A DNA stretch of 64,000 nt. It comes from Thermoplasmata archaeon (GTDB lineage Archaea; Thermoplasmatota; DTKX01; VGTL01). Each line of letters opens with the position of its first letter. The stretch's first letter is position 1. The notes below the pieces were generated by a model. The model was not told the DNA's origin. It saw only the letters and a list, made by a program, of their open reading frames with translations, and did no database searches. Made by a program: the position numbers and the translations under genes. The DNA lies in the NCBI GenBank assembly GCA_038851035.1, contig JAWCLH010000002.1:62001-126000 (forward strand), written 5' to 3'. Below are positions 1 through 64,000 of this stretch, piece by piece.

Positions 1-728
1 TCGGACGCCACACGATCACAATCACTGTGAAGGACTTAGGCGGCCTCTCTGACTTCTTCGTATGGAAAGTAACCATCGTAAAAAGGAACCATCCGCCCCA
101 GCTCCTTCTCGGGCCGGAGGTGGTGATTCGGGGGGTCGAGAGGAGGCCGGTGATTTTCAGGTTCAACGCGTCCGATCCGGATGGGGACCCCCTGACCTTC
201 TCGGACGACTGCCCTTTCCTAGATGTCGACCCTCTTACGGGTGAGCTGAACTTCACACCCTCAAGGGGCTCGGCCGGGAACTACAGCTTCAATATTACAG
301 TGCGCGACACCGGCGGCCTTTCGGACAGCCGCCCCGTGGCGCTCGTAATAGACCCGGCGCCTGCCGTCCACCTTAACGGAGAAACCCGCCCAGCCGTGGA
401 GATGGTCCTCACGGTTTCGGCTATCCTAACCATTCTCGTTTTGGTAGCGGTGAGTGCGATTTTATCCCGGAGGAGGGCGCGGATTGCACTGAAAACCGTC
501 GAGAGGGAGAGATACGAAAGAATCTACGGTGACGGCAGCTATGCCGCGACCCGGCACGTGTCCGGCCGGGTGGCGCCTCTTCCAAGAAAGGAGGAGGAGG
601 GCCAGGCCCCGGGGGGAGCTGAGGGCAAGAGCGGTCCGAGGTGCCCAAAATGCGGCAGCGACCGGGTGCAGCTTTTCGAGGACGGAGGCGGTATCTGCAA
701 TATATGTGGAAAAGTAATTAAAAAATAA
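1..728 (+). CDS. Cell-surface Ig/cadherin-like repeat protein, C-terminal part (5' end outside window)
   Basis: The reading frame is already open at base 3, and the GTG at 27 is an internal valine, so only the C-terminal ~240 residues are seen. They hold the end of one Ig/cadherin-like repeat, then a complete second one with a DPDGDPLTF core and a TGELNFTP strand typical of cadherin-like/He_PIG domains. Next come a single membrane helix (about residues 124-146 counted from base 27) followed by RRRAR, and an ~85-residue tail ending in a zinc ribbon (CPKC, 14 residues on CNIC). The expected topology is repeats outside, one anchor, and a charged zinc-ribbon tail in the cytoplasm. The family role is adhesion or envelope structure. 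The intracellular zinc ribbon hints at an inside partner, but no function can be assigned. Confidence 0.8.
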   Translation, partial: GRHTITITVKDLGGLSDFFVWKVTIVKRNHPPQLLLGPEVVIRGVERRPVIFRFNASDPDGDPLTFSDDCPFLDVDPLTGELNFTPSRGSAGNYSFNITVRDTGGLSDSRPVALVIDPAPAVHLNGETRPAVEMVLTVSAILTILVLVAVSAILSRRRARIALKTVERERYERIYGDGSYAATRHVSGRVAPLPRKEEEGQAPGGAEGKSGPRCPKCGSDRVQLFEDGGGICNICGKVIKK

Positions 729-867
729 AATAGAAATAACCCGAGCCCAGAAAAAATCACCCTTCGAATTTTGTATCACTCTTCGATAATTGTATCACTT
801 TTCGAGCCTTGTCCGATAAGGTTTTTATGGACCTCCGGACGAAAAAGAAAGCCAGAGGTGAGGAGTG

Positions 868-2010
868 ATGAGAAAGCTCGCACTGACCGTGGGTGCGCTT
901 ATGGTGACCGCAATGCTGGCGGGGCTTGTCCCCGGGCTGGACCCCCTCGACCCTAAAGACTCAATGAAGGACTCGGACGGAGACCGCCTGAGCAACCTTC
1001 TCGAGTTCATCTACGGTACCGACCCGAACTGCAGGGACACGGACAACGGCGGAGCGGACGATGGCTGGGAGGTCTATTACGACCTTAATAGAGCGCACTG
1101 GCCAGTGGGCAGCAGGTGCCACCAGCTCTACGCCAGATACGACAGCGACGGAGACGGCTTCCCGGACGTGAACGTCGACCCGAACTACAGGTTCGACCCG
1201 ACCAACTTGTGGGACGAGGCCGACCTTGCGGACCAGGACGGCTGGAGCAACCTCAGGGAGTATTTTGAGGGAACCGACCCCACAAACCCGGATACCGACA
1301 GTGATGGCAGGATGGACGATGTTGACCCGCAGCCATTGATTCCGAATGATGAGTGGGGCCCCGGCGGGGGAGGGAACATAGGCCAGAACAGCGGCCAGGG
1401 TCAGGGGCTCGGGCAGGGAATGGGGCAAGGCATGGGCCAGGGATATGGCCAAGGAATGGGTCAGGGCCAAGGCAACGGCCAGAGCCAGATCCCCGGCAGC
1501 GGGAACCCGGGCGTGTCCGGCCCCGGCCAGGGCTCGGGCAACGGCCAGAACCAGCCCGGGCCGCTCCCCTACCATGGCCAGGGAACCCACTATGGAGAGG
1601 GCTGGGGGAATGGCCAGAACATCGGTCCGGGGCCCGGCTTCACGCCTCCGTCCAGAATAAGGGTGATATATGCAGAGGCGGGGCGTTTCCTCAATCCAGA
1701 CGGCAGCTCCGCTACTGGCTCCGCATCGTGGGTTAAGGGGAAGCCCTTTACCGTGCGCGGCCTCGTCGAGGTCTACAATGAAGGCCTAGACTCCTGGGTC
1801 CCGATTGATCAGGCAATGGATGTTGTCATCCAGCTCAACCAGACCGGCGCTTCTTATACCCTCTGGGAGGGAAAGGCGGGCGACAGGGGCAACGGAGCCT
1901 TCGAGGCCACCTGCGTGATACCGGGGAATGCGGCTGGTGGAGCGGGGGTCATCGCAATCCATGCCCTCGGGAACAGCGCCGCCGGCGAGAGCTGGCTTGT
2001 GGAGGGGTGA
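868..2010 (+). CDS. Secreted Ca-loop protein with Gly-Gln-rich linker (shorter paralogue)
   Basis: I start at ATG 868, behind GAGGTGAGGAG; a GTG one codon upstream is less likely. The protein has a signal peptide (about 1-25), then several thrombospondin type-3-like calcium loops (DSDGD, DTDNGGADDG, DSDGDGFPD, DTDSDGRMDD) over residues ~30-160. A flexible linker rich in Gly-Gln with Met/Tyr variants follows (~165-250), then a ~120-residue C-terminal domain of beta character. It closely matches the gene at 5149-6600 over both folded parts, so the two are paralogues differing mainly in linker length and composition. The Ca loops suggest an extracellular stalk rigidified by calcium. No membrane anchor or CTERM tail is visible, so it is probably released or held by other surface proteins. 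Function unknown. Confidence 0.85.
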   Translation: MRKLALTVGALMVTAMLAGLVPGLDPLDPKDSMKDSDGDRLSNLLEFIYGTDPNCRDTDNGGADDGWEVYYDLNRAHWPVGSRCHQLYARYDSDGDGFPDVNVDPNYRFDPTNLWDEADLADQDGWSNLREYFEGTDPTNPDTDSDGRMDDVDPQPLIPNDEWGPGGGGNIGQNSGQGQGLGQGMGQGMGQGYGQGMGQGQGNGQSQIPGSGNPGVSGPGQGSGNGQNQPGPLPYHGQGTHYGEGWGNGQNIGPGPGFTPPSRIRVIYAEAGRFLNPDGSSATGSASWVKGKPFTVRGLVEVYNEGLDSWVPIDQAMDVVIQLNQTGASYTLWEGKAGDRGNGAFEATCVIPGNAAGGAGVIAIHALGNSAAGESWLVEG

Positions 2011-2018
2011 GAAGACCT

Positions 2019-2049
2019 CTCTCCCCTTTTTCCTTTCTTTCCTTTTTTC
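2019..2049 (+). terminator. T-rich archaeal transcription terminator
   Basis: Runs of C and T with T5 and T6 tracts begin 9 bases after the stop codon of the upstream gene, with no stable hairpin. This is the usual appearance of archaeal intrinsic termination. Confidence 0.5.
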
Positions 2050-2125
2050 AGCCAGTGGACCCTCTGGCGCAACCCACGCAGACCCTGCGCCCCTCCAAGT
2101 CCCGCTCAGCCAGCGCTCAAATGAA

Positions 2126-2725
2126 TCAAATAAATCTCTCGAACCTATCGGCTGTGGCCCTGCAAATCGGACATACCTGAGGAGGCCTCTCACGGGCGCA
2201 CAGATAGCCGCAGACCCTGCAACGCCAGACTGGGTAGCCACCCTTCAGGCGGGAGGGCATGTCCGCCGCTCCAGAGGCATAGACCTCCTCCCCCGCCTTT
2301 CCTCCGGAGGCTGGGGTTATGGGGGTCGTGGACAGCTCTCCCCCCAGCTCTCCCTTTGCCGCACTCCGTCCTGAACCGGCGCCGGCCAGTCCCACCCTCC
2401 TCTCTCTAGGTGGCCGGCGCTCCAGGACGACCCTGCGCTCGATTCTTCCCTCAATCCAGTCTCTCGTGACATAGAGTGCGCAGTAGCAGGCGCCGTAATC
2501 GCTCAGGTCTGCGTCCCGATAGTCGCAGGGGCATATAATGTCTAGGTCGAGTTCCCTTCGACCGTCGGCGATACGGCACGGGCACGACGGATATCCGTAG
2601 CGCTTAATATTGGTCAGAAGGCCTTCGACGAGCGTCATCGTGTCCTCCCTGTTGGGGTTGAGGATATATCCGCCCGCGCTCGCGTCCCTCTCAAGACGCC
2701 GAAACAGCTCCTCCGCTTCTCCCAT
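2126..2725 (-). CDS. Ferredoxin-dependent disulfide reductase (FTR catalytic-subunit type) fused to a rubredoxin-like domain
   Basis: The N-terminal ~100 residues carry the ferredoxin:thioredoxin reductase catalytic-chain pattern: CPC at 48-50, CPC at 65-67 and CYC at 80-82. These would supply a 4Fe-4S cluster plus an active-site disulfide. After a Gly/Ser-rich linker, the last ~35 residues form a rubredoxin-like knuckle pair (CRVCGYLC, then CPIC). Archaeal homologues reduce disulfides with ferredoxin electrons; the rubredoxin part could act as electron entry or relay, which is inference. The start ATG has GGAGGGA at good spacing. The gene is last in a minus-strand redox set after a glutaredoxin and an AhpF/TrxR-like flavoprotein, so a shared role in thiol homeostasis or peroxide defence is likely. 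Confidence 0.85.
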   Translation of the reverse strand: MGEAEELFRRLERDASAGGYILNPNREDTMTLVEGLLTNIKRYGYPSCPCRIADGRRELDLDIICPCDYRDADLSDYGACYCALYVTRDWIEGRIERRVVLERRPPRERRVGLAGAGSGRSAAKGELGGELSTTPITPASGGKAGEEVYASGAADMPSRLKGGYPVWRCRVCGYLCARERPPQVCPICRATADRFERFI

Positions 2726-2859
2726 ACTATCCCTCCATTAATTTAACGGCTTCCCGCCTCCCTCGAATCTGCCCCGCTCTCTTCCCTCTGCTCTTGATCG
2801 GGCCCGGTCTTCTTCCGGTCTTAAATCCATGCCCTTTCGCTTTCCCACGGCGGGGCGCT

Positions 2860-3141
2860 TCAGGAAATTCCTAGAGCCTCCCTGATTTTCTTCTCGTCGA
2901 ATCCGACAATGCACCTCTCCCCGATGAGGAGTGTCGGGAATGAGAGGGCGGGGTTGTGCTTCTGCACTTCATTCAGAACCCTCTCCCTCTCCTCACCCTC
3001 CAACTCATCCACGTAAATATAATTATAGTCGACGCCGCTGTCCTCCAGAAGACTCCTGGTCTTTTTACACCACATGCAGGTGCTCAGCGCCCAGAGGAAA
3101 ACCTTTTTGTCCTTCATCTTCCCCTCAACGTGCCTCTTCAT
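2860..3141 (-). CDS. Glutaredoxin-like protein
   Basis: A small thioredoxin-fold protein of 93 residues from the start chosen here. ATG 3141 is preferred because GAGGGTGAT, matching the 16S 3' end, lies six bases upstream; an upstream ATG (3165) would add eight residues. The active site CMWC is at 22-25 and the cis-Pro segment reads FPTLLIG. The C-terminal helix follows IVGFDEKKIREAL, as in glutaredoxins and NrdH-like proteins. It probably passes electrons from the flavoprotein encoded just upstream, or from the FTR-type reductase downstream, to protein disulfides. It lies between those two genes, so co-transcription is likely. Confidence 0.85.
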   Translation of the reverse strand: MKRHVEGKMKDKKVFLWALSTCMWCKKTRSLLEDSGVDYNYIYVDELEGEERERVLNEVQKHNPALSFPTLLIGERCIVGFDEKKIREALGIS

Positions 3142-3202
3142 AGAACCAATCACCCTCTGCCTCATTTCCCCCTGACCCGTCCATATCTGGCCAGGAAAGA
3201 TA

Positions 3203-4819
3203 TCAATCTTTGCCCCCTTTTCTCCAGTAGGGCTCCATGAGGTCGTCGAAGGCGGAGAGCGCCGCCACGGCCCCCGCCCCGACTGCGGTCACGATCTGCC
3301 TGACGCCGCCCGTGACGTCCCCTGCGGCGTAGACCCTCGGGATGTTGGTCCGCATGGCCTCATCGACTTTGACGAATCCATTCTCGTCCACAGTGACGCC
3401 GATTTCTCTAGCGAGCTGTGATGAGGGGACAAGGCCCACCGCGATAAATACCGCATCAACGGGTATTGTAGTAACGGCCCCGGACTTAAGGTTCTTGACA
3501 CGGACGCTCTCCACCCTCTCCCGGCCCTGAATCTCCTCAACTACGGTCTCCCATAAGATGGTGCCTTTAGTGGCGGCGAAGAGATCCTGGAGCCTTTTCT
3601 GGGCGCGGAGCTTGTCCCGTCGGTGAATGATGGTCACGTCCGCCCCAAGGCTCGAGAGATATATTGCGTCGGTCAGCGCTCCATTCCCGCCGCCAACGAC
3701 TGCAACGCGTTTTCCCCGGTACAGAAATCCGTCGCATGTGGCGCAGTAGCTTACCCCCCTGCCCGCCAGCCTCTCCTCTCCAGGGACCCCGAGCTTGCGA
3801 TGCTCCGCACCTGTGGCTAAAATCACCGCCCTCCCCAGATACCTCCCCCTCGGCGTCAAGGCCTCGATTTTCCTCCCAACCTTTAGCTCCAGCACAGGCT
3901 CGTTCTCTATGACCTCCGCATAGTCCCTGACCTGTGCTCCAATAAGCTCCATGAGCTTGGCTCCGGGGATGTTGCGGAACCCAGGCCAGTTCTCGACAGC
4001 GGGCGTCAGGGCGACCTGACCACCGACAACTCTTTTCTCAAGTACGACGGTCTTCAGGCCGCTCCGCTCGGCGTACATTGCTGCCGTGAGCCCCGCCGGC
4101 CCGCCGCCAACTACTATTAAGTCCACCTCCCTTTCCAATGATGCAGGCCTGGGAGCCGGCGTGGGCTCCACCCACTCCTTCACGCTCAGAACCCGCTCCA
4201 CAAACCTCTCTTCGGTCTGGAGACCCTTGCTCACCGTAACTCCATTGACCACCGTCTGCGGGACCCCTCCGAGATGCACCTCTCTTGCCAGGTCCGGATT
4301 CTCAAGCGCCTCCACGCACTCAGCGCTCACCAAATCCGGCTTTTCTATGGCGCATTTGAAAGCGTTCAAGACCTCGCCCGGGCAGTACGGGCACGTGGGT
4401 GTCACAAAAACCCGGATGTGCCTTTTCTCTTTCAGCCCCGCAAGAAGCTCTTTGGAGCGGGCTCCAAGTCCGCTCTCGCGCATTGATACCCTGAGAATCG
4501 TCTGAATCAGGGACCTGGCCTCCTCGCCAAGCGGAGCTCCCGTGTAGCGGATATTAAAGAGCTCAGGCTCTATAAGAACACTGGGGGATCTGCTCACATT
4601 CCATCGACGAGATTTGTCACCACCGATATCGTTGATGTTTACCATTATTTTATCTGACAGCTTTGGAAACACGGAGAGCAGTGCGACCGTCAAGTCATTA
4701 AAGGGATCATTCTCCCGAGCCTTGATAAACACATCTAGACTTACAGGCCGGCTTAACACGCTGAAGGCTTTTCTAATGGCCTCTTTGTTTTCTTCACTTA
4801 TCAACTCATCTTGGCTCAT
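3203..4819 (-). CDS. AhpF-like thioredoxin reductase with N-terminal double thioredoxin-fold domain
   Basis: The start is ATG 4819, behind AAGGAGGGG; an in-frame TTG at 4846 lacks such support. Residues ~1-215 form two tandem thioredoxin folds like the N-terminal domain of AhpF or archaeal protein disulfide oxidoreductase. The first has no CxxC; the second has CPYC at 143-146. Residues ~230-538 are a thioredoxin reductase: FAD motif GGGPAG near 240, redox-active CATC at 359-362, NAD(P) motif GGGNGA near 377, HRRDKLRA (favours NADPH) at ~399, and AAGDVTGG near the end. Length (538) fits AhpF. It should pass electrons from NADPH through its own CPYC to a glutaredoxin or peroxiredoxin. No AhpC gene is nearby. 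Confidence 0.88.
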   Translation of the reverse strand: MSQDELISEENKEAIRKAFSVLSRPVSLDVFIKARENDPFNDLTVALLSVFPKLSDKIMVNINDIGGDKSRRWNVSRSPSVLIEPELFNIRYTGAPLGEEARSLIQTILRVSMRESGLGARSKELLAGLKEKRHIRVFVTPTCPYCPGEVLNAFKCAIEKPDLVSAECVEALENPDLAREVHLGGVPQTVVNGVTVSKGLQTEERFVERVLSVKEWVEPTPAPRPASLEREVDLIVVGGGPAGLTAAMYAERSGLKTVVLEKRVVGGQVALTPAVENWPGFRNIPGAKLMELIGAQVRDYAEVIENEPVLELKVGRKIEALTPRGRYLGRAVILATGAEHRKLGVPGEERLAGRGVSYCATCDGFLYRGKRVAVVGGGNGALTDAIYLSSLGADVTIIHRRDKLRAQKRLQDLFAATKGTILWETVVEEIQGRERVESVRVKNLKSGAVTTIPVDAVFIAVGLVPSSQLAREIGVTVDENGFVKVDEAMRTNIPRVYAAGDVTGGVRQIVTAVGAGAVAALSAFDDLMEPYWRKGGKD

Positions 4820-4885
4820 TCTCTCCCCCTCCTTATTATCCCCCAACCGTTTTCGGTATTTTATGATTACGAAAGACCTAATTCA

Positions 4886-5096
4886 CCGAACTTAATATAC
4901 TGGATGTAATCCTTTGCCGTTCACCCATTAGAGGAGCAGCCAGGCGGCCTTCAATAGTATTGCATAACAAGCAACCCAACAATCAAAATCGCTAACCTCA
5001 TGTATTTAAACTCATGTATTGACACATATATTTAAATGACTATTCATCCCTTATAACCATTATTATTCGAAATTTGTCTTAGAAAGTATATATATC
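4886..5096. promoter_or_regulatory. Divergent AT-rich promoter region; clear TATA box at 5085-5096 for the plus strand
   Basis: The ~330 bases between the AhpF-like gene and the large Gly-Gln gene hold no ORF. A strong TATA element (AGTATATATATCCC, 5085-5096) lies ~60 bases before ATG 5149, predicting a ~30-base leader that contains the GAGGTGAGGTGA ribosome site. A weaker AT element near 4886-4905 could serve the minus strand. The segment 5000-5040 contains the near-repeats CATGTATTTAAA, CATGTATTGAC and CATATATTTAAATG, possibly an operator. Confidence 0.5.
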
Positions 5097-5148
5097 CCAC
5101 CAACATAAGAAGACTCAAGGAGCTGAACTCCGAGAGAGGTGAGGTGAA

Positions 5149-6600
5149 ATGAAACGGATGTGGGCAACAGTGCTTGCCATGTTGATGGTCGGTGGGGCGC
5201 TAACGGGATTCGCCCTAGCGTTGGACCCTCTGGATCCTTCTGACGCTCTGAAGGACTCGGATGGGGACCAGCTGACCAACCTCCAGGAGTTCATCTACGG
5301 GACGGACCCGAACAACAGGGACACGGACAACGGCGGAGCAGATGACGGCTGGGAAGTCTATTATGACCTGAACAGGGCCTACTGGCCCGTGGGCCGGTTT
5401 GGCCATGACCAGTACGCCAGATACGACAGCGATGATGACGGCTTCCCAGATGTGAACGTCGACCCGAACTACAAGTTCGATCCGACATACATGTGGGACG
5501 AGGCCGACCTTGCGGACCAGGACGGCTGGAGCAACCTCAGGGAGTATTTTGAGGGAACCGACCCCACAAACCCGGACACCGACAGTGACGGCAGGATGGA
5601 CGATGTTGACCCCCAGCCGCTGATTCCTGATGCCCAGTCCGGGCCAGGCAACGACGGCAATGGAGGTGGCCAGAATAGCGGTCAGGGCCAGGGCCAGGGT
5701 CAGGGCCAGGGTCAGGGCCAGGGTCAGGGCCAGGGCCAAGGCCAGGGCCAGGGCCAAGGTCAGGGTCAGGGCCAAGGCCAGGGCCAGGGCCAAGGTCAGG
5801 GTCAGGGCCAGGGCCAGGGTCAGGGCCAGGGCAACGGTCAGGGCCAAGGCCAGGGCCAGGGCCAAGGTCAGGGTCAGGGCCAAGGCCAGGGTCAGGGCCA
5901 AGGCCAGGGCCAGGGCCAAGGTCAGGGTCAGGGCCAAGGCCAAGGCCAGGGTCAGGGCCAGGGCCAAGGCCAGGGCCAAGGTCAGGGCCAGGGCCAAGGC
6001 CAGGGCCAGGGTAACGGACAAAACCAACAGGGTGGCCAACAGGGTGGCCAGCAGGGCCAAGGCCAGGGCCAGGGTGGCCAACAGGGCCAGGGCCAGGGCC
6101 AAGGAGGCCAAGGCCAAAACCAGAACCAAGGCCAGGGTCAGCAGAACCAAGGCCAGGGCCAGCAGGGAGGTGGAGGCCAGGGCCAGGGCAACGGTCAGAA
6201 TCAGCAAGGTGGGAATCCCAACAGGCCTCCCACTCGCGTGATACTGACCTTCACCGAGGCTGGCAAATTTACCAACCCAGCGGGTACACCTGCAGTCCAG
6301 CCCGGAGCGACCTCTTGGCCGAAGGGCAAACCCTTCACCATCCGCGGCTATATACAATACTACAATGAAGGGACCGACTCGTGGATGACGATTGACTCGG
6401 CGATGGATGTGGTCGTGCAGCTCAACCAGAGTTCTGCGTCGTACAAGCTCTGGCAGGGTAAGGCTGGCACGACCGGCGACGGCTCCTTTGTCGCCTCCTG
6501 CCTCATCCCCGGCGATGCGGCCGGTGGCGTCGGGCAGATCGCCATCCATGTGCTGGGCAATACCTTCTGGGCGGAGTCATGGCTGGTTGAAGACCTCTGA
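5149..6600 (+). CDS. Secreted Ca-loop protein with very long Gly-Gln repeat (longer paralogue)
   Basis: ATG 5149 follows GAGGTGAGGTGAA. The order is a signal peptide (~1-25), TSP3-like calcium loops (~30-160), an almost pure Gly-Gln dipeptide tract (~178-288), a mixed Gln/Gly/Asn linker (~288-360), and a C-terminal beta domain (~362-483) shared with the paralogue at 868-2010. The Gly-Gln tract is encoded by GGCCAG/GGTCAG hexamers, so slippage-driven length change is likely. It has no hydrophobic anchor. Such a chain would be a flexible, hydrated, glutamine-rich polymer, for example a matrix, spacer or adhesive; glutamines are also transglutaminase acceptors. All of this is inference. Long T-rich sequence follows the stop. 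Confidence 0.88.
   Translation: MKRMWATVLAMLMVGGALTGFALALDPLDPSDALKDSDGDQLTNLQEFIYGTDPNNRDTDNGGADDGWEVYYDLNRAYWPVGRFGHDQYARYDSDDDGFPDVNVDPNYKFDPTYMWDEADLADQDGWSNLREYFEGTDPTNPDTDSDGRMDDVDPQPLIPDAQSGPGNDGNGGGQNSGQGQGQGQGQGQGQGQGQGQGQGQGQGQGQGQGQGQGQGQGQGQGQGQGQGNGQGQGQGQGQGQGQGQGQGQGQGQGQGQGQGQGQGQGQGQGQGQGQGQGQGQGQGQGQGNGQNQQGGQQGGQQGQGQGQGGQQGQGQGQGGQGQNQNQGQGQQNQGQGQQGGGGQGQGNGQNQQGGNPNRPPTRVILTFTEAGKFTNPAGTPAVQPGATSWPKGKPFTIRGYIQYYNEGTDSWMTIDSAMDVVVQLNQSSASYKLWQGKAGTTGDGSFVASCLIPGDAAGGVGQIAIHVLGNTFWAESWLVEDL
5680..6011 (+). repeat. Hexanucleotide tandem repeat GGNCAG coding for Gly-Gln
   Basis: About 55 near-contiguous hexamers alternate GGCCAG, GGTCAG and GGCCAA, interrupted by rare Gly-Asn units. 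All changes are synonymous or G/N swaps and the frame is kept, so the amino-acid repeat is under selection while codons drift. Confidence 0.95.
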
Positions 6601-6611
6601 GCAACTGGCCA

Positions 6612-6664
6612 TTTCTCTTTTTTATTTTTCATTTTAAAATTTTTTATATCTTTTTCCTTTTTAT
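6612..6664. terminator. Long T-rich terminator between convergent genes
   Basis: Several T6-T7 tracts begin about 15 bases after the stop of the upstream plus-strand gene and lie just before the end of the convergent minus-strand gene. The composition is what archaeal RNA polymerase terminates at. Confidence 0.55.
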
Positions 6665-6689
6665 ATTCTCTTGCTCCGGCGCTCAGCCT

Positions 6690-8576
6690 TTAGACGCGCC
6701 GGGCGCCGCAGATCATCAAAGTGGCCATGGCAGCGCCCACAAGCAAAATCGACATTGCGCAGGCTGGGCTCGAGGGCACAGCGATTCTCATTGAGGCCGT
6801 CCTCGTCTCTGCGGGGTAATGAAGCGGCGATGCCTCCACAGTGAGCCTTACGGTCCTTCCTGCGGCGTCTGCAGGTATAGAGACTCTGACAGGGATCGTG
6901 GCGCTCTCGCCTGGAGCGAGCTTTCTGGTAATGTTGCCCTCGGGATAGCCTATCTTCCAGCCGTTCTCGGTCCAGGCCCAAATTTTGAATGCCGCTGCCA
7001 TCGAGCCAGTATTGGTCACGGTTGCGATATATGTGTTTGCCTTACCAGCCTCAGGAATCTGTTTTTCGGTAGAGAGGGCGATGGTGAAGTTCAGCGTCCT
7101 TTCGATGCTCAGATTTAGCTTTACAGATGAATACATGCCGGCCTGGTGAAACGCAGTGACTAGAAGGGAGAAATTACCTTGGGGTGCATTGGGAGGCACA
7201 GCCAGCTCCAAGCAAACCTCCACGGCGGGAGGGTGCAGCTCGACAGGCCCGGTGCCCCTGAGTACAGAAACATTCGCGGGGAGTCCGGAGACGCTTAGCA
7301 TGACCTTTCCAGAGAGGCGCTCTAAAGAATGGAGGACAAGCGAGAACTCTGCGCTCTCCTCTGAGGAGACGAGTGCGCTCGAGTTCTGGGCAGATAGGAG
7401 AATGTCCGGCTTATAGAGGCCAACTAGGCAGAGCTCACCTCCTGAAATAACTAGTGCCTCCGCTCCGTTGTGGAACGGGTCCAGCTCTCCGACCCTAGCC
7501 ACATCGCAGAAACCTTCGGGAGCCCAGACCGTCTCAGATCTCCAATCGGCCCCGCTCCACCAAACGACACTCACACCGTTCCCCCCTGTGACAACCACTT
7601 CCGCACCCTCGGAGCCCGTAAGGAGGTCTCCGATAGCAACGCCCCCAAGTGGGCTTCCGGTCCTCCAGAGGATCATCCCGCCCCAGGTCCCACCGACCAG
7701 CTCGAGGAGGACGAGTTCCCCGCCCTCAGTAGAAACCAAAAGTTCACAACCGGCATGGCGGGGGTCGGCGTCTCCGTGTGCAAGCCCCGTGACCGCTGAG
7801 GGCGAGGTCCAGAGCGTCAGATTCCTCCATCCTTTTCCATCGTTGTAAACCTCAAGGAGCTGGCCGGCGGAGGTGCCTATCACCAGCTCGTCTCCGGCCC
7901 TCATCGAATCGATGTCGGCGGCAATGATGGAGCACGCGCCCGCAACCGTGTGAATTCTCCGCGACATCGCGGTGTCCTCCCCAAGGTCCACGAGCGATAT
8001 TTCTCCTCCGCTATCCACCGCCGCCACTCCCCATCCCCGTCCCTCCTGACACAGCCTTCCAGCGCTCACAGCTAGCACGGGGGCGCTACATATTTGGAGG
8101 AGACGTGCAGAGACCTGACGGCCGAGCGCCGAAATCAGGTATATTGCTCCCGAGGCCTGAGCCGTTGCGACTCCCACAGCAAGTTCGAATCCATCAGAGC
8201 CGGCATCGAGCTCGCCTGTAGCGATTGAAGTAATCGAGCCATCTGCCTTCCAAGGAGTCTCCGTCCTCCATGCACAGCCCTCCATCCAAACGAGTCGGAG
8301 GCTCCCAGAATCCCCTCCTGTCACACCCTCGTCGCCAGGAACGGACGGGATGAAATCGGCCACGGCCAGAGTCGTTAGATTGCCCTCCCCCTCCAGAACA
8401 GTTTCGTGATGCCAGATGGAAACCGCGCCCTCCCGGCCGGAAGCTGCCCCGCAGAGGCGATTCATGTTCGATGCGGGAGAGAGGATGAGCAGGGCCAATA
8501 AGAGAAGGGCGAGGGCAAAGGCAATACGAGAGCCGGCCCGAATACCCGGGCCGTTGTGCTCCTCTCTGACCGTCAT
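6690..8576 (-). CDS. Secreted, membrane-anchored propeller-like protein with C-terminal NEW3/Ig-like domains
   Basis: I place the start at ATG 8576, which follows AGAGGATT and precedes a signal helix (LALLLLALLILSPA). The longer reading from 8654 would overlap the upstream pfkA stop. Residues ~45-400 hold repeated units of the form 'IATGELDAGSDGFELAVG' and 'VAIGDLLTGSEGAEVVVTG', spaced ~50 residues apart, like FG-GAP/beta-propeller repeats. Residues ~405-600 hold two Ig-like domains of the NEW3/CARDB type, the second with NTGSMAAAFKIWAWTENGW. A C-terminal membrane helix (AMSILLVGAAMATLMICGA) ends in RRV. The likely location is outside the cell, anchored at the C-terminus. The ligand is unknown. 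Confidence 0.75.
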   Translation of the reverse strand: MTVREEHNGPGIRAGSRIAFALALLLLALLILSPASNMNRLCGAASGREGAVSIWHHETVLEGEGNLTTLAVADFIPSVPGDEGVTGGDSGSLRLVWMEGCAWRTETPWKADGSITSIATGELDAGSDGFELAVGVATAQASGAIYLISALGRQVSARLLQICSAPVLAVSAGRLCQEGRGWGVAAVDSGGEISLVDLGEDTAMSRRIHTVAGACSIIAADIDSMRAGDELVIGTSAGQLLEVYNDGKGWRNLTLWTSPSAVTGLAHGDADPRHAGCELLVSTEGGELVLLELVGGTWGGMILWRTGSPLGGVAIGDLLTGSEGAEVVVTGGNGVSVVWWSGADWRSETVWAPEGFCDVARVGELDPFHNGAEALVISGGELCLVGLYKPDILLSAQNSSALVSSEESAEFSLVLHSLERLSGKVMLSVSGLPANVSVLRGTGPVELHPPAVEVCLELAVPPNAPQGNFSLLVTAFHQAGMYSSVKLNLSIERTLNFTIALSTEKQIPEAGKANTYIATVTNTGSMAAAFKIWAWTENGWKIGYPEGNITRKLAPGESATIPVRVSIPADAAGRTVRLTVEASPLHYPAETRTASMRIAVPSSPACAMSILLVGAAMATLMICGARRV

Positions 8577-8646
8577 CAGCCGACCAATCCTCTGGGACGT
8601 ATATCTGGTTTTCCAGCGCGGGCCGGAGAATGGGTCCGAAGAGGCC

Positions 8647-9615
8647 CTATACACTTGTGGCCTGAACGAGTCTCAGCCAGCTGAGGTCTGGCGCCTTCTT
8701 ACCCTCCTTTATTTCGGAAAAGGGCACAAGTGTCATCTCCTGATTCCTGAGACCGACCATCTCGCTTTTTCTGCCTTCGAGGAGGGCCTCGACTGCCCTG
8801 ACGCCGCTCCGCGTAGCGAGAACCCTGTCCCAGGCCGTCGGGTTCCCGCCCCTCTGAATGTGGCCGAGAATCGTCACCCTGTACTCAAGACCTGTGAGCT
8901 CCCTAAATTTTCTGGCAATCTCAAAGGCGCCTCCCGCCTCCTCCCCCTCGGCGACTATTACGATTGCGGAGGTCTTTCCCTTCCTCCTCCCCTCGACCAG
9001 CTCCCTCGCGGTGTCCTCTAGACTTTCTCTGACCTCCGGCAGGAACACGGCCTCCGCTCCTCCAGCGATGCCCGACCATAGGGCGATGAACCCGCTTCGC
9101 CTCCCCATAACCTCGACGAAGAAGATTCTATCATGGGATGCGGCAGTGTCGCGAATTCTGTCGATGGCGTCGACAGCTATATTGACCGCTGTGTCGAAGC
9201 CGATGGTGGTGTCGGTGCCGTAGCAGTCGTTGTCTATCGTCCCAGGGACGCCTATCACGGGTAGGCCGAACTCCTTTGTGAACTCCTCCGCTCCCCGGAA
9301 TGTCCCGTCCCCTCCGATTGCGATCAGCCCATCAATGCCAGCAGCCTTCAGATTCTCAAAAGCCCTCTCCCGGCCGGCGCGCTCCATGAACTCGGGGCAG
9401 CGCGCTGTCCGCAGAATTGTTCCCCCGAGGCTTATTATTCCAGACACAGAGCGCGCGTCCATCGGCCTGAACTCACTGCGGATCATCCCCGCGTACCCGC
9501 GGAGTATCCCGATGGGCTCTAGACCGTGAAATATCGCGGCCCGCACTGCCGCCCGAATGGCGGCGTTCATACCTGGAGCGTCCCCGCCCGAGCAGAAGAT
9601 TCCTACACGCTTCAT
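8647..9615 (-). CDS. pfkA: ATP-dependent 6-phosphofructokinase (bacterial PfkA type)
   Basis: It phosphorylates fructose 6-phosphate in glycolysis. ATG 9615 follows GAGGGTGAGCTG and gives 322 residues, the normal length for PfkA. Motifs in order are GGDAPGMNA near the start, GGDGTF at ~100, PGTIDND at ~123 (catalytic Asp), MGRRSGFIA at ~167 and GHIQRGGNP at ~246. The glycines in GGDGT and PGTIDND mark the ATP-using type; pyrophosphate enzymes carry Asp and Lys there. Archaea more often use ADP-dependent or ribokinase-family kinases, so this copy was probably acquired from bacteria. It stands just upstream of the secreted propeller gene, with 70 bases between, and no other glycolytic gene is near. 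Confidence 0.93.
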   Translation of the reverse strand: MKRVGIFCSGGDAPGMNAAIRAAVRAAIFHGLEPIGILRGYAGMIRSEFRPMDARSVSGIISLGGTILRTARCPEFMERAGRERAFENLKAAGIDGLIAIGGDGTFRGAEEFTKEFGLPVIGVPGTIDNDCYGTDTTIGFDTAVNIAVDAIDRIRDTAASHDRIFFVEVMGRRSGFIALWSGIAGGAEAVFLPEVRESLEDTARELVEGRRKGKTSAIVIVAEGEEAGGAFEIARKFRELTGLEYRVTILGHIQRGGNPTAWDRVLATRSGVRAVEALLEGRKSEMVGLRNQEMTLVPFSEIKEGKKAPDLSWLRLVQATSV

Positions 9616-9791
9616 CAGCTCACCCTCATTGCTCGTGAGGGAGCCCGGTAGTATTATAACCCTTCCATTGCTCATATATTGCTCATATATATTACATTCT
9701 TACATTCACTCCTACCCTCCCTTCCTGACCTATCCTTCAGCTCACGCTACACTCATATCCCCCATTTCTCATCTGCCAAATCACCATCGGC

Positions 9792-10874
9792 ATGCCCGAC
9801 AGCCCTCCACCTTGGATTCGTCCAGCGCTTCTGTGGTCACTCGAGGGGCGCTCCGCGCGCTGTGGCCTCTGCGAGCGGCGATGCCTGATTCCGCCCGGGA
9901 AATTCGGCTTCTGCCGGACCAGAGAGTTCTCCAACGGAGAGCTACTGACCCACTGCTACGGCAACCTCTCCGCCGTGGAGAGCAGGCCAATCGAGATTAA
10001 GCCCTTCTACCACTACTGGCCCGGCTCCACGGCCCTTACATTTTCAACATGGTCCTGCAACCTCGCCTGCATGTGGTGCCAGAACTACCATCTCTCCCGT
10101 ACCCCTCCCTATGCCTCCAAATCCGATTATATCCCGCCCGAACGACTACTTGATGAGGCCCTTGCCAGCGGCGACTGGGGGCTTTGTGCCTCCTTTCAGG
10201 AGCCGACCCTTCTGTACGAGTACTGCGTCGACCTTTTTCCTCTGGCAAGGCAGAAGGGGCTCTACTGCTGCTTCGTCTCAAACGGCTACATGACTTCGGA
10301 GGCCCTCTCGGGGCTAGTTCGCGCTGGCCTTGATGGCTTGAAAATCGACATCAAGGGGAATCAGGAGGTTTACAGCAACCACTGTGGGCATGCGGACGCA
10401 TCTGTTCCTTGGAGGAGGGCGGAGGAAGCTGTAAAGCTCGGAATTCATGTCGAAATCGTAAACCTGCTAGTCACGGACCTGAACGATAGTGAGGACGATG
10501 TGAGGGAGCTGGTGGAGGAACACCTCAGACGCCTCGGACCCAATGTGCCGCTCCACTTCACCAGATACCACCCCGCACACAGATTCACCCGACCCCCGAC
10601 TCCACCGAGTAGGCTAGAGAGGGCGAGAGAGCTTGCGTTCAGGCTCGGGGTACGCTTCCCCTACGTTGGAAACTTGAGGGGCCACAGGTACGAAAGTACT
10701 TGGTGCCCGTCCTGCAAGCGTCTTCTGATTCTCCGCGAGGGCCCATGCGTTATTGAGTACAACGTAACTCCCGAGGGTAAATGCCCCAGTTGCGGCGAGC
10801 CGATACCGATAACGGGCCGGGGGGGCCCGTCGCACTTGGTCGGCCGGCTCAGACCATTCCCCCTTGACAATTAA
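9792..10874 (+). CDS. Radical SAM enzyme, AmmeMemoRadiSam/PflA-like, with zinc ribbon
   Basis: The radical SAM cluster motif is CNLACMWC (CxxxCxxC) near residue 88. Upstream of it is the cysteine block typical of this family (CGLCERRC, then GFCRTRE) and the IEIKPFYHYWPGS segment. A C-terminal zinc ribbon (CPSC near 310, CPSCGEP near 338) follows. The AmmeMemoRadiSam radical SAM enzymes form a conserved trio with AMMECR1 and MEMO proteins in archaea; those partners are not in this window. The product is unknown in the family. The last four bases overlap the convergent transglutaminase-like gene. The start ATG 9792 lacks a strong ribosome site, so it is likely but not certain. Confidence 0.85.
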   Translation: MPDSPPPWIRPALLWSLEGRSARCGLCERRCLIPPGKFGFCRTREFSNGELLTHCYGNLSAVESRPIEIKPFYHYWPGSTALTFSTWSCNLACMWCQNYHLSRTPPYASKSDYIPPERLLDEALASGDWGLCASFQEPTLLYEYCVDLFPLARQKGLYCCFVSNGYMTSEALSGLVRAGLDGLKIDIKGNQEVYSNHCGHADASVPWRRAEEAVKLGIHVEIVNLLVTDLNDSEDDVRELVEEHLRRLGPNVPLHFTRYHPAHRFTRPPTPPSRLERARELAFRLGVRFPYVGNLRGHRYESTWCPSCKRLLILREGPCVIEYNVTPEGKCPSCGEPIPITGRGGPSHLVGRLRPFPLDN

Positions 10875-13800
10875 ACCTGTGGCCTGAGAAATCTCTCGAA
10901 GCCCAGGCTGTTCATCAGCTTTCTGTAACTGAGCACAGCCCTCCGGCTGTGCACACCGGTGAACGTGTGGCGGCTGTAGCGCGCCTCCTCGAAAATTGAG
11001 GTAAGGAGGTGGAGGCTGTGGAGGTCGAGCCTAAGCTTTCTCGCAAGCTCGGCTTCGTACTCCCTCACGGTCCAGGCCTCCTCTTTGGGTGCTCCCAGCC
11101 CCTCCATCTCGGAGAGCATTTTCTTGTAAACCTTGTGAATCGTCCTCCGATACCTGTCGGTCAGCCAGGAGAGGTCCGAACCGCCCTTCGCGAGGCCGGC
11201 TCTCTTCAGCGGTACACCGTACTTGTATATAATGTAATAACCGACCAACAAGGTGGCCATCACTGCTACAAGGGCGACCAGCCTGTAGATGAAAACCGGC
11301 TCTGCGCTGACCCAGGCGCTCCAGCGAGCAGGCCTGTAGTACTGCTCCCCTTTATAGAGCACCCTAAGCTCCTCCCGCGTCGAGAGCCACGGGAATTCGA
11401 GCCGAAAGACCGCTCTTCCGTTAAGGTCCGTGGCCCTGGGCTGCTTCTTGCCCATAAAAATGGCTGTGATATTGTGGCCTGCGACCGGTTCTTCCTTGTC
11501 GTCGATAAGGACCACCACTACCTCGAAGCCCCTCCCCTGCTCGATTTTCGCCGGCACCGAGACCCTTAGGGAGCTTCTGGAGTGGACCACTACGCCCGCC
11601 CTGCACACGGCGCTCTCCCTATAGCCCTCTCCAGCGTAACCGATTTCTGCCGTCGCCTCTCCAAGGTTCAACGTCAAAGGCACCTCCCCATAGATTTCGA
11701 ACCCACCCGCCTCGTCGCTCCAGCCCCAGCCGCAGAGTTCCCCGTTGAGCTTCAGTGTCACCTGTGCGTGGCCGATCGGCCGGTGGAGATGGTCCTCGAT
11801 GCGGCCCGAGGCCCGCACAGATTCGCCTCTAGTCAAATTCTCGGCCACTGCGGCATAGATGTATGAGGGGGAGGTGATGGGCAGGTAGGTGGTGTTGCTG
11901 GTCCCGACGTGGAGGGCGCCTCCGAAGAAGTCCACACAGAGCGCCAACATCCCCGTGGGTGTGTCGTCAGGTATTTTGAGTTGGAATCTGAAGTCCCCCG
12001 AGCTAAAGGTCACCTTCTCGACGAATTCTTCTTCGCCCGAAGGCATGGACCAGCGCACGTGGACAGTCGCCCCTCGAATGGGGCGGCCAAGGTTGTCTTT
12101 GAGGTAGCCGAGGAGCTCCGGTGAGGTCCCGACACTCAAGCTCTCTGTTGGGAGAAGAATTCTCGATGTTCCTTTTACAAGTATCTCCACCTCTCGCGAG
12201 CTCTTAACGTAATAATCGTTCCCGGCAAACGAGACTGTGAGCCTGTGGTCTCCGGCCGCGATTCTGTGCTCGGGGAGCTCGATGGTCACCACACCGCCGG
12301 CCTTAAAGACGCCGACGAGTTCGCCATCGAATGAGAGCGAGAGGCTCTCGTTGATGGCCTCGCCCTTCTCGCTCAGGAGCCCGAATTCGACGAAGAGCTG
12401 GCCTCCCGCCACGGGCTCTTGGGGAAATGTCCTGAGCTCGATGCGCACCCCTGCGGACCTGACCCTGATGACCTTAGTGGCGCAGGAGGCCAAGAGGTAC
12501 TTCGAGCCATTATAGACAGCGGTGAGGCTGTAGTTACCCGGGGGGTCGCTGACCCAGAAGCTCGACTTCTGCGCGCTCTGCCCGACCCGGATTTCATCGA
12601 CCTGCGAGTCGTTCCAGCACATCATAACGCTCTGCGGAGAAAGGGGTGGGAGGCCTCCCGAATCCCTCAGGGTTACGGAATAGAAGAGTTCCCCGTTCGA
12701 GACGACTTCGCCTTCTGTTTCAATGAAAAGGGTCGTGGCGGAAATCAGCGCGACGCGCTTCATCTGTTGCCAAGGCGTCTCCGATGTATATAGAATTCCT
12801 CTGTGGAAAATCGAGGCTGCTAGACCCACCGCTCTTTCTCCGACGGGCATAGCATCGGCGCTGCAGAGGAGCGAGAAGCTCCCGTCGCTCAGGGCGCGAC
12901 CCCTGCCCACGAGGTTCGCTGGCTCGTCCATGAAGACAGAAACGGTGGCGCAGCCCGAGACCCCGATGGGCACGATAAGCCGGCCACAGACAGTGAAGAG
13001 CTCCCCCTTCATTATGACTTCTGGTATTACCTCAAAGTAAAAGATGATGCTCCCATTGACGACACCGATGGGCTCCTGTGTGCTCTCATTGCGAGTTGTC
13101 CCCCCTCCACCTCCCCCGACCACGATGGCGCCGCTGCCAGCGTCCCACTGCCCCACGCTCGGGTCCTTCCCTTCCGCGCCGACTACGCCCGGGACCCCCG
13201 GGAGCTCCGAATCGCTGGCCTCGAACTGGACCCACCCGAGCTCAGCGAAATGGACCTCGGCCCAGACGTGGTAGTGAGCCGCCCTAATCACCCTCTTCCC
13301 ACCGAGCTGCTCCCCTAACGCGAAGCCCGTCACGAGCCTCGAGGGGACTCCGCTGTGCCTACACAAGAGGACGAAGGCCGAGGCGAACTCCAGGCTGCTG
13401 CCGCGGCGGGAGCCGAAGAGGAAGTTGTCGACCAAGTCCTCGCCTGGGGGGGCGGTGCCGGGAACCGGGTCGAACTCGCAGCTCGTCCTGAGGAAGGAGA
13501 GAATCGCCGAGACCTTCTCGTAGGGCCTCTCCAGACCCGCGGTTAGTTTTGCAGCCAGATTCCCAACCCGTGAGGGAAGGTTTTTTCCGGCGCTGCAGTA
13601 GGCAGTGCTCACCATCCTCTGGTCAATTGTGGCGTTCTTGAGAGCCTCAAGCGTCAGGGGAAAGACGAAGGTTGTGAAGTTATAGGACCTCACGACCTGC
13701 GTGGTGTGGAAGTTGAGAAGTCTGTCCAGTGAGAGGGACACGTCGGGGCGCGCCCCGTAAAGGCGGGTTGTATGGAGGGCGTTCGGCAGATAGCCCGTGC

Positions 13801-14683
13801 CCTCTCCATTGAACTCCACCCTAAACTCCTCCTCGGGGACCTCCTGAGGGCGCGAAACCTCCAGCTCTATCACCTCGCCGCGGTATCCGGTGCTCAGGGG
13901 CACCGGAATAGACCACGTTCCGCAGTCGTAGGTGTCAAATGTGGTGGTCCTCCAGTAGCGCGGCCTGTCGGCTGGTTCGATGAAGAATAGCGCCTGGGCG
14001 CCTCCGGAGGCTATTCTCTGGAAGCTTTCGGAGTCGAGAATGGGGGAATCGAGGTTCGTCCAAGCAGGTGCTTCGCCCGAGCCGGGCTCTCCCGGGCCCC
14101 CCGGAGGGGGAAGGCTCCCGCTATCCGGGGGAAGGACGTCAGTGCCGGGGCCGCCCGACCCAGCCGCGTCCGGGTGGGCGGGGTCGGTGCCGCCGAACAG
14201 CTCCTCTCCGTCAAGGTTGCCGTCCGCGTCTGCGTCAGCATCCCGGATGTTGTTTAGGCCATCCCCCTCGAGATCCCTGTCCGGCCTGTAACGCTGCACG
14301 AGCCGGCTCTTTACCTCGTCAGGGAACTTCCCCGCCAGCCATGGGTCTGTTTCATTGCGCTTCAGCTCGAGCTCGCTCCGCTCCGTCCAATACTCGTATT
14401 CTTCCCCGTCTCTCAGACCGTCGGCGTCGCTGTCCGGGACTAGAGGGCTGGTGCCGATTTTTCTCTCTATATTGTCGTAGAGCCCGTCACCGTCGGTGTC
14501 GGTGCCGGGCATCGTCTGCACGGGCCTTGAGGTACCAAAGGGAATCTGTAAAGAGGACCTGAAGCCCGGGAGGTGGAGGTGCGGGAAGGTCAACAGGAGC
14601 ACAATGAAAACGGCCAGAGCCACCAGCGAAGGCTCTCTCAGGCTCATATGGCGGTTGAACCGGAAAATTTTCCTCGAACCCAT
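10871..14683 (-). CDS. Giant surface protein: Ca loops, transglutaminase-fold core (Cys to Ser), Ig repeats, DUF4129-like tail
   Basis: This 1270-residue protein has an N-terminal membrane helix (~18-36) and TSP3-like loops (DTDGDGLYD, DSDADGLRDGEE, DADADGNLDGEE; ~58-175). A TgpA-like transglutaminase core follows at ~370-510, then about six Ig-like domains, a membrane helix (~1150-1172) and a C-terminal DUF4129-like helical domain. The core keeps the family frame (LFGSRRG..EFASAF, GVPSRLVTGF, HVWAEV), but the catalytic cysteine is Ser430 (codon AGC at 13394-13396). His472 stays and the DPT position reads EAS. Classical thiol transglutaminase or protease activity is therefore not expected. 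It may be a binding scaffold or a serine variant. The Ca loops resemble those of the two Gly-Gln proteins. Confidence 0.85.
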   Translation of the reverse strand: MGSRKIFRFNRHMSLREPSLVALAVFIVLLLTFPHLHLPGFRSSLQIPFGTSRPVQTMPGTDTDGDGLYDNIERKIGTSPLVPDSDADGLRDGEEYEYWTERSELELKRNETDPWLAGKFPDEVKSRLVQRYRPDRDLEGDGLNNIRDADADADGNLDGEELFGGTDPAHPDAAGSGGPGTDVLPPDSGSLPPPGGPGEPGSGEAPAWTNLDSPILDSESFQRIASGGAQALFFIEPADRPRYWRTTTFDTYDCGTWSIPVPLSTGYRGEVIELEVSRPQEVPEEEFRVEFNGEGTGYLPNALHTTRLYGARPDVSLSLDRLLNFHTTQVVRSYNFTTFVFPLTLEALKNATIDQRMVSTAYCSAGKNLPSRVGNLAAKLTAGLERPYEKVSAILSFLRTSCEFDPVPGTAPPGEDLVDNFLFGSRRGSSLEFASAFVLLCRHSGVPSRLVTGFALGEQLGGKRVIRAAHYHVWAEVHFAELGWVQFEASDSELPGVPGVVGAEGKDPSVGQWDAGSGAIVVGGGGGGTTRNESTQEPIGVVNGSIIFYFEVIPEVIMKGELFTVCGRLIVPIGVSGCATVSVFMDEPANLVGRGRALSDGSFSLLCSADAMPVGERAVGLAASIFHRGILYTSETPWQQMKRVALISATTLFIETEGEVVSNGELFYSVTLRDSGGLPPLSPQSVMMCWNDSQVDEIRVGQSAQKSSFWVSDPPGNYSLTAVYNGSKYLLASCATKVIRVRSAGVRIELRTFPQEPVAGGQLFVEFGLLSEKGEAINESLSLSFDGELVGVFKAGGVVTIELPEHRIAAGDHRLTVSFAGNDYYVKSSREVEILVKGTSRILLPTESLSVGTSPELLGYLKDNLGRPIRGATVHVRWSMPSGEEEFVEKVTFSSGDFRFQLKIPDDTPTGMLALCVDFFGGALHVGTSNTTYLPITSPSYIYAAVAENLTRGESVRASGRIEDHLHRPIGHAQVTLKLNGELCGWGWSDEAGGFEIYGEVPLTLNLGEATAEIGYAGEGYRESAVCRAGVVVHSRSSLRVSVPAKIEQGRGFEVVVVLIDDKEEPVAGHNITAIFMGKKQPRATDLNGRAVFRLEFPWLSTREELRVLYKGEQYYRPARWSAWVSAEPVFIYRLVALVAVMATLLVGYYIIYKYGVPLKRAGLAKGGSDLSWLTDRYRRTIHKVYKKMLSEMEGLGAPKEEAWTVREYEAELARKLRLDLHSLHLLTSIFEEARYSRHTFTGVHSRRAVLSYRKLMNSLGFERFLRPQV

Positions 14684-14869
14684 TGAAGCCCCCGACCGTT
14701 TCCCTCGGCCCAGGAGTCAAATTAATTATAAGTTATATAAATATTTTATAATACATTTAACGAAAGATGAATTAGCTATGATCAATTCTTGTCGGCATCA
14801 TTAAACCTAAAATTTATTAATATATTCCAAAATAATTGTTGCGCTATCTAATAAAAGGGCGGCTAAGAA

Positions 14870-15330
14870 AGGAAATGGAAAATTGTGGTGAGCCGTTTCA
14901 ATGGTTTGCGATACGGAGGGCAATTGATTTCGAGGAGGGCATCATACCCAATACAACCGCTTCTATTTGAGTTTCATAACATTCACAGGCTTCTCAAAGA
15001 GAACGGATTGGCATGGGAATCGCCCAGGAAAGAGAAGCATCGGCATCGGATCTAGGACGATAGTAAAGACAGCAACTCTATTTACCACGCTCAATGAATA
15101 AAATAGGCGATGGAAATGTAATCCTCAGAAAGGACGGGACTTCGATGCTGCTCGGTGGGCGCGAGCTCTGATAAAAAGCCCCCGGTCAGACTCTTCTAGG
15201 AGCGATTAAAAAAGCCGTAGCAGCTCATGGCAAGTCCGGGGGAGGCTGGAGTGGTATTGAGCCACCATAAATTTCTAAATAGGTATTGTAACCTTAGGCT
15301 CGGGAATCACGAGAGGCTGTTTCAGGCTTT
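14870..15330 (+). pseudogene. Decayed IS481/IS3-like transposase (integrase-core) remnant
   Basis: No intact ORF lies in the ~780 bases between the transglutaminase-like gene and aMBF1. Three-frame reading shows fragments in the right order for an rve-type transposase. Near 14978-15060 is FHNIHRLLKENGLAWESPRK, followed by EKHRHRI, a stop, and DDSKDSNSIYHAQ. This fits the family stretch around 'IYRVLKENGL..NP.K' and 'HSNSLWHTDW'. Near 15200-15245, in another frame, is LLGAIKKAVAAHGKSGG, which fits the 'AI..A...HGKP' segment before the second catalytic Asp. Several stops and frame changes separate the pieces. Terminal repeats were not found. The call rests on remembered family patterns only. 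Confidence 0.5.
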
Positions 15331-15466
15331 TGTTACGAAGATGGAGTATTCTAAAAGTGCAGAGAGGGGGGCCAACACATGAACTTTAATCACAATCCAT
15401 TTATTTTAAATAACCCTCTTTAATCCAGATAAATCTGAGTAATCTAAGGCAGGGAAGAGGTCAGTC

Positions 15467-15955
15467 CTAGCCGTTCTTTTTAATTTTAATGAGGTCCCCG
15501 AGAGTGAGGCCGCGCCTAGGACCCGGGGGCGGGGGTGCAACGGAGGTCGGCCTCTCCCTCAATTTAATGCCCAGAACCCTCTCGAGCTTCCGGGCCAGAG
15601 CGTCATCGGGCCTCATCTCGCCGGCCTCCAGCTTCAGTATCACGCTCTTCTTCTCATTTGCCCTCTTACCGAGCTCCTCGGGCGTCCAGCCAAGCCTCTC
15701 GCGTGCGCGTCGAATTCTTTGGGAATAGTCGGCCACGAGCTCCTCCATGGGTTCCTGAAAAATGTCCCTAGGCTGGCTCCGCTTCTCGCGTTTCTCGAGC
15801 GCCTCCGCCACGTGAAGAGGGATGTTGCTCTTCTTAGGCTTTGGGGACCGTTCGACCCCAAAGCGGGCGCACTCAGGACAGACATTCAGTTCTGAACCCT
15901 CGATAAGCACAGTCCTCAGCTGCTGGCTTTCCCTCCCGCAAACCTCGCAGAGCAC
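15467..15955 (-). CDS. mbf1: aMBF1, archaeal multiprotein bridging factor 1
   Basis: An N-terminal zinc ribbon (CEVC, then CPEC) and a C-terminal Cro/C1-type helix-turn-helix (RIRRARERLGWTPEELGKRA through LERVLGI) define aMBF1, a transcription/translation-associated factor found in most archaea. I choose GTG 15955, giving 162 residues that begin directly at the zinc ribbon as homologues do. A TATA-like element (GTTATAT, 15985-15995) lies ~30 bases upstream, implying a nearly leaderless message. A longer reading from TTG 16027 has no ribosome site and would precede the predicted start of transcription. The gene is divergent from pan. Confidence 0.88.
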   Translation of the reverse strand: MLCEVCGRESQQLRTVLIEGSELNVCPECARFGVERSPKPKKSNIPLHVAEALEKREKRSQPRDIFQEPMEELVADYSQRIRRARERLGWTPEELGKRANEKKSVILKLEAGEMRPDDALARKLERVLGIKLRERPTSVAPPPPGPRRGLTLGDLIKIKKNG

Positions 15956-16079
15956 TACCGACCCGGGACCCAATCGGGGATGTGGGATATAACTCTTGGC
16001 GGTGGTGGGGTAGGGTGGGTGTAGCAAACAATAAATAGGGAGAGCCTAATAGTGATACCTCCGACGAAAGGTGAGCCCG

Positions 16080-17303
16080 ATGGGTGAGCGAGAGGAGGCA
16101 AGCGACAGCGGCCCGGACCTGTCCCACTACTTAGCCGATCGCATCTCTGCTCTGGAGAGCAAGAACGCCCAGCTCATGGAGGATGTCCGGCGCGCAGAGA
16201 GCGAGAGGCGCTATGTAGAGAACGAGCTCCTCCGTCTCCAGAAGGAGATCAAGAGGCTCAGGGTCGAGCTGGAGCGCCTTAAGACCCCGCCCCTGATTGT
16301 GGGCTATGTGCGGGACGTCCTCGAGGATGGCCGGGTCGTGATTCGGAGCAGCACTGGACCCGACTTCATAGTGTTTGCCGCTGACTACATTGACCGGAAG
16401 AAGCTCATCCCCGGCACAAGAGTGTCGATGAATAAGCAGACCCTCTCGATAATGGGCATCCTTCCGGCGTCAAAGGACCCCCTCGTCGCCAGCGGTGAGG
16501 TCATAGAGAAGCCCGGGGTATCATATGAGGACATCGGCGGACTGCTCGAGCAAATTCGCGAGATAAAAGAGTGTGTCGAGTATCCTCTGACGAGGCCCGA
16601 GCTATTTAAAAAGGTTGGCATCGAGCCTCCGAAGGGCGTCCTCCTTATCGGTCCCCCAGGAACAGGAAAGACCCTCTTGGCCAAGGCCGTCGCCCAACAG
16701 ACCAACGCTACATTCATCAGACTCGTCGGCTCCGAGCTAGTCCAGAAGTACATCGGCGAGGGCGCGAGACTTGTCAGAGAGCTATTCGAGCTAGCGCGGG
16801 AGAAAGCGCCGAGCATTCTCTTCATTGACGAGCTCGATGCTATCGGAGCGAAAAGGCTCGAAATCGCAACTTCAGGGGACCGTGAGGTGCAGAGGACGCT
16901 GATGCAACTCCTCGCCGAGATGGATGGCTTCGACCCCATAGGCGACGTCAGAATAATCGCCGCAACCAACAGGGTCGACATTCTGGACGAAGCTCTGCTC
17001 AGGCCGGGCAGGTTTGACCGAATTATCGAAATTCCCATTCCCAACCTGGAAGCCAGGCTCGAGATATTCAAAATCCACACCCGGAGAATGAATATCGAGC
17101 AGGGTGTGGACTTCCTCTCGCTCGCCCAGAAATGCGAGGGGGCCACGGGAGCCGATATCAAGGCAATCTGTACCGAGGCTGGGATGTTTGCGATAAGAGA
17201 CAACCGCGACAGGGTGACTCAGCGCGACTTCGACCAGGCGCTCGAGAAGCTCCTTCGCGGCTCTACGGTCAAGTGGAACGAGGCCGGCGTGATGTTCGCC
17301 TAA
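16080..17303 (+). CDS. pan: Proteasome-activating nucleotidase (PAN)
   Basis: PAN is a hexameric AAA+ ATPase that unfolds substrates into the 20S proteasome. ATG 16080 is used, with AAAGGTGAGCCC upstream; GTG 16071 is an alternative. It has an N-terminal coiled coil (~15-68), OB domain (~72-130), Walker A GPPGTGKT at 191-198, pore loop KYIGEGA at ~221, Walker [12 protein letters not shown] at ~246-256, sensor AATNR and arginine-finger region RPGRFDR, and a C-terminal small helical domain. The protein ends in Met-Phe-Ala, a variant of the HbYX motif that docks into the proteasome ring, with Phe in place of Tyr. At 407 residues it is full length. A TATA-like AATAAATAG at 16030-16038 fits its promoter. 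Confidence 0.97.
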
Positions 17304-17494
17304 ATAACATCCCAATCCCAAACGTGGGTCCTAGGGCAGAGAGATGGAGAGGCAGGGACTGTAGAAAGGGGACCTGGAGGGATAGAAAGAAGAGCTGCCT
17401 GTGGGCGTCGTGGCCCAGGAACTAGAGGAGACCTATCGCGGCCTGTCGCGTGTCGGTCTGTCTCAAGGGAATTATGGCAGGAGGGTGAAACGCC

Positions 17495-17959
17495 GTGAAA
17501 CTAATTGGGGGTGGGGGTAGCGAGGAGGGAGATGCGGAGCGCGCGAATGGAAAGGAAGGGAGAAGAGCGGAGGCGGAGAGGAGGCGAAGGCTGGAGGGAG
17601 CAAGCAACGGCGGAGCCCGCCACCTCGTGGAGATATATGCCCACAACGCCGTACTCGAGGTAATTCAGAGGGCGCGGGATGCGGTGAGGGCAGAGCGGGG
17701 GAGGTTTTATCTGCCGTCGAAGTTCATGGACGAGTTGATTCTGGAGTGTGAGGGCTGGATTCTGGAGAGGGGCGCGGAGGAAGCCGAGCGACGCGCCCGG
17801 GAGAGAATGCTTGCCATTCTCACCGAAAGGGAGCGGCTGAAGAGGGAGGAGGACGAGAGGAAGGTCCGCCTGAGACTCCCTCAAGAGCAGGCGGAGACGG
17901 GCAACAAGGCTCACAATAAGGTCCAGAGCAGCACGAACGCCCCTGCGGCGAGGCAGTAG
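17495..17959 (+). CDS. Small helical protein of unknown function
   Basis: A GTG start at 17495 sits six bases behind GAGGGTGA, a near-perfect ribosome site, which is the best evidence that this is a real gene. The 154-residue product has a charged, disordered N-terminus (~1-40) and a predicted long helical core (~42-125) with segments such as AVLEVIQRARDAVRAERG and KFMDELILECEGWILERG. The tail is Gln/Asn/Ala-rich. The core's short helix, loop, long helix order loosely recalls a histone fold, but no diagnostic residue supports that. The 3' end overlaps the convergent uppP gene by 49 bases. I do not recognise the family. Confidence 0.55.
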   Translation: MKLIGGGGSEEGDAERANGKEGRRAEAERRRRLEGASNGGARHLVEIYAHNAVLEVIQRARDAVRAERGRFYLPSKFMDELILECEGWILERGAEEAERRARERMLAILTERERLKREEDERKVRLRLPQEQAETGNKAHNKVQSSTNAPAARQ

Positions 17960-18744
17960 GGTCCGAACCACTGAAATCCCCTTCTCCTCACCACCCATGT
18001 CAGAAAGCCCAAGGTGAGGTAGCCGACCACGACCGCCACCGCCGTTCCGAGGAGGGCCGGGAGAAGTGGAGTACCGCTCTCGTGCGCCAGGTCCGGGAGG
18101 CGCAGGATGAGGGCGCCCGAGACCGCCGGGAGATAGAGGAGAAAGGAGAGGCGCGCTGCAGTCTCCCCTTCGACTCCGCCCAGAAGCCCCGTCCCTATCG
18201 TCCACCCCGACCTGGAGAAGCCGGGAAGGACCGCCAGACCCTGGGCAATTCCCATGACCAGAGCATCCGTCGCACCGAGCTCCAAAACGCCTCGCCCCCG
18301 GGTCTCTCGCCCCGGCCGGACGCGCGTGAGGATGAGGAGGACGCCCGTCAGAAGAAAGCCCAACCCGACCAGAGTCAGATGAGTGAAAAGGCTGCCACCG
18401 ATTGCGTAATTGAACAGGAGGCCGATGAGGGCCGTCGGTATGGTGCCTACGGCGACCAGTGCGGCCATCCTTCGGCCTGCGCTCCTCCGCGCCGCACGCC
18501 TGAGGCCCTCCCCACGCCCGAGGGCCTTGGCCAGCTCCAGCCCCCCTCTCAACGCCTCCAAGACCTCCATTCTGAAGAACACGAGAATCACAAAAAGCGT
18601 GCCGAAGTGAAGGAACACATCCACAATAAAGGGGACCTCTCCCAGCCAGTGCTGGGCAAGGGCGAGGTGGCCGGAGCTGCTTACGGGAAGCCACTCCGTG
18701 AGGCCCTGAATCAGGCCCAGAAAAATAGCCTCAAGCCAATCCAC
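17911..18744 (-). CDS. uppP: Undecaprenyl-diphosphatase family protein UppP/BacA
   Basis: This integral membrane phosphatase of the BacA type recycles polyprenyl diphosphate. In archaea the likely substrate is a dolichyl or related carrier used for glycan assembly. The two active-site regions are present: GLTEWLPVSSSGH near residue 13 and GFSRSGWT near 155. About eight hydrophobic helices cover the 277 residues, the usual length. GTG 18744 is chosen because GAGGGTG lies eight bases upstream and homologues start at the equivalent 'DWLEAI'; a longer reading from 18984 would add ~80 poorly hydrophobic residues and run into the divergent S8e gene. Confidence 0.92.
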   Translation of the reverse strand: MDWLEAIFLGLIQGLTEWLPVSSSGHLALAQHWLGEVPFIVDVFLHFGTLFVILVFFRMEVLEALRGGLELAKALGRGEGLRRAARRSAGRRMAALVAVGTIPTALIGLLFNYAIGGSLFTHLTLVGLGFLLTGVLLILTRVRPGRETRGRGVLELGATDALVMGIAQGLAVLPGFSRSGWTIGTGLLGGVEGETAARLSFLLYLPAVSGALILRLPDLAHESGTPLLPALLGTAVAVVVGYLTLGFLTWVVRRRGFQWFGPYCLAAGAFVLLWTLL

Positions 18745-18831
18745 GCCCAAGACACCCTCGACGTGACTAATAAACCCTCCCAAGAAACATTGATATACGG
18801 GTCCCCCCATCGTCACCCGTACGGTGAGATA

Positions 18832-19212
18832 ATGGCACTTTGGCAGGGAAGGTCGAGGCGCAAACCGACAGGAGGTATGTATCACCCATTCCGGAAAAAG
18901 AGGAAAACCGAGATAGGCAGGGAAGTCCAATTGGCCACGATAGGTGCAACGAAAACCAAGAAGGTGAGGGTGAGAAGCGCCCATTATAAAATCAGGGTCT
19001 TACAGGGTGATACAGTCAACTTGCTAGACCCGAAAACGAAGAATGTCCAGAGGGTCAAGATTCTCACAGTGCTAGAAAATCCCGCCAACCCCCACTACGT
19101 CCAGCGCAACATCATCACCAAAGGTGCAATTCTCAAAACGGAACTCGGGCGAGCCCGCGTGACATCGAGGCCTGGCCAGCACGGGGTCCTCAACGCGGTC
19201 TTGATTGAGTGA
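18832..19212 (+). CDS. rps8e: Ribosomal protein S8e
   Basis: A small-subunit ribosomal protein found in archaea and eukaryotes. The 126 residues begin MALWQGRSRRKPTGG and hold the family core (GATKTKKVRVRSAHYKIRVL and NPANPHYVQRNIITKGAI), ending with GQHGVLNAVLIE. ATG 18832 follows ACGGTGAGAT. The frame stays open for 750 bases upstream, but that extension has no family match and lies on the antisense of uppP. SRP19 follows after ~28 bases, an arrangement common in euryarchaea. Confidence 0.97.
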   Translation: MALWQGRSRRKPTGGMYHPFRKKRKTEIGREVQLATIGATKTKKVRVRSAHYKIRVLQGDTVNLLDPKTKNVQRVKILTVLENPANPHYVQRNIITKGAILKTELGRARVTSRPGQHGVLNAVLIE

Positions 19213-19240
19213 GTCCCAGAGAACGTGAGGAGGGGGCGGC

Positions 19241-19522
19241 ACGCCTTCCCGGAAAGAGGGGCTGCTTGTTCTGTATCCCGAGTACTTCGACGCCACTCTG
19301 AGTAGGCGGGAAGGCCGGAGGGTGCCAAGAAAGCTGGCGAAGGAGCGTCCCACGGTTCAACAGATTTTGATGGCCGCGCGCTCAACAGACCCCTCTCTAG
19401 AACCCCGAGTGGAGGAACGCGCAGCCTTCCCCGGTCGTTGGTGGGCTCAGGGAGGAAGAGTGCTTGTGAGAAAGAAGCATGCCAAGCAAAAACTTCTAAA
19501 AATAATTGCACAAAAACTCTAA
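19241..19522 (+). CDS. srp19: Signal recognition particle 19 kDa protein, no standard start codon
   Basis: SRP19 binds 7S RNA and prepares the signal recognition particle for SRP54. The product contains the conserved run LYPEYFDATLSRREGRRVPRK, then KERPTVQQILMAAR and the RWWAQGGRVLV segment, ending in a basic helix. Homology requires translation to begin before LYPEYFD. Between the in-frame TGA at 19226 and the GTG at 19322 (well inside the conserved region) there is no ATG, GTG or TTG. Candidates are ACG 19241, well placed behind GTGAGGAGG, or CTG 19262 behind AAAGAGGGG. I give the longer form. A sequence error is the other explanation. Confidence 0.85.
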   Translation, partial: TPSRKEGLLVLYPEYFDATLSRREGRRVPRKLAKERPTVQQILMAARSTDPSLEPRVEERAAFPGRWWAQGGRVLVRKKHAKQKLLKIIAQKL

Positions 19523-19672
19523 AAGAAAGTCTACGGCAAATGTCGAAACTATCATTTAACAATATGCGAAAAGAGAAGCGCTATCTTTATATCCATGTAT
19601 GATTTTTTATGAAACTGTGATTTCCCATTGAGGGAATCATAATAATCAGAAAGAGCGAAAAAGGTGAGGGAT

Positions 19673-21757
19673 ATGAATGTGAAGGTACGGAAAGGAGCGA
19701 CGCTGCTGGTGACGCTAGGTTTTCTTTTCAGCGTCCTGGTGGCGATGGGAGCGCCCTCGGGAGCGTCCTCAGCTAGGGCAGGTAACTTTGACCTCTCCAT
19801 TGCCTATAAAAATGCAGAAAATAGCTCCGTAACAGAGGGTGCGGTTGGGGTGCTTGTCAAAATAGAGGTCACCGTTGGAATAGCGGCCGGCGGAACGAAC
19901 GTGAACCAACTCATCGTGACACTCTTCATTAACGACCAACAGTACGGAACGCCGGAGGGGCCTTTCCCCCTAAGCTCCCCCAACACCAAAACGGTGACTT
20001 GGGAGTGGACCCCGGACACCTACGGCGACTTCCACATTAAAGTCACGGCAATAAACGACGACGACCAACAGACCCTAACCGATAAGGAAGACACTTTCAC
20101 CGTGCGGGGATCGGATCTCAAGTTGGGCGAGGTCACGGTATCCCCAGGAGAGGCTGTAATCGGGATTGACGAGGTCACCATCACAGCCAGGGTCTCGAAC
20201 TCCGGGAACGCCGATGGGATAGCCAACGTCACCTTCAAGCTTGATGGTACGCTGTTAGTGGGCAACAACGAGACCACCATTCCCGCAAGCAGCCACAAAG
20301 ACGTGATACTCGTCACCACATTCGAGGGTTTACGGATTGAGGACGGGGAGCATTATATAACAGCCGTACTGAACGGACAAACCAATAACTCTCCACCGTT
20401 CTCGCTCGCCAACCCAAGGCCAGACATCCAGTTGAAGCAGGAACCCACTGCGGAGCCGCAGGAGGTCACCATTACTAAAGGGGCTGAGGTCAATGTCACC
20501 ATCACGGCAGTCCTGACAAACGCTGGGAATGTGCCGGCGGTGGACTTCCAGGTCAGCTTCTATGTAGACGACACACTTGCCCCGGCGGCAACGGTCACCA
20601 TAACAGAGGCGGTAGAGCCGAACGGCACCAAAAGCGTTGAGTGGAACTGGCTAGTCACCGACGCAACCCCTCTGGGCAACCACACGATCTACGTAGGTGT
20701 GGGCAGCCAGACCGACTGGCCCTACTGGGCTTCTGTCAACATCACTGTCAGGGGTGAGGCTCATCTCTTTATCCAGAACCTGACGGTCTTCCCGGAGGCC
20801 GAGTTCGAGGGAAGCACGGTCACGATAACCGCGACTGTTGCAAACGACGGTACCGCGGACGCTGTTGATGTCCCCGTGACCTTCATCGTCGGGACTGAGA
20901 CCGTTGAAACCAAGAACGTGACGGTTCTCAAGGGCGCCATAGAGAATGTGGTGTTCACATGGACTCTCCCAGAGGTCGAGGCAGACACCGAATTAACTGT
21001 CAAGGTCGCGGTTGCTGGTTTCGAGAGGTCGGCCAACCTGACGGTGAAAAACAGAACACCCGTGATAAACATTACGGACTTCGTCGTGCCAGCCGAGCTT
21101 AGAATCGGCGATGAGGTAGAGTTCAGAGCAACCATCAAGAACGAGGGCTCGGGCGACGCCATTGAGCTCCTGGTCGAGTTCTTCGACGGCACCACCAAGC
21201 TCACCAACACAACCATAAATCTGACCGCAGGCTCTACAAAGGACGTTGTGGTTATCGTGAATATCACGGGAATAGGCGACGTCAACCACACTTTCTACGT
21301 GAAGGCCTTGGGCGCCGAGAAGAACGTGACGGTGCTGGTGGGGCACAAGCTCGCCCCTGCGAACATCATAATAACTGGCTTCACTGTGAAGCCGAAGAAG
21401 AAGGAGGGGCAGCCCAAGGACAGCACCCAGAGCTACACGTTGACGATCACCCTAAAGAACACGGGAGAGCTTCCAGGAACGGTGGTGCTCAACGTCACCG
21501 AGGGAAAGAAGCTCCTGACCCCCATCCCCATCACCCTCCATATCGAGGGTGGCAAGGAATTCATCCAGAACATCACCTGGAAGGTCAAGGGTGAAGGGAA
21601 GCACACCGCGGTGGCGACCATATCCGGCGATGCGGCTGGTTCGCCCAGCACGAAGAGCGTCTCATGCGAGCTGCACTACACACCGGGCTTCGAGGCGCTA
21701 CTGCTCGTAGCTGCAATAGTGGTGGCTGCGGCGATGATAAGGCGGAGAAAGAAGTAG
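19673..21757 (+). CDS. CARDB-repeat surface protein with PGF-CTERM-like tail
   Basis: ATG 19673 follows AAGGTGAGG. A signal peptide (~1-32) ends at AGAPSGASSARA-type residues. About five CARDB/Ig-like repeats (~35-670) follow, each with an NxGxxxA..V.V.F turn (for example NSGNADGIANVTF, NAGNVPAVDFQVSF, NDGTADAVDVPVTF). Many N-x-S/T sequons suggest N-glycosylation. The C-terminus reads TPGFEALLLVAAIVV...RRRKK: the PGF motif, a short hydrophobic helix and a basic end, which define PGF-CTERM substrates of archaeosortase A. The protein is probably an abundant S-layer-like or adhesive surface component. It stands alone, with AT-rich DNA upstream and a strong T-rich terminator after the stop. Confidence 0.85.
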   Translation: MNVKVRKGATLLVTLGFLFSVLVAMGAPSGASSARAGNFDLSIAYKNAENSSVTEGAVGVLVKIEVTVGIAAGGTNVNQLIVTLFINDQQYGTPEGPFPLSSPNTKTVTWEWTPDTYGDFHIKVTAINDDDQQTLTDKEDTFTVRGSDLKLGEVTVSPGEAVIGIDEVTITARVSNSGNADGIANVTFKLDGTLLVGNNETTIPASSHKDVILVTTFEGLRIEDGEHYITAVLNGQTNNSPPFSLANPRPDIQLKQEPTAEPQEVTITKGAEVNVTITAVLTNAGNVPAVDFQVSFYVDDTLAPAATVTITEAVEPNGTKSVEWNWLVTDATPLGNHTIYVGVGSQTDWPYWASVNITVRGEAHLFIQNLTVFPEAEFEGSTVTITATVANDGTADAVDVPVTFIVGTETVETKNVTVLKGAIENVVFTWTLPEVEADTELTVKVAVAGFERSANLTVKNRTPVINITDFVVPAELRIGDEVEFRATIKNEGSGDAIELLVEFFDGTTKLTNTTINLTAGSTKDVVVIVNITGIGDVNHTFYVKALGAEKNVTVLVGHKLAPANIIITGFTVKPKKKEGQPKDSTQSYTLTITLKNTGELPGTVVLNVTEGKKLLTPIPITLHIEGGKEFIQNITWKVKGEGKHTAVATISGDAAGSPSTKSVSCELHYTPGFEALLLVAAIVVAAAMIRRRKK

Positions 21758-21762
21758 CACAC

Positions 21763-21802
21763 CTCTTTCTCCTTTTTTTCTTTTTCTCTTTTCTATCTTT
21801 CT
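21763..21802 (+). terminator. T-rich terminator
   Basis: T7, T5 and T4 tracts start six bases after the stop of the PGF-CTERM protein and precede the convergent folD gene. Confidence 0.55.
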
Positions 21803-21853
21803 TCGGGCATTTTTACTTTACTGACAGCCCCTTCTCCCCCACCCCTTGAAATT

Positions 21854-22801
21854 CTACCCTTCCCGACTCTCCTCCAGCCGGGCAGTGTAGAGCTCACTGG
21901 ATGATGGCTTCTGCCGGGGGCCGGCTTCTGCTCTGCCCGCCGCGCTAACAACGTTGGCCATGAGCATCGCTACTGTCATGGGCCCGACACCGCCCGGCAC
22001 CGGTGTGATCGCGGATGCTCTTTCCCTTACCGCCTCGAAGTCGACGTCGCCGACCAACTTTGTACCTCCCAGTGAGGCCGGGTCGGGGACCCGGTTTACG
22101 CCAACGTCGATTACCACTGCCCCCTCCTTAACCATGTCGGCCCTGATGGCTCTAGGTCTACCCATCGCCGCTACCAGGATATCGGCCTGACGCGTTATTG
22201 AGGCTAGGTCCCGGGTGGCAGTGTGGCAGACAGTCACAGTCGCGTTGGCCCCTTTCCTCTTTTGCATCAGGAGGCAGGCCAGAGGCTTTCCCACGATGTT
22301 GCTCCGGCCGCATATGACGACATGTTTCCCCTCAGGGCTGTTTCCAGAGCGGACGAGGAGTTCCTGCACTCCAGCGGGAGTGGCCGGAACAAACAGGGGG
22401 TCTCCAGCGACCAATCTTCCCATGTTGAAGGGATGGAAGCCGTCGACGTCCTTGTCCGGCGAAACCGCCTCCAGAACCCTCTTTTCATCAATCTGGGTCG
22501 GGAGGGGCAGTTGCACTAGAATTCCGTGGAACCTTGAGTCGCTATTGAGTGTGGCGATGAGTCTGAGAAGCTCAACCTCGCTTGTCGCCTCCGGCAGCCT
22601 GAATGTCTTCTCAATAATCCCCAGCTCTGCACAGGCCCTCTCCTTTGTCCTCACATATAAATCGGAGGCGGGGTCCCTCCCAACAAGAATCACCGCGAGG
22701 CCCGGTCTAATTCCCCTCTCACCCAGAGCCACCAGCTCCCCCTTGAGAAGGGTTTTTATCCGCTCGCTGTGCTCTTTCCCCGAAAGAATTTTAGCGGTCA
22801 C
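21854..22801 (-). CDS. folD: Methylenetetrahydrofolate dehydrogenase / cyclohydrolase FolD
   Basis: The bifunctional enzyme interconverts 5,10-methylene- and 10-formyl-tetrahydrofolate. Seen are the YVRTKERA catalytic segment (Tyr and Lys), VQLPLP, DKDVDGFHPFN, TPAGVQELL, the dinucleotide loop GRSNIVGKPLA and the C-terminal PGGVGPMTVAML. GTG 22801, four bases after the purN stop, gives the normal start and 315 residues; a longer frame would overlap purN. Together with purN and purH upstream this forms a minus-strand group. FolD makes the 10-formyl-THF that PurN and PurH consume, so a folate-using one-carbon pathway is implied. Confidence 0.95.
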   Translation of the reverse strand: MTAKILSGKEHSERIKTLLKGELVALGERGIRPGLAVILVGRDPASDLYVRTKERACAELGIIEKTFRLPEATSEVELLRLIATLNSDSRFHGILVQLPLPTQIDEKRVLEAVSPDKDVDGFHPFNMGRLVAGDPLFVPATPAGVQELLVRSGNSPEGKHVVICGRSNIVGKPLACLLMQKRKGANATVTVCHTATRDLASITRQADILVAAMGRPRAIRADMVKEGAVVIDVGVNRVPDPASLGGTKLVGDVDFEAVRERASAITPVPGGVGPMTVAMLMANVVSAAGRAEAGPRQKPSSSELYTARLEESREG

Positions 22802-22805
22802 GGCA

Positions 22806-23429
22806 CTATCCCTGCCCCTCTCCCTTTGGGGGGAGGATTCTGACCCTCCTCCCCTCAACGACCAGCCTCCCCTCCGAGAAAAGCTGTATCGCCATCGGGT
22901 AGGCCCTGTGTTCCTGTTCCAGAATCCGGGCGGCGAGCGTCTCGGGCGTGTCGTCCTCCCTCACCCTAACAGGTATCTGGACGATTATCGGGCCGGTATC
23001 CACCCCCTCATCAACGAAGTGGACGGTGCACCCGGAGACCTTCACGCCATACTCGAGCGCCTGTCTCTGCGCATTCTCTCCTGGGAAGGAAGGGAGTAGG
23101 GCGGGGTGTATGTTCATGATTCTGTTTCTGAAGCGCCGTATGAAATAGGGGGAGAGGATGCGCATGAACCCCGCTAGGCAGACCAGCTCCACCCCCCTCT
23201 TCTCCAGCTCGTCGCCCACCTCCTTCTCGAAATCCTCTCTTGGCCGGCCCTTCGATGGAATATAGAGGGCCTCTATTCCGTGCCTCCTCGCCCTCTCAAG
23301 GCCTAGGGCGTCGGCCTTGTTGCTGATGACCACCGAGATACGCGCGTCGAGCTCTCCCCTCTCCGTTGCGTCTATAATCGCCTGGAGATTGGAGCCCCGG
23401 CCCGATATCAAAACCCCTAGATTGAGCAC
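22806..23429 (-). CDS. purN: Phosphoribosylglycinamide formyltransferase PurN
   Basis: Transfers a formyl group from 10-formyl-THF to glycinamide ribonucleotide in purine synthesis. The N-terminal LGVLISGRGSNLQAII phosphate loop, the NIHPALLPSFPG segment (catalytic Asn-His) and HFVDEGVDTGPII (catalytic Asp) are all present, and 207 residues is the usual length. Translation begins at GTG 23429. It lies 57 bases after purH and four bases before folD, so the three are probably one transcript. Confidence 0.95.
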   Translation of the reverse strand: MLNLGVLISGRGSNLQAIIDATERGELDARISVVISNKADALGLERARRHGIEALYIPSKGRPREDFEKEVGDELEKRGVELVCLAGFMRILSPYFIRRFRNRIMNIHPALLPSFPGENAQRQALEYGVKVSGCTVHFVDEGVDTGPIIVQIPVRVREDDTPETLAARILEQEHRAYPMAIQLFSEGRLVVEGRRVRILPPKGEGQG

Positions 23430-23485
23430 ACCCGCACCCCCACACAGAATTACATTCCAAATCCATCCATTTTGCGGTTAGCTAC

Positions 23486-25045
23486 TCAGTGCCTGAAGCT
23501 CCTCAGGCCAGAGAAAACCATGGCGATTCCTCGCTCGTTCGCCGCAGCAATGACCTCGCCGTCCCTTATGCTCCCACCCGGCTGAAGGATGGCGGTCACT
23601 CCGGCGGCGGCAGCCTCGTCCACTCCATCACGGAAGGGGAAAAAGGCGTCGGAGGCGAGCACGCTGCCCTTTATTCTATCCCCGCCCTTTCTCACAGCGA
23701 TGGCAACGCTGTCGACGCGGCTCTGCTGGCCCGCGCCGATTCCTGTCGTCACGAGGCCTCTAGCGAAAACGACTGCGTTGGATTTAGCGTGCTTCACGAC
23801 TACCCTAGCAAAGAGGAGATCCCTGAGTTCCTCCTCGGAGGGGCGCCTCTCCGTCACCACTCTGAGGTCGGAGGCGCTGAGCAGCGCGTGGTCCCTCTCC
23901 TGAACCAAATATCCGCCAACGATGCGCTTCACGTCAATCCTATCCCTGAACGCCGGCGCCTCAAGCGGGCCGACCCTGAGAAGCCTCAGGTTCTTTTTCC
24001 TGCTCAGGACTTCCAGAGCCCCCTCCTCGAAGTCAGGCGCGACGACAGCTTCGATAAAGGTGGAGGCTATCTGCTCTGCCGTGGGTCGGTCGCAGACCCT
24101 ATTCAGAGCTACAACCCCTCCGAAGGCTGACCTGGGGTCCGCCGCGTGGGCCTCTCGATAAGCCTCTGATATCGACGGCCTGACCGCGGCCCCGGAGGGG
24201 CTGGTGTGCTTCACGATGGTCGCTGCCGGCTCTGAAAACTCTTTGACCAACTCGAGCGCGGCGTCTAGGTCTAAATAATTATTGAAGGAGAGGAGCTTAC
24301 CCTGGAGCACCTCGCCGAACGCGGCGCAAGGCTCCCGCCTGACCGGGTCGCGATAGAAGGCGGCCCTCTGATGCGGGTTCTCTCCGTACCTGAGCTCCAG
24401 CGCTTTTGACGCGCTTAGGCAGATTCTCTGCGGAAAAAGCTCCTCGAAGCCCATCAATCGGGGCAAGAGGGAATAAATGGCAGCGTCGTAGGCGGCGGTG
24501 TGAGCGAAAGCCTCTAGTGCCAGCCTCCTCCGGGTCTCGAGCGAGACCCGGCCCGTCCTCCTGAGCTCGTCAATGACCGCCGGATAGGCCTCCGGAGAGC
24601 AAATAGGAACGACCGCTTCGAAGTTTTTTGCGGCGGCGCGCAGCATCGCCGGGCCCCCAATGTCTATGTTCTCAATGGCCTCTTCGAGGGTGCAGCCGGG
24701 CGCTACGGCCGTTTTCTCGAAGGGATACAGGTTGACCGCGACCAGATCCACTTTCCTGATGCCCCTCCTCTCGAGTTCGGCGACATGCTCCTTTACGTCC
24801 CTGCGGGCCAGAATTCCCGCGTGAACCGCCGGGTGAAGGGTCTTGACCCTCCCGTCCAGAATCTCCGGGAAGCCTGTTATGTCTGAGACGGAGAGGACCT
24901 TAAGACCCGCCTCCCTGAGGACAGTGAGCGTGCCGCCCGTGGAGACGAGCTCAGCCCCGAGCGCCGACAGCTCGCGAGCGAACCCGACCACACCCCTTTT
25001 GTCCCAGACGCTGATGAGGGCCAGCTTGACCTCGCGATCGCTCAT
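23486..25045 (-). CDS. purH: Bifunctional AICAR transformylase / IMP cyclohydrolase PurH
   Basis: Catalyses the last two steps of IMP synthesis. The N-terminal MGS-like cyclohydrolase domain (~1-195) begins LALISVWDKRGVVGFARELS, with the STGGT phosphate loop and GRVKTLHPAVHAGIL. The transformylase domain (~200-519) has KHTSPSGAAV, carrying the catalytic Lys-His, and VKHAKSNAVVFARG, ending in LQPGGSIRD and VFSGLRSFRH. At 519 residues it is a full-length fusion of the bacterial/eukaryotic form. Most archaea instead use PurP and PurO. This window also encodes PurP (45514-46671), so both routes for AICAR formylation appear to coexist. Confidence 0.95.
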   Translation of the reverse strand: MSDREVKLALISVWDKRGVVGFARELSALGAELVSTGGTLTVLREAGLKVLSVSDITGFPEILDGRVKTLHPAVHAGILARRDVKEHVAELERRGIRKVDLVAVNLYPFEKTAVAPGCTLEEAIENIDIGGPAMLRAAAKNFEAVVPICSPEAYPAVIDELRRTGRVSLETRRRLALEAFAHTAAYDAAIYSLLPRLMGFEELFPQRICLSASKALELRYGENPHQRAAFYRDPVRREPCAAFGEVLQGKLLSFNNYLDLDAALELVKEFSEPAATIVKHTSPSGAAVRPSISEAYREAHAADPRSAFGGVVALNRVCDRPTAEQIASTFIEAVVAPDFEEGALEVLSRKKNLRLLRVGPLEAPAFRDRIDVKRIVGGYLVQERDHALLSASDLRVVTERRPSEEELRDLLFARVVVKHAKSNAVVFARGLVTTGIGAGQQSRVDSVAIAVRKGGDRIKGSVLASDAFFPFRDGVDEAAAAGVTAILQPGGSIRDGEVIAAANERGIAMVFSGLRSFRH

Positions 25046-25153
25046 GGTGTCCTGACAGCGAATAGGGGCGGGCGAAATAAAGATTTGGTAGAGGGGGCGT
25101 GGGGCATTGGAACGGCAAGCCGCCGGCCTCCGCGCTCCAGCCTCGGCCAGCCG

Positions 25154-26230
25154 CTACCCTGCCTTAACACTGGTCACACTCCCCACGAGCTCCCTCCCGC
25201 GCAACATCTCCTTTCTGCGCCTGATTATCCCGAGAGAAACTTTCTGCTGATCAATGTTGGCCATCATCCTGGGTAGGAGAATTAGTTTCTTCATAGCCCC
25301 AATCGCACCCGGGAACCGGCTGTCATAAAGCTCCTCCCACCTGAAATGCTCTTCGACATTTGCGTAACAACCGAACAGCAGGAGGTTGTATCGACCGATG
25401 TTGGCCAGGAGGGCGATGGGAATGCTCGGATCCGTCTTAATTGCATTGAGGAGCTTATCCATTGATTTTCTGACCTCCATAAGATAATAAACCAGAATAT
25501 AATCAGGCGGCACGAAGAACTTAGGAAACCTACATACCGGGGGACCGATGATTCTGGCCTCGAGCATCTCTTTGATTCTTCGCTCAATTGTCCTCCGATG
25601 GACGCCGAGCTTCTGGGCTAGAAGGTTCTCATTAGTCCTTATTCCCTCACCGAAGGTCAGCTTTTTCAGGATATTGAAGCAAATGCTGCTCAATTTGAGG
25701 CCGTTCAGGGTTACGGTCTCTCCCCGACTTATCCGCTCTTCTATATTGATTACAGGCGAGTGGGGCTGGTATTTTATCATGTGCTGGTTACTAAACATCA
25801 TTGCGTCTCCAGGGTATCGAGTCTCTCTAGGTGGGATGAGGTTCTCGGCAACAATCCTTTTCCTCCACTCCCCATAGGTGAACAGATTCTCGAAGAATTC
25901 GATAAGAAAGGTATTGTACTCCCCGTCTCGAACATAGAATGCAGCAAAGATGTGTTCATCTTCCTTCAGAAAACGCTCGATTTTTTCCTCCCGGGGAAGG
26001 TCGGCCCTCACGGTGATCATCAGGGGATACTCCTGATATATCCAAAGAAAAGGATAGACAGGTGGATTCAGTATCTCGTGCCCGAAGAGCTCCCTGAGAT
26101 GGTTTTTGATGGTGTTTCGGTGCTTGCTGAACATTGAGGCTAGGGCGCTAATGTTGACCTCCACCCCCGAGCCGGAGCAGAGGTTCTCGAGGATGTCCAG
26201 GTTCAGGATGTCTTCAAGCAATTCAGACAT
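25154..26230 (-). CDS. Two-winged-helix DNA-binding regulator
   Basis: ATG 26230 is chosen; a TATA/BRE pair 23-38 bases upstream implies a leaderless message. The 358-residue protein has two HTH segments. One is near the N-terminus (ISALASMFSKHRNTIKNHLRE, ~28-48); the other is near 210-245 (LLAQKLGVHRRTIERRIKEML). Each is followed by a similar ~110-residue module that opens with a Pro-Pro-Val-Tyr/Cys motif and contains a hydrophobic strand pattern. This looks like an internal duplication of HTH plus sensor, recalling Lrp-like or archaeal two-domain regulators. It is divergent from the six-gene redox operon across 222 AT-rich bases, so it probably regulates that operon and/or itself. The ligand is unknown. 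Confidence 0.75.
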   Translation of the reverse strand: MSELLEDILNLDILENLCSGSGVEVNISALASMFSKHRNTIKNHLRELFGHEILNPPVYPFLWIYQEYPLMITVRADLPREEKIERFLKEDEHIFAAFYVRDGEYNTFLIEFFENLFTYGEWRKRIVAENLIPPRETRYPGDAMMFSNQHMIKYQPHSPVINIEERISRGETVTLNGLKLSSICFNILKKLTFGEGIRTNENLLAQKLGVHRRTIERRIKEMLEARIIGPPVCRFPKFFVPPDYILVYYLMEVRKSMDKLLNAIKTDPSIPIALLANIGRYNLLLFGCYANVEEHFRWEELYDSRFPGAIGAMKKLILLPRMMANIDQQKVSLGIIRRRKEMLRGRELVGSVTSVKAG

Positions 26231-26252
26231 AATAAAAGGTATAAATGTCACT

Positions 26253-26268
26253 TATAATAATATTTCGC
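26253..26268 (-). promoter_or_regulatory. BRE/TATA promoter of the regulator gene
   Basis: On the minus strand GCGAAA (BRE-like) is directly followed by TATTATTATA, ending 23 bases before ATG 26230. That spacing places transcription start at or beside the initiation codon. Confidence 0.55.
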
Positions 26269-26413
26269 TTAAATTTTATCATTATATATCTATTTATTAA
26301 ACTAAAAATAATAATCATTATTGTATAATATAAATAAATGATAATGTTAAATTATGATATTAATCTCTATATTAAATATTAATATCTATTAAAATATAAT
26401 TCAAATATATATA

Positions 26414-26427
26414 CATAATATAAATAT
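26414..26427 (+). promoter_or_regulatory. TATA element of the six-gene redox operon
   Basis: ATAATATAAATATT lies about 30 bases before ATG 26453, and no ribosome-binding sequence precedes that ATG. A leaderless or very short-leader transcript is likely. The whole interval 26231-26452 is extremely AT-rich and includes the direct repeat ATATTAAT at 26357 and 26376. Confidence 0.5.
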
Positions 26428-26452
26428 TCAGACTGTATTCACTCCATCGCAA

Positions 26453-27658
26453 ATGACAAAAATAGAGGGAGAGAGGGCCAGCATCGGTATCCACACGGAC
26501 AAGCTCCTTGCCTATCTTGAGGATACCAATGTGTTCGCGTTTCTGGACAATTGGGGTCCATCGAAGGTTATCCACGTCTATGAGCCCGAAAGCGGAATGC
26601 AGGGCATACTGATAATAGACAATACCACCCAGGGTCCCGGCTGGGGAGGGGTGAGATTTGAGAAAGTCATTAAACCACGTGAGGTTTTCAACAGGGCCCG
26701 GAGTAACACATTGGCCTGTGCGCTCGCGGGCGTCCGTCTTGGCGGGGCGGCGGCGGGAATTCGTCTTCTTGAAGGAGGGGAAATTGACAAAAATCAGCTC
26801 GTGAGGGCATTTGCTCGAGGTGTATCGCCATGCGTTCCTGACTGTTACGTGGCCGCCCCAGACATCAATACGGGGCAGGCCGAGATGCGCGTTTTCGCAG
26901 AAGAAGTCGGGGACAGGCGTGGAGCAACTGGAAAGCCAGTGGAGATGGGTGGTATTCCTTACGAGCTGGGAGTAATGGGCCTCGGTGCAGGTGTGGCTCT
27001 TGAGAGCTTTCTCCAATTGAGTGGGGAAGGCAACAACCTCCCAGGGTCACTAGAGGGGGCTACGGTCGCTCTCCAGGGGTTTGAGTGCGTGGGTGCGGCC
27101 GTGGCGAGATATTGTGTGAATAAGGGAGCTAAGATAGTAGCTCTCTCAGATGACTGGGGAGCGATTTATGACCCTACCGGAATCGATCTTGGCAAGGCCC
27201 TGAAATTTTCTTGCGCAACGAGCGAAAGGCAGTCGCTGGCGCAGTACAAAGTTGGCCATAGAACTTCCCAGGAAGAGATATTGAAGATAGAATGCGACGC
27301 CCTCGTGCTCTGTGGGGGGAGGGGAATGGTGACCGAGGAAATCGCTCATATGATTCAGGCGAAGTGTATTGTGGAGGGTCCCGGCGCTCCGCTCACGCCT
27401 ATTGCAGAGATGGTTCTCACAAGGAGGGGAGTTCCTGTCCTTCCTGACATTCTGACACTTTCCGCGGCGGCGATAGCTTCCTACTCGGAGCTTGAGAGGA
27501 AGAGCTGCGAGGAGGCCTTCTCTCTTATCGGGGCTCGGATAAAATCCGCCGTTAAGGAGATTGTCGAGAGCTCAAAAGAGCCTGGGGTTCCATTCCGGCG
27601 GGTTGCGAAAGAGTTGGCAAGGGAGAGGATATTGAGAGCGATGGAGGGAGGGAAATGA
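26453..27658 (+). CDS. Glutamate-dehydrogenase-family protein lacking both catalytic lysines
   Basis: Two GDH domains are clear. The N-terminal one (~1-185) keeps GWGGVRFE, ALAGVRLGG and AAPDINTGQAEM (the conserved Asp). The Rossmann domain (~190-400) has VALQGFECVGAAVARY and the late EGPGAPLTPIAE segment. In active Glu/Leu/Phe/Val dehydrogenases the core reads 'T.K.ALAGL..GG.KGGI'. Here both lysines are alanine: Ala88 (bases 26714-26716) and Ala100 (26752-26754, in LGGAAAGI). Ordinary deamination is therefore unlikely. The rest is well preserved and full length at 401 residues, which argues for a retained binding or regulatory role. It is first in the operon, and its stop overlaps the next start (ATGA). 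Confidence 0.85.
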   Translation: MTKIEGERASIGIHTDKLLAYLEDTNVFAFLDNWGPSKVIHVYEPESGMQGILIIDNTTQGPGWGGVRFEKVIKPREVFNRARSNTLACALAGVRLGGAAAGIRLLEGGEIDKNQLVRAFARGVSPCVPDCYVAAPDINTGQAEMRVFAEEVGDRRGATGKPVEMGGIPYELGVMGLGAGVALESFLQLSGEGNNLPGSLEGATVALQGFECVGAAVARYCVNKGAKIVALSDDWGAIYDPTGIDLGKALKFSCATSERQSLAQYKVGHRTSQEEILKIECDALVLCGGRGMVTEEIAHMIQAKCIVEGPGAPLTPIAEMVLTRRGVPVLPDILTLSAAAIASYSELERKSCEEAFSLIGARIKSAVKEIVESSKEPGVPFRRVAKELARERILRAMEGGK

Positions 27659-28515
27659 CGGAGAGCATCCCCCAACTGCTCCATCCCCTCATACTTTCAT
27701 GGAACCTCCGCAATCTGGTCGAGGCTCCTTCGAAGGTCTTTGCGGGCTCCTTTTGCATCGAAAGTGTTGAGGAAGGCGAGTACCCCATTCGAGCCCCTAG
27801 GAAGCTTCCCCTAGAACTCCCTTCTGCCGGCAGGAAGACACACATCGCCGGAAGAATGAGCTATGCTGCGGGCCTGGGGATGCCGGAACCCGTCTGGAGC
27901 GTCCACAGAACCATAAAGCTTCCGATGTATAGCTCGCCAGGTGGGGTGGGGCCTGAGGTTATGGAGTGTTTGGTGCGTCTCTGGCCATCTACTACCCTGC
28001 CAGAGGACATACCCTGCGTCGCCCTCGCCAGCCGGTGCTCTGGCCTCTACACGGACGGGCGCGAGGCCCAGAATGTTGCAGTTCTACTTGTCTGGAGCGA
28101 CGGGGTTTGCAGAATCGTCACTCTGGACTGGAGCGAGGGCTCTCCAGAGGACTGCGTCACGCCCGAGTGGTGCATCCAGAGCAGTCCTTTAATGGGAATC
28201 TCCGCCGCCTCCCAGAGCATGGAGAGCATGCACTCAAATCTGTTGTGGAATAACCCGGAATTCTCCATCACTATCCTTCCGAATTTTCTCGGCGCTGGAC
28301 TGCGCGGAGAAAGAGTTGAGTGTCCCCGCCGGCCCTGGAGGCGCGAGTGGATCTATAAAGACCCGGCCGTAGCGCGGGAGGACCTGCGGAAAGTCCTTTC
28401 GACGGTTCAGGCGCTCTTCAGAGTCGAATTCGCTGCTGGAGCCCCAAACGCCAATGCTGATTTTTATTTTGCTCAAGCCAGAAGAGCCGCTTCAGGAGGT
28501 GAGCTGAATGGGTAG
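27655..28515 (+). CDS. Operon protein of unknown function
   Basis: ATG 27655 overlaps the GDH-like stop as ATGA, and the 3' end overlaps the NuoE-like start by eight bases, so it is translationally coupled on both sides and surely expressed. The 286-residue product is soluble, mixed alpha/beta and Trp-rich. It has scattered cysteines (for example ALASRCSGLYTD near 125 and TPEWCIQSS near 172) but no CxxC or other known cofactor motif. No signal peptide or membrane helix is seen. I do not recognise a family. Its place between the GDH-like and electron-transfer genes suggests a subunit or assembly role. Confidence 0.8.
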   Translation: MTESIPQLLHPLILSWNLRNLVEAPSKVFAGSFCIESVEEGEYPIRAPRKLPLELPSAGRKTHIAGRMSYAAGLGMPEPVWSVHRTIKLPMYSSPGGVGPEVMECLVRLWPSTTLPEDIPCVALASRCSGLYTDGREAQNVAVLLVWSDGVCRIVTLDWSEGSPEDCVTPEWCIQSSPLMGISAASQSMESMHSNLLWNNPEFSITILPNFLGAGLRGERVECPRRPWRREWIYKDPAVAREDLRKVLSTVQALFRVEFAAGAPNANADFYFAQARRAASGGELNG

Positions 28516-29098
28516 CGAATCGGATGCCACTGCACAGGTGAAGAAGGTCTCAGTCAAAGATGAACTCGCTGGGGAGATGAAGGGCTGGAAGAACTTCGTC
28601 GACGGCGTGATTGATAGGTACCAAGGGGAGAGGAGATGGCTTATCAACATGCTTTTCGATATTCAGTCCGAGTTCCGATACCTCCCCCACTTCGCCCTGG
28701 AGCATCTGGCGAAGAGACTGGAGGTCTCTCTGAGTGAAATCTACGGAATAGCCACTTTCTACAAGGCATTTACCCTGAAGCCGAGAGGAAAGCACGTAGT
28801 CACAGTATGTCTCGGCACTGCCTGCCACGTTCGCAAATCGCTGGCGGTGCTGGAGGAGTTTCAGCGAGCTCTTGGAATAGAACCGGGAGAGACCACGAAC
28901 GATGGCGAGTTCACGCTCGAGACCGTGAACTGCCTCGGCTGCTGCGCCAAGGGTCCGATAGTGGTCGTTGATGGGGAGTACCACGGCAACATGACGCCAT
29001 CTAGGGTGAGATCGGTGTTGAAAGAGGTGATTAGAGGGGGTAGGGATGGTACTGAAAAATATAGGGGAGCTGGAGACACTCCAGCGCTCGCTTCGTAA
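28508..29098 (+). CDS. NuoE-like [2Fe-2S] thioredoxin-fold subunit
   Basis: It resembles the 24 kDa subunit of complex I and HydC/HoxE proteins. A helical N-terminal part (~25-85, including LPHFALEHLAKRLEVSLSEIYG) precedes the thioredoxin-like domain. The four cluster ligands are in CLGTACH (~100) and CLGCC (~143). ATG 28508 follows GGAGGTGAGCTGA, an ideal ribosome site inside the preceding gene. Such subunits hold one 2Fe-2S cluster beside the FMN subunit NuoF, encoded next with a 53-base overlap. It should sit in a soluble diaphorase module. Confidence 0.93.
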   Translation: MGSESDATAQVKKVSVKDELAGEMKGWKNFVDGVIDRYQGERRWLINMLFDIQSEFRYLPHFALEHLAKRLEVSLSEIYGIATFYKAFTLKPRGKHVVTVCLGTACHVRKSLAVLEEFQRALGIEPGETTNDGEFTLETVNCLGCCAKGPIVVVDGEYHGNMTPSRVRSVLKEVIRGGRDGTEKYRGAGDTPALAS

Positions 29099-30902
29099 TG
29101 AACACAGCGAGAAGAAAAAGTGGGTGGCGGTGTGCGCCGGCACGGGATGCCTCGCCTCCGGCGCGGAGAGCGTGTTCGCCGCCTTTGAGAAAGAGCTGAA
29201 GGAGCGGGGGTTGAAGAAGACTCATGTGTCGATGGTCAAACCGACGGGGTGCCGCGGGTTCTGCGAGCGCGGGCCACATATTGTGATTTATCCTGAGGAA
29301 ATCTCTTATCAAAAGGTCATGCCGCAGGACGTTCCTGAGATTGTAGAAAAGAGCGTTAAGAAGTCAGAGGTTATCGAGAGGCTTCTCTACACCGACCCTG
29401 TTACTGGCGAGAAGGTGGTTCGAGATACCGAGATACCGTTCTACAAGCTGCAGACGAGGCTCATCCTTGGAATGAACCCTACGCTGGACCCCTCGAGCAT
29501 CCAAGACTATATTTCGCGCGGTGGCTACTCCGCTCTTGCAAAGGTCCTCAACAAAATGTCACCGGAGATGGTGATTGAGGAGATCAAGAGGTCCGGCTTG
29601 CGGGGGAGGGGTGGGGCGGGCTTCCCGACGGGTATCAAGTGGGAGACAACTCGTAGGGCGAGAGGCGGGCCGAAATACGTGGTCTGTAATGCGGACGAGG
29701 GTGATCCCGGAGCGTTTATGAACAGGAGTACGCTCGAGGGTAACCCTCACAGCGTCCTCGAGGGCATGGCGATCGGGGCCTACGCCATCGGGGCCTCTGA
29801 GGGAATCGTTTATGTGAGGAATGAATATCCTCTGGCAGTAAAGAATGTCGAGAATGCTGTTAGGCAGGCTCGCGAGTACGGGCTGCTGGGCAAGAACATA
29901 CTCGGATCCAACTTCAGCTTCGATGTGAGTGTGGTCAGGGGTGCTGGGGCATTCGTGTGTGGCGAGGAAACTGCCCTGATAGCCTCCGTTGAAGGAAAGA
30001 AGGGGGTCCCGAGGCAGCGGCCCCCCTACCCCTCCGAGGAGGGTCTGTGGGGGAGGCCGACCAACATAAACAACGTCGAGACCTGGGCCAATGTGCCATT
30101 GATAATAAATAGGGGCGCCGACTGGTACTCGAAGCTTGGGACGCCGGGGAGCAAGGGGACGAAGGTCTTTGCGCTCGTGGGGAAGATAAACAACACGGGC
30201 CTCGTCGAGGTTCCAATGGGCACGACCCTATCAAAAATAATTTATGAAATCGGCGGCGGCCTCCCCGGGGGAAAGAAGCTGAAGGGCGTCCAGATCGGTG
30301 GGCCCTCGGGAGGAATAATACCCGCGGACAAGGTCAATGTTCCAATAGACTACGACTCCCTGAAGGAGCTCGGGGCGATGATGGGCTCAGGCGGGATGGT
30401 GGTGATGGACGAGGACACCTGTATGGTAGACATCGCCAAGTACTTCCTCAAGTTCCTTCTCGAAGAGTCGTGCGGAAAATGCACCACCTGTAGGGAAGGC
30501 ATAGAGAGGATGCTGGAGCTCGTCACGAAGATTACGGAGGGGGAGGCCACCGAAGCCGACTTGAGCCTTCTCGAGGAGCTCGCGGGCATCGTCAGGGACA
30601 CCACGATGTGCGGTCTGGGCAACACGGCCCCAAACCCGGTTCTCTCGACGCTCAGGTACTTTAGGGAGGAGTATCTCGCGCATATAAAAGAAAAGAAATG
30701 TCCGGCTGGTGTGTGCAAGGCCCTGATACGGTTCTCCATAGAGCCTGATAAGTGCACGGGCTGTGGCGCGTGTGCGAAGGCCTGCCCCCAGGGAGCGATA
30801 TCGGGAGAGAAGAAGAAGCCCCACGCAATCTCACTGGAGAAATGTATCAAGTGCGGAATTTGCTACACGACATGCAAGTTCGGCGCGGTCAGGAGGGGGT
30901 GA
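29046..30902 (+). CDS. NuoF/HydB-like FMN subunit with extra ferredoxin domains
   Basis: This 618-residue flavoprotein has, in order: a thioredoxin-like [2Fe-2S] domain (~15-95; CAGTGC, CRGFCERG); the NuoF core with nucleotide/FMN motifs LRGRGGAGFPTGIKW near 190 and ADEGDPGAF near 220; an SLBB segment near 390; the C-terminal 4Fe-4S binding block ESCGKCTTCREG near 475; and a pair of ferredoxin motifs at the end (CTGCGACAKACP and CIKCGICYTTCK). This layout matches HydB of multimeric NAD-linked enzymes rather than plain NuoF. It should exchange electrons between NAD(P)H and a chain of FeS clusters. The NuoG-like gene follows. Confidence 0.94.
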   Translation: MVLKNIGELETLQRSLRNEHSEKKKWVAVCAGTGCLASGAESVFAAFEKELKERGLKKTHVSMVKPTGCRGFCERGPHIVIYPEEISYQKVMPQDVPEIVEKSVKKSEVIERLLYTDPVTGEKVVRDTEIPFYKLQTRLILGMNPTLDPSSIQDYISRGGYSALAKVLNKMSPEMVIEEIKRSGLRGRGGAGFPTGIKWETTRRARGGPKYVVCNADEGDPGAFMNRSTLEGNPHSVLEGMAIGAYAIGASEGIVYVRNEYPLAVKNVENAVRQAREYGLLGKNILGSNFSFDVSVVRGAGAFVCGEETALIASVEGKKGVPRQRPPYPSEEGLWGRPTNINNVETWANVPLIINRGADWYSKLGTPGSKGTKVFALVGKINNTGLVEVPMGTTLSKIIYEIGGGLPGGKKLKGVQIGGPSGGIIPADKVNVPIDYDSLKELGAMMGSGGMVVMDEDTCMVDIAKYFLKFLLEESCGKCTTCREGIERMLELVTKITEGEATEADLSLLEELAGIVRDTTMCGLGNTAPNPVLSTLRYFREEYLAHIKEKKCPAGVCKALIRFSIEPDKCTGCGACAKACPQGAISGEKKKPHAISLEKCIKCGICYTTCKFGAVRRG

Positions 30903-30906
30903 CGGA

Positions 30907-31611
30907 GTGGTCAGTCTCAGGATAAATGGACTGGACGTCGTGGCCGAGGAGGGGATGACGGTTCTTGAGGTCGCGAGGCTCTACGGCATCGACATCCCGA
31001 CGCTGTGCTACGAAGAAGGCCTCTCTTCCTACGGCGGTTGCAGGCTCTGTCTTGTGGAGATAGGCTCCGGGAGGACCGCCAGACTGGTTACCGCCTGCAC
31101 GTATCCGGCCCTCGAGGGCCTTGAGGTCAGGACGCGCTCCTGGAGGGTAACGGCCGCGAGGAAAATGGTGATTGAGCTCCTACTAGCTCGTTGCCCCTCG
31201 TCGAAGACCCTTCAGGACCTCGCGTCCCAATACGGTGTGACGCAGGTTAGATTCAAGCTCAAGAACGAGGACTGCATCCTCTGCGGCCTGTGTGTGAGGA
31301 TTTGCAAAGAGCAGATGATGGCCGAGGCGATCGAATTTGCGGGGCGGGGCAGGGATATGAAGATAACTACGCCCTTCGATGCAAAGTCCGACGCCTGCCG
31401 GCGCTGCGGGGCCTGCATGTACATCTGCCCGGCGTGCATGGCGAGGTGCCAGGGCCCCGACGCGAAAGAGCCTGTCTGCAACGCCTGCCTGAACATGGAG
31501 CCAACGTGCCTGGAGCACTACGATGACGCTCAGTGTTTCATGAGCGAGTCGGCTTGTGGGACCTGTGTGCGAGAGAGGAAAAAGGAAGAGGTGGTAAAGA
31601 AGGAGGGATAA
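30907..31611 (+). CDS. Short NuoG/HydA-N-like iron-sulfur subunit
   Basis: GTG 30907 is used, behind GAGGGGGTGACGGA; a longer frame would run back through the NuoF-like ferredoxin domain. The 234 residues hold a plant-type [2Fe-2S] domain (CYEEGLSSYGGCRLC, later CTYPA) and a paired 4Fe-4S ferredoxin module (CILCGLCVRICK near 120, CRRCGACMYICPACMARC near 162). A further cysteine-rich tail follows (CNACL, CLEHY, CFMSES, CGTC). The catalytic parts of NuoG, formate dehydrogenase or FeFe-hydrogenase are absent. It therefore serves only as a wire, presumably from the NuoF-like flavin to the GltB-like protein encoded three bases downstream. Confidence 0.9.
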   Translation: MVSLRINGLDVVAEEGMTVLEVARLYGIDIPTLCYEEGLSSYGGCRLCLVEIGSGRTARLVTACTYPALEGLEVRTRSWRVTAARKMVIELLLARCPSSKTLQDLASQYGVTQVRFKLKNEDCILCGLCVRICKEQMMAEAIEFAGRGRDMKITTPFDAKSDACRRCGACMYICPACMARCQGPDAKEPVCNACLNMEPTCLEHYDDAQCFMSESACGTCVRERKKEEVVKKEG

Positions 31612-31614
31612 AGA

Positions 31615-33195
31615 ATGTCTCTGTCTAAGGTGAATGCAACAGCGGCGACGCTGACTAAGAATAGGACCGAAGGGGCAATATCACGGCTGAGCGGGTTGTG
31701 CGCGACCTGCGTCGATGGCTGCATAGGAATGTGCGAGGTGGGCAAGTCGGCCTACCGGGGGCGCGAGGTGCTCTATCCCCAGCCCTTCGGAATTATAACT
31801 AGTGCATCCGAGAAAATCTATCCGGTGGACTATTCGCACTTCACTATCATGGGAACCACCGTGGGAGCAGTGGGGATAGAGGCCGACAGCAACAAGGCGA
31901 TTTTCCCAAGTGTGAATCTTGAGAGAAGGATAGGGAGGGATAGGGGTATAAGGCTCCGCCTGCCCTTCATTGTTCCGGGCCTGGGCTCCACTTGGATAGC
32001 GAAGGCCAACTGGGAGGGTCTGGCGATCGGCTGCGCCCTCGCAGGCATCCCTCTGACAATCGGTGAGAATGTCTGCGGTATGGACCCGAAGGCTGAGATA
32101 AAGGACGGCAGAGTCGTCAGGTCCGAGGAGCTGGAGTGGAGGGTCAATCTCTACAGGAAGTGGCAGCAAGACGGCTATGGTGAAATCGTGGTCCAGGCGA
32201 ATGTGGAGGACACGATGCTTGGGGTCCATGAGTATGCGATAAAGAAGCTCGGAGTTAGGTGCGTCGAGATGAAGTGGGGACAGGGAGCAAAGGACATTGG
32301 GGGTGAGGTGAAAATAAAGGATCTCAGGATGGCCCAGCTCCTGAAGAGCCGGGGCTACATCGTGCACCCCGACCCGATGGATCCGTCTGTGATAAAGGCT
32401 TTCGAGAGGGGCACATTTAAGGAATTCGAGAGACACTCGCGGGTGGGAATGGTCTCGAAAGAGGCTTTTTTAAAGAGGGTCGAGGAGCTCCGAAGCATGG
32501 GAGCTAAGTACATCTTTCTGAAGACGGGCGCCTACAGACCGGCGGACCTGGCTAGGGCGGTGAAGTTCTCGTCCCTTGCGGGAATTGATCTCCTAACAGT
32601 GGACGGCGCCGGCGGCGGGACGGGCATGAGCCCATGGAGAATGATGAACGAGTGGGGGGTACCTCCCGTCGAGCTTCACTCCCTTCTTTATAAATACTGT
32701 GAGCGTCTGGCTGGAGAGGGGAAGTACGTCCCGGACATTGCCGTGGCCGGAGGGTTCGCGTTCGAGGACCAGGTCTTCAAGGGCCTCGCCCTCTGTGCCC
32801 CCTATGCCAAGCTTGTAGGAATGGCCCGTGCCCCCCTCACGGCTGCGATGGTTGGAAAGACGCTAGGGCGTAAAATAAAGGAGGGTCAGGTGCCCGTGTA
32901 TGTCAGACGCTTTGGGACCTCGCCGGAGGAGATTTTCGTCACGGCGCCGGAGCTGGCTGCCAGGCTTGGGGAGAGGTTCAAGGAGGTTCCGACGGGTGCG
33001 CTCGGCCTCTACACCTATCTCGAGAGGGTTGCGCAGGGTTTGCGCCAGCTGATGTGTGGGAGCCGCAAGTTCTCCTTGGACTATATCTCGCGGGACGATA
33101 TCGCGGCTCTGACCAGGGAGGCGGCCGAAATCAGTGGAATCAGGTATGTGATGGACGCTGACCGGGAGGAGGCGGAGAGGATTTTAAAGGAATAA
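31615..33195 (+). CDS. FMN glutamate-synthase-domain (GltB central domain-like) oxidoreductase
   Basis: The 526-residue protein matches the FMN-binding TIM-barrel of glutamate synthase. Seen are the long Val-Gln-Ala strand region, LLTVDGAGGGTGMSPWRM near 325 (compare 'DGGTGASP'), the segment from the following helix to DIAVAGGFAFEDQV, and a phosphate-binding loop region VGMARAP. There is no glutaminase domain. The usual CPVGI-type 3Fe-4S cysteine block was not found. Instead an N-terminal motif CATCVDGCIGMC (~27-38) could bind a cluster. ATG 31615 follows GGAGGGATAAAGA. It is last in the operon and is probably its catalytic subunit. The substrate may be glutamate/2-oxoglutarate or another imino/amino pair. 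Confidence 0.85.
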   Translation: MSLSKVNATAATLTKNRTEGAISRLSGLCATCVDGCIGMCEVGKSAYRGREVLYPQPFGIITSASEKIYPVDYSHFTIMGTTVGAVGIEADSNKAIFPSVNLERRIGRDRGIRLRLPFIVPGLGSTWIAKANWEGLAIGCALAGIPLTIGENVCGMDPKAEIKDGRVVRSEELEWRVNLYRKWQQDGYGEIVVQANVEDTMLGVHEYAIKKLGVRCVEMKWGQGAKDIGGEVKIKDLRMAQLLKSRGYIVHPDPMDPSVIKAFERGTFKEFERHSRVGMVSKEAFLKRVEELRSMGAKYIFLKTGAYRPADLARAVKFSSLAGIDLLTVDGAGGGTGMSPWRMMNEWGVPPVELHSLLYKYCERLAGEGKYVPDIAVAGGFAFEDQVFKGLALCAPYAKLVGMARAPLTAAMVGKTLGRKIKEGQVPVYVRRFGTSPEEIFVTAPELAARLGERFKEVPTGALGLYTYLERVAQGLRQLMCGSRKFSLDYISRDDIAALTREAAEISGIRYVMDADREEAERILKE

Positions 33196-33289
33196 GGTTA
33201 CCCCCTTATATCCAGTCCCTGCATATCCCCTCCCCTCCTCCCTTTTATTTCTTTTCTACTATATTATTAGCGGACGCCCCACTTCGGAG

Positions 33290-33410
33290 GGACAGCAATT
33301 GTTGCGATGCCCCAGCCCTTTTCGCCCTGTGGAATTTGTCCGGCGAAAAGTGCTGGCGGAAATTGCGGGGCAGCAATTGGTATGATGCCCCACGGGCCGG
33401 ACAAATCCAG
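33290..33410. repeat. Imperfect direct and inverted repeats beside tRNA-Tyr
   Basis: A 21-base direct repeat (AGCAATTG....GATGCCCCA; 33294-33314 and 33372-33392, 18/21 identical) brackets two inverted pairs: CTTTTCGCC / GGCGAAAAG (about 33318-33351) and GGAATTTGTCCGGC / GCCGGACAAATCC (33331-33344 and 33396-33408). There is no ORF. It could be a small MITE-like element, a structured RNA, or an old attachment site in the tRNA 3' flank. Confidence 0.6.
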
Positions 33411-33425
33411 GAAGCCCATAAAAAG

Positions 33426-33535
33426 TGGTCCCGGCTGCCGGATTTGAACCAGCGACCTGAGGATGGCTGCGGGGCACCGGGCTTGCCCGGTCACCTACTA
33501 CAGTCCCCCGCTCCACCAGTCTGAGCTAAGCCGGG
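33426..33535 (-). tRNA. tRNA-Tyr (GUA) with 33-base intron
   Basis: Acceptor CCCGGCT pairs with AGCCGGG, then A73 and an encoded CCA. The D-arm is GCTC/GAGC, the anticodon stem GGGGA/TCCTC around CT-GTA-G, and the T-arm GCTGG-TTCAAAT-CCGGC. C1-G72 is the archaeal tyrosine identity pair. A 33-base intron (33465-33497) lies between positions 37 and 38, the standard archaeal site. A T5 run follows the 3' end. Confidence 0.93.
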
Positions 33536-33597
33536 GACAGCGTGCGTCTAGCACATGCTCAGAGTGGTGGTAAGCAGACGCCGGATATATATTATTG

Positions 33598-33690
33598 GCG
33601 GTCTGTAGAACCGCCTGTCTAAGCTAAGCCAAGGATAGCTTGGAGTTAGCCTCGGCTCAGCCGGTGGCAAGGTGGACGGCAGATATAAAG
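33598..33690. other. Structured non-coding stretch upstream of tRNA-Tyr
   Basis: The interval holds hairpins GGCGGT..AACCGCC (33598-33616) and CTAAGCCAAG..CTTGGAGTTAG (about 33626-33650), then GGCTCAGCC. No ORF is present. It may be a terminator region of the SPFH gene, the tRNA promoter context (AT-rich block near 33583-33597), or a small RNA. Confidence 0.35.
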
Positions 33691-33715
33691 TTTAGGCGTC
33701 TCCCGGGCCGGGGCA

Positions 33716-34849
33716 TCACTGCCCCGCCGCCCTCCCGCATTTAGGACAGAACCTAGCATCGGGAGCGAGCTGGGCACCGCAGCCCGCGCAGACACCACCC
33801 CCCATCTTTGTGCCACACTTGGGGCAGAAGAGGGCATCCACCGGGACCTGCGCACCACACTTGGCGCAAAGTTTCCCCGGTGGGGTCTGAGGCTTGCCAC
33901 ATTTCGGGCAGAAGCTGGCATCGGCAGGAATCTGCATGCCACAGGCGATGCAGGCCTTGAGGGCTATATTCTGTGCAGGAGCCACGGTTGCGACCGTAGA
34001 GGGAGGTTGCTGTCGCATCGCGTCCACCATCATATACCCCATCCCGAACCCCGCGCCCACTCCCACGCCCGCGCCCACCGCTCCTCCTGCTGCGCCGCCG
34101 GGCTGCTGGGCGGCGTCGCGCATCGCTTGCCCAGCCTGATACTGCATATAACTCGTTCCCAGAATGGTCATCGACGAGCGGGTGTCAACGGCCTTTTGGA
34201 CCTCCTCGGGCATGTTGATGTAGAGCCCCGAGATCTTTTCTATGGACAGGCCATACAGCTCGAAGTGGTCCTTGCACCTCTCGAGCACAACCTGCTCTAT
34301 CGTTGTGAGATTGGCGGCGAGGTCCGCCACCCCCATCCCCTTCTCCTTCATCTTGCCGAGCGAGTCATAAACCACAATCACCATCTGCTCCTTAGTCCTC
34401 TCCTCCACCTCCTGAGCGGTATGGGCGTTGAGCGCCCCCACGAACTGGTTGATGAAGTTGGCAGGGTCCTTGACTTTGTATCTGAACTCGCCGAACACAC
34501 GTAGATTGACCATTCCGAACTCGGGGTCCCTGAACGGGTAGGGCTGTTTGCTACCGAACTTGGCGTCAAAAGCCCTCTTCTGCAGGTAATATACCTCCGC
34601 CCATTGCCTCACGCCGGAGAGGAAGTGAATCAGATTGCCAAGTATCGGGGCGTTCTGTGAGGTTAGCGCGTACCTGTCCGGCCTATCCAGATATGCCAGA
34701 GCTTTCCCGTCTCTATAAAAGACTGCTATTTCGTCTTCCCTGACAACGATGTTGTCGTTCAGTTTGACATTTCTGGGCAGTTTCCACATCACATTGTTCC
34801 TCTTGTTGGCGTCGTCCCAGATGAATGTTTCCGCGCCTATGAGAGTCAT
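33716..34849 (-). CDS. SPFH/band-7 domain protein with triple zinc-ribbon tail
   Basis: The N-terminal ~250 residues match the YdjI/'virion core protein'-like SPFH family: IVVREDEIAVFYRDGKAL, then a MVNLRVFGEFRYKV strand, then the helix VEERTKEQMVIVVYDSLG. A Gly/Ala-rich hinge and three zinc-ribbon knuckle pairs follow (CIACG/CPKCG, CAKCG/CPKCG, CAGCG/CPKCG) in the last ~90 residues. There is no signal peptide. SPFH proteins assemble into rings or membrane microdomain scaffolds; the exact role of this subfamily is not known. The start follows GAGGTGGTGTGAG and lies one base after the upstream coiled-coil gene, so the two are coupled. Confidence 0.88.
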   Translation of the reverse strand: MTLIGAETFIWDDANKRNNVMWKLPRNVKLNDNIVVREDEIAVFYRDGKALAYLDRPDRYALTSQNAPILGNLIHFLSGVRQWAEVYYLQKRAFDAKFGSKQPYPFRDPEFGMVNLRVFGEFRYKVKDPANFINQFVGALNAHTAQEVEERTKEQMVIVVYDSLGKMKEKGMGVADLAANLTTIEQVVLERCKDHFELYGLSIEKISGLYINMPEEVQKAVDTRSSMTILGTSYMQYQAGQAMRDAAQQPGGAAGGAVGAGVGVGAGFGMGYMMVDAMRQQPPSTVATVAPAQNIALKACIACGMQIPADASFCPKCGKPQTPPGKLCAKCGAQVPVDALFCPKCGTKMGGGVCAGCGAQLAPDARFCPKCGRAAGQ

Positions 34850-34850
34850 C

Positions 34851-35384
34851 TCACACCACCTCCGTGCCCGTTATCCTCCTAATTCTGGCCTTAAAAGTGT
34901 TCTCCAGCTCATCAATCCTGCTACGCAGGGTCTCTATCTCCGCTTTTATCTGCTGTGCTGAGCCCGAGGTAACAGCATTCCTCAAAGGAAGGACTCCTTG
35001 TTCTATTGAGAGGATATGGTTGACGAGGCTCAGGTCATACTCATAGAGCTGGTTCAGCTCCGGCTCCTCAATCCGAATCGTCGGCGAGATACCACTGTAG
35101 CCCCCCTCGGCATGCCTCAGCTGCCCCTCAACGCTCTTGAATCTATTGATGAGCTGGCCAAGGCTGTCCAGCTGCTGGGTCGCCATATTGTCCACAAGAG
35201 TTTTCCGGCACTTCTCCACCTCCGTCCTGGCCCTTCCCAACCTCTCCGCCATCTGAATTCGCAGGAGGTTGTCCGCCGCGCGGAGGTCTTCCCGTCGCCT
35301 ATAACCAGCGTATCCCGGAATAACTGATTGAATCTTTTTTATAATGCCCCGGTCCTCCTCAACCCTCTCCCTCAGATCCGGCAT
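34851..35384 (-). CDS. Coiled-coil protein paired with SPFH gene
   Basis: The 177 residues are largely helical. They begin with an IQSVIPGYAGYRRREDLRAAD segment (~18-39) that I recall in small proteins next to YdjI-like SPFH genes, and end in a coiled coil (IKAEIETLRSRIDELENTF). No membrane helix or cofactor motif is visible. ATG 35384 follows GGGAGAG. The tight junction with the SPFH gene indicates a common complex. Function unknown. Confidence 0.75.
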   Translation of the reverse strand: MPDLRERVEEDRGIIKKIQSVIPGYAGYRRREDLRAADNLLRIQMAERLGRARTEVEKCRKTLVDNMATQQLDSLGQLINRFKSVEGQLRHAEGGYSGISPTIRIEEPELNQLYEYDLSLVNHILSIEQGVLPLRNAVTSGSAQQIKAEIETLRSRIDELENTFKARIRRITGTEVV

Positions 35385-35538
35385 GTCTCTCCCTCTTGTA
35401 TGGTCATATAAATGTGCCTATTTATAAATATGCAATTTCCAGATAAATGATGAGTGTTGAGCGTGGGTGAGAGGTGGGTGTAAGCCAAGGCCTGTTGCCC
35501 CAATTCCCCAATAATTCTAAAATTGTACCATAAACAAT

Positions 35539-35548
35539 CTATAAATAG
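35539..35548 (+). promoter_or_regulatory. TATA box of the DUF373 gene
   Basis: CTATAAATAG is centred 29 bases before ATG 35573, and no ribosome site precedes that ATG. A leaderless transcript is predicted. Confidence 0.55.
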
Positions 35549-35572
35549 AAGTAGTTATAAATAATCGTGCCA

Positions 35573-36676
35573 ATGGCCAAAATCCTAGTTCTCTGCGTGG
35601 ACAGGGACAACGACTTCGGCACCAAGGCCGGCATAGACAGTCCTATTATTGGCCGGAAGCAGAACCTCAGAGCAGCTGTGAAGCTTGCGCTAGCCGACCC
35701 AGAAGACTCTGACTCAAACTCTTTGTTTGCGGCAATCAAATTGTACGATGAGCTGAGAGCGGCTGGAAAGCAGGTCGAGCTGGCAACGGTCTGCGGCGAC
35801 CCGAAGGTTGGCCGTAAATCCGACCACCTCGTGGCCCTCCAGCTCGGCGAAGTCATCAGCAAGCTCCAGCCGGACAGGGCAATCGTGGTTTCAGACGGCC
35901 CAGAGGACGAGTGGGTCCTCCCGATGCTCAAGTCGAAGCTGAAGGTCCACGAGGTCCGCCGAGTGGTGGTCAAGCAGAGCGAGAGAATAGAGAGCACCCT
36001 CTACATCATCCGGAAGGGGATGACAAAGGAGAACATCCAGATGAAGGTAATCGTGCCCTTCTCCCTTTTACTCATGGTGTGGGGGGCGTTTGCGATTACA
36101 GGCTTCTACACTCCTCAGAATCTCGCGCTCGGCTCCATAGGGTTTTTTATTGGCACCTTTTTCCTTCTCCAGGCCCTGCGCGTGCGGGACAGGGTGGAGG
36201 ATACAATCAAGGAGCTTCGGGCAGGAATGCTTAGTGCCAAGCTCTCCATTTTCACCTCTCTCACGGCCTTTCTAATCATATTTATTGGCGCCGCCTATAC
36301 CTACCGGATTACAGCAGCATCTGCCATTCCCACCGTGGATGAGGCTTTCCTCTTTTTTACGTCTGGCTTCATCTGGTGGATCATACCCGCCCACGTCGTA
36401 AAAGAGGGGGGGTATTTTGTCGACCAATACCTCAGATTGAAGAGAAGGAGATGGGAGAATGTCTACATGGCCCTTTCCGGTGTTGCCATGCTCTTTCTCT
36501 TCAATGCCGCCATCACATTAGTGCGCTTCTTTCTGGGGCACCTGCGGAACCGAACAGCGGACCAGGTGCTGCAGGAGGTAATGATTTATCTTATTGTGAC
36601 TGTAACGATTGCTGTTCTGGGAGCGGTGCTCTATCGGTTCTCCCGTGAGAAGAGCCCGGGGGAAGCACCGGCCTAG
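35573..36676 (+). CDS. DUF373 archaeal membrane protein
   Basis: The N-terminus MAKILVLCVDRDNDFGTKAG and the LRAAVKLALADPEDSDSNSL segment are the signature of DUF373 (COG2237), an archaea-specific family. A soluble alpha/beta domain (~1-155) precedes about six membrane helices (~160-360). ATG 35573 is favoured over GTG 35567 because it lies at the right distance from the TATA box for leaderless start. The role is not established. Confidence 0.9.
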   Translation: MAKILVLCVDRDNDFGTKAGIDSPIIGRKQNLRAAVKLALADPEDSDSNSLFAAIKLYDELRAAGKQVELATVCGDPKVGRKSDHLVALQLGEVISKLQPDRAIVVSDGPEDEWVLPMLKSKLKVHEVRRVVVKQSERIESTLYIIRKGMTKENIQMKVIVPFSLLLMVWGAFAITGFYTPQNLALGSIGFFIGTFFLLQALRVRDRVEDTIKELRAGMLSAKLSIFTSLTAFLIIFIGAAYTYRITAASAIPTVDEAFLFFTSGFIWWIIPAHVVKEGGYFVDQYLRLKRRRWENVYMALSGVAMLFLFNAAITLVRFFLGHLRNRTADQVLQEVMIYLIVTVTIAVLGAVLYRFSREKSPGEAPA

Positions 36677-36735
36677 AGGAAAAGCAAGAAACCCAAGGGT
36701 TATATAGCGCTCGCGAAATACTCACTCAAGGGATC

Positions 36736-37341
36736 ATGGTCAATTCGTCTTGGATGGTCCTCGGCAGCTTTTTCGCCAGTCGGGAGCCATGCCGCCTGCC
36801 TGAGGGGGTGCTGCTTGCGGAGACTCTGCACAGGGTGGGAGAAATTCCCTGCTCCCTCAGCATCAGGGCCGGGCCGCATTTCGTCATCACCCCTGCGAGA
36901 AGGATTCCGGGCAGCCCCGAGGGGGCGGAGGCCGTCGAGGTGGCGGACTATGACCCCGTGCGCCACACGGCACTAGTCATCGGACTTGCGGAGCCGAGTC
37001 CGGACACGCCCATCCATTGGCTCAGCTATTGGACGGACGAACTAGTTGGTGCGGTTTCTTTCGTCTGGAGCCTCCGCCCACCCGAAGGGATCCCGTGCAC
37101 CACTGAAAGCCATCCTCCGGGTTCGTTTAGGGAGGCCATGAGCGTAGTCAGGCTCGCCAGAGAGCACGGCAAGGTGGCCGGAATCAGAGGCCGGGGTGTT
37201 CTGATGATGGCTCGAAGCGCTGAGGAGCTGGTGAATCTGGTGGGAGAGCTAGCTCTCGAAACTCGGTTACTCAAGGGAGTAGGGAACGATGGAGCCCGGG
37301 ACCGCCGATGTGGCCTTCAAAATAGGGAGGGAGGTTTGTGA
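36736..37341 (+). CDS. Class II aldolase/adducin-fold protein lacking metal-binding histidines
   Basis: The 201 residues follow the class II aldolase layout: ITPARR near 52, EPSPDTPIHW at 86-95 (compare 'KPSSETPLH'), VGAVSFVW at 104-111 (compare 'VGAVVHTH'), PPGSFREAMSVVRLAREHGK, then GIRGRGVLMMARSAEELV (compare 'NHGVLVVG.S..EA'). The three zinc histidines are replaced by Phe109, Trp111 and Arg153, and the acid of 'PSSE' is Asp90. Aldolase activity of the usual kind is therefore unlikely; adducin shows that the fold can persist without it. Its stop overlaps mtnA as GTGA. In bacteria a class II aldolase acts right after MtnA in the DHAP shunt. Confidence 0.7.
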   Translation: MVNSSWMVLGSFFASREPCRLPEGVLLAETLHRVGEIPCSLSIRAGPHFVITPARRIPGSPEGAEAVEVADYDPVRHTALVIGLAEPSPDTPIHWLSYWTDELVGAVSFVWSLRPPEGIPCTTESHPPGSFREAMSVVRLAREHGKVAGIRGRGVLMMARSAEELVNLVGELALETRLLKGVGNDGARDRRCGLQNREGGL

Positions 37342-38336
37342 AGGTCAGGATTGGCGGCAGGGCGAGGAACCTCCCCGCCCTCTGGTATGAGAAAAAGACT
37401 GTAAAATTCATGGACCAGAGGCTACTCCCACATAAATTGAAAATATACGAGGCACGGAGCGTGCGCTCTGTGGCGTTTGCTATAAGGGAGATGGTGGTGA
37501 GAGGCGCGCCCTCTATCGGCGCGGCGGCGGCCTATGGAATGGCACTAGCTTGGGAGACGGGTCAGGACCTTCAGAAGGCCGCGGCCACGCTCCGCGCCAC
37601 AAGGCCCACGGCTCACGATCTGTTTTACGCCATTGAGCTGATGGAAAAAGCGGCAGCGGGTGGGGAGGATGTGAAGGAGGCGGCGATGGACTTCGTCAAT
37701 AGTATTGTGAGCCAGTGCCACGAGATTGGCGTCCATGGGGCCCGGTTGATTCAGAGCGGGAGCAGGGTTCTCACCCATTGCAACGCCGGTGCGCTTGCGA
37801 CGGTGGACTACGGCACCGCTCTGGCGCCCATTCGCGTCGCCCACCATAGCGGGAAAGAGCTCTTCGTGTTTGTTGACGAAACTAGACCGCGCCTGCAGGG
37901 TGCAAGGCTGACCTCATGGGAGCTGATGAACGAGGGCATCCCCCACGCGGTCATCGCCGACAACGCCGCGGGACACTTCATGGCCAGGAGGGAGGTTGAC
38001 CTCGTCATAGTCGGAGCGGACAGAATCACCCTCTCCGGCGACTTTGCGAATAAGATCGGCACCTACGAGAAGGCGGTGGTGGCTAAAGAGAACGGAATTC
38101 CTTTCTATGTAGCGGCCCCGCTGAGCACATTCGACAGGACCGCCCGTGACGGCCGCGAAATACCGATAGAGGAGAGGTCTGAGGACGAGGTCCTAATGGT
38201 GGGGAGGACGCGGATCACACCCAGGGGAGCTCGGGCCCGCAATCCAGCATTCGACGTCACCCCAGCGAGATACGTCACCGCTTTCATTACCGACAAAGGG
38301 CTTCTGAGTCCCAGCAGGATAAGGGATGCCTTATGA
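37338..38336 (+). CDS. mtnA: S-methyl-5-thioribose-1-phosphate isomerase (MtnA family)
   Basis: The product isomerises 5-methylthioribose 1-phosphate to the ribulose form in methylthioadenosine salvage. It has the family marks MVVRGAPSIGAAAAYG near 55, RPTAHDLFYAIELM near 90, THCNAGALATVDYGT near 140 (catalytic Cys), ETRPRLQGARLT near 182 and GADRI near 228 (catalytic Asp), then NKIGTYEKAV. The length of 332 is normal. GTG 37338 overlaps the upstream stop, and the downstream HAD gene starts inside its own stop (ATGA), giving a three-gene coupled operon. The related ribose-1,5-bisphosphate isomerase is an alternative, but the RPTAHDL segment favours MtnA. Confidence 0.9.
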   Translation: MKVRIGGRARNLPALWYEKKTVKFMDQRLLPHKLKIYEARSVRSVAFAIREMVVRGAPSIGAAAAYGMALAWETGQDLQKAAATLRATRPTAHDLFYAIELMEKAAAGGEDVKEAAMDFVNSIVSQCHEIGVHGARLIQSGSRVLTHCNAGALATVDYGTALAPIRVAHHSGKELFVFVDETRPRLQGARLTSWELMNEGIPHAVIADNAAGHFMARREVDLVIVGADRITLSGDFANKIGTYEKAVVAKENGIPFYVAAPLSTFDRTARDGREIPIEERSEDEVLMVGRTRITPRGARARNPAFDVTPARYVTAFITDKGLLSPSRIRDAL

Positions 38337-39085
38337 GCCCATCAGGGCAGGGGAGGAGGTTCCGGGCCATTCTCTTCGACTTTTTCGGCACGCTCGCCAC
38401 ATCGGAAACCCAGGACGAGGCCCATCTTCGGCTGATGGAGTCGCTCGTCGAGAGATACCACCTGACGACGGAGCCCTCCATCCTTCTCAATGAGTTCAAC
38501 AGCTTTCTGCGCGCTCCCCTCGGTCGGCGCTCGGTATGGACGCCGCACAGGGAGTTGGTCAGAAACGCCCTGAGCATGCTGGTTGGGGGTATCGGGGGCG
38601 GCACTGTCAGGATTGGTGAGGAGGACCGTGATTGGTTCTACAGTGAGTACCTCAACCACCACAAGGCCTTCGTCCGGCTCCATGACGGCGCGAGGGAGGT
38701 ACTGGAGAGGGTCCGGGCTGAGGGGGCCTATATTGGCCTGCTTGCCGACGCGGATACGGCCTATATCGAGAAGCAGCTCGTCTGGCTCAACCTCTGCGGC
38801 CTCTTCGACTCTGTGACGACCGCAGAAGAGGTTGGTGCATCTAAACCGGACCCCCGGATTTTCAAGGTGGCGCTGGGGAAAGCAGGCTGCGGGGGGAACC
38901 GAGCGATTTTTATTGGAAGCGCTCCGGGGGAGGAGCTGGAGGTGGCTAGGAGCTTCGGAATGACCACAATTCTAGTGGACCACCGAATGAGCGCCACGGA
39001 CCTCACCGGTGCCGACTTCGTTGCCAGCCACATGAGCAGGGTCGGCACAATTCTCATCGAGCTGCTTTATCAACCGATGGTTTGA
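38333..39085 (+). CDS. HAD-superfamily hydrolase-like protein
   Basis: Motif I is LFDFFGTLA with the nucleophile Asp16; position +2 is Phe, not the acid/base Asp of phosphatases. Motif II (LLADAD) has Ala for Ser/Thr, and motif III is ASKPDPRIF. Motif IV reads FIGSAPGEELEVARSFGM, where the usual GD becomes GS. A helical cap lies at ~25-115. The pattern is closer to dehalogenase-like HADs, or to a weakened phosphatase. Coupled to mtnA, it could process a salvage product, for example a phosphorylated sugar. That is inference. Confidence 0.75.
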   Translation: MSPSGQGRRFRAILFDFFGTLATSETQDEAHLRLMESLVERYHLTTEPSILLNEFNSFLRAPLGRRSVWTPHRELVRNALSMLVGGIGGGTVRIGEEDRDWFYSEYLNHHKAFVRLHDGAREVLERVRAEGAYIGLLADADTAYIEKQLVWLNLCGLFDSVTTAEEVGASKPDPRIFKVALGKAGCGGNRAIFIGSAPGEELEVARSFGMTTILVDHRMSATDLTGADFVASHMSRVGTILIELLYQPMV

Positions 39086-39146
39086 GAGGCTGCCCCGCTG
39101 GGTCCCCCGCCCTCTCTTGAAATCGCTCCTGAGGAAGTGACAATTC

Positions 39147-40886
39147 TCAACTCTCCCCAGGTCCTCCCCATGCCGCCCGGAGCCTCTCAGGAATCTCTCT
39201 GAGCCTTACCCCTCTCTTTCTGGCCCAGAAGATGATGCCCCCGGCCGCCAGAATCAGAAATGCTCCGGCTGCCACCATCGCAGGGCCGTAATCTCTCTGA
39301 GGGTTGCTAGCCGCCCTAATGTAGTAGGTGTGCGAGACTTCCTGCGACTCGGTTAATCCGTCCGTGGCCCGGACCGTGATGGTGTGGCGGCCGCTCAGGC
39401 GGGATATGTCCCACCTGTAGCTCCATGCCTCCCTTCCCTCAGCCGTCCTCCACTTCCCCCCATCGATTCTTATCTGCACGGCCGTCACCTGACCCGCGTC
39501 GAAGGCGGTGCCGTAAACAATGACACTTCGATTTGAGGCGTCGAGGACACTCCCATCCGCAGGCGAGCTGATTTTCACATAGGGCGGGGTGTTTGGCAGG
39601 TTTCTGACATCAAAGAACGCCTTGAGGAAGTCGTCCCAGAATAGCTCCCGCGAGAAATCGAGGGTGTCGTATCTGAAGTCGTATTGTGTCCTTGGGGTTC
39701 CGGGGACAACCCCGCTGTCGCCACTTGGGAAATACATCGTGAGGCCGTGCCCGTCCGGGAAGCGGGGACCGTGCCTCTCAGCGATTCTAGCGAGCTCAAT
39801 GCTCCTTTGAACACCGAGCAGGTTCTCCTTCAGGCCACTGTCGAGGAGGAGGCCCACAACCGGGCCCCCGGCTGGGCTCAGGAATTGCTCGCAGAAATCA
39901 TAGACGTCGTAGAGGGGATAGTTTGTGATGTCCAAAAAGACCACATGGCCAGGGTCGTACCCTTGTGTCCTCGCCCGGACCTCGCGCAAGTATGCGTTAT
40001 AGGTCATCGCTCGGAGTGCGAGCCTCATGCTCATCTGGTTGAAATGCTCGAACAGGGACTCGACCTTTTCCATGTCCCAGGCCGACATCGTGGCCTGAGG
40101 AGTATCCTCGGGATCCTCCTTGCCGTCAGTGTAGGAATCCACGTAATCGTCCACTATCTCGGCTGCGAGCTCTTCAGGAGTCATCGAGGGCCTCAAGGCG
40201 AGCGTGGGGAGAATCCAGTCATAGGGCCACCCGTCGTTTGGTTCCGTGGTACCAGAGAGAGCGGCGGCGCAACAGGTTCCCCTTAGAGCGTAGAGGACCT
40301 CAATACCGGACATGAGGCAAGCGTCGAATCCGACGAGGTCAATGTCTCTACCGAGGTGCTGCCTTAAGGCCCTCACGCATTCCGTTATGTTGGCCAGGTC
40401 GAGATAGTCGTCGTCCTTGTCGTCCCAGCATGCCCCGTACCAGCCACCACCGTGGTCCCAGAAAATTACACCGTACCTCTTCGCCGGGTAGTTGTCCACG
40501 GCCCATTTCGCGAAGGTGATGAATGTCGCGGGGTCGCCCATGTTGACCTCGCCGAGGTCGGCGAGTTCCCTCGAAGACACGGTCTCGGGGTCGCTGTCTC
40601 GAGTTACATAGAACCTCTTCGCGCCCGTCCAGTTGCCGTTCGTGGTGTCCTCGCCATCGGCCCTATCCATCTGAACGATGATGTTCAGCTCCGGCGTTGA
40701 GCCCACGGTCTCCATCTCGTTGAGGTCGTGAATGCCGGCACCCTCTAAGTTGTTGTCGGCGTCGAGGTAGACGAGTATGCTCCACTCCGCTAGGCGTGCG
40801 CCCGCCTCCCCTCTCGGCTGGTTTATCGGGGCAAGCAGCAGGAGCGCTAGAACCGTCAGGACAACGGTTCTGAAAGGGCTTAACAT
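39147..40886 (-). CDS. Secreted clostripain-type (C11) cysteine protease with Ig domain and membrane anchor
   Basis: A signal helix (~7-22) is followed by a C11 peptidase domain (~32-400). This begins WSILVYLDADNNLE, with catalytic His145 in WDHGGGW and Cys190 in GFDACLMSG. An Ig-like domain (~425-520) with SPADGSVL and RLSGRHTITVRATDG comes next, then a C-terminal membrane helix (~530-552) and a basic tail. The fold is complete, so an active surface protease is expected. C11 enzymes usually cut after Arg or Lys. The start ATG follows GAGGGTAGAGACGT. It could trim surface proteins; the target is unknown. Confidence 0.9.
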   Translation of the reverse strand: MLSPFRTVVLTVLALLLLAPINQPRGEAGARLAEWSILVYLDADNNLEGAGIHDLNEMETVGSTPELNIIVQMDRADGEDTTNGNWTGAKRFYVTRDSDPETVSSRELADLGEVNMGDPATFITFAKWAVDNYPAKRYGVIFWDHGGGWYGACWDDKDDDYLDLANITECVRALRQHLGRDIDLVGFDACLMSGIEVLYALRGTCCAAALSGTTEPNDGWPYDWILPTLALRPSMTPEELAAEIVDDYVDSYTDGKEDPEDTPQATMSAWDMEKVESLFEHFNQMSMRLALRAMTYNAYLREVRARTQGYDPGHVVFLDITNYPLYDVYDFCEQFLSPAGGPVVGLLLDSGLKENLLGVQRSIELARIAERHGPRFPDGHGLTMYFPSGDSGVVPGTPRTQYDFRYDTLDFSRELFWDDFLKAFFDVRNLPNTPPYVKISSPADGSVLDASNRSVIVYGTAFDAGQVTAVQIRIDGGKWRTAEGREAWSYRWDISRLSGRHTITVRATDGLTESQEVSHTYYIRAASNPQRDYGPAMVAAGAFLILAAGGIIFWARKRGVRLREIPERLRAAWGGPGES

Positions 40887-41033
40887 ACGTCTCTACCCTC
40901 ATTGTTACACGATATAGGTGGTAGATATGATTTTTGGTCTCCATGCACGACCGAGGTGCCCGCCCGCATCTCACATCCGCGGCTCGAGAGGCGGAGTATC
41001 AACCAGAGAATCTTTTTGTGAGGCGCCCCTAGA

Positions 41034-42356
41034 ATGGTATTATTACACCCCCGGCCCATCTGCCTCGGGATGATTCCCCGGACCGCCACCCACGCACTAT
41101 CGTCTCATCACCACCGCATCCCACATATAGACGCCCTCAGGGGTCTTGCGGTCCTCTTCATGCTCGAGGCCCATCTCGGGTTCTGGTGGCTGAAGGAATC
41201 GGAAATGGACCACCCTGCCGTCGTCCTAGGCAGTGCGCTCGGTGGAATGGCGGCCCCGATATTCTTCGTTACAGCTGGGACCGGCCTCTATTTATCCATG
41301 AGGAAAAAGCCCGCGGGTTTCCTCCGGCGGAGCCTCACGAGGGGCGGCCTACTTGTTGCAACCGGGGTAGTATTTACGGTCTTAGAGAACCACGTCTACG
41401 GCTTCTGGGGGTGGGGTGTCTTGCAGTGTATCGGTCTTTCCATCTTGATATGCGCTCCGCTCATGCTTTTAAATCCAACGAGGCGCGCCCTACTCTCCCT
41501 TTCTCTCCTGCTTATTGCCCCCGCCCTCCGTTTCTGGGCCGGTGTGCCGGTCAGACTCTTCTCTGACGAGATGTCGGCCGCGTCATCGCCTATGGAGTAT
41601 ATGAGAAACATGTTCCTGTCCGGTTTTTTCCCCCTCCTTCCGTGGGCGCCGGTGATGATGGCGGGGAGCGTGGCTGGGCAGCTCCTCTTCGGCCATGCAG
41701 GCAGTGTGCATAGAGGGCGGGTAGCCCCGGGGGTAGAGTGGAGAACGAACGGTGTGGCGATCGTTGTTCTGGCCTCCTTAGTCCTCACTGGCGCTGGAGT
41801 CATTCTGGTTGTGTGCGCCAGTCCCCTCGAGTTCTTCCCACCGTCTCTGTCGTTTTCCCTCCTCTCTCTTGGGATTGCCATCCTTGCATTGACGACCGCA
41901 ACTTTATTCCCATTGCGGCAAGTCTCCCCTTCAGCCCCCGAGCCACAGACTAGCCTACATCCACCCATTCCAGCCCCCGCTCTCTCTTCCCCCCGCCTTT
42001 CGTCCCCTCCCTCGCATCCACCAACTGAAGAGCTACAGGCAGCGAGGGAAGAAATCGGGCCACAGAATGAGACGCTTTCCGAGCGGCCGGGCGCTGTGAT
42101 AGTCCAGCCCGGTCCACTCGCGAGTCTGGGGCGCCTCTCGCTCACAATCTTCGTGATGCACCACTTCATCGGTTATGAGCTTTTTCGCGCCGCAGGCCTC
42201 CTCGGCTCTATGACGATGCCTATGAGTGTCTTTTTGATCTGCGTTTTTTGCGCGCTCTCGCTCGCTGCTGCCCTCGTCTGGTCCCGGATTGACTTCAGGT
42301 GGAGCCTAGAATGGCTTCTGGCCAGGCTCTCCGGATCAGGCACTGGGGCGAATTGA
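41034..42356 (+). CDS. Polytopic membrane protein, DUF1624/HGSNAT-like acyltransferase family
   Basis: An N-terminal RIPHIDALRGLAVLFMLEAH motif (~28-47) is the hallmark of the DUF1624 / heparan-alpha-glucosaminide acetyltransferase-like and related DUF418 membrane families. About ten hydrophobic helices are seen, with a long Pro/Ser-rich loop (~305-360) before the last two. Such proteins are thought to move acyl groups across membranes onto sugars. The substrate here is unknown. The first ATG (41034) has no clear ribosome site; ATG 41070 is an alternative. Confidence 0.75.
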   Translation: MVLLHPRPICLGMIPRTATHALSSHHHRIPHIDALRGLAVLFMLEAHLGFWWLKESEMDHPAVVLGSALGGMAAPIFFVTAGTGLYLSMRKKPAGFLRRSLTRGGLLVATGVVFTVLENHVYGFWGWGVLQCIGLSILICAPLMLLNPTRRALLSLSLLLIAPALRFWAGVPVRLFSDEMSAASSPMEYMRNMFLSGFFPLLPWAPVMMAGSVAGQLLFGHAGSVHRGRVAPGVEWRTNGVAIVVLASLVLTGAGVILVVCASPLEFFPPSLSFSLLSLGIAILALTTATLFPLRQVSPSAPEPQTSLHPPIPAPALSSPRLSSPPSHPPTEELQAAREEIGPQNETLSERPGAVIVQPGPLASLGRLSLTIFVMHHFIGYELFRAAGLLGSMTMPMSVFLICVFCALSLAAALVWSRIDFRWSLEWLLARLSGSGTGAN

Positions 42357-42446
42357 AGCTCCTGAACCATGAACAGAATATATATATGCCCGCGCCAATG
42401 AACTCAGCGCCGGCCCCGTGCGGCCCATGGCGAGGGAGGGTGAACG

Positions 42447-42701
42447 ATGTCCCGCATTGACGAGTTACTGGATAAAGCGGTGTCTGGGGGAATAACGCAG
42501 GAGGAGGCGAGAGAGCTGAAGGAGCTGATTCAGAAGGAGGCCTCCCTCAAGAGAATGAATGAGAGAATAAAGATGCTCATCGCCTTCGGAATAGGTGCTG
42601 CTGCGGGTTATGCCCTCCCCAGAATCCTTGAGCTGGATCACTCCATGGACGGCAGCGCAGGCGGAGGTGGCGGAGCCCCGGTTGAGAAGAATAAAAAGTG
42701 A
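42447..42701 (+). CDS. Small single-helix membrane protein next to dnaJ
   Basis: The 84 residues start with an amphipathic, SHOCT-like stretch (IDELLDKAVSGGITQEEARE), continue with a Lys-rich helix, a membrane segment (MLIAFGIGAAAGYALP, ~43-58) and a Gly-rich tail. ATG 42447 follows GAGGGTGAACG. It ends nine bases before dnaJ, so it is probably co-expressed. Function unknown. Confidence 0.75.
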   Translation: MSRIDELLDKAVSGGITQEEARELKELIQKEASLKRMNERIKMLIAFGIGAAAGYALPRILELDHSMDGSAGGGGGAPVEKNKK

Positions 42702-42710
42702 AGACCCGAT

Positions 42711-43808
42711 ATGGACGACTACTACGCAACGCTAGGTATCTCACGAAACGCCACTCCCTCTGAGATAAAGGCCGCATTCAGAAGGCTCGTCCACCGCCTC
42801 CATCCCGACGTCTGCGAGGATAAAGAGGACGCCGAGAAGAGATTGATGCGAATTCTCGAGGCCTACGAGGTTCTCAGCGACCCGGAGAAGAGGAGGGCAT
42901 ACGACGAGGCTGGGTCCGACGAGTTCCACTCAGGGTCCGCCGGCTCCGACACCCGCCACCTCATCAATTCCGACGAGCTCGAAGACGTTGTCGCAGGTGA
43001 AGTTCTCGAGGAGCTGTTCAAAAGACGGAGGGGGTCGGGACCAGTGAAGGGCAGGGACCTCCGTGTTCACGTCGAGCTGACGCTGGAGGAGGCATTCAGA
43101 GGGGTATTTAAGGAGGTCGAGATTCCTCGGGCTTCTGAGTGCCCCGAGTGCGGTGGCACGGGTGCGAGGAGGGGCGGGAGGGCGGCAAGGTGTCCAATCT
43201 GCAGCGGACTTGGGCAGGTCAAGGGCGTGATGGCGAGGGGGAGCTCGAGGTTCGTCACGGTCGAGTCGTGCCCAAGGTGCTTCGGGACGGGGACGGTGAT
43301 TGATAAAGAATGCGCGAGGTGCGCGGGCAGGGGAAGGGTGAGGACGATGGTCCCTGTCAGAATCAGAATTCCGGAGGGTGTGGAGGACGGTGCAGTACTT
43401 AGAATGCCCGAGGAAGGCGGAGAGGGTCTCCGGGGCGGGCCGAGAGGGGATCTCTATCTTATGGTTCGCGTCAGGCCCCATGCAGTATTCAGAAGGGAGG
43501 CACGGGATCTTCACCGCACAGCCGAGGCATCCTTTGCCCTTTTAGCGCTCGGCGGTAAGTTGCGGGTCGAAACGCTCGACGGCATTGCCTCAGTCCGAAT
43601 TCCTCCCGGCACCCAGACCCACACCACATTCAGGCTCCAGGGGCTCGGAATGCCGAGCTGCGGTTCCCACGGGAGAGGAGACCTTTATGTGACCGTCGTG
43701 GTCAGGACACCGAGAGTCCTCACCGGACGCCAGAAAGAGCTGCTCGCGGAGTTTGAGAGAGAGGAGGGGAGCGCAGAGGGGAGGGCTTGGCTTCCCAGGA
43801 GGCGGTAG
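42711..43808 (+). CDS. dnaJ: Chaperone DnaJ (Hsp40, zinc-binding type I)
   Basis: Begins with a J domain (~3-68) carrying HPD at 31-33, which stimulates DnaK ATPase. There is a short acidic/Gly linker, then the zinc domain with four motifs (CPECGGTG, CPICSGLG, CPRCFGTG, CARCAGRG; ~143-205), and two C-terminal substrate-binding beta domains (~205-350). The 365 residues are full length, but the G/F-rich region is reduced. DnaJ is patchy in archaea and comes with DnaK, not seen in this window. Confidence 0.93.
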   Translation: MDDYYATLGISRNATPSEIKAAFRRLVHRLHPDVCEDKEDAEKRLMRILEAYEVLSDPEKRRAYDEAGSDEFHSGSAGSDTRHLINSDELEDVVAGEVLEELFKRRRGSGPVKGRDLRVHVELTLEEAFRGVFKEVEIPRASECPECGGTGARRGGRAARCPICSGLGQVKGVMARGSSRFVTVESCPRCFGTGTVIDKECARCAGRGRVRTMVPVRIRIPEGVEDGAVLRMPEEGGEGLRGGPRGDLYLMVRVRPHAVFRREARDLHRTAEASFALLALGGKLRVETLDGIASVRIPPGTQTHTTFRLQGLGMPSCGSHGRGDLYVTVVVRTPRVLTGRQKELLAEFEREEGSAEGRAWLPRRR

Positions 43809-43873
43809 ATGCCCCTCATACCCCGGTCCGCAACGATTGCGTCACGGCCGATAACTGCTCCGGAGGTTCGGGG

Positions 43874-44395
43874 ATGGAGCCTGTTATTCATGTCCTGAGA
43901 CTCCTTTGCAGGTACCTGAATGAGAACGAGTTGTTCTATGTGTTCACCGGGGAGCTGGCCCTGAAGATGCTCGGCCTCGCTGAGGAGGTCCAGAGTCTGG
44001 AGGTGCTCATGAACGTGACGCCCGAGCAGCGCTCGCGTCTCATGAACTACCTCGCTCAGGAAGGCTTCGACATCGAGGCGAGGTGGAGGGGTCCGGTCGA
44101 GCTCCGCCACAAAGCAACAGGAATCGCCGTGAGGCTGAGGACGGCTAGGACGGCCTCGGAGACAGGCTCCATAGCGCGAAGGGTTCCTCTGACACTGGGC
44201 TACTCCAGCTTCTTCATACCCTCTACAGAGGACCTTCTGCTCACTCTTCTGGAGGGGAGCCCGCGCTCCGCAACCGCGTCGGAACTCTATATAAAATGGA
44301 GAAACTTCCTCGACATGGAGTACCTGATTTCCTCCGCCCGCTCGAGGGGGCTCTACGAGCGGCTCATAGAGCTGAGGAAGAGGGCTGAGGCCTGA
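43874..44395 (+). CDS. Nucleotidyltransferase-fold protein, likely inactive
   Basis: ATG 43874 follows GGAGGTTCGGGG and avoids the dnaJ overlap that a longer frame would need. The 173 residues contain LFYVFTGELALKMLGL (~20-35), resembling the 'GG.AL..HG' helix of AbiEii-like/DUF6036 nucleotidyltransferases. The metal-binding 'DID' after it is replaced by SLEVLM. Later segments (SSFFIPSTEDLLLTLL and DMEYLISSARSRGL) fit the helical half of that family. It is probably a degenerate member with a binding role. The assignment is tentative. Confidence 0.55.
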   Translation: MEPVIHVLRLLCRYLNENELFYVFTGELALKMLGLAEEVQSLEVLMNVTPEQRSRLMNYLAQEGFDIEARWRGPVELRHKATGIAVRLRTARTASETGSIARRVPLTLGYSSFFIPSTEDLLLTLLEGSPRSATASELYIKWRNFLDMEYLISSARSRGLYERLIELRKRAEA

Positions 44396-44511
44396 GCCGC
44401 TGAGCTCCGGCGAGAACTGAAGCCGGGCAAATGACATCCGGCGAATGCAACCATTGTAGAAAGCTATTTAACTCCACAAGAATTATCTGCGCTTAATACG
44501 GGTGAGAGGGA

Positions 44512-45501
44512 ATGGCCTACCCCGGTTACCAGCCTGGACCCGCGCCTCCTCCAGCTGAGTACGGGAGCGGATACGGGGAGTTTCCATATGGGGGGGGAGT
44601 AGAGGGCCCGGAGCAGGCGGAAGAGGGGCCTGAAGAGGACTACGGGTACCTCAGCCCAAAAATCGTGTTGCTCAGGCGCATCAAGGGCGTCATTCTGGTC
44701 GTTGAGTTTCTCGTCATGCTCATTCTGATGTACATTGCCTATTCACAGAGAATGGCCGAGTTCGAGGGCCTTAGCCAGAAGCCGATTCTACCCCTTGAGC
44801 CGATTCTCTTCACGGCGCTATTAATGGGCGTCGCAATGGCCATCACGGGCATAGTCTTCCGTCTCCTTGAAATCAAGGCCACGGAGAGCAGCAGCCAGAG
44901 GGTTCTCCTCGCCCACACCGCCTTCCGCGGAGCCCTGACAGGGATGATAGTAGCGCTGGTCTTCTTCATTTTGCTTTATTATATCCCGCCGAGCGAGAGT
45001 GGCAGGGAGCTAATGGCTTCCAAGGACGACAGCGACAAGGGCTATGGGGAGGAGACCTACCGCTTCAAGACCCAGGACGAATTCCAAATAACTAAGGTGA
45101 CGGACATAAAGGTGACCACGACCTCGCCCGTGGACATAGCGATAATCCCCAGAGACCTCTACGACAATTTCACGATTTATTACAGGCAATACGAAGAGGG
45201 TGACCGCAGCCTGGAGAACATCATGAATTTCTCGAAGGAAAATGGAATAGTCTTCAGCCAAAATGTCTCGATGTTACAGAAGGACGCCAGGAGCATGCCC
45301 TACGGCGAGCACAGAATCTACACCGTCATAAGGTCGGAGGGGGGGGTGCGAATTCACTATGAGATTCAGAGGGAGATTCAGCCGGGTCTGCTCGGCTCCC
45401 TTCTAACCTTCCTCCTGATTTTTGTCGTTCTTGACGGCGTGTGGATGGGCGTGGCCCTCGTCATCAAGCAGAAGTACAAAGAGCAGTCGATTTACAGATA
45501 G
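44512..45501 (+). CDS. Membrane protein with large extracytoplasmic domain
   Basis: ATG 44512 follows GGGTGAGAGGGA. A Pro/Gly/Tyr-rich acidic N-terminus (~1-45) precedes three membrane helices (~58-80, ~95-117, ~133-155). A ~130-residue soluble domain (~160-290) carries the sequons NFT, NFS and NVS, and one more helix (~297-318) leads to a basic end. No known family was recognised. Its stop is 12 bases before the CTG proposed as the purP start. Confidence 0.75.
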   Translation: MAYPGYQPGPAPPPAEYGSGYGEFPYGGGVEGPEQAEEGPEEDYGYLSPKIVLLRRIKGVILVVEFLVMLILMYIAYSQRMAEFEGLSQKPILPLEPILFTALLMGVAMAITGIVFRLLEIKATESSSQRVLLAHTAFRGALTGMIVALVFFILLYYIPPSESGRELMASKDDSDKGYGEETYRFKTQDEFQITKVTDIKVTTTSPVDIAIIPRDLYDNFTIYYRQYEEGDRSLENIMNFSKENGIVFSQNVSMLQKDARSMPYGEHRIYTVIRSEGGVRIHYEIQREIQPGLLGSLLTFLLIFVVLDGVWMGVALVIKQKYKEQSIYR

Positions 45502-45513
45502 GGCGGTGGGAGC

Positions 45514-46671
45514 CTGCTCGGACCGGAAGAGATCTCGAATATCATCCGCGAATACGATGAGAAGAGGGTGCGAATCGGGGCAATAGCCTCGCACTCGGCG
45601 CTGGACGTCTTCGACGGCGCCATCGAAGAGGGCTTCCGAACAGTCGCGGTCTGTCAGAGGGGCAGGGAGGCGACCTACGCCCGCTACTTTCGGGCCCTGC
45701 GGGACGGGAAGGGGAGTTTGCTCAGAGGCGTGGTTGACGATGTGCTCATCCTCGACAGGTTCTCGCAGCTGCTGGACGAGGCGAACCAGGAGGCGCTGAG
45801 GAGTACGAGCACGCTCTTCGTTCCCAACAGGGCCCTGACGTCTTACCTCTCCATTGAAGACGTCGAGGACAGACTTCGCCTCCCACTCCTGGGGAGCCGA
45901 AACCTACTAGCGAGCGAGGAGAGGGGGAGGGGAAGAGATTACTACTGGATACTAGAAAGAGCGGGTCTCCCCTTCCCAGAGAGGGTAGACGACCCCAGAA
46001 ACATAGACCGTCTTGTCATCGTAAAGCTGCACCACGCGGTCAAGAAACTCGAGAGGGGCTTCTTCACAGCCGCATCCTATGATGAATATAGGAAAAAGTC
46101 CGAGCAACTCGTCTCGCAGGGAGTGATAACTCGTGAGGACCTCGCCGGCGCCCGCATCGAGCGCTATATTATAGGACCAGTTTTCAACCTCGATTTCTTC
46201 TACTCGCCCATTGAGGACAAGATGGAGAGAATCGAGCTTCTCGGAGTCGATTGGCGGTTTGAGAGCAGTCTGGACGGCCACGTCCGCCTCCCGGCGCCCC
46301 AGCAGCTCACGCTCGGCGAGGACCAGCGTAACCCCGAATACACCGTCTGCGGCCACAACTCAGCCACGCTCAGGGAATCCCTCCTCGAGAAGGCCTTCGC
46401 CCTGGCAGAGAAATACGTCAAGGCCACGCAGGAGCACTACCCCCCCGGCATCATCGGCCCCTTTTGCCTCCAGACATGTGTGGACAAGGACCTCAATTTC
46501 TGGATATACGATGTGGCACCGAGGACAGGGGGCGGGACCAACATCCACATGTGGTTGGGCCACCCTTATGGAAACGCCCTCTGGCGCATGCCGATGAGCA
46601 CGGGGAGGAGGTGGGCGCGGGAGGTCAAGAGGGCAATAGAGACGGGGCAGCTCAATAAAATAGTAACCTAA
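45514..46671 (+). CDS. purP: FAICAR synthetase PurP (formate-AICAR ligase), proposed CTG start
   Basis: PurP is an archaeal ATP-grasp enzyme that formylates AICAR with free formate. The product shows IGAIASHSALDVFDGA, GSRNLLASEERGRG, IVKLHHAVKKLERGFF, the long substrate region to WRFESSLDGHVRLP, and the C-terminal APRTGGGTNIHMWLGHPYG, all typical. Homologues begin with a helix equivalent to LGPEEISNIIREYDEKRVRI. In frame, this helix starts just after CTG 45514, behind GGCGGTGGGAG. No ATG, GTG or TTG occurs before GTG 45568, which would delete it. The window also has purH, a second AICAR transformylase. Confidence 0.9.
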   Translation: MLGPEEISNIIREYDEKRVRIGAIASHSALDVFDGAIEEGFRTVAVCQRGREATYARYFRALRDGKGSLLRGVVDDVLILDRFSQLLDEANQEALRSTSTLFVPNRALTSYLSIEDVEDRLRLPLLGSRNLLASEERGRGRDYYWILERAGLPFPERVDDPRNIDRLVIVKLHHAVKKLERGFFTAASYDEYRKKSEQLVSQGVITREDLAGARIERYIIGPVFNLDFFYSPIEDKMERIELLGVDWRFESSLDGHVRLPAPQQLTLGEDQRNPEYTVCGHNSATLRESLLEKAFALAEKYVKATQEHYPPGIIGPFCLQTCVDKDLNFWIYDVAPRTGGGTNIHMWLGHPYGNALWRMPMSTGRRWAREVKRAIETGQLNKIVT

Positions 46672-46734
46672 GCGAGGCCGCGGGGAAATGGGGTTTCATG
46701 GTCGGCCGCGGGCCGGGAGCCCCGGGGCCAGAGC

Positions 46735-48507
46735 TCAGGGAAATCCTAGGGAGTCCACGAATTCCTCTCTGAACTCAACGCTTCCGGCCATCTCTACATA
46801 CCGAATTCGCCGCGCGATCTCTTCGGCCCTCCTCCTCTCCACTGTCGACAGGAGCATCATTCCCGCGCCCGTCGACGCAGCGTTCCCGAGGGAGAGAATT
46901 CTCTCCTCCTCCACCTGAGGGAGCAGGCCGATTCTCAGCGCGCTCCTCCTGTCAAGGTAATTGCCGAAGGCCCCGGCCAGAAGTATTCTCTCGAGCCCCG
47001 AAGGTGGGATTCCGGCTCGTCTCAGAAGGACCTTTGCCGCCGCGCAAATCGCGGCTTTGGCGAGCTGCAGATTGCGGACGTCGTCCTGTGATATATACAC
47101 AATCGAAGGCCTCCGACTGAGCACAACCCTCTTTCCCCACGCTCCGGTCTCCACCAATGGGTGATCGACGAGAGCGCCTCTACGGTCCAAAGCCCCGGCG
47201 TCGAGCAGCGCGGCGACAGCATCCACAAGTCCCGAGCCAGCGATTCCGACCGGAGGCGCTCGGCCCGCGGTCTCTATCAGCAGGGCTCCTGTCCCTGCCC
47301 TCCCTCCAATGCGACGCCCTTGCCGGGATGATGCGCCCGTACGCGAGACGGGGACGCCTGCGATATTTTGGCCACGCCCTCCCCACCCCGAAAGGTCCTC
47401 CTCGCCCTCACCCTTCAGCCTAACGGTGACTATGGCTCCGTCCGCGGCTCTCATACCGCACTCTATTTGCGCCCCCTCGAAGGCTGGTCCGGCGGCGGCG
47501 GTGGTCCCCATCACAGTTCCGTTGAAGGCGAGCAGAACCTCGCCGTTCGTGCCTAGGTCAATGTAAAGCGTCGGGCCCTCGCTCCGGTCGAGTCCTGCGG
47601 CTAGGGCACCAGCCACGGCGTCGGAGCCGAGGAAGCCATCGACCACAGGCGGCACATAGGCGCGGGCCAGGGGATGAGTTGCGACCCCCAGCTCTTTAGC
47701 GGCCAGGCCTCTCGGCTCGCGTGCGGCGGGGGCGTAGGGAGCTTCCGCGAGCGTGTTGAGGGGGAGCCCAAGGAGGCAGTGGTGCATGAAGGTGTTGCCC
47801 ACCGCACAGATGTCAAATAGCTCGCGCACTGAAATTCCCACCGTTCCACAGACCCTAGCGCTCAGGGCGTTTATCTCCGATAAAAGCGACTCTCTAAGCC
47901 TCCTCTCGCCCCCCTTCTCGCCCATAGCGAATGCTATTCTAGTGACAATGTCCTCCCCCATCTCGGTCTGTGGGTTGAGGGAGGCCCCGACGGCCAGTCT
48001 CTCCCCGCTTTTCAGATCAAATACGGACGCGACTAGCGTCGTGGTGCCGAGGTCCAGAGCGATTCCGCAGAGTTTGCGCGGCTTTTTCCTCAAGCCATGG
48101 GCTTCGTTCTTCTCTCTTGACACCAGAGACCACGTCCCGTTTCTGCGGACAAGCGCAACATCTGGTCGCGGCTCAACTCTTACATACACCCCCTCGGTCA
48201 GGACCCGGGCGGAGCTGGAGAGCGTGGAGGGAGGAATCTCAACCACGAGACGGCCCCGTGCCACCGTACGGCAGGCTAGGGCTTCCCTCTTTTTTCTTTC
48301 TTTGACCATATATATTCTGCACTTCCCGCAGGTGCCCACACCACCGCACACGCCGCCAATAGAGAGGCCCGCGAGCCGGGCAGCGCTCACGAGGTCGGTT
48401 CCGTGGGGGACCCTCACGCACCTTCCAAAGGGCCTGAATAGAACACTTGCAATACGTCCGGACCCGGAAGGCTCAGCGTATCCTTCCCTTCGCCTTTTTC
48501 CCGGCAT
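46735..48507 (-). CDS. RACo/RamA-like reductive activator of corrinoid proteins (2Fe-2S plus ASKHA ATPase)
   Basis: An N-terminal plant-type ferredoxin domain (~20-105) has cysteines in CGGVGTCGKC and ALACRT. A DUF4445/ASKHA ATPase domain (~145-580) follows, with LDLGTTTLVASVFDL, YIDLGTNGE, GIAGSGLVDAV and LAGAFGNYLD. Proteins of this build use ATP to reduce inactive Co(II) corrinoid cofactors of methyltransferases or the acetyl-CoA pathway. No corrinoid protein or methyltransferase is in this window, so the partner is elsewhere. At 590 residues it is full length. The start overlaps a small membrane protein gene by 35 bases. Confidence 0.88.
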   Translation of the reverse strand: MPGKRRREGYAEPSGSGRIASVLFRPFGRCVRVPHGTDLVSAARLAGLSIGGVCGGVGTCGKCRIYMVKERKKREALACRTVARGRLVVEIPPSTLSSSARVLTEGVYVRVEPRPDVALVRRNGTWSLVSREKNEAHGLRKKPRKLCGIALDLGTTTLVASVFDLKSGERLAVGASLNPQTEMGEDIVTRIAFAMGEKGGERRLRESLLSEINALSARVCGTVGISVRELFDICAVGNTFMHHCLLGLPLNTLAEAPYAPAAREPRGLAAKELGVATHPLARAYVPPVVDGFLGSDAVAGALAAGLDRSEGPTLYIDLGTNGEVLLAFNGTVMGTTAAAGPAFEGAQIECGMRAADGAIVTVRLKGEGEEDLSGWGGRGQNIAGVPVSRTGASSRQGRRIGGRAGTGALLIETAGRAPPVGIAGSGLVDAVAALLDAGALDRRGALVDHPLVETGAWGKRVVLSRRPSIVYISQDDVRNLQLAKAAICAAAKVLLRRAGIPPSGLERILLAGAFGNYLDRRSALRIGLLPQVEEERILSLGNAASTGAGMMLLSTVERRRAEEIARRIRYVEMAGSVEFREEFVDSLGFP

Positions 48508-48754
48508 TCTCCCCCCTCGCCCCGCCGTGCTCCTCCCCTTCGCATGGTGAGGCGGAGATGAATATCAAGCTGAGGGCGACCATCAGCGCAACCTGAATCA
48601 GGATGTGGATGCTGTCCAGTTTGTAGAGGCCGAGACCGAAGGTCAGGGCCACACCCATCCTGGTGCTGACCGCCCAGATCACATCCCCGATTGAAATCAA
48701 GGGGATGCACCAGAGAACCACCCTCAGCCAAGACCCCTTCTTCAATTCAACCAC
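48473..48754 (-). CDS. Small two-helix membrane protein
   Basis: A GTG start gives 93 residues with two hydrophobic segments (~10-38 and ~48-66) and a charged tail. The helix pattern is the main support; the ribosome site is weak. It overlaps the corrinoid-activator start by 35 bases, so coupling is possible. No family recognised. Confidence 0.5.
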   Translation of the reverse strand: MVELKKGSWLRVVLWCIPLISIGDVIWAVSTRMGVALTFGLGLYKLDSIHILIQVALMVALSLIFISASPCEGEEHGGARGENAGKKAKGRIR

Positions 48755-48880
48755 GCCTTAGAATTTTAACGATACAATTTAATTGTTTTGGTCCAGTGCT
48801 CGCGCGGGGATTTAGGTCAGGGAGAAAGCCAAAACAATTAATCCCAAGAGGGGAATACCCATTGAGCGGGAAGAGATGGA

Positions 48881-51577
48881 ATGGGTTTGAGGGACTTTGT
48901 TGCGGAACTGGACCGACGCCTCGACAGGAGGCTGGAGGGGCTTCCGGACCTCTCTTCCAGAGCGGACCGGGAGAGATACCGTGCTTCGGTTCAGGATTAC
49001 GTCTCCAGGGCGACCCGGAGGGCCGGGGCGACAATCAAGAGTCTCGACGAACTCGGCGACAGATACGCCGGAAAGCTGAGGCCCAGGAGGGGAACTTGGG
49101 ACAGAATCATTGACTTCTCGACCAATCACCCATTTCAGATTTTCATCATTCTCACAATAATCACAGCGATTATCGGCTCGCAAGCCGTCAATATCCCCAA
49201 GTACATGAGAGGCGACATGGAGATATACCTCCCCCCGGACCACGAGGCAACAAAAATACTCGAGGAGGTCAGGAGGGATTACTCCACAGATGTTATCGTG
49301 ATCTACATAAAGGCAAAGGACACCGATGGAGACGGGAAGGTGGAGAACCTGACCAGCGTTCCGGTCCTGCTCGAGATGAGTCGCTTCGAGGGCGACGACC
49401 TAAACAGGAACGCGCCGGACGAGAGGGACCGGGGCATAGACCCGGACAAGGACGACGGTGGCAAGAACGACCGCGTGAGGTACTGCCTGAGTATCTCCAC
49501 GATTATCAAGGAGCTAAACAGCACACCAGCGCGTATAGCGCGGGCCCTACAGCTCCCCCCTGTTGCGGGCTCTTACGCCATTCCGCCGGATCAGGAGACC
49601 ATAGACGCAATAGTCAACACAATTCCCGAAGAGCAGAAAGCCAGCCTTCTCAAGGACACCGACGGCGACGGGATCTATGACAGGGCAGCCATCATAATCG
49701 GCGTGCGCGCGGGCACAAGCCCTTCCTACATAGTGGGAAAAGTGGACGCACTCCTGAAGCGCTACGATTCGCAGAGCTGCGAGATGATAAATACAGGGCC
49801 TATGACCGTCATAGAAAAGATTCAGGGCAGAACAATATACGAGTTCATTAAGGTCATGCCCTTCACCATCATCTATCTCTTCATCGTTCTCTATTTTTTT
49901 CACAGAACCCTCAAAGCCCCCCTGCTCGCCCTGGTCCCTGTGGCCTACGCGCTCGTCATAACCTTCGGAATCGTCGGCGCCCTCCACGAGCGCCTGATAA
50001 TCAGTCCCCAGATTGCGTTGGTGGCGCCGGTGATGCTGGCCCTCGGAATCTCCTATGGCGTCTACATCGCCAATCGCTTCAGCGAGGAGAGGAAAGGCAC
50101 GTCAGTCGAGAAGGCTCGCGTGGCAGCCAAGGCGATGAATGCCGCAATCCTCCTCTCTGCGGGAACGACCTCCATAGGCTTCGGCTCGCTGATGTTCGGC
50201 ACCCTTCCGCCGATAGCGGTGATGGGGATGGCCCTCGCTCTGGGCATCATGCTCACATACGCCCTGACTATGGTGATGGTCCCGATCCTGACCGTTCTTC
50301 TCAATTATAAAAAAAGAAAGGAGTGGAGGGGCTGGAGGAGGTTCGCCGCCGTCCCCTCGGACCACAGGAAGAAGACCCTCGTTGCCTTTATTGCGCTGAT
50401 TCTCCTCTCCCTCTTGCTCATCCCCTCGGTGAGGTTCAACGCGGACTACATGGCGATGGCTCCCTCCGACGACCCTGCCTTCGTCAGCATGAATGAGTAT
50501 TCCCGGACGATGGGCGGGGGCCAGATAGGGATGGTGATTGTGCGCGGCGCACCCGACTGTGCCAGGAACATCCAGGTTCTGGACAGCATCGAGGCGCTCG
50601 AGGGCCGCATCGGTCTTGCCCCCTATACGAACTGTATGAGCGTTGTGGATATAATGAAAATGGTCAAAACACCGGACGAGATAACGATACCGAGGTACGG
50701 GACCGTTCACATCGGTGTCAACATCAGCTTCTGGGACGCCGTTCACATGTGGGGCCCTGACAGAGTCAAAGAGTTCCTCGTCAACCTCTTCTACTCCTCT
50801 CTCAGCACGGAGATGAGGGGCTTCCTGGTCAACGCCGACTACTCGAAAACCCTGATTTATGTGTTCCAGCCCATGCTGGACATCGAGGGGACCAGAAAGG
50901 CGGTCGAGGGTGTGAATAAGGCTGTGGATGAGATTCCCCTCGTGATGAGCACCGCCTCGCACCTGACCGGAGTGGCGGCGATTCAGCTCGCCGTAAATGA
51001 CCTCCTGATTCAGGGCCAACTCACTTCCCTTGCGGTCTGCATCCTTGCCTCCTGCCTAGTCCTCACAGTTGTTTTCCGCTCCTGGAGGCTTGCGGTCTTC
51101 ACAATAGTCCCGTGCTGCGTCGTCGTCGGTCTGGAGCCGTTGGTGCTCGTGGGCATCAACATCCCACTCTCCGTCGTGACAGTGATGATTGGCTCCATCG
51201 CAATAGGGACGGGCGTGGACTTCAGCATTCAGATATCCCAGAGGGTCCGGGCCGGCGGCCTGAGCATCGAGTCGGTCAAGAGCGCGGTCGAGAACTGCGG
51301 GGTTTCGTTCGTAGAGGCTACGGTAACGATGATAATCGGCTTCATGGCGGTCCTCGTCTCTCCGGGCGCTTTAGTCGACCTAGCGATGGGCGTGCAGCCG
51401 AGGGACTGGCTCATAATGGGCGTCCCGATACAGTCGGTCCGAGAGTTTGTGCTCATGATTCAGATTCTCCTCGGCCTGAACGCTCTCGCAGCGATTTTCA
51501 TCCTTCCCGCGATATACACAGTGTGGTTGAGGTTCAGAGAGGCGGAAAAGCTAAGAATTGAGCGCGAGGGTTGGTAG
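48881..51577 (+). CDS. RND-superfamily (HAE3/MMPL-like) transporter
   Basis: The 898 residues have the duplicated RND plan: TM1 (~88-105), a large outside loop (~110-315), a TM2-6 bundle (~318-470), TM7 (~495-515), a second loop (~520-690) and TM8-12 (~700-885). The helix motif GTGVDFSIQISQRVRAGG and its first-half counterpart ALGISYGVYIANRFSEERKG mark the family. The first loop carries Ca-binding-like stretches (DTDGDGKVENLT and DTDGDGIYDR), unusual for RND proteins. An N-terminal charged helical extension (~1-80) is cytoplasmic. Such archaeal HAE3 proteins are thought to move lipids or hydrophobic compounds. No partner gene is adjacent. Confidence 0.9.
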   Translation: MGLRDFVAELDRRLDRRLEGLPDLSSRADRERYRASVQDYVSRATRRAGATIKSLDELGDRYAGKLRPRRGTWDRIIDFSTNHPFQIFIILTIITAIIGSQAVNIPKYMRGDMEIYLPPDHEATKILEEVRRDYSTDVIVIYIKAKDTDGDGKVENLTSVPVLLEMSRFEGDDLNRNAPDERDRGIDPDKDDGGKNDRVRYCLSISTIIKELNSTPARIARALQLPPVAGSYAIPPDQETIDAIVNTIPEEQKASLLKDTDGDGIYDRAAIIIGVRAGTSPSYIVGKVDALLKRYDSQSCEMINTGPMTVIEKIQGRTIYEFIKVMPFTIIYLFIVLYFFHRTLKAPLLALVPVAYALVITFGIVGALHERLIISPQIALVAPVMLALGISYGVYIANRFSEERKGTSVEKARVAAKAMNAAILLSAGTTSIGFGSLMFGTLPPIAVMGMALALGIMLTYALTMVMVPILTVLLNYKKRKEWRGWRRFAAVPSDHRKKTLVAFIALILLSLLLIPSVRFNADYMAMAPSDDPAFVSMNEYSRTMGGGQIGMVIVRGAPDCARNIQVLDSIEALEGRIGLAPYTNCMSVVDIMKMVKTPDEITIPRYGTVHIGVNISFWDAVHMWGPDRVKEFLVNLFYSSLSTEMRGFLVNADYSKTLIYVFQPMLDIEGTRKAVEGVNKAVDEIPLVMSTASHLTGVAAIQLAVNDLLIQGQLTSLAVCILASCLVLTVVFRSWRLAVFTIVPCCVVVGLEPLVLVGINIPLSVVTVMIGSIAIGTGVDFSIQISQRVRAGGLSIESVKSAVENCGVSFVEATVTMIIGFMAVLVSPGALVDLAMGVQPRDWLIMGVPIQSVREFVLMIQILLGLNALAAIFILPAIYTVWLRFREAEKLRIEREGW

Positions 51578-51790
51578 GTGTGGGTGCGGCTGTAGCGACA
51601 CCACGCGAAGGTTTAGGTACGACCCCCGGCTATTCGGAAAAAGAGGGTCCGGCAATACGCCACCATCGTGGATTTGTAGTAGCCAAAACCTTAAATCACC
51701 AGACTCAGATGCCAATCATAATCGGAGGACGGCGCAGGCCGCCCGTAAAGTCCGGTGCATAAGCGAACTAAACTATGGAGCGGTGATGGA

Positions 51791-52972
51791 ATGAGGCGCA
51801 TGTGGGCTGGAATCGTAGTACTTGTTGTGACGGCGATGTTGATTGCCGGATGCCCGAGCGAAGCTAACAAAGCCCCGAAGGCGAGCATGACGGCAGAGAA
51901 AGTGGTTCTTTTCGTCGGAGATACCGCGGTCTTCAACGCATCTGCCTCGAAGGACCCCGATGGGAAAATCAAGTCTTATATCTGGGCTTTCGGCGATGGG
52001 GCTACGCTGACCGAGACAAAGAACAAGAGCGCGACCCATCAGTACACGCAGGCCGGTGTCTACAACGTCACTCTGACAGTCAAGGACGATAAGGGGGCGA
52101 AGTCGAAACCAATCACCACTGTCATCGTAGTGGCGCCCCTTCCCGTTGCCAGCGTGTCCAGCGCCCTCACCTTCGAGAATATCACATTTTCTCTCGACAC
52201 ATCTGCGCTCGGGGATAGGCTGTCTGAAATAGAGTGGAATTTTGCGGACGGGACCGCCGCCCAGAAAGGTGCGTCGGTCTCCCACCAGTTCAAGGACAAT
52301 GGGACCTATGATGTGGTTGCGAAAATAACCTGCTCGGGCCAGACGGCCTCGGCAAAGGTTTCCGTTGGAATCACAAACAGGCATCCCGTGGCTAATATAA
52401 GCATATCCTCCCCGGCACCTTACTACTCGAACAGAGCGATAGAGTTCACAGGGGCAGCCTCTGGCGACTTGGACGGGACTATAGTCAACTACTCCTGGGA
52501 CTTCGGGGATGGAAAAAGGGAGAACGGAACCAGTGTCAGTCATAAATACCTCACGCCGGGCGTATATAACATCGTTCTGACGGTTACTGACGACGACGGC
52601 GCCACGGGCTCGAGCACCTTCAACATCACGGTCGAGAAGGATCTAATAATAAAGAATGTGACCGTGGAGACGTACGTCGACCCAACCAACCACACCAGAG
52701 CAAACCTCCAGATAAAAATCGAAAATAAGGGCGACGCCAAGAGCCCCGGCAGCATACTCATCAACGTCACCTCCTACAAAGCCGACAGGAGCATTAAGAT
52801 AGACAACAACTCCACCACCAACGAGGGGACCTGGGAGCCCAACACTCCCGGCAACTCAGTCTCCGTGAACGAGCTCCTAACAGATGGCTTCGATGTCGAC
52901 GGGACCTGGTACTTCATCGAGGTGCAATACCAAGGAACAGTTATAGACAGCGGCTGGTACAAGAAAGGCTGA
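51791..52972 (+). CDS. PKD-repeat lipoprotein with CARDB-like end
   Basis: ATG 51791 follows GGAGCGGTGATGGA. The signal peptide ends in a lipobox (LIAGC, Cys at ~20), so the protein is probably lipid-anchored outside the cell. Three PKD-type repeats follow: DPDGKIKSYIWAFGDG near 58, a diverged middle one with IEWNFADG, and DLDGTIVNYSWDFGDG near 230. A C-terminal CARDB-like domain (~280-393) with IKIENKGDAKSPG comes last. PKD and CARDB domains mediate surface contacts. The role is otherwise unknown. Confidence 0.88.
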   Translation: MRRMWAGIVVLVVTAMLIAGCPSEANKAPKASMTAEKVVLFVGDTAVFNASASKDPDGKIKSYIWAFGDGATLTETKNKSATHQYTQAGVYNVTLTVKDDKGAKSKPITTVIVVAPLPVASVSSALTFENITFSLDTSALGDRLSEIEWNFADGTAAQKGASVSHQFKDNGTYDVVAKITCSGQTASAKVSVGITNRHPVANISISSPAPYYSNRAIEFTGAASGDLDGTIVNYSWDFGDGKRENGTSVSHKYLTPGVYNIVLTVTDDDGATGSSTFNITVEKDLIIKNVTVETYVDPTNHTRANLQIKIENKGDAKSPGSILINVTSYKADRSIKIDNNSTTNEGTWEPNTPGNSVSVNELLTDGFDVDGTWYFIEVQYQGTVIDSGWYKKG

Positions 52973-53119
52973 GAGCAGAAGAAGGCTGACGGAGCGCGTG
53001 GTTCCTCTCCCCGAAATTATTTTTTTCCCAGCGCCAGTCAAATCTATGGGCGGTAATCCATCCACTCCCTTCGCCTTTTTATTACGCTCCCTGCCCGCCG
53101 CTCCGCCCGCGGCAACTGA

Positions 53120-53431
53120 TTGAGTGGAGGGACTCGGCATGAAGCCTGTCTCGAGCTCGCGACCTCGTGGGACAAGAACGTTGTGATATATTTCAAAGCT
53201 ACCGACGGTGGCCTGCATAATCGTGTACGAGAAATCTACACGGGGTCCCAAGCAATCTCAAAAGCAGGAGGCTGCGTTTGCGTCAAGGTCGATAGCGACG
53301 GGAGACCAGCTCCCCCGTTTGGGCACGGAATCGAAGCTCGACCCAACATGTTCCTTTATAAGGCCTCGAGAGCCGGAGTAGGCAGGGTCGGGGTTATTGG
53401 CATGGTGGACGATTCTCTTTTTAAGACGTAG
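53120..53431 (+). CDS. Possible thioredoxin-like protein without CxxC (may be a pseudogene)
   Basis: In the 640-base gap after the PKD lipoprotein, one frame gives 103 residues from a TTG start. The order KNVVIYFKA, CVCVKVDSDG and ARPNMFLYKA (cis-Pro strand) suits a thioredoxin fold. The active-site position reads TDGG instead of CxxC, and no standard ribosome site precedes it. It may be a truncated relic. The rest of the gap (53432-53613) shows nothing I can name. Confidence 0.35.
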   Translation: MSGGTRHEACLELATSWDKNVVIYFKATDGGLHNRVREIYTGSQAISKAGGCVCVKVDSDGRPAPPFGHGIEARPNMFLYKASRAGVGRVGVIGMVDDSLFKT

Positions 53432-53613
53432 CAGAGCTCACGTACCAGGGGCCATGCGCTTCTCCATGCTGCCCCTAGAGTTACCCAGAATTGGGTTGTG
53501 AGTTGTCGATAAGTGCGACATTGCTTAGTGAATCCGGAGCGGCTGATGTTACACCCCCGGTCACACAGAAGCGCTGGACCGGAGGGGCTGGGGCCAGGCG
53601 TGGGTTAGACCGG

Positions 53614-55809
53614 TTAGCTTTTTCTTCTCCTGAGCAATAGATTGCCCACGAGTACGGCGGCTAGAAGCACTAGAGCTCCGAATCCGGGAGTACTCTCTCT
53701 GAGTTCAACGTAAATGGTCTGAGAGGTCTTCAGGCCCGCGTCCGCACCCTCTATCGATATCCTGGCGGTGTGGGTTTTTGCGCCCGTGAGGTTCCATTTA
53801 TATACGAACTCCGCCGTGGAGTTGGCTGGGACAGAAACCTCTGTGCTGAGCAGTTGGACGAGCCCTTCTTTGATTACGAGCAGGACCGTGCCGTCCTTCT
53901 CGCCGCTGTTGGAAAGGGTGACGGTGAGTTTGACGCTCCCCTTCTCCCCTTTCTTTACCTCGAGGCTCTTCTTTGACACGAGGACGCTCTGGATATCTAT
54001 GGAGGCTCGTGGCTCCGGTTTCACAATGATGTCCTTGATATCCTCGTTGATGTTGTTGAACTCGTCCGACTCCACCACAACACCCGTGGCATCGACCTCG
54101 ACTTTGAATCGGAGGGCAGTGCCGGGAATTGTGGGCTTCACAGTCCAGTTCACGGTCATGGTGTCTCCGTTGGCGAGGTCTAGGTTCTTCACCAAGTATG
54201 GCATCTCGGTCCCGAGGTTGAACTTCACCGTAAAATTATAGGCGGGAGCGCGTCCCTTGTTCGCTATTACGGCGGAGGCGGCGTATTCGCGATTCACTAT
54301 CATTAGTCGAGGCACGTCCACACTTTCCACCACGAGGTCTGGCCTCAGCGGGACAGTTGACTTTACCAACACGCTGTCCTCGAGCAAAGTAGATTTGTAC
54401 TGTGCCAAGAACTTGAATGTGGTGTCGTTCTCACCCACCTCGGGAGTGTAGGTGTAATTCACCCACTCCTCCGTGCCCACCCGTACATTGACCTTTTTGA
54501 TGGCGAGGGGATAAGTCTCGTTGGAGCCGAGGTAGAACCTAAGCTCCTCGTTGTAAGCATCGGCCGTGCCGGTGTTGGTCACCTTTGCAGAAAGAAGGAC
54601 TGTCTCCCCGCTCTTCACGACGGACGGCGTTACCTCGAAGAAGATAAGCTCCACGTTGGGCAGTCTTGGCCTTACCTCTACCTCAGGAGAGGTCATCGAG
54701 GCCCGTGGGTCGCTCGAGGCGGGAACCTTCACGGTGAAGGTATGCATGCCCGGTTCTGCACCCGAGGAGTTCCATATGAACGTTGCGATAACGCTGACGC
54801 CCCCCTTCGGGATAAACTTAGTCACAACACCTTCGGTGGTCGGGCTAGTCGCATCGTCGACCAGAAGCCAAATCTCCTCGTCGGCGGTGGTGTTGGCGGT
54901 CCCATTATTCTTCAGTGTGACCGTGATTGTGACGCTCTCCCCCTCCAGGATAGAGGTCTTGTCCACCTGAATGGAATGGATGTACACGTTCGGGGTGGGG
55001 AGGGTGAGTTCGATGATGTCGGACTCGAGCTTGAATTTGGAGCTCGTCACCTCCACCACTATAATGAATTTTCCCTCGCTCATCTGAGAGGTGTCCCAAG
55101 TGTAACTGACCGAGACCTCAGTGGAGTTGTCGGCGGGGAGTGGTCTGGGGTAGGGAAGTATCCCATTTATCAGCGGGGAGGCCCCGACTAGGAACCTGAC
55201 CGTGTCCTCGTCCTGCTCTGTCATATCTTTGGTTCCGTCGTTCTTGAGGTAGGCAGTTATGACGACTGGGTCTCCTATGAGAGCATTGTTGGGTAATACT
55301 ATTCTATCTACATATACGTGAGGCTTAGGAATTGGGATAATCTTAAAGCTCTTGTAGGCGTCATTGTTGCTGGTGTCTGCATCGGGTATCATTTCATCGT
55401 TCACGTTCACCCGGATTTCGTAGTCCCCCGGGACTACGCTGGTTGTATCCCAGACCAGTTGGCAAGAGGCCTCCTCTCCTGGCGCTATGGGGTCGGTGAT
55501 CATGGATGAGCCTATGACGAGACTATCATAAAAGAATGATACCGTCACTTGACTACTATCGGTGTCGGAGTTAGCGCTATTGTGCACGGTCGCTTTGATC
55601 GTTACCATTGAACCCATGATCGCCTCCCCGACAGACTCGCCTCCAACCGTGAACGTGATATCGTCGGTCTCAAGATAAAGGTCCAGTCCAGGGCTCCGGG
55701 CACCGGCCATTGCGTCGCCTACCCCGCCGACGCTGAGCCCACCGCCCAGGCTCGCGAGGAACAGGAGGACGCACATTAAAGCACCCATCTTGGTCATTGT
55801 AGTCTTCAT
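53614..55809 (-). CDS. CARDB-repeat surface protein with PGF-CTERM tail
   Basis: ATG 55809 lies directly behind AGGGTGGTGTG. A signal peptide (~1-35) is followed by about five CARDB repeats (~45-690), recognisable by turns such as NDGTKDMTEQDEDTVRF, NNGTANTTADEEIWL, NTGTADAYNEELRF and NKGRAPAYNFTVKF. Sequons are frequent. The end reads TPGFGALVLLAAVL...RRRKS, the PGF-CTERM arrangement for archaeosortase A cleavage and lipid attachment. It is the second such protein in the window, similar in plan to 19673-21757. Probably S-layer-associated or adhesive. Confidence 0.87.
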   Translation of the reverse strand: MKTTMTKMGALMCVLLFLASLGGGLSVGGVGDAMAGARSPGLDLYLETDDITFTVGGESVGEAIMGSMVTIKATVHNSANSDTDSSQVTVSFFYDSLVIGSSMITDPIAPGEEASCQLVWDTTSVVPGDYEIRVNVNDEMIPDADTSNNDAYKSFKIIPIPKPHVYVDRIVLPNNALIGDPVVITAYLKNDGTKDMTEQDEDTVRFLVGASPLINGILPYPRPLPADNSTEVSVSYTWDTSQMSEGKFIIVVEVTSSKFKLESDIIELTLPTPNVYIHSIQVDKTSILEGESVTITVTLKNNGTANTTADEEIWLLVDDATSPTTEGVVTKFIPKGGVSVIATFIWNSSGAEPGMHTFTVKVPASSDPRASMTSPEVEVRPRLPNVELIFFEVTPSVVKSGETVLLSAKVTNTGTADAYNEELRFYLGSNETYPLAIKKVNVRVGTEEWVNYTYTPEVGENDTTFKFLAQYKSTLLEDSVLVKSTVPLRPDLVVESVDVPRLMIVNREYAASAVIANKGRAPAYNFTVKFNLGTEMPYLVKNLDLANGDTMTVNWTVKPTIPGTALRFKVEVDATGVVVESDEFNNINEDIKDIIVKPEPRASIDIQSVLVSKKSLEVKKGEKGSVKLTVTLSNSGEKDGTVLLVIKEGLVQLLSTEVSVPANSTAEFVYKWNLTGAKTHTARISIEGADAGLKTSQTIYVELRESTPGFGALVLLAAVLVGNLLLRRRKS

Positions 55810-55930
55810 CACACCACCCTTAGTTAGGTCGGGGGCTTTAATGTTTTGAACCTATATAATAATATTCCTCGGGACAGGAAAGTTGATAAAGGTGATGTGT
55901 AGAACCCCATCTAGAATATAGGTGGGCCTT

Positions 55931-56497
55931 TTACCGAAGGGGTGCTCCGCATTTCGGGCACAGAATCCATTTCGGTCTGGTCTCTGTGCCGCATCTAGGG
56001 CAATGTTCTTGCTCCGCCTCTAGCCGTTCCGCTAGCTCCATCGCCTTTGTGGCGTACCTGAGGGCTCTCTCCGCGTCACCTTGGTGCAGGAGCGATTCCG
56101 CCAGAGAGAGGTGCCTCCTAACCATGGACGCGTTCAGACCATTCTCTTCTAAGGCTACAATCATCACGGTCACGGATTGGATGACCTCCCTAACTAGGTC
56201 CTCTTTCTCTTTCTGCTCCTCCTCATCCGGACCCCCAACCGCAACCGGGGGCTCCGGAGGCTTCTCGAGTTCTGGAGGTGGCTGGGGGCCGGGAGTGGCC
56301 GAGACTATTCGGGGGGAAGTGTGCATGGGGCGGGGGAGAGGGGGAAATGTCTCGTGAAGAAGCTCGCGCCGCCCTTCGCCCTTACTGGGCTTTTCCCTTT
56401 TCCTCTCTTTGAAAAAGGAGCGTAGGCGAGAGCCGAGGCCGGCCATCAGGAGAAGCTGAGTCGGGTTGAAAGAGCAATGATGGGTGGGTCGGCCCAT
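55931..56497 (-). CDS. Zinc-ribbon protein with helical repeat-like segment
   Basis: ATG 56497 follows GGAGGACGATAA and suits the AT-rich promoter at ~56527-56545; ATG 56446 is a shorter option. A basic N-terminus, a long Pro/Glu-rich disordered part (~45-90) and a TPR-like helix pair (HLSLAESLLHQGDAERALRYATKAMELAE) lead to a C-terminal zinc ribbon (CPRCGTE, CPKCGAP). Soluble; partners unknown. It is divergent from leuS. Confidence 0.75.
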   Translation of the reverse strand: MGRPTHHCSFNPTQLLLMAGLGSRLRSFFKERKREKPSKGEGRRELLHETFPPLPRPMHTSPRIVSATPGPQPPPELEKPPEPPVAVGGPDEEEQKEKEDLVREVIQSVTVMIVALEENGLNASMVRRHLSLAESLLHQGDAERALRYATKAMELAERLEAEQEHCPRCGTETRPKWILCPKCGAPLR

Positions 56498-56640
56498 TTA
56501 TCGTCCTCCGAAACTCCGGAAGGAGAGTTTTTTATTAGTATTAAATTGTTTTTATATTAATGAGTTCTTTCATTTGGTTTCATTTGGTCCCGGTTTTTAC
56601 GGATAGGATTATATCCCACCTCAACCTTTTGCACGCTGTC

Positions 56641-59535
56641 ATGAGGGAGTACGACCCCCGGGCAATAGAACAGAAATGGCAACATAGATGGGTGGAGGCA
56701 GGGGTCTTCAACTCGCGCCCGGACCCTAGCCGGAGGAAGTTTTTTATCACTGTCGCGTGGCCCTACCCCTCCGGACCGATGCACGTCGGCCACGCCCGCA
56801 CATACACCGTGCCGGACGTGATCTCGCGCTTCAAGAGAATGAAGGGGTACAATTGCCTCTTTCCAATGGGGTGGCATCTGACCGGGAGCCCCATCGTGGG
56901 AGCAACCAAAAGAATAGCTGGGCGGGACGAGAAATATCTCAAGACTCTGCACGAAAAATACGGCCTCTCTCCTCAGCAAATCGACGCCCTCAAAGACCCG
57001 ATGAGCTTCGCCCGGTTCTGGATATCTGAGAGTCCGATGGGCTACAAGCGCAGCATGAACTCACTCGGGTTCGGTATCGCTTGGGAGCGCGAGTGCACTT
57101 CCCTCGACCCCCATTTCAGCAAGCTGGTCGAGTGGCAGTATAGGAGGCTTAGGGAAAGAGGCCTGGTGGCGACGGGCTCCCACCCCGTGAAGTTTTGTCC
57201 CCGAGACAATAACGCGGTCACAGACCACGACCTACTCGAGGGGGAGGGCGTTGGGATAAACGAGTTCGTGCTCATAAAGTACAGGCTGGAGGGGGGGAGC
57301 CTTGTTTTCCCAGCCGCCACCCTCCGCCCCGAGACCATATTTGGCGTCACCAATATCTGGCTGCATCCGGGCGCGGCTTATGTGGAGATAGAAACAGGCG
57401 GCGAGCGCTGGATCGTCTCCGAGCGAGCCGCGGAGAAGCTCTCCCACCAGCAGAAGGAGGTCAGAGTCGTCCGGAGCGTTAAGCCGAGGGACTTCATCGG
57501 GAAAAAGGTGGTCGTGCCTAGGACCGGCGTGACAGTGCCGATTCTGCCCGCGGAGTTCGTTCAGGCCGACCACACCACGGGGGTCGTCGGGTCCGTCCCG
57601 GCCCACGCGCCCTTCGACCTCGTCGCCCTCGCCGATTTGCAAAGGGACGAGGAGCGGATGCGCTCCTTCGGGCTGAACCCGGAAGAGGTCCGGAGAATTC
57701 GGCCTATACGGATGATAGAGTTGGAAGACGGAGGCGAGAGCACCGAGGAATTCATCCGGCGGCTGGGCGTGAGGGACCAGGGGGATGCAAAGAAGCTGGA
57801 TGAAGCCACCCAAAGAATATACAAGCTCGAGTTCAACAGGGGAAAGATGGCATCCAACACGGGCCCCTGGAGAGGGATGAGAGTCTCCATAGCCAAGGAC
57901 GGCGTAAGGCAGGAGCTTCTTTCTACCGGCGATGCCGATATCATGTACGAGTTCTCCGACATGCCCGTCATCTGCAGGTGCGGGAGCCCCTGTGTGGTCA
58001 GGGTGGTGAAGGACCAGTGGTTCATCCGCTACTCGGACCCGGCCTGGAAGGAGGAGGTCAGGGCCGCGCTGGAAAGAATGGAGCTGATACCACCCGAGAC
58101 GAGAACCTACTTTCTGAATGTTGTCGAATGGCTCCATGACTGGCCCTGTACCAGAAGGGTTGGGATGGGGACAAGGCTCCCCTGGGATGCCACTGGCTGG
58201 ATAATAGAATCTCTTTCTGATTCCACCATTTATATGGCCTACTACACCCTCGTCCCCTGGATAAGGAAGGTTAGGCCGGAACAGCTCGACGACTCTGTCT
58301 TTGATTATATCTTCTGGGGGACCGGGGAGCCTTCCGCCATCTCGGAAAAGACCGGGATCCCTTCAGAACTACTCACGAGAATGAGGGATGAGTTCACATA
58401 CTGGTACCCGCAAGATTACCGGGTCAGCGCCAATGAACTGATTCCCAACCACCTGACCTTCATGATATTCCACCATCTCGCCACAATGCCGAAGGAATTC
58501 TGCCCACGGGGCATAGTGAGCCTTGGCCTTGGGGTGCTCGAGGGGCAGAGAATGTCGAGTTCGAGGGGAATTGTTTTTGCGGTCTCGGACGCTGTGGAGA
58601 AGTACGGAGCAGACGTCACCCGCTTCTACCTGATGTACATGTGCGAGCCCTGGCAGGACTTCAACTGGCGAGGGGCGCAGGCGGAGGCACACAAGCGCCA
58701 GCTGGAGAGGTTCTTCTCGATGGCTCAAGAGATAATGGCTATCGAGGACTCTAGGGAAAGCCCTGTGGATGGATGGATGCTCTCGAGGCTGCAGCACCAT
58801 GTGGCTGCAGCGGGGGAGGCCCTCGAAGAGTTTCAGACTAGAAAGGCACTACAGCACTCCTTCTTTCTGCTCCAGCAGGACATGCGCTGGTACCTCCGGA
58901 GGGGCGGCTCGAATCGTGAGGTCCTCAGAAAGGTTCTGGATGCGTGGCTCCGCCTTCTGGCCCCCATCGTGCCACATATCTGCGAGGAGCTTTGGGAGAT
59001 GCTCGGCGGGCGAGGGTTCATTGCCGACGCCCCGTTCCCATCACCGGATGAGTCCCTCCGGGACAGAAGGGCAGAATTCAGAGAAGAGGTGGTCAAGAGG
59101 GTGGCGGAAGATGTGGGTGAGATTCTGAAGGTCACGGGAATAAGTCCGAAGAGGGTCGTTCTCTACTCGGCCCCCAGCTGGAAGTGGGCGATACACAAGC
59201 GTGCTCTGGAGATGGCGAGGGAAGGGCGCCTCTCCGTGAGCGAGCTGATAAAATCCGTTCTCAGGATGCCGGAGCTAAGGGAGCGGGAGAGGGAGGTGGC
59301 CCCTGTATGTCAGAAGCTTGTGATTGGATTTGGGAGACTCCCACCGGAAGAGCTGGAGCAGCTCACACTCCCGATTGACGAGCCCGCCCTGATGGAGGAT
59401 ATTAGGACCTTTCTCGCGAGGGACCTGGGCTGTGAGGTGCTCCACTTCCCGGCCGAGGCTCCCGACAGGTATGACCCACAGGGCAAGGCCCGCCAGGCTA
59501 TGCCCCTTCGGCCCGCGATATACATCGAGGGATGA
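56641..59535 (+). CDS. leuS: Leucyl-tRNA synthetase, archaeal type
   Basis: Charges tRNA-Leu. The ATP-binding HIGH-type motif is PMHVGHAR near 45-52, and the KMSKS-type loop is RMSSSRG at 637-643. A CP1 editing domain (~180-430) lies between, and the anticodon-binding helical domain (~690-830) leads to the archaeal C-terminal domain. ATG 56641 gives 964 residues. An upstream ATG at 56560 lies only a few bases after the TATA-like TTTTTATATT, too close to be transcribed, so it is rejected. The stop overlaps the next start (ATGA), coupling it to a surface-type protein. Confidence 0.96.
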   Translation: MREYDPRAIEQKWQHRWVEAGVFNSRPDPSRRKFFITVAWPYPSGPMHVGHARTYTVPDVISRFKRMKGYNCLFPMGWHLTGSPIVGATKRIAGRDEKYLKTLHEKYGLSPQQIDALKDPMSFARFWISESPMGYKRSMNSLGFGIAWERECTSLDPHFSKLVEWQYRRLRERGLVATGSHPVKFCPRDNNAVTDHDLLEGEGVGINEFVLIKYRLEGGSLVFPAATLRPETIFGVTNIWLHPGAAYVEIETGGERWIVSERAAEKLSHQQKEVRVVRSVKPRDFIGKKVVVPRTGVTVPILPAEFVQADHTTGVVGSVPAHAPFDLVALADLQRDEERMRSFGLNPEEVRRIRPIRMIELEDGGESTEEFIRRLGVRDQGDAKKLDEATQRIYKLEFNRGKMASNTGPWRGMRVSIAKDGVRQELLSTGDADIMYEFSDMPVICRCGSPCVVRVVKDQWFIRYSDPAWKEEVRAALERMELIPPETRTYFLNVVEWLHDWPCTRRVGMGTRLPWDATGWIIESLSDSTIYMAYYTLVPWIRKVRPEQLDDSVFDYIFWGTGEPSAISEKTGIPSELLTRMRDEFTYWYPQDYRVSANELIPNHLTFMIFHHLATMPKEFCPRGIVSLGLGVLEGQRMSSSRGIVFAVSDAVEKYGADVTRFYLMYMCEPWQDFNWRGAQAEAHKRQLERFFSMAQEIMAIEDSRESPVDGWMLSRLQHHVAAAGEALEEFQTRKALQHSFFLLQQDMRWYLRRGGSNREVLRKVLDAWLRLLAPIVPHICEELWEMLGGRGFIADAPFPSPDESLRDRRAEFREEVVKRVAEDVGEILKVTGISPKRVVLYSAPSWKWAIHKRALEMAREGRLSVSELIKSVLRMPELREREREVAPVCQKLVIGFGRLPPEELEQLTLPIDEPALMEDIRTFLARDLGCEVLHFPAEAPDRYDPQGKARQAMPLRPAIYIEG

Positions 59536-60962
59536 GCTCATCACAACCAATATATACCACACCCCTTAATCTTAGACAAGTGTCCGGAGCGTTAGGGAGT
59601 TGCGTCCTCCCTTTTCTGGTGGTCTCTCTCATCTTAGGCATCCTCATTCCCGCACCGACATCCGTTGCCCAGACACCTGAGTGGGTGGTCAGCTCCCTCT
59701 TCACGCTTGAGAGCACCGTCAAAGACATCAGAGCCAACCTGATAATTGAGAGCGGCGGCGTACTCCAGCTCCTGAACTCGACCCTCGTGATGAACCTCAC
59801 AAAGGACGCAGAGTTCGAAATTCTGGTCAAGCCCGGAGGCAGGTTGATTGCGCGTAATTCCACAATCACAAACGGCCCCCTAGGAGCCCATTACTGGTTC
59901 AGGGTCAGGGGCGCGATGGAGCTATGTGACAGCAACGTTAGAGGAACATGGGGCGTATTTGAAACCGGAGGGATCATAATATCCTGCAATGAGGTCATCA
60001 TAACCCGCTGCCGTCTCACCGATCATAAATGGTATGCAATAACTGTCAATGCCTCATCCCCGGAAATCTCCGACAACACCATCGAGGGATGCCGAGCTGG
60101 AATTCGGGTGGAGGGGGACGGGGCCCCCAATATCTCGGGTAATTTGATAAGAAACATGGAAAAGGAGGGCATAATCTCCCTTGGTGCGAGGCCCCACATC
60201 AGGAGTAACCGGCTCCTGAACAACTGGATGGGCGTGGGCCTCTTCGACTCGGATGCCGAGGTATCGGGCAATGAGATTTTGGGCTCAGGTTCCTCTGGCA
60301 TTGATTGCTCCAGCGGCTCTGACGCTAAAATCTCAGGAAACACCATCTCCTCAGGGAACGGTGCTGGCATAACCATCCACTCATCCTCGCCGCTCTTGTC
60401 CTCCAACACAATCTCCGACAACGCCGTAGGAGTCAACTGCACCTCCTCCAGACCTATAATCCGGAACAATCTTATCACCGGTAGTAGGGGCTGGGGTGTC
60501 TACTCCGTCAGCGGCTCCCCAGTGCTGGAAGGTAACTTGTACACCGCAGGCCCCGGTAGCGAGAACGCTCTGGGTGCAGTAGCGGTTGTCTGGAGGCTAA
60601 CAATCCGGGTGGAGGACTCTGAGCGCCGGCCAGTTGGTGGAGCGGATATTACCATCCGTGACAGTTTGGGGGCTATCGTTTTCAGGGGCAGGACGGAGAG
60701 GAGCGGCACCTTCAGCGGCATCGAGCTTTTCCAGTTGCACTATGACCCTAATGGCACGAGGCATGAGGACACGCCGCACACAATCACGGTGGGAGCACAG
60801 GGTCTCTCATCGAGCCGGGAGGTCGAAGTAAATGAGGACCAGTCCATAACCATCAGGCTAGGAGAGGGCGCGCCGTCTTTTATCCCCACTGGAAGCGGTC
60901 CCCTGTTCGCTCTGGCCCTCATTGGAGCACTGCTCAACTACGTCAGGAAGTACCGTGATTGA
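59532..60962 (+). CDS. Secreted right-handed beta-helix (NosD-like) repeat protein
   Basis: ATG 59532 overlaps the leuS stop. A signal helix (~16-35) precedes a parallel beta-helix region (~60-345) made of ~22-residue coils such as 'ISDNTIEGCRAGIRVEGDG', 'ISGNTISSGNGAGITIHSS' and 'IRNNLITGSRGWGVYSVSG'. A carboxypeptidase-regulatory-like beta domain (~355-450) with a GGADITIRDSLG segment follows, then a C-terminal membrane helix (~455-470) ending in RKYRD. NosD-like helices bind or cut polysaccharides; no catalytic residues could be named here. Coupling to a tRNA synthetase is likely incidental. Confidence 0.85.
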   Translation: MSSSQPIYTTPLNLRQVSGALGSCVLPFLVVSLILGILIPAPTSVAQTPEWVVSSLFTLESTVKDIRANLIIESGGVLQLLNSTLVMNLTKDAEFEILVKPGGRLIARNSTITNGPLGAHYWFRVRGAMELCDSNVRGTWGVFETGGIIISCNEVIITRCRLTDHKWYAITVNASSPEISDNTIEGCRAGIRVEGDGAPNISGNLIRNMEKEGIISLGARPHIRSNRLLNNWMGVGLFDSDAEVSGNEILGSGSSGIDCSSGSDAKISGNTISSGNGAGITIHSSSPLLSSNTISDNAVGVNCTSSRPIIRNNLITGSRGWGVYSVSGSPVLEGNLYTAGPGSENALGAVAVVWRLTIRVEDSERRPVGGADITIRDSLGAIVFRGRTERSGTFSGIELFQLHYDPNGTRHEDTPHTITVGAQGLSSSREVEVNEDQSITIRLGEGAPSFIPTGSGPLFALALIGALLNYVRKYRD

Positions 60963-60987
60963 GTGCCCTTGAACTCTTCGTAATAAG

Positions 60988-61089
60988 TGTCGGGGGGGGG
61001 GTTTGAACCCCCGGCCTCCGGATGTCGCAGAGCTAGAGGGTCTCTATCTCCTATGAGTCCGACGCTCCACCAGGCTGAGCCACCCCGAC
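60988..61089 (-). tRNA. tRNA with CAU anticodon (probably elongator Met), 28-base intron
   Basis: Acceptor GTCGGGG/CCCCGAC with A73, D-arm GCTC/GAGC, anticodon stem TCGGA/TCCGG around CT-CAT-A, and T-arm GGGGG-TTCAAAC-CCCCC. CCA is not encoded. The intron (61024-61051) lies after position 37, as is usual for archaeal elongator tRNA-Met. The initiator lacks introns and has A1-U72. tRNA-Ile2 (lysidine-like modified CAU) remains possible. Confidence 0.88.
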
Positions 61090-61253
61090 TTGACGATACT
61101 TGATGATTGTTTTACGAGGATAAAAGAGCGAGGGCCAATAAAAAGCTTGGGGAGCGCCCCGGACACTACTCTTGGCTCTCCGGGACTAGCAGCGGGTGGT
61201 AACATAATACTTAATAACAATGACTGCATTCGACCTCCGGAGGGGGGAACCCG

Positions 61254-61670
61254 ATGAAGTTCGAGCAATACGACATTCCCGACAACCTCGTTTACCACAA
61301 AGAGCACCACTGGCTCAAGAAGGAGGGCGACCACTACATTATGGGAATAACGGATTTCGCCCAGAAGCTGGCGGGCGACATAACCTATGTCGACCTCCCC
61401 TCGGAGGGCGACAAGGTGTCGCTGGACAAGCCCTTCGGTACGATGGAATCGGGTAAGTGGGTTGGCAAGCTCTACGGCCCGTTCGACGGCGAAGTTGTGG
61501 AAGTCAACCAGGATATTGCGGACGACGCCACACTCATCAATAGGGACCCCTACAACAGGGGCTGGATAGTGAAGCTCAAACCGAAAGACCCCTCTCAGGT
61601 CTCCCAGCTCCTCAACGCGGCTGCATATCTCGAAATAATGAAGAAGAAGCTCTCCGAGATAAAAAAGTAG
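61254..61670 (+). CDS. gcvH: Glycine cleavage system H protein
   Basis: Lipoyl-carrier protein of the glycine cleavage system. ATG 61254 follows GGAGGGGGGAACCC. The core HHWLKKEGDHYIMGITDFAQKL is typical, and the lipoyl lysine is Lys68 in FGTMESGKWVGKLYGP; families usually have ESVK. GPFDGEVVEVNQ and PYNRGWIVKLKP follow. The 138 residues are full length. The P and T subunits are not in the window. A second role, as lipoyl donor or in another complex, is possible. Confidence 0.94.
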   Translation: MKFEQYDIPDNLVYHKEHHWLKKEGDHYIMGITDFAQKLAGDITYVDLPSEGDKVSLDKPFGTMESGKWVGKLYGPFDGEVVEVNQDIADDATLINRDPYNRGWIVKLKPKDPSQVSQLLNAAAYLEIMKKKLSEIKK

Positions 61671-61784
61671 GTTGAGCGCCGCGGCCCCCCTTTTTACTGT
61701 GGCTCTGAGGCCGAAACCCGCCGAGTGAGGTGCCCACTGCCCCCCTTGTCTACTCAGACCTTCCTCAATCACACCACCGGCAAT

Positions 61785-61795
61785 GCTTATTTAGG
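61785..61795 (+). promoter_or_regulatory. TATA element of gatD
   Basis: GCTTATTTAGG is centred ~33 bases before TTG 61823. Transcription start near 61815 would leave only a ~8-base leader, supporting the TTG as the initiation codon. Confidence 0.45.
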
Positions 61796-61822
61796 GCTAT
61801 ACCATGCCGGTCCCGAGGGAGA

Positions 61823-63211
61823 TTGACCGACGACGCCTACAAGGGGTACAGGGGCCGCGCGAGAGCCCGCCTCATCGAGTTCGGCGTGAGGGTATGGAGC
61901 GACGTCGAAGTCAGGACGGGGCACGGGGTGTTCGAGGGCATCATCCTGCCCCGCTCAGAGAGCGCGGACGACTATCACATAGTCCTCAAGCTGCGCAACG
62001 GCTACAACATCGGCCTCGATGTCGATTCGATACAGAGCATAAAGGAGGTCGGGTACAGGGAAGCAAAATACAAGATACCGGAAAAGGAGTTCCCCAGGGA
62101 CCCGAATAAGCCCAACGTAACCCTGTTAGGCACCGGTGGCACCATCGCAAGTCGCCTCGATTACAGAACAGGGGCGGTGATTCCCGCCTTCACACCTGGC
62201 GAACTCTATGGCGCGGTCCCGGAGCTGGCCGACATCGCCAACCTGACCACTATAAAACTCTACGGGGTCTTCAGCGAGAATATGGGGCCGGAACAGTGGA
62301 AGACGACCGCAGAGGCCATAGGGAAGGAGGTGGCCAAGGGTGCGGACGGAATCGTCATAGGCCACGGCACCGACACGATGCACCACACTGCTGCCATCCT
62401 CTCATTCATGGTCCAGAACTCGCCCGTCCCGATTGTGATGGTCGGCTCCCAAAGGTCGAGCGACAGGCCCTCAAGCGACGCCGCCATGACCCTGATCTGC
62501 TCCACCATGACCGCTGCGAAGTGCGACATCGCAGAGGTAATGGTTTGCATGTTTGGACCCACGAGCGAGGAGTACTGCCTCCTCCACCGCGGCACGAGGG
62601 TCAGGAAGATGCACTCGAGCTACAGGTCCACCTTCAGGACAATAGGTGATATACCTCTCGCCATGGTCTCGCCACAGTGGGGCTTCAGGTACCTCAGGCA
62701 GGACTACAAGAAAAGGAGAAGGGACAGGGACATTATTATAGACACGAAGTTCGATGACAGGGTTGCGATAGTTTACTATTATCCGGCGATGAAGCCCGAC
62801 ATCATCGACTCCCTCATTGACCATGGGTACAGGGGAATTGTGATAGCGGGCACGGGCCTCGGACACGTGAACAAGCCCCTCTACCCATCCCTGAAAAGGG
62901 CGAAGGAAGAGGGAATCGCCATGTTCATGACCGTGCAGACCCTCTGGGGCTACGTCCAGATGTATGTTTATGACACTGGGCGGGACCTGATGGAGCTGGG
63001 CGTTGTCCCGGCCGCCAACATGCTCCCCGAGGTGGCTTATGTGAAGCTCGGCTGGGTGCTCGGCCACACCCAGAACCCAGAGGAGGTCAAAAAAATGATG
63101 CTCACGCCCATCGCCGGCGAAATCACAGAGAGGGAGCCTTTCAACGGCTACCTGATAATGCAGGGCGGAATACCCGAAGTTGAAGAATTCGTCAGCAAGC
63201 ACTTCCACTGA
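61823..63211 (+). CDS. gatD: Glutamyl-tRNA(Gln) amidotransferase subunit D (GatD)
   Basis: GatD is the asparaginase-like subunit that releases ammonia for GatE, which converts Glu-tRNA-Gln to Gln-tRNA-Gln in archaea. A small N-terminal beta-barrel (~1-85) precedes the asparaginase core with TLLGTGGTIASRLDY near 98, GHGTDTMHHTAA near 181 and VGSQRSSDRPSSDAA near 206 (catalytic Thr, Asp and Lys region). TTG 61823 is chosen: it lies just after a TATA box and gives 462 residues. The nearby ATG 61804 is out of frame. GatE is not in the window. The last 20 bases overlap the convergent reductase gene. Confidence 0.93.
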   Translation: MTDDAYKGYRGRARARLIEFGVRVWSDVEVRTGHGVFEGIILPRSESADDYHIVLKLRNGYNIGLDVDSIQSIKEVGYREAKYKIPEKEFPRDPNKPNVTLLGTGGTIASRLDYRTGAVIPAFTPGELYGAVPELADIANLTTIKLYGVFSENMGPEQWKTTAEAIGKEVAKGADGIVIGHGTDTMHHTAAILSFMVQNSPVPIVMVGSQRSSDRPSSDAAMTLICSTMTAAKCDIAEVMVCMFGPTSEEYCLLHRGTRVRKMHSSYRSTFRTIGDIPLAMVSPQWGFRYLRQDYKKRRRDRDIIIDTKFDDRVAIVYYYPAMKPDIIDSLIDHGYRGIVIAGTGLGHVNKPLYPSLKRAKEEGIAMFMTVQTLWGYVQMYVYDTGRDLMELGVVPAANMLPEVAYVKLGWVLGHTQNPEEVKKMMLTPIAGEITEREPFNGYLIMQGGIPEVEEFVSKHFH

Positions 63212-64000
63212 GACCCCGGAGGGCTGTCACGTATCTCTCGGCGCTCGTGGGGGTCCTGAGCACCCTCCGAAAATCCACCTCCCTGAGCGAGAGCAGCCCC
63301 TCCTCCTCGAGGAGCTTTAGATAGGTTCTGTCAATTCTCCTAATACCTGGGCCCCTCTCCAGACAAAGGGAAGCTGCTCTCGCCGCGAGCGTACCTGAGA
63401 GAAGGGCGAAGCGGACGCCCTCACCCGTTCCGGGGAAGACAAAACCCCCCGCGTCGCCCGCTAGAAGGACCCTCCCCTTCCCCAATATTGGCAGGGGGCC
63501 GCCCATCGGTATCCTGTGCGCTTCAAACCCCATACACTCCCCATCGCCCGTCAGCTCGCGAACTTTTGACATTCTCAGGAAGATAGATAGACTCTTGGGA
63601 GCGCCCCACCCAGACAGCGTGCTTCCGACGCCGGCCCTTACGCAGCTTCTGTGAGGCGCTACCCACCCATATCCTCCGGGAATGATGTAGAAAACGTGGA
63701 ACCACCCCTGCGTTCTCCGGCGGACCTCAGAGGGAGGCATAGGAATACTAGTCTGGCAGGCCAGCGCCATAGCTCCGGGAGCGGCGTCGAGCACTGCCCT
63801 CACCCGAGAGTTCGCCCCGTCTGCACCGATGAGCACGCGGCACTTGAGTTCCCCGGTGCTCGTTCTCACCGTGACTGAATCACGCCCCTGAGATGCACCG
63901 AGCATTTCTGCCCTCACCGGCTGCTTCTTAAGGCGAGAGAGGAGCCATGAGTCGAACCGAGACCGGTCCACGGAGTATCCCGGGCGGGGGAAGCGCGAGA
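63192..64000 (-). CDS. Geranylgeranyl-reductase-family FAD oxidoreductase (N-terminus outside window)
   Basis: The gene runs in from the right edge. The visible ~265 residues begin before PGYSVDRSRFDSWL and include VLIGADGANSRVRAVL, the GWFHVFYIIPGGYGWVAP strand pair and GRVLLAGDAGGFVFPGTGEGVRFAL, the second FAD motif of this family. These enzymes saturate archaeal lipid tails or reduce related prenyl compounds. The N-terminal GxGxxG and the real start lie beyond base 64000. It is convergent with gatD, with a short overlap. Confidence 0.85.
   Translation of the reverse strand, partial: SRFPRPGYSVDRSRFDSWLLSRLKKQPVRAEMLGASQGRDSVTVRTSTGELKCRVLIGADGANSRVRAVLDAAPGAMALACQTSIPMPPSEVRRRTQGWFHVFYIIPGGYGWVAPHRSCVRAGVGSTLSGWGAPKSLSIFLRMSKVRELTGDGECMGFEAHRIPMGGPLPILGKGRVLLAGDAGGFVFPGTGEGVRFALLSGTLAARAASLCLERGPGIRRIDRTYLKLLEEEGLLSLREVDFRRVLRTPTSAERYVTALRGLSGSAC

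Follow-up and report, generated by a model that had tools for sequence, protein, structure and literature searches.

The SRP19 locus

The window (the whole stretch of DNA analysed, 64,000 nucleotides of contig JAWCLH010000002.1 from an uncultured Thermoplasmata archaeon) carries on its plus strand a gene for SRP19, a core component of the machinery that targets proteins, just downstream of the gene for ribosomal protein S8e. The features that matter for its start codon are the following.

18832 to 19212, plus strand: ribosomal protein S8e, in a different frame from SRP19; its stop ends 28 nt before the ACG
19226 to 19228, plus strand: in-frame TGA, the upstream limit of the SRP19 frame, seen in sequence and translation
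19227 to 19234, plus strand: Shine–Dalgarno sequence (SD) GAGGAGGG of SRP19, 6 nt before the ACG, duplex with the anti-SD of -10.6 kcal/mol
19241 to 19243, plus strand: ACG, proposed start codon of SRP19, placed by the exact ATG column in two relatives and by the register of the protein model
19241 to 19522, plus strand: coding sequence of SRP19, 93 codons and a stop when counted from the ACG, which aligns with the ATG of a sister genome
19322 to 19324, plus strand: GTG, the first canonical in-frame codon of SRP19, inside the conserved protein and rejected as start

The frame is closed on its 5' side by the TGA and ends with the stop codon at 19520–19522; translated from 19226 to 19522, it reads GGGGTPSRKEGLLVLYPEYFDATLSRREGRR...KIIAQKL between the two stops, and the DNA that follows the TGA is GGGG-T-PSRKEGLLVLYPEYFDATLSRREGRR. 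Its identity is given by Pfam PF01922 (E 2e-18, 67.3 bits against a cut-off of 25), and the NCBIfam model NF001973 (SRP19) matches with 84.7 bits, under the model cut-off of 112. This is the single SRP19 match in the genome to which the window belongs (the window genome, 99.04% complete).

The first-pass annotation had described a conserved SRP19 core downstream of an in-frame TGA and without a standard start codon, and both points hold. There is no ATG, GTG, or TTG between the TGA and the conserved core, and the GTG at 19322 lies 27 residues in, past the YPEYFD...SRREGRR block, so that the N-terminal region, with both of these motifs, is complete only if translation starts upstream of that GTG. 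What one finds upstream of it, besides the absence of a canonical codon, is a codon one base from ATG with an SD at normal spacing. The missing canonical start is real and more than chance, because the stretch upstream of the GTG is conserved as protein and the sister genome (same family) has an ATG opposite the ACG (sister ATG CCT TCC AGG AAG GAG, window ACG CCT TCC CGG AAA GAG). Over the 30 aligned codons of this stretch, 24 residues are identical, and the differences at codon positions 1, 2, and 3 number 6, 4, and 13.

S8e lies just upstream of SRP19 in the sister contig as well, judged from the preceding sequence, and translational coupling from S8e to SRP19 is possible. The 16S 3' end GGATCACCTCCT was found in both genomes, which confirms the anti-SD. 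Directly after SRP19 comes a large CARDB-repeat protein (19664–21757, plus strand), and a similar gene is present in the corresponding stretch of the sister.

Choice of the start codon

Two codons, ACG 19241 and CTG 19262, had been put forward as plausible starts; both are present at these positions, and of the two only the ACG has stood up. It is singled out because it combines the orthologous ATG column, the register of the protein model, and the SD spacing. Counted from the ACG, residues 4–93 fall on positions 4–91 of NF001973, with residue 4 on model position 4, and a class relative (Thermoplasmata archaeon, JAHFTX010000037.1) also has ATG in the ACG column. The CTG was rejected since the sister ATG aligns with the ACG, the residues PSRKEG between the two codons are conserved, and a start there fits neither the register nor the SD. 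Fusion to S8e, or readthrough from it, was dismissed as a source of SRP19 because S8e is in a different frame. Judged from sequence, the ACG appears to be the best start codon of SRP19 and is well supported as such; that ribosomes initiate there is what we infer from it.

Of 33 SRP19 loci compared by tblastn, 32 aligned. By a loose criterion (ATG, GTG, or TTG in the stretch that reaches from 40 codons before the alignment start to 3 codons past it), a canonical start is found in 31 of the 32, and the sole exception is the window locus itself; two contigs being duplicated, the 31 are 29 distinct loci. Orthologues that all begin with ATG in sister genomes had been named in the first-pass annotation as evidence against tolerated non-canonical initiation; that pattern is seen when SRP19 is taken alone, where it tells us that the ACG is derived and no more. 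A single T-to-C change from ATG in the lineage would be its simplest origin. In protein sequence and length, the window SRP19 is like that of related archaea, and it differs in its start codon only.

It is very improbable that SRP19 starts at a canonical codon elsewhere, be it the internal GTG 19322 or a GTG at 19225 with either a +1 frameshift or an assembly error of one base after it. Both codons exist, and GTG 19225 overlaps the SD and adjoins a run of G, but a start at GTG 19322 would cost the protein 27 residues, including YPEYFD and SRREGRR, when the Pfam profile covers it from residue 10. A start at GTG 19225 would add residues before the ACG that are absent from the sister, whose protein starts at the ACG column.

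A probable second gene in the window

The first-pass annotation had spoken of two essential-type genes with missing starts in the window, the second of them unnamed. Several frames in the window were flagged with coding signal above their first canonical start, and the one we judged comparable to SRP19, as a probable case, is a PurP-like gene.

45514 to 46671, plus strand, in a frame that runs from 45502: PurP-like ligase (formate--phosphoribosylaminoimidazolecarboxamide ligase family), from the proposed CTG to stop
45505 to 45512, plus strand: SD-like sequence GGTGGGAG before the CTG, duplex of -10.3 kcal/mol

The frame scores over the cut-off with Pfam and under it with NCBIfam. CTG 45514 stands opposite an ATG in the sister (window CTG CTC GGA CCG GAA GAG ATC, sister ATG CTG GGG CGC AAG GAG ATC). 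By the loose criterion (40 codons before to 3 after the start of the alignment), 23 of 23 PurP loci have a canonical start, a set that includes the window genome's own second copy and, in several other genomes, the second paralogue.

Survey of conserved genes in two genomes

A survey of conserved genes for missing starts, as the first-pass annotation had recommended, was run on part of both genomes, namely 1.61 Mb of the window genome (~60% of 2.69 Mb) and 0.71 Mb of the sister (~21% of the ~3.4 Mb listed), and it brought out further near-cognate starts in each. Reciprocal comparison gave 372 pairs, 326 of which were tested; some antisense frames remain among them, so this number is an upper bound on real genes. 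Of the rows compared, 71 were flagged, and those listed had three or more synonymous changes and differed more often at the third codon position than at the first, a filter by which cases may be lost. Flagged orthologue pairs were curated by eye, and antisense or shadow frames were dismissed by their codon-position pattern. SRP19 was not among the matches listed in the first coding-potential scan, and that scan therefore misses short genes.

Among the 326 pairs, we judged four genes of the window genome and three of the sister to have near-cognate starts. The window set, placed by alignment, comprises SRP19 (ACG), PurP (CTG), an OPT transporter (ACG; window ACG GCC GAC GAG TTC, sister GTG CCC GGG GAG TTC), and a ubiquitin-conjugating-enzyme-like (E2-like) gene (CTG). 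In the sister, these are the E2-like gene (ACG), an aldo/keto reductase with a CTG at most one residue from the window genome's ATG, and a secreted protein, where ACG CGG GCT directly follows a stop and precedes a signal-peptide-like stretch, behind GGGAGGTGG; this last ACG was placed by context, not by alignment.

Contig C3:123605–124135 of the window genome, plus strand, and C3:51670 of the sister: E2-like gene

The E2-like protein matches Pfam UQ_con (E 2e-15) and solved E2 chains, and is 92% identical between the genomes. Its start column holds CTG in the window genome and ACG in the sister, which has only two codons (GGA ACG) between the stop and the conserved block. The 21 aligned codons that precede the first canonical start have 20 identical residues and differences of 2, 1, and 10 by codon position, and these codons look translated in both genomes.

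In four more genes of the window genome, protein profiles cover residues ahead of the first canonical start; the SD was one of the criteria by which the exact starts of these genes were chosen.

S27ae: putative start ATC GCC GAG AAG; covered by NCBIfam from residue 9 on, first canonical codon 19 in
Fibrillarin: putative start ATT CTG GAG CCC; covered by Pfam from residue 5 on, first canonical codon 26 in
DndD-like ATPase (contig C3, L052:9540–11516, minus strand): putative start CTG CTC ATC AAA; residue 1 on position 1 of TIGR03185 (E 3e-55, 188 bits, under the cut-off of 246), first canonical codon 30 in
Alanine-dehydrogenase-like protein: putative start CTG GTA GCG; covered by Pfam from residue 6 on, first canonical codon 49 in

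Three other conserved upstream stretches were rejected as untranslated leaders, since both genomes have a canonical start, aligned between them, further downstream; the genes behind them are presumably S-adenosylmethionine-synthetase-like, PurH-like, and cyclophilin-like. Left out of the counts were an RND/MMPL-like gene of the window genome (C16:15231), three genes of the sister (a PIN-domain gene at C3:5081, a zinc-ribbon gene at C1:4005, and C1:60205, which we take to be radical-SAM-like), as well as C5:81491 (ATA, no Pfam match) and C21:14173, presumably a PAS protein.

Accuracy of the assembly

A wrong base in the assembly, whether from base calling, assembly, or strain consensus, could turn a true ATG into ACG, the more readily as the two are one base apart and the sister has ATG. 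One way of assessing this is to count damage elsewhere in the same assembly. Sister proteins of 273 pairs were scanned on the window genome over 97,857 aligned codons, and 31 best matches contained a stop and 2 were frameshift-like. One stop, a TAG in place of TGG near 94,590 of contig C6, was judged to be a real nonsense change within a gene, so that the assembly holds at least one such change; in the remaining matches the stops lie at alignment ends, in leaders, or in antisense-looking frames, as judged from the context listed rather than individually.

Taking one event, and a stop as the outcome of 4% of substitutions, one expects 0.065 damaged starts (0.08 at the measured 3.2%) among the 326 pairs, against the 4 judged present (P 7e-7 for 0.065). 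At the upper 95% bound of 5.57 events, the expectation is 0.36 (P 5e-4), and if all 31 stop-bearing matches were real, it would be ~2 against 4. The near-cognate starts also carry strong SDs. The best evidence against assembly error is the E2-like gene, which in two separate assemblies reads as non-canonical in the same column with different codons. By the error estimate and the further cases, a sequencing error is unlikely, and we consider it improbable that the true SRP19 start is an ATG.

The in-frame TAG on contig C6 near 94,590 (L132) stands opposite TGG in the sister, in a gene conserved on both sides, and may mark a pseudogene, an assembly error, or readthrough.

Shine–Dalgarno strength at near-cognate starts

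The SD test covered six alignment-placed near-cognate starts: those of SRP19, PurP, OPT, and the E2-like gene in the window genome, and of the E2-like gene and the aldo/keto reductase in the sister. The four profile-supported genes were left out because their starts had been partly chosen by SD, and the SD value of the window genome's aldo/keto reductase, taken one codon off its ATG, was left out too. All six starts have an SD duplex of -10.3 kcal/mol or better at a spacing of 2–7 nt, a threshold that was set by the weakest of them and so favours the result. An equally strong SD precedes 89 of 480 canonical aligned starts (taken mechanically from aligned canonical columns, so that not every one need be true), and, out of 20,000 positions drawn at random, 359 have one in the window genome and 309 in the sister. 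Fisher's p for near-cognate versus canonical starts is 5e-5, and 2.5e-4 for the five exact-column cases alone. Compensation by a strong SD is not visible in every orthologue pair; that of PurP is equally strong in the sister, where the start is ATG.

Lineage trait or ordinary rate

From two such genes, the first-pass annotation had suggested that non-canonical initiation is tolerated in this lineage. The wider comparison supports the suggestion, with several independent near-cognate genes spread over two genomes of the lineage (four plus three, as well as the four profile-supported genes) and an E2-like gene that appears non-canonical in both. Relaxed initiation in the family, with independent support in the second genome, is plausible. 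A stronger statement, namely that start-codon selection is relaxed in the family, so that ~1% or more of conserved genes, including SRP19, fibrillarin, and S27ae, begin at ACG, CTG, ATC, or ATT with strong SDs and persist so through the divergence of the family, we hold tentatively, at just under an even bet.

The near-cognate starts may instead be real and ordinary, with a similar low rate in many GC-rich prokaryotes that annotation rules hide, in which case the lineage is not special; we regard this as a live alternative to which we would give rather less than an even chance. Such starts are known in archaea, since ribosome profiling of Methanosarcina mazei places CTG at the start of ~5% of its unannotated small ORFs (as described in passages of PMC11456600), and published near-cognate rates rest on annotated starts. 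Against an ordinary rate, 4 of 47 start-codon switches between our two genomes involve near-cognate codons, compared with 6, to CUG or AUU, out of 799 switches by annotated starts in 36 groups of prokaryotes (the figures given in PMC5622118 for such switches), and CUG makes up 0.024% of bacterial starts (the value in the relevant passage of PMC11497404); the cases here also include conserved housekeeping genes. Control comparisons are compatible with a similar rate elsewhere. A same-genus pair elsewhere in the phylum gave no convincing case in 51 pairs, a small number and of another base composition (~34% GC), and 93 kb of a class relative gave no near-cognate case in the 17 frames tested, likewise few. 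These controls are not large enough to establish that the lineage is exceptional.

The passages on archaeal start codons in PMC7531240 name AUG, GUG, and UUG, and ACG, CUG, and "non-AUG" are absent from them. The literature searched, a scope outside which most subscription journals fall, yielded no account of conserved archaeal genes that start with ACG. The bacterial near-cognate starts CUG and AUU, as treated in passages of PMC11497404, likewise differ from AUG at one base, are presumably decoded by the initiator tRNA, and have an SD in the leader, whereas those proposed here are archaeal, include ACG with its second-base mismatch, and concern several conserved genes in two genomes, at ~1% of pairs. 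The M. mazei CTG starts (Ribo-seq, the same passages of PMC11456600) are also cases of archaeal near-cognate initiation; they concern unannotated small ORFs with translation data, whereas ours are conserved genes known from their sequence, and include ACG and probably ATC and ATT. Finally, the pairing of a weak start codon with a stronger or more conserved SD resembles that at GUG and UUG starts (parts of PMC5622118); the pattern here extends to ACG and CTG, and compensation within pairs is inconsistent.

If the reading is right, conserved archaeal genes can persist with start codons that the usual annotation rules disallow, and gene callers restricted to ATG, GTG, and TTG truncate or miss essential proteins of this lineage in databases. 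It would also give a comparative handle on the limits of start-codon choice in archaea: can a strong SD alone make up for a mismatch between codon and anticodon, even one at the second base?

Proposed initiation at the ACG codon

Archaeal initiation shares the factors aIF1, aIF1A, and aIF2 with eukaryotes. On the simplest account, SRP19 is initiated in the ordinary way at a mismatched codon, with strong SD pairing to favour it. The SD GAGGAGGG, at 6 nt, would hold the small ribosomal subunit at the ACG, where the ordinary CAU initiator tRNA would be used despite the second-base mismatch, and methionine would be the first residue of SRP19. Ribosomes may come from S8e, whose translation terminates 28 nt upstream. 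The same process would act at ACG, CTG, and probably ATC or ATT in about 1 in 100 conserved genes of the family, with strong SDs as the presumed cause that makes near-cognate starts tolerable. We put at about 0.8 the probability that ACG 19241 is the real start of SRP19, used by the ordinary initiator tRNA with the help of the strong SD, and that the same holds in about 1 in 100 conserved genes of the family. A figure that we count against an ACG start is the activity of CUG in well-studied bacteria, given in a passage of PMC11497404 as 0.86% of that of AUG.

Several near-cognate starts lie just behind the stop of another gene (SRP19 follows S8e at 28 nt, and frames of 329 and 145 aa end 12 nt ahead of PurP and S27ae, respectively), and coupling may therefore help. 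The sister aldo/keto reductase, with 51 nt, and the alanine-dehydrogenase-like gene fit coupling less well.

Two components whose alteration might relax start selection were inspected. Initiator tRNA is marked by the pair A1:U72 and by an anticodon stem with three G:C pairs, and a likely initiator tRNA with these features and the anticodon CAU is present in both genomes; none with another anticodon was seen among the CAU tRNAs inspected, a filtered subset of 81 tRNA calls. The factor aIF1 is reported, in the passages concerned of PMC6237735 and PMC8211752, to discriminate against non-canonical starts in archaea. Loss of aIF1 as the cause of relaxed starts was rejected since the gene is found once in the genome, with a basic loop that looks intact and ordinary. 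Both look ordinary; neither an altered initiator tRNA nor the loss of aIF1 was seen, and so no special factor among these two.

The window also carries a tRNA-Met(CAU) at 60987–61089 (minus strand) with a 28-base intron in the anticodon loop, which the default ARAGORN run missed, and a second Rfam tRNA match at 33429–33535 (minus strand) is of a length that could hold an intron.

Follow-up and report, generated by a model that had tools for sequence, protein, structure and literature searches.

A Bfu-type gene cassette ending in a glutamate synthase-like flavoprotein in a Thermoplasmata archaeon, and its recurrence beside GDH and GS genes

We analysed a 64,000-nucleotide stretch of contig JAWCLH010000002.1 from a Thermoplasmata archaeon, here referred to as the window, and identified a six-gene operon in which proteins matching the core of the Bfu family are encoded directly before a GltB-like flavoprotein. 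Four of its genes, BfuC-BfuB-BfuA-GltB, form a cassette spanning Archaea and many bacterial phyla, and the recurrence of this cassette beside GDH or GS points to an undescribed link of ammonia/glutamate chemistry to ferredoxin and NADH. Our main reading, to which we give a probability of about 0.5, is that the cassette encodes a Bfu-family bifurcating enzyme with a glutamate synthase-like FMN catalytic partner and with glutamate/2-oxoglutarate plus ammonia as the third substrate ("Glt-Bfu").

Operon layout and the BfuBC core

The six open reading frames are all on the + strand. The features of the operon and its upstream flank are as follows:

25154..26251, - strand, divergent regulator, an HTH protein (HTH_11 above the Pfam cut-off)
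26252..26452, + strand, AT-rich intergenic region, probable operon promoter as judged from the letters
26453..27658, + strand, GDH-like pseudoenzyme (Pfam ELFV; alignment with true GDHs and two orthologues)
27655..28515, + strand, ORF2 (ATGA junction, 4-base overlap with the pseudo-GDH gene)
28508..29098, + strand, BfuC (NuoE/HydC-like), [2Fe-2S] subunit (8-base overlap with ORF2)
29046..30902, + strand, BfuB (NuoF/HydB-like; 53-base overlap with the BfuC gene)
29133..29264, + strand, BfuB N-terminal [2Fe-2S] ligands C30, C35, C69 and C73 (alignment with HydB CxGTGC...TGCxGxC)
30753..30875, + strand, BfuB C-terminal 2x[4Fe-4S] ligands C570-C610 (HydB alignment)
30907..31611, + strand, BfuA, short NuoG/HoxU-like electron wire (4-base gap after the BfuB gene)
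31435..31566, + strand, BfuA C-terminal 8-cysteine tail (C177, C181, C191, C194, C201, C210, C217, C220; invariant in 74 sequences)
31615..33195, + strand, GltB-like FMN-barrel flavoprotein, proposed catalytic subunit (3-base gap after the BfuA gene)
31699..31734, + strand, GltB-like four-cysteine site C29-x2-C32-x3-C36-x3-C40, presumed Fe-S electron entry
32605..32634, + strand, GAGGGTGMSP, counterpart of GltS DGGTGA/SP (canonical GOGAT alignment)

The six ORFs outlined in the earlier note, with their overlaps and gaps, were found at every junction as given there, and Pfam agreed with its domain assignments of NuoEFG-like parts with no molybdopterin domain and a GltB-like barrel. BfuA starts at the GTG at 30907; its open frame reaches back to 30763, and its homologues begin at the residue encoded at 30907. 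The first ATG of the operon (26453) has no Shine-Dalgarno sequence, and a leaderless start of the first gene is plausible. The tRNA search found no tRNA directly 3′ of the operon.

On strong sequence grounds, the NuoE-, NuoF- and NuoG-like proteins can be assigned as BfuC, BfuB and BfuA, members of the Bfu (HydABC-type) family of electron-bifurcating enzymes: solved HydB and HydC are matched over their full length, and no cluster ligand is missing. BfuC matched 2Fe-2S_thioredx at 168 bits (Pfam) and HydC (8a6t_C and 7t2r_C) at 148 bits; among 63 sequences, its C101, C106 and C142 are invariant and C146 is kept in 98%. BfuB joins Complex1_51K, SLBB and NADH_4Fe-4S domains to a thioredoxin-like 2Fe-2S domain at its N-terminus and a ferredoxin with 2x[4Fe-4S] at its C-terminus, with sites for FMN/NADH, the B1 4Fe-4S cluster, the N-terminal 2Fe-2S cluster and the C-terminal 2x4Fe-4S ferredoxin. 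It aligned with A. mobile HydB (7t2r_B) at 850 bits over its full length (residues 26-616), and every canonical core-cluster cysteine is kept. The sequence features of the Bfu family were found in the window, namely the BfuB domain set, the BfuB/BfuC ligands and an operonic BfuA with Fer2 and ferredoxin domains. The extra BfuB clusters group the operon with Bfu rather than with the NADH module of complex I, and Pfam detected neither the membrane subunits nor the long NuoG of the latter in the operon. A hidden catalytic subunit of known type (hydrogenase, molybdopterin or aldehyde oxidoreductase) was considered and rejected, as none was present in the operon and none was recurrent in the neighbour clustering.

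Many relatives have a BfuB with altered N-terminal ligands (GTCG for CxGTGC) or with the C-terminal ferredoxin replaced by a GltD fusion; a GltD-type FAD domain is fused to BfuB in 30/66 homologous loci, and the window BfuB is unfused. Such homologues favour a glutamate synthase/dehydrogenase that accepts electrons from several donors and does not truly bifurcate, in which NADH or ferredoxin would each reduce the barrel independently and NuoEFG would act only as a diaphorase. We consider this reading improbable; the window member has the full Bfu ligand set that the family paper ties to tight coupling in characterised members (PMC9304861), and according to the same paper, the extra clusters are missing from non-bifurcating NuoEF homologues (PMC9304861).

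The GltB-like flavoprotein and the BfuA tail

The GltB-like protein matched Glu_synthase (PF01645) at 40.7 bits (cut-off 20.4) over residues 279-410, that is, over the second half of the barrel only. It keeps the FMN-barrel motifs of glutamate synthase (QGAK, a lysine strand and GGGTG-SP), its predicted model has the FMN-barrel fold, and its fold-search matches include glutamate synthase 1ofd. The only conserved cysteines, the N-terminal C29, C32, C36 and C40, are invariant in 82 sequences and in three stand-alone paralogues, and the 3Fe-4S cysteine motif is absent from the FMN domain. The GXGXG domain is absent from the operon (Pfam), as is the glutaminase (GATase_2), which was also undetected in the genome with a model that misses Sulfolobus among the controls as well. 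With the glutaminase, GXGXG and 3Fe-4S parts all missing, a full glutamate synthase was ruled out. One GXGXG protein is encoded on another contig of the genome, adjoining a different GltB-like gene.

It is possible, though rather unlikely, that the Bfu core and the GltB-like subunit do belong together and that the re-purposed barrel now acts on a different imine, enoate or hydroxy acid. The loss of the GltS-defining GATase, GXGXG and 3Fe-4S parts would fit such a change, as would the fold search, in which alpha-hydroxy-acid oxidases rank as high as GltS, and the low sequence similarity to canonical GltS (weak profile comparison with canonical GOGAT; hhalign probability 10%, E 0.003). In glutamate synthase, GltB pairs with GltD, and the GltD fusion of the relatives points instead to glutamate.

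BfuA has Fer2_4 and ferredoxin domains of the NuoG/HoxU-like type and no molybdopterin domain (Pfam). Its closest match was 9mqx_A (127 bits), which is the BfuA subunit of a bifurcating aldehyde oxidoreductase that contains tungsten, and 20 of its cysteines are invariant in 74 sequences. Within the phylum, the 8-cysteine tail was present in 15/15 GltB-linked BfuA vs 0/10 BfuA paralogs with no GltB gene downstream; this sample was queried with BfuA and hence was not selected through GltB. The distances of BfuA correlated with those of GltB at r = 0.87 (BfuB, 0.80; BfuC, 0.71). The GltB-specific tail and this correlation speak for a contact between BfuA and GltB, as far as sequences can tell. 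A model of the two as one chain, fused through the intervening TAA, reached a pTM of 0.65 with a disordered tail and gave no fixed contact between them.

Under the Glt-Bfu reading, BfuBC would trade electrons at two places, with NAD(H) at FMN and, through the C-terminal clusters, with ferredoxin, and BfuA would pass them via its 2Fe-2S and 4Fe-4S clusters to the 8-cysteine tail, from which they would reach the four-cysteine cluster and then the FMN of the GltB-like protein. The most likely reaction there would be the formation of glutamate from 2-oxoglutarate and free ammonia by reductive amination, or the opposite reaction. When making glutamate, the enzyme would confurcate electrons from reduced ferredoxin and NADH; the driving force would then exceed that of NADH by itself, so that glutamate could be made at low ammonium without the ATP consumed by glutamine synthetase.

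Distribution and neighbourhood of the cassette

Relatives of the GltB-like protein are encoded in at least 578 contig stretches, and the best 80 of them are 69-76% identical to it. The closest relatives come from Planctomycetota, Aminicenantes, Zixibacteria, WOR-3, Bacillota, ANME-1, Methanoperedens and Thermoplasmatota. Among loci picked by similarity to the window's GltB, the BfuC-BfuB-BfuA-GltB order is intact in all 50 whose upstream sequence reaches 6.3 kb or more, and BfuA is directly upstream of GltB in 73/73; the cassette is therefore far beyond chance. One genome from another family of the phylum (L122) keeps the order of all six genes, interrupted by a zinc-ribbon gene; there they sit between a true GDH upstream and GS downstream. 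Hence, the conserved synteny that the earlier note had suggested looking for exists for the four core genes and, in L122, for the six-gene set; of the six-gene complex it had proposed, the four genes are general, while pseudo-GDH and ORF2 are accessory.

A GDH gene adjoins the cassette at 15/80 loci vs 0.34 expected, and a GS gene at 4/80 vs 0.33 expected, in statistics that ignore shared ancestry. The neighbouring GDHs are of several types and occur on either side and either strand. In addition, GDH lies 48 bases downstream of GltB at locus L149, and GS lies downstream at locus L151. If the barrel were re-purposed, these neighbours would reflect general nitrogen regulation; their strong enrichment, independent of GDH type, argues rather for glutamate. 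Together with the Bfu core and the synteny, this context gives sequence-level support to the ferredoxin- and/or NAD-linked, possibly bifurcating, amino-acid redox complex supposed earlier.

Among 37 cassette genomes, single-contig chromosomes included, GATase_2 was not detected in 28 and GXGXG was not detected in 26. An ELFV dehydrogenase is encoded in 31/37, and the cassette as the sole glutamate route of its hosts was thus ruled out.

The glutamate couple has an E0' near -0.12 V, from which we calculated about -270 mV at 1 mM and -330 mV at 10 uM ammonium. Over this range, its potential falls within the gap between NADH and ferredoxin or at its edge. Ferredoxin is not needed to make glutamate when ammonium is high; that NADH alone would suffice there is a further point for the non-bifurcating alternative. 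The same potential weighs against a catabolic complex in amino-acid-fermenting archaea, which would convert glutamate to 2-oxoglutarate and ammonia and split the electrons to NAD+ and ferredoxin, as the couple is too positive for ferredoxin reduction unless ammonia and 2-oxoglutarate are extremely low. The commonest neighbour, GDH, is the usual catabolic entry, and Bfu enzymes are reversible (PMC9304861); GS beside several cassettes suits assimilation better, and we regard the catabolic role as very improbable.

Returning to the Glt-Bfu reading, we tentatively extend it to widespread confurcating glutamate synthases that use 2-oxoglutarate, free ammonia, ferredoxin and NADH, with a pseudo-GDH/ORF2/regulator add-on in some archaea, and that would spare energy-limited anaerobes the ATP consumed by GS-GOGAT. 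This could explain how many sediment anaerobes with no detected canonical GOGAT domains assimilate scarce ammonium.

Known systems and accessory genes

Bfu enzymes are known or predicted to use H2, formate, NADPH, aldehydes or similar compounds as their third substrate; a nitrogen-assimilating member, if true, would couple ferredoxin energy directly to ammonia. Since the cassette is so common and is found in many phyla, it is probably one of the Bfu functions left unassigned in the family paper, whose main text names no glutamate or GltB member (PMC9304861). Among the open papers searched on bifurcating or confurcating glutamate synthase, we found no description of a GltB-linked Bfu or of such a cassette.

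The operon shares with Wor-Bfu (9mqx, Type 2) and NiFe-HydABCSL (7t2r, Acetomicrobium mobile) the BfuBC core, all FMN/Fe-S ligands and a catalytic site, here a proposed one, on an added subunit; its short BfuA is most similar to that of Wor-Bfu. However, its added subunit is a GltB-like FMN barrel and not a hydrogenase, aldehyde oxidoreductase or formate dehydrogenase, and its BfuA has the extra tail. Bacterial GltBD (GOGAT) has the same FMN-barrel motifs, and its GltD corresponds to the FAD module on BfuB in the fused loci, but in the window electrons would arrive via BfuABC and the new four-cysteine site. The Stn/Nfn-Bfu transhydrogenase, a NuoG-GltD fusion, likewise joins a BfuBC-type core to a module of the glutamate synthase toolkit, although this is GltD (NADPH) on BfuA and not a GltB-type FMN barrel (PMC10482914). 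The sub-type I BfuB of Hydrogenedentota, with C-terminal DPD_II and FAD/NAD(P) domains, has the domain order of the fused BfuB of the relatives, but those enzymes are [FeFe]-hydrogenases and the window BfuB is unfused (PMC11406978). In the F420-dependent glutamate synthase of ANME (FGltS, FrhB10), an anaerobic archaeal glutamate synthase subunit is also rewired to another donor, which is an FrhB-type F420 module instead of BfuABC (PMC9012536).

The pseudo-GDH matched ELFV_dehydrog at 112 bits and ELFV_dehydrog_N at 55 bits (Pfam). In it, GPxKGG is changed to GPGWGG (K64W), MTWK to NTLA (K88A) and GGAK to GGAA (K100A), and the Rossmann motif GFGNVG to GFECVG, with loss of the second glycine of GxGxxG. 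The three catalytic/substrate-binding lysines and this glycine are absent from the window and L122 proteins, whereas the L123 orthologue keeps two of the lysines. The pseudo-GDH, ORF2 and the divergent regulator are an accessory kept in a few relatives, a lineage add-on, and perhaps, speculatively, a glutamate/2-oxoglutarate-sensing part.

ORF2 gave no Pfam, NCBIfam, PDB, profile or fold match, and its AF2 model, from three sequences, was poor (mean pLDDT 51). Orthologues 42% and 39% identical to it occur in two further genomes sampled from the phylum, and ORF2 always accompanies the pseudo-GDH where found. Orthologues of the regulator, also divergent and adjoining the pseudo-GDH, are 62% (L122), 46% (L123) and ~65% (L098) identical.

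Make-up of the operon and identity of its core

The six ORFs and their junctions, as described in the earlier note, were borne out on direct checking of the window sequence, and its reading of genes 3 to 5 as NuoE, NuoF with added ferredoxins and a short NuoG agreed with the domains detected. The surrounding genome comprises 2.69 Mb in 50 contigs.

Operon genes (26453-33195, forward strand) as assigned by Pfam and NCBIfam
Gene 1: GDH-fold protein (pseudo-GDH)
Gene 2: orphan (ORF2)
Gene 3: NuoE (BfuC)
Gene 4: NuoF extended by a thioredoxin-like 2Fe-2S domain at the N-terminus and a 2x[4Fe-4S] ferredoxin at the C-terminus (BfuB)
Gene 5: short NuoG/HoxU-type protein (BfuA)
Gene 6: Glu_synthase-domain protein (GltB-like)

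BfuB resembled the solved HydB subunits of HydABC-type bifurcating enzymes over its full length (850 bits to 7t2r_B and 791 bits to 8a6t_B), well above the 403 bits to complex I NuoF, and kept the same cluster ligands, namely C30, C35, C69 and C73 of the N-terminal 2Fe-2S site, C476, C479, C482 and C522 of the B1 cluster, C552/C557 and both C-terminal 4Fe-4S sites. BfuC scored 148 bits against HydC, and the nearest match of BfuA was the 247-residue BfuA of a bifurcating tungsten aldehyde oxidoreductase (Wor-type Bfu, 9mqx). By sequence, genes 3 to 5 constitute a Bfu core with the core features of the family definition in PMC9304861, its activity being predicted. As described in that paper, Bfu enzymes reversibly couple NAD(H), ferredoxin and a third substrate. 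Many relatives (e.g. loci L088, L078 and L091) have GTCG where the N-terminal 2Fe-2S site of BfuB would otherwise read CxGTGC; thus, a ligand termed invariant in the literature varies in these homologues.

On contig C1, the window's genome also encodes a further BfuB and a BfuA of 1124 aa that lacks the C-terminal tail described below (L150:3119-14234, reverse strand), in a cluster with genes that by eye look like HdrABC, MvhD and FrhB types.

Conservation of the cassette and the BfuA tail

The GltB-like subunit is strongly conserved, with 69–76% identity in the best 80, bacterial and archaeal, of at least 578 loci. The conserved synteny proposed as a check was found for four genes: BfuC-BfuB-BfuA-GltB occurred in order in each of the 50 loci that had 6.3 kb or more of upstream sequence, and BfuA preceded GltB in 73/73, in loci selected by GltB similarity, stand-alone GltB paralogues of 46–52% identity also being known (L058, L101 and L102). 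All six genes were in order in L122.

Twenty cysteines were invariant in BfuA across 74 cassettes; 12 of them correspond to the 2Fe-2S cluster and the two 4Fe-4S clusters normal for BfuA, and the other eight form a C-terminal tail that other BfuA proteins lack. When 390 genomes of the phylum were searched with BfuA, independently of the GltB-based choice of loci, GltB was directly downstream in 15/15 loci whose match ran through the tail (window included) and absent downstream in 10/10 whose match ended at or before residue 190. As the tail was present only where GltB followed directly, we infer that it is a wire to GltB.

Of 66 loci, 30 encode BfuB as a fusion with a GltD-type module (Fer4_20 and Pyr_redox_2 in the one representative scanned), and these fused proteins lack the C-terminal ferredoxin pattern; a comparable domain order is known from Hydrogenedentota hydrogenases (PMC11406978). 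In archaeal relatives, a small cysteine-rich zinc-ribbon-like protein of 135–151 aa, with none in the window, is encoded between BfuC and the GltD-fused BfuB.

Zinc-ribbon-like genes
L028:4665-5120
L122:9390-9797
L149:4169-4585
L152:5341-5748, reverse strand

The GltB-like subunit and its proposed link to glutamate

In the GltB-like protein, the motifs of the GltS FMN barrel (QGAK, a lysine strand and GGGTG-SP) have their equivalents, but the 3Fe-4S cysteines of GltS are all missing; instead, C29, C32, C36 and C40 are invariant in 82 sequences. The barrel was modelled well, most blocks exceeding 80 pLDDT. Structurally it came closest to FMN hydroxy-acid oxidases and to glutamate synthase 1ofd, a result compatible with more than one substrate.

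Stand-alone paralogues (46–52% identity), each in its own transcription unit, carry the same four-cysteine motif where aligned:
L058:4018-5604, reverse strand
L064:3686-5272, reverse strand
L101:8793-10376, reverse strand, adjoining a homoserine-dehydrogenase-like gene
L102:8698-10344, reverse strand

GDH adjoined 15 of 80 cassettes, where 0.34 would be expected given the number of GDH genes in 37 host genomes; for GS, 4 of 80 compares with an expected 0.33. The P values ignore phylogeny. Since these neighbours lie on either side and either strand and include differing GDH types, a single inherited arrangement is unlikely. Among loci found without GltB selection, L149 has GDH 48 bases downstream, L151 has GS downstream, and L122 has a true GDH upstream and GS downstream. 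An ELFV dehydrogenase was present in 31 of the 37 host genomes, GXGXG in only 11 and a GATase_2 match in only 9. The window's own genome gave no GATase_2 match; it holds a split GXGXG protein adjoining a different GltB-like FMN protein (L104:5488-7483, contig C11). In many bacterial loci the cassette is preceded by NtrC-type response regulators with histidine kinases. The response-regulator cluster comprises 33 loci, many of them planctomycete; in L056:334-3527 the genes ahead of BfuC encode a histidine kinase and a response regulator of sigma-54 type.

The Bfu core and the GltB-like subunit may form a complex in which electrons would pass from the BfuA tail to the four-cysteine site and on to FMN, with glutamate as the putative product. 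The glutamate couple has a standard potential near -0.12 V. From this value we calculated about -270 mV at 0.5 mM 2-oxoglutarate, 50 mM glutamate and 1 mM ammonium, and about -330 mV at 10 µM ammonium. NADH is near -280 mV and ferredoxin near -500 mV by the values in PMC9304861, so confurcation would be sensible for glutamate synthesis at low ammonium. We found no description of a GltB-linked Bfu in the open-access literature; it is probably among the 17 BfuB clades without assigned function in PMC9304861.

The pseudo-GDH and ORF2

The GDH-like protein of the window no longer has the lysines for substrate binding and catalysis or the glycine pattern of the Rossmann fold, and neither does its full orthologue in L122; in the L123 orthologue the GGAK lysine and the glycine pattern are missing. 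ORF2 was detected in two other genomes among 390 searched. In both it immediately follows the pseudo-GDH and is accompanied by a divergent orthologue of the regulator found in the window. The pseudo-GDH and ORF2 are a retained accessory unit; a part in sensing or as a scaffold is speculative.

In genome G001, of the window's family, the same locus, adjoining the regulator and purH, carries a 486-aa ORF (L098:9155-10615, reverse strand) joining the pseudo-GDH in frame with the C-terminal half of GltB. This ORF has internal deletions, ORF2 and NuoEFG are gone, and the adjacent true GDH has an in-frame stop; the fusion may reflect gene decay or a misassembly.
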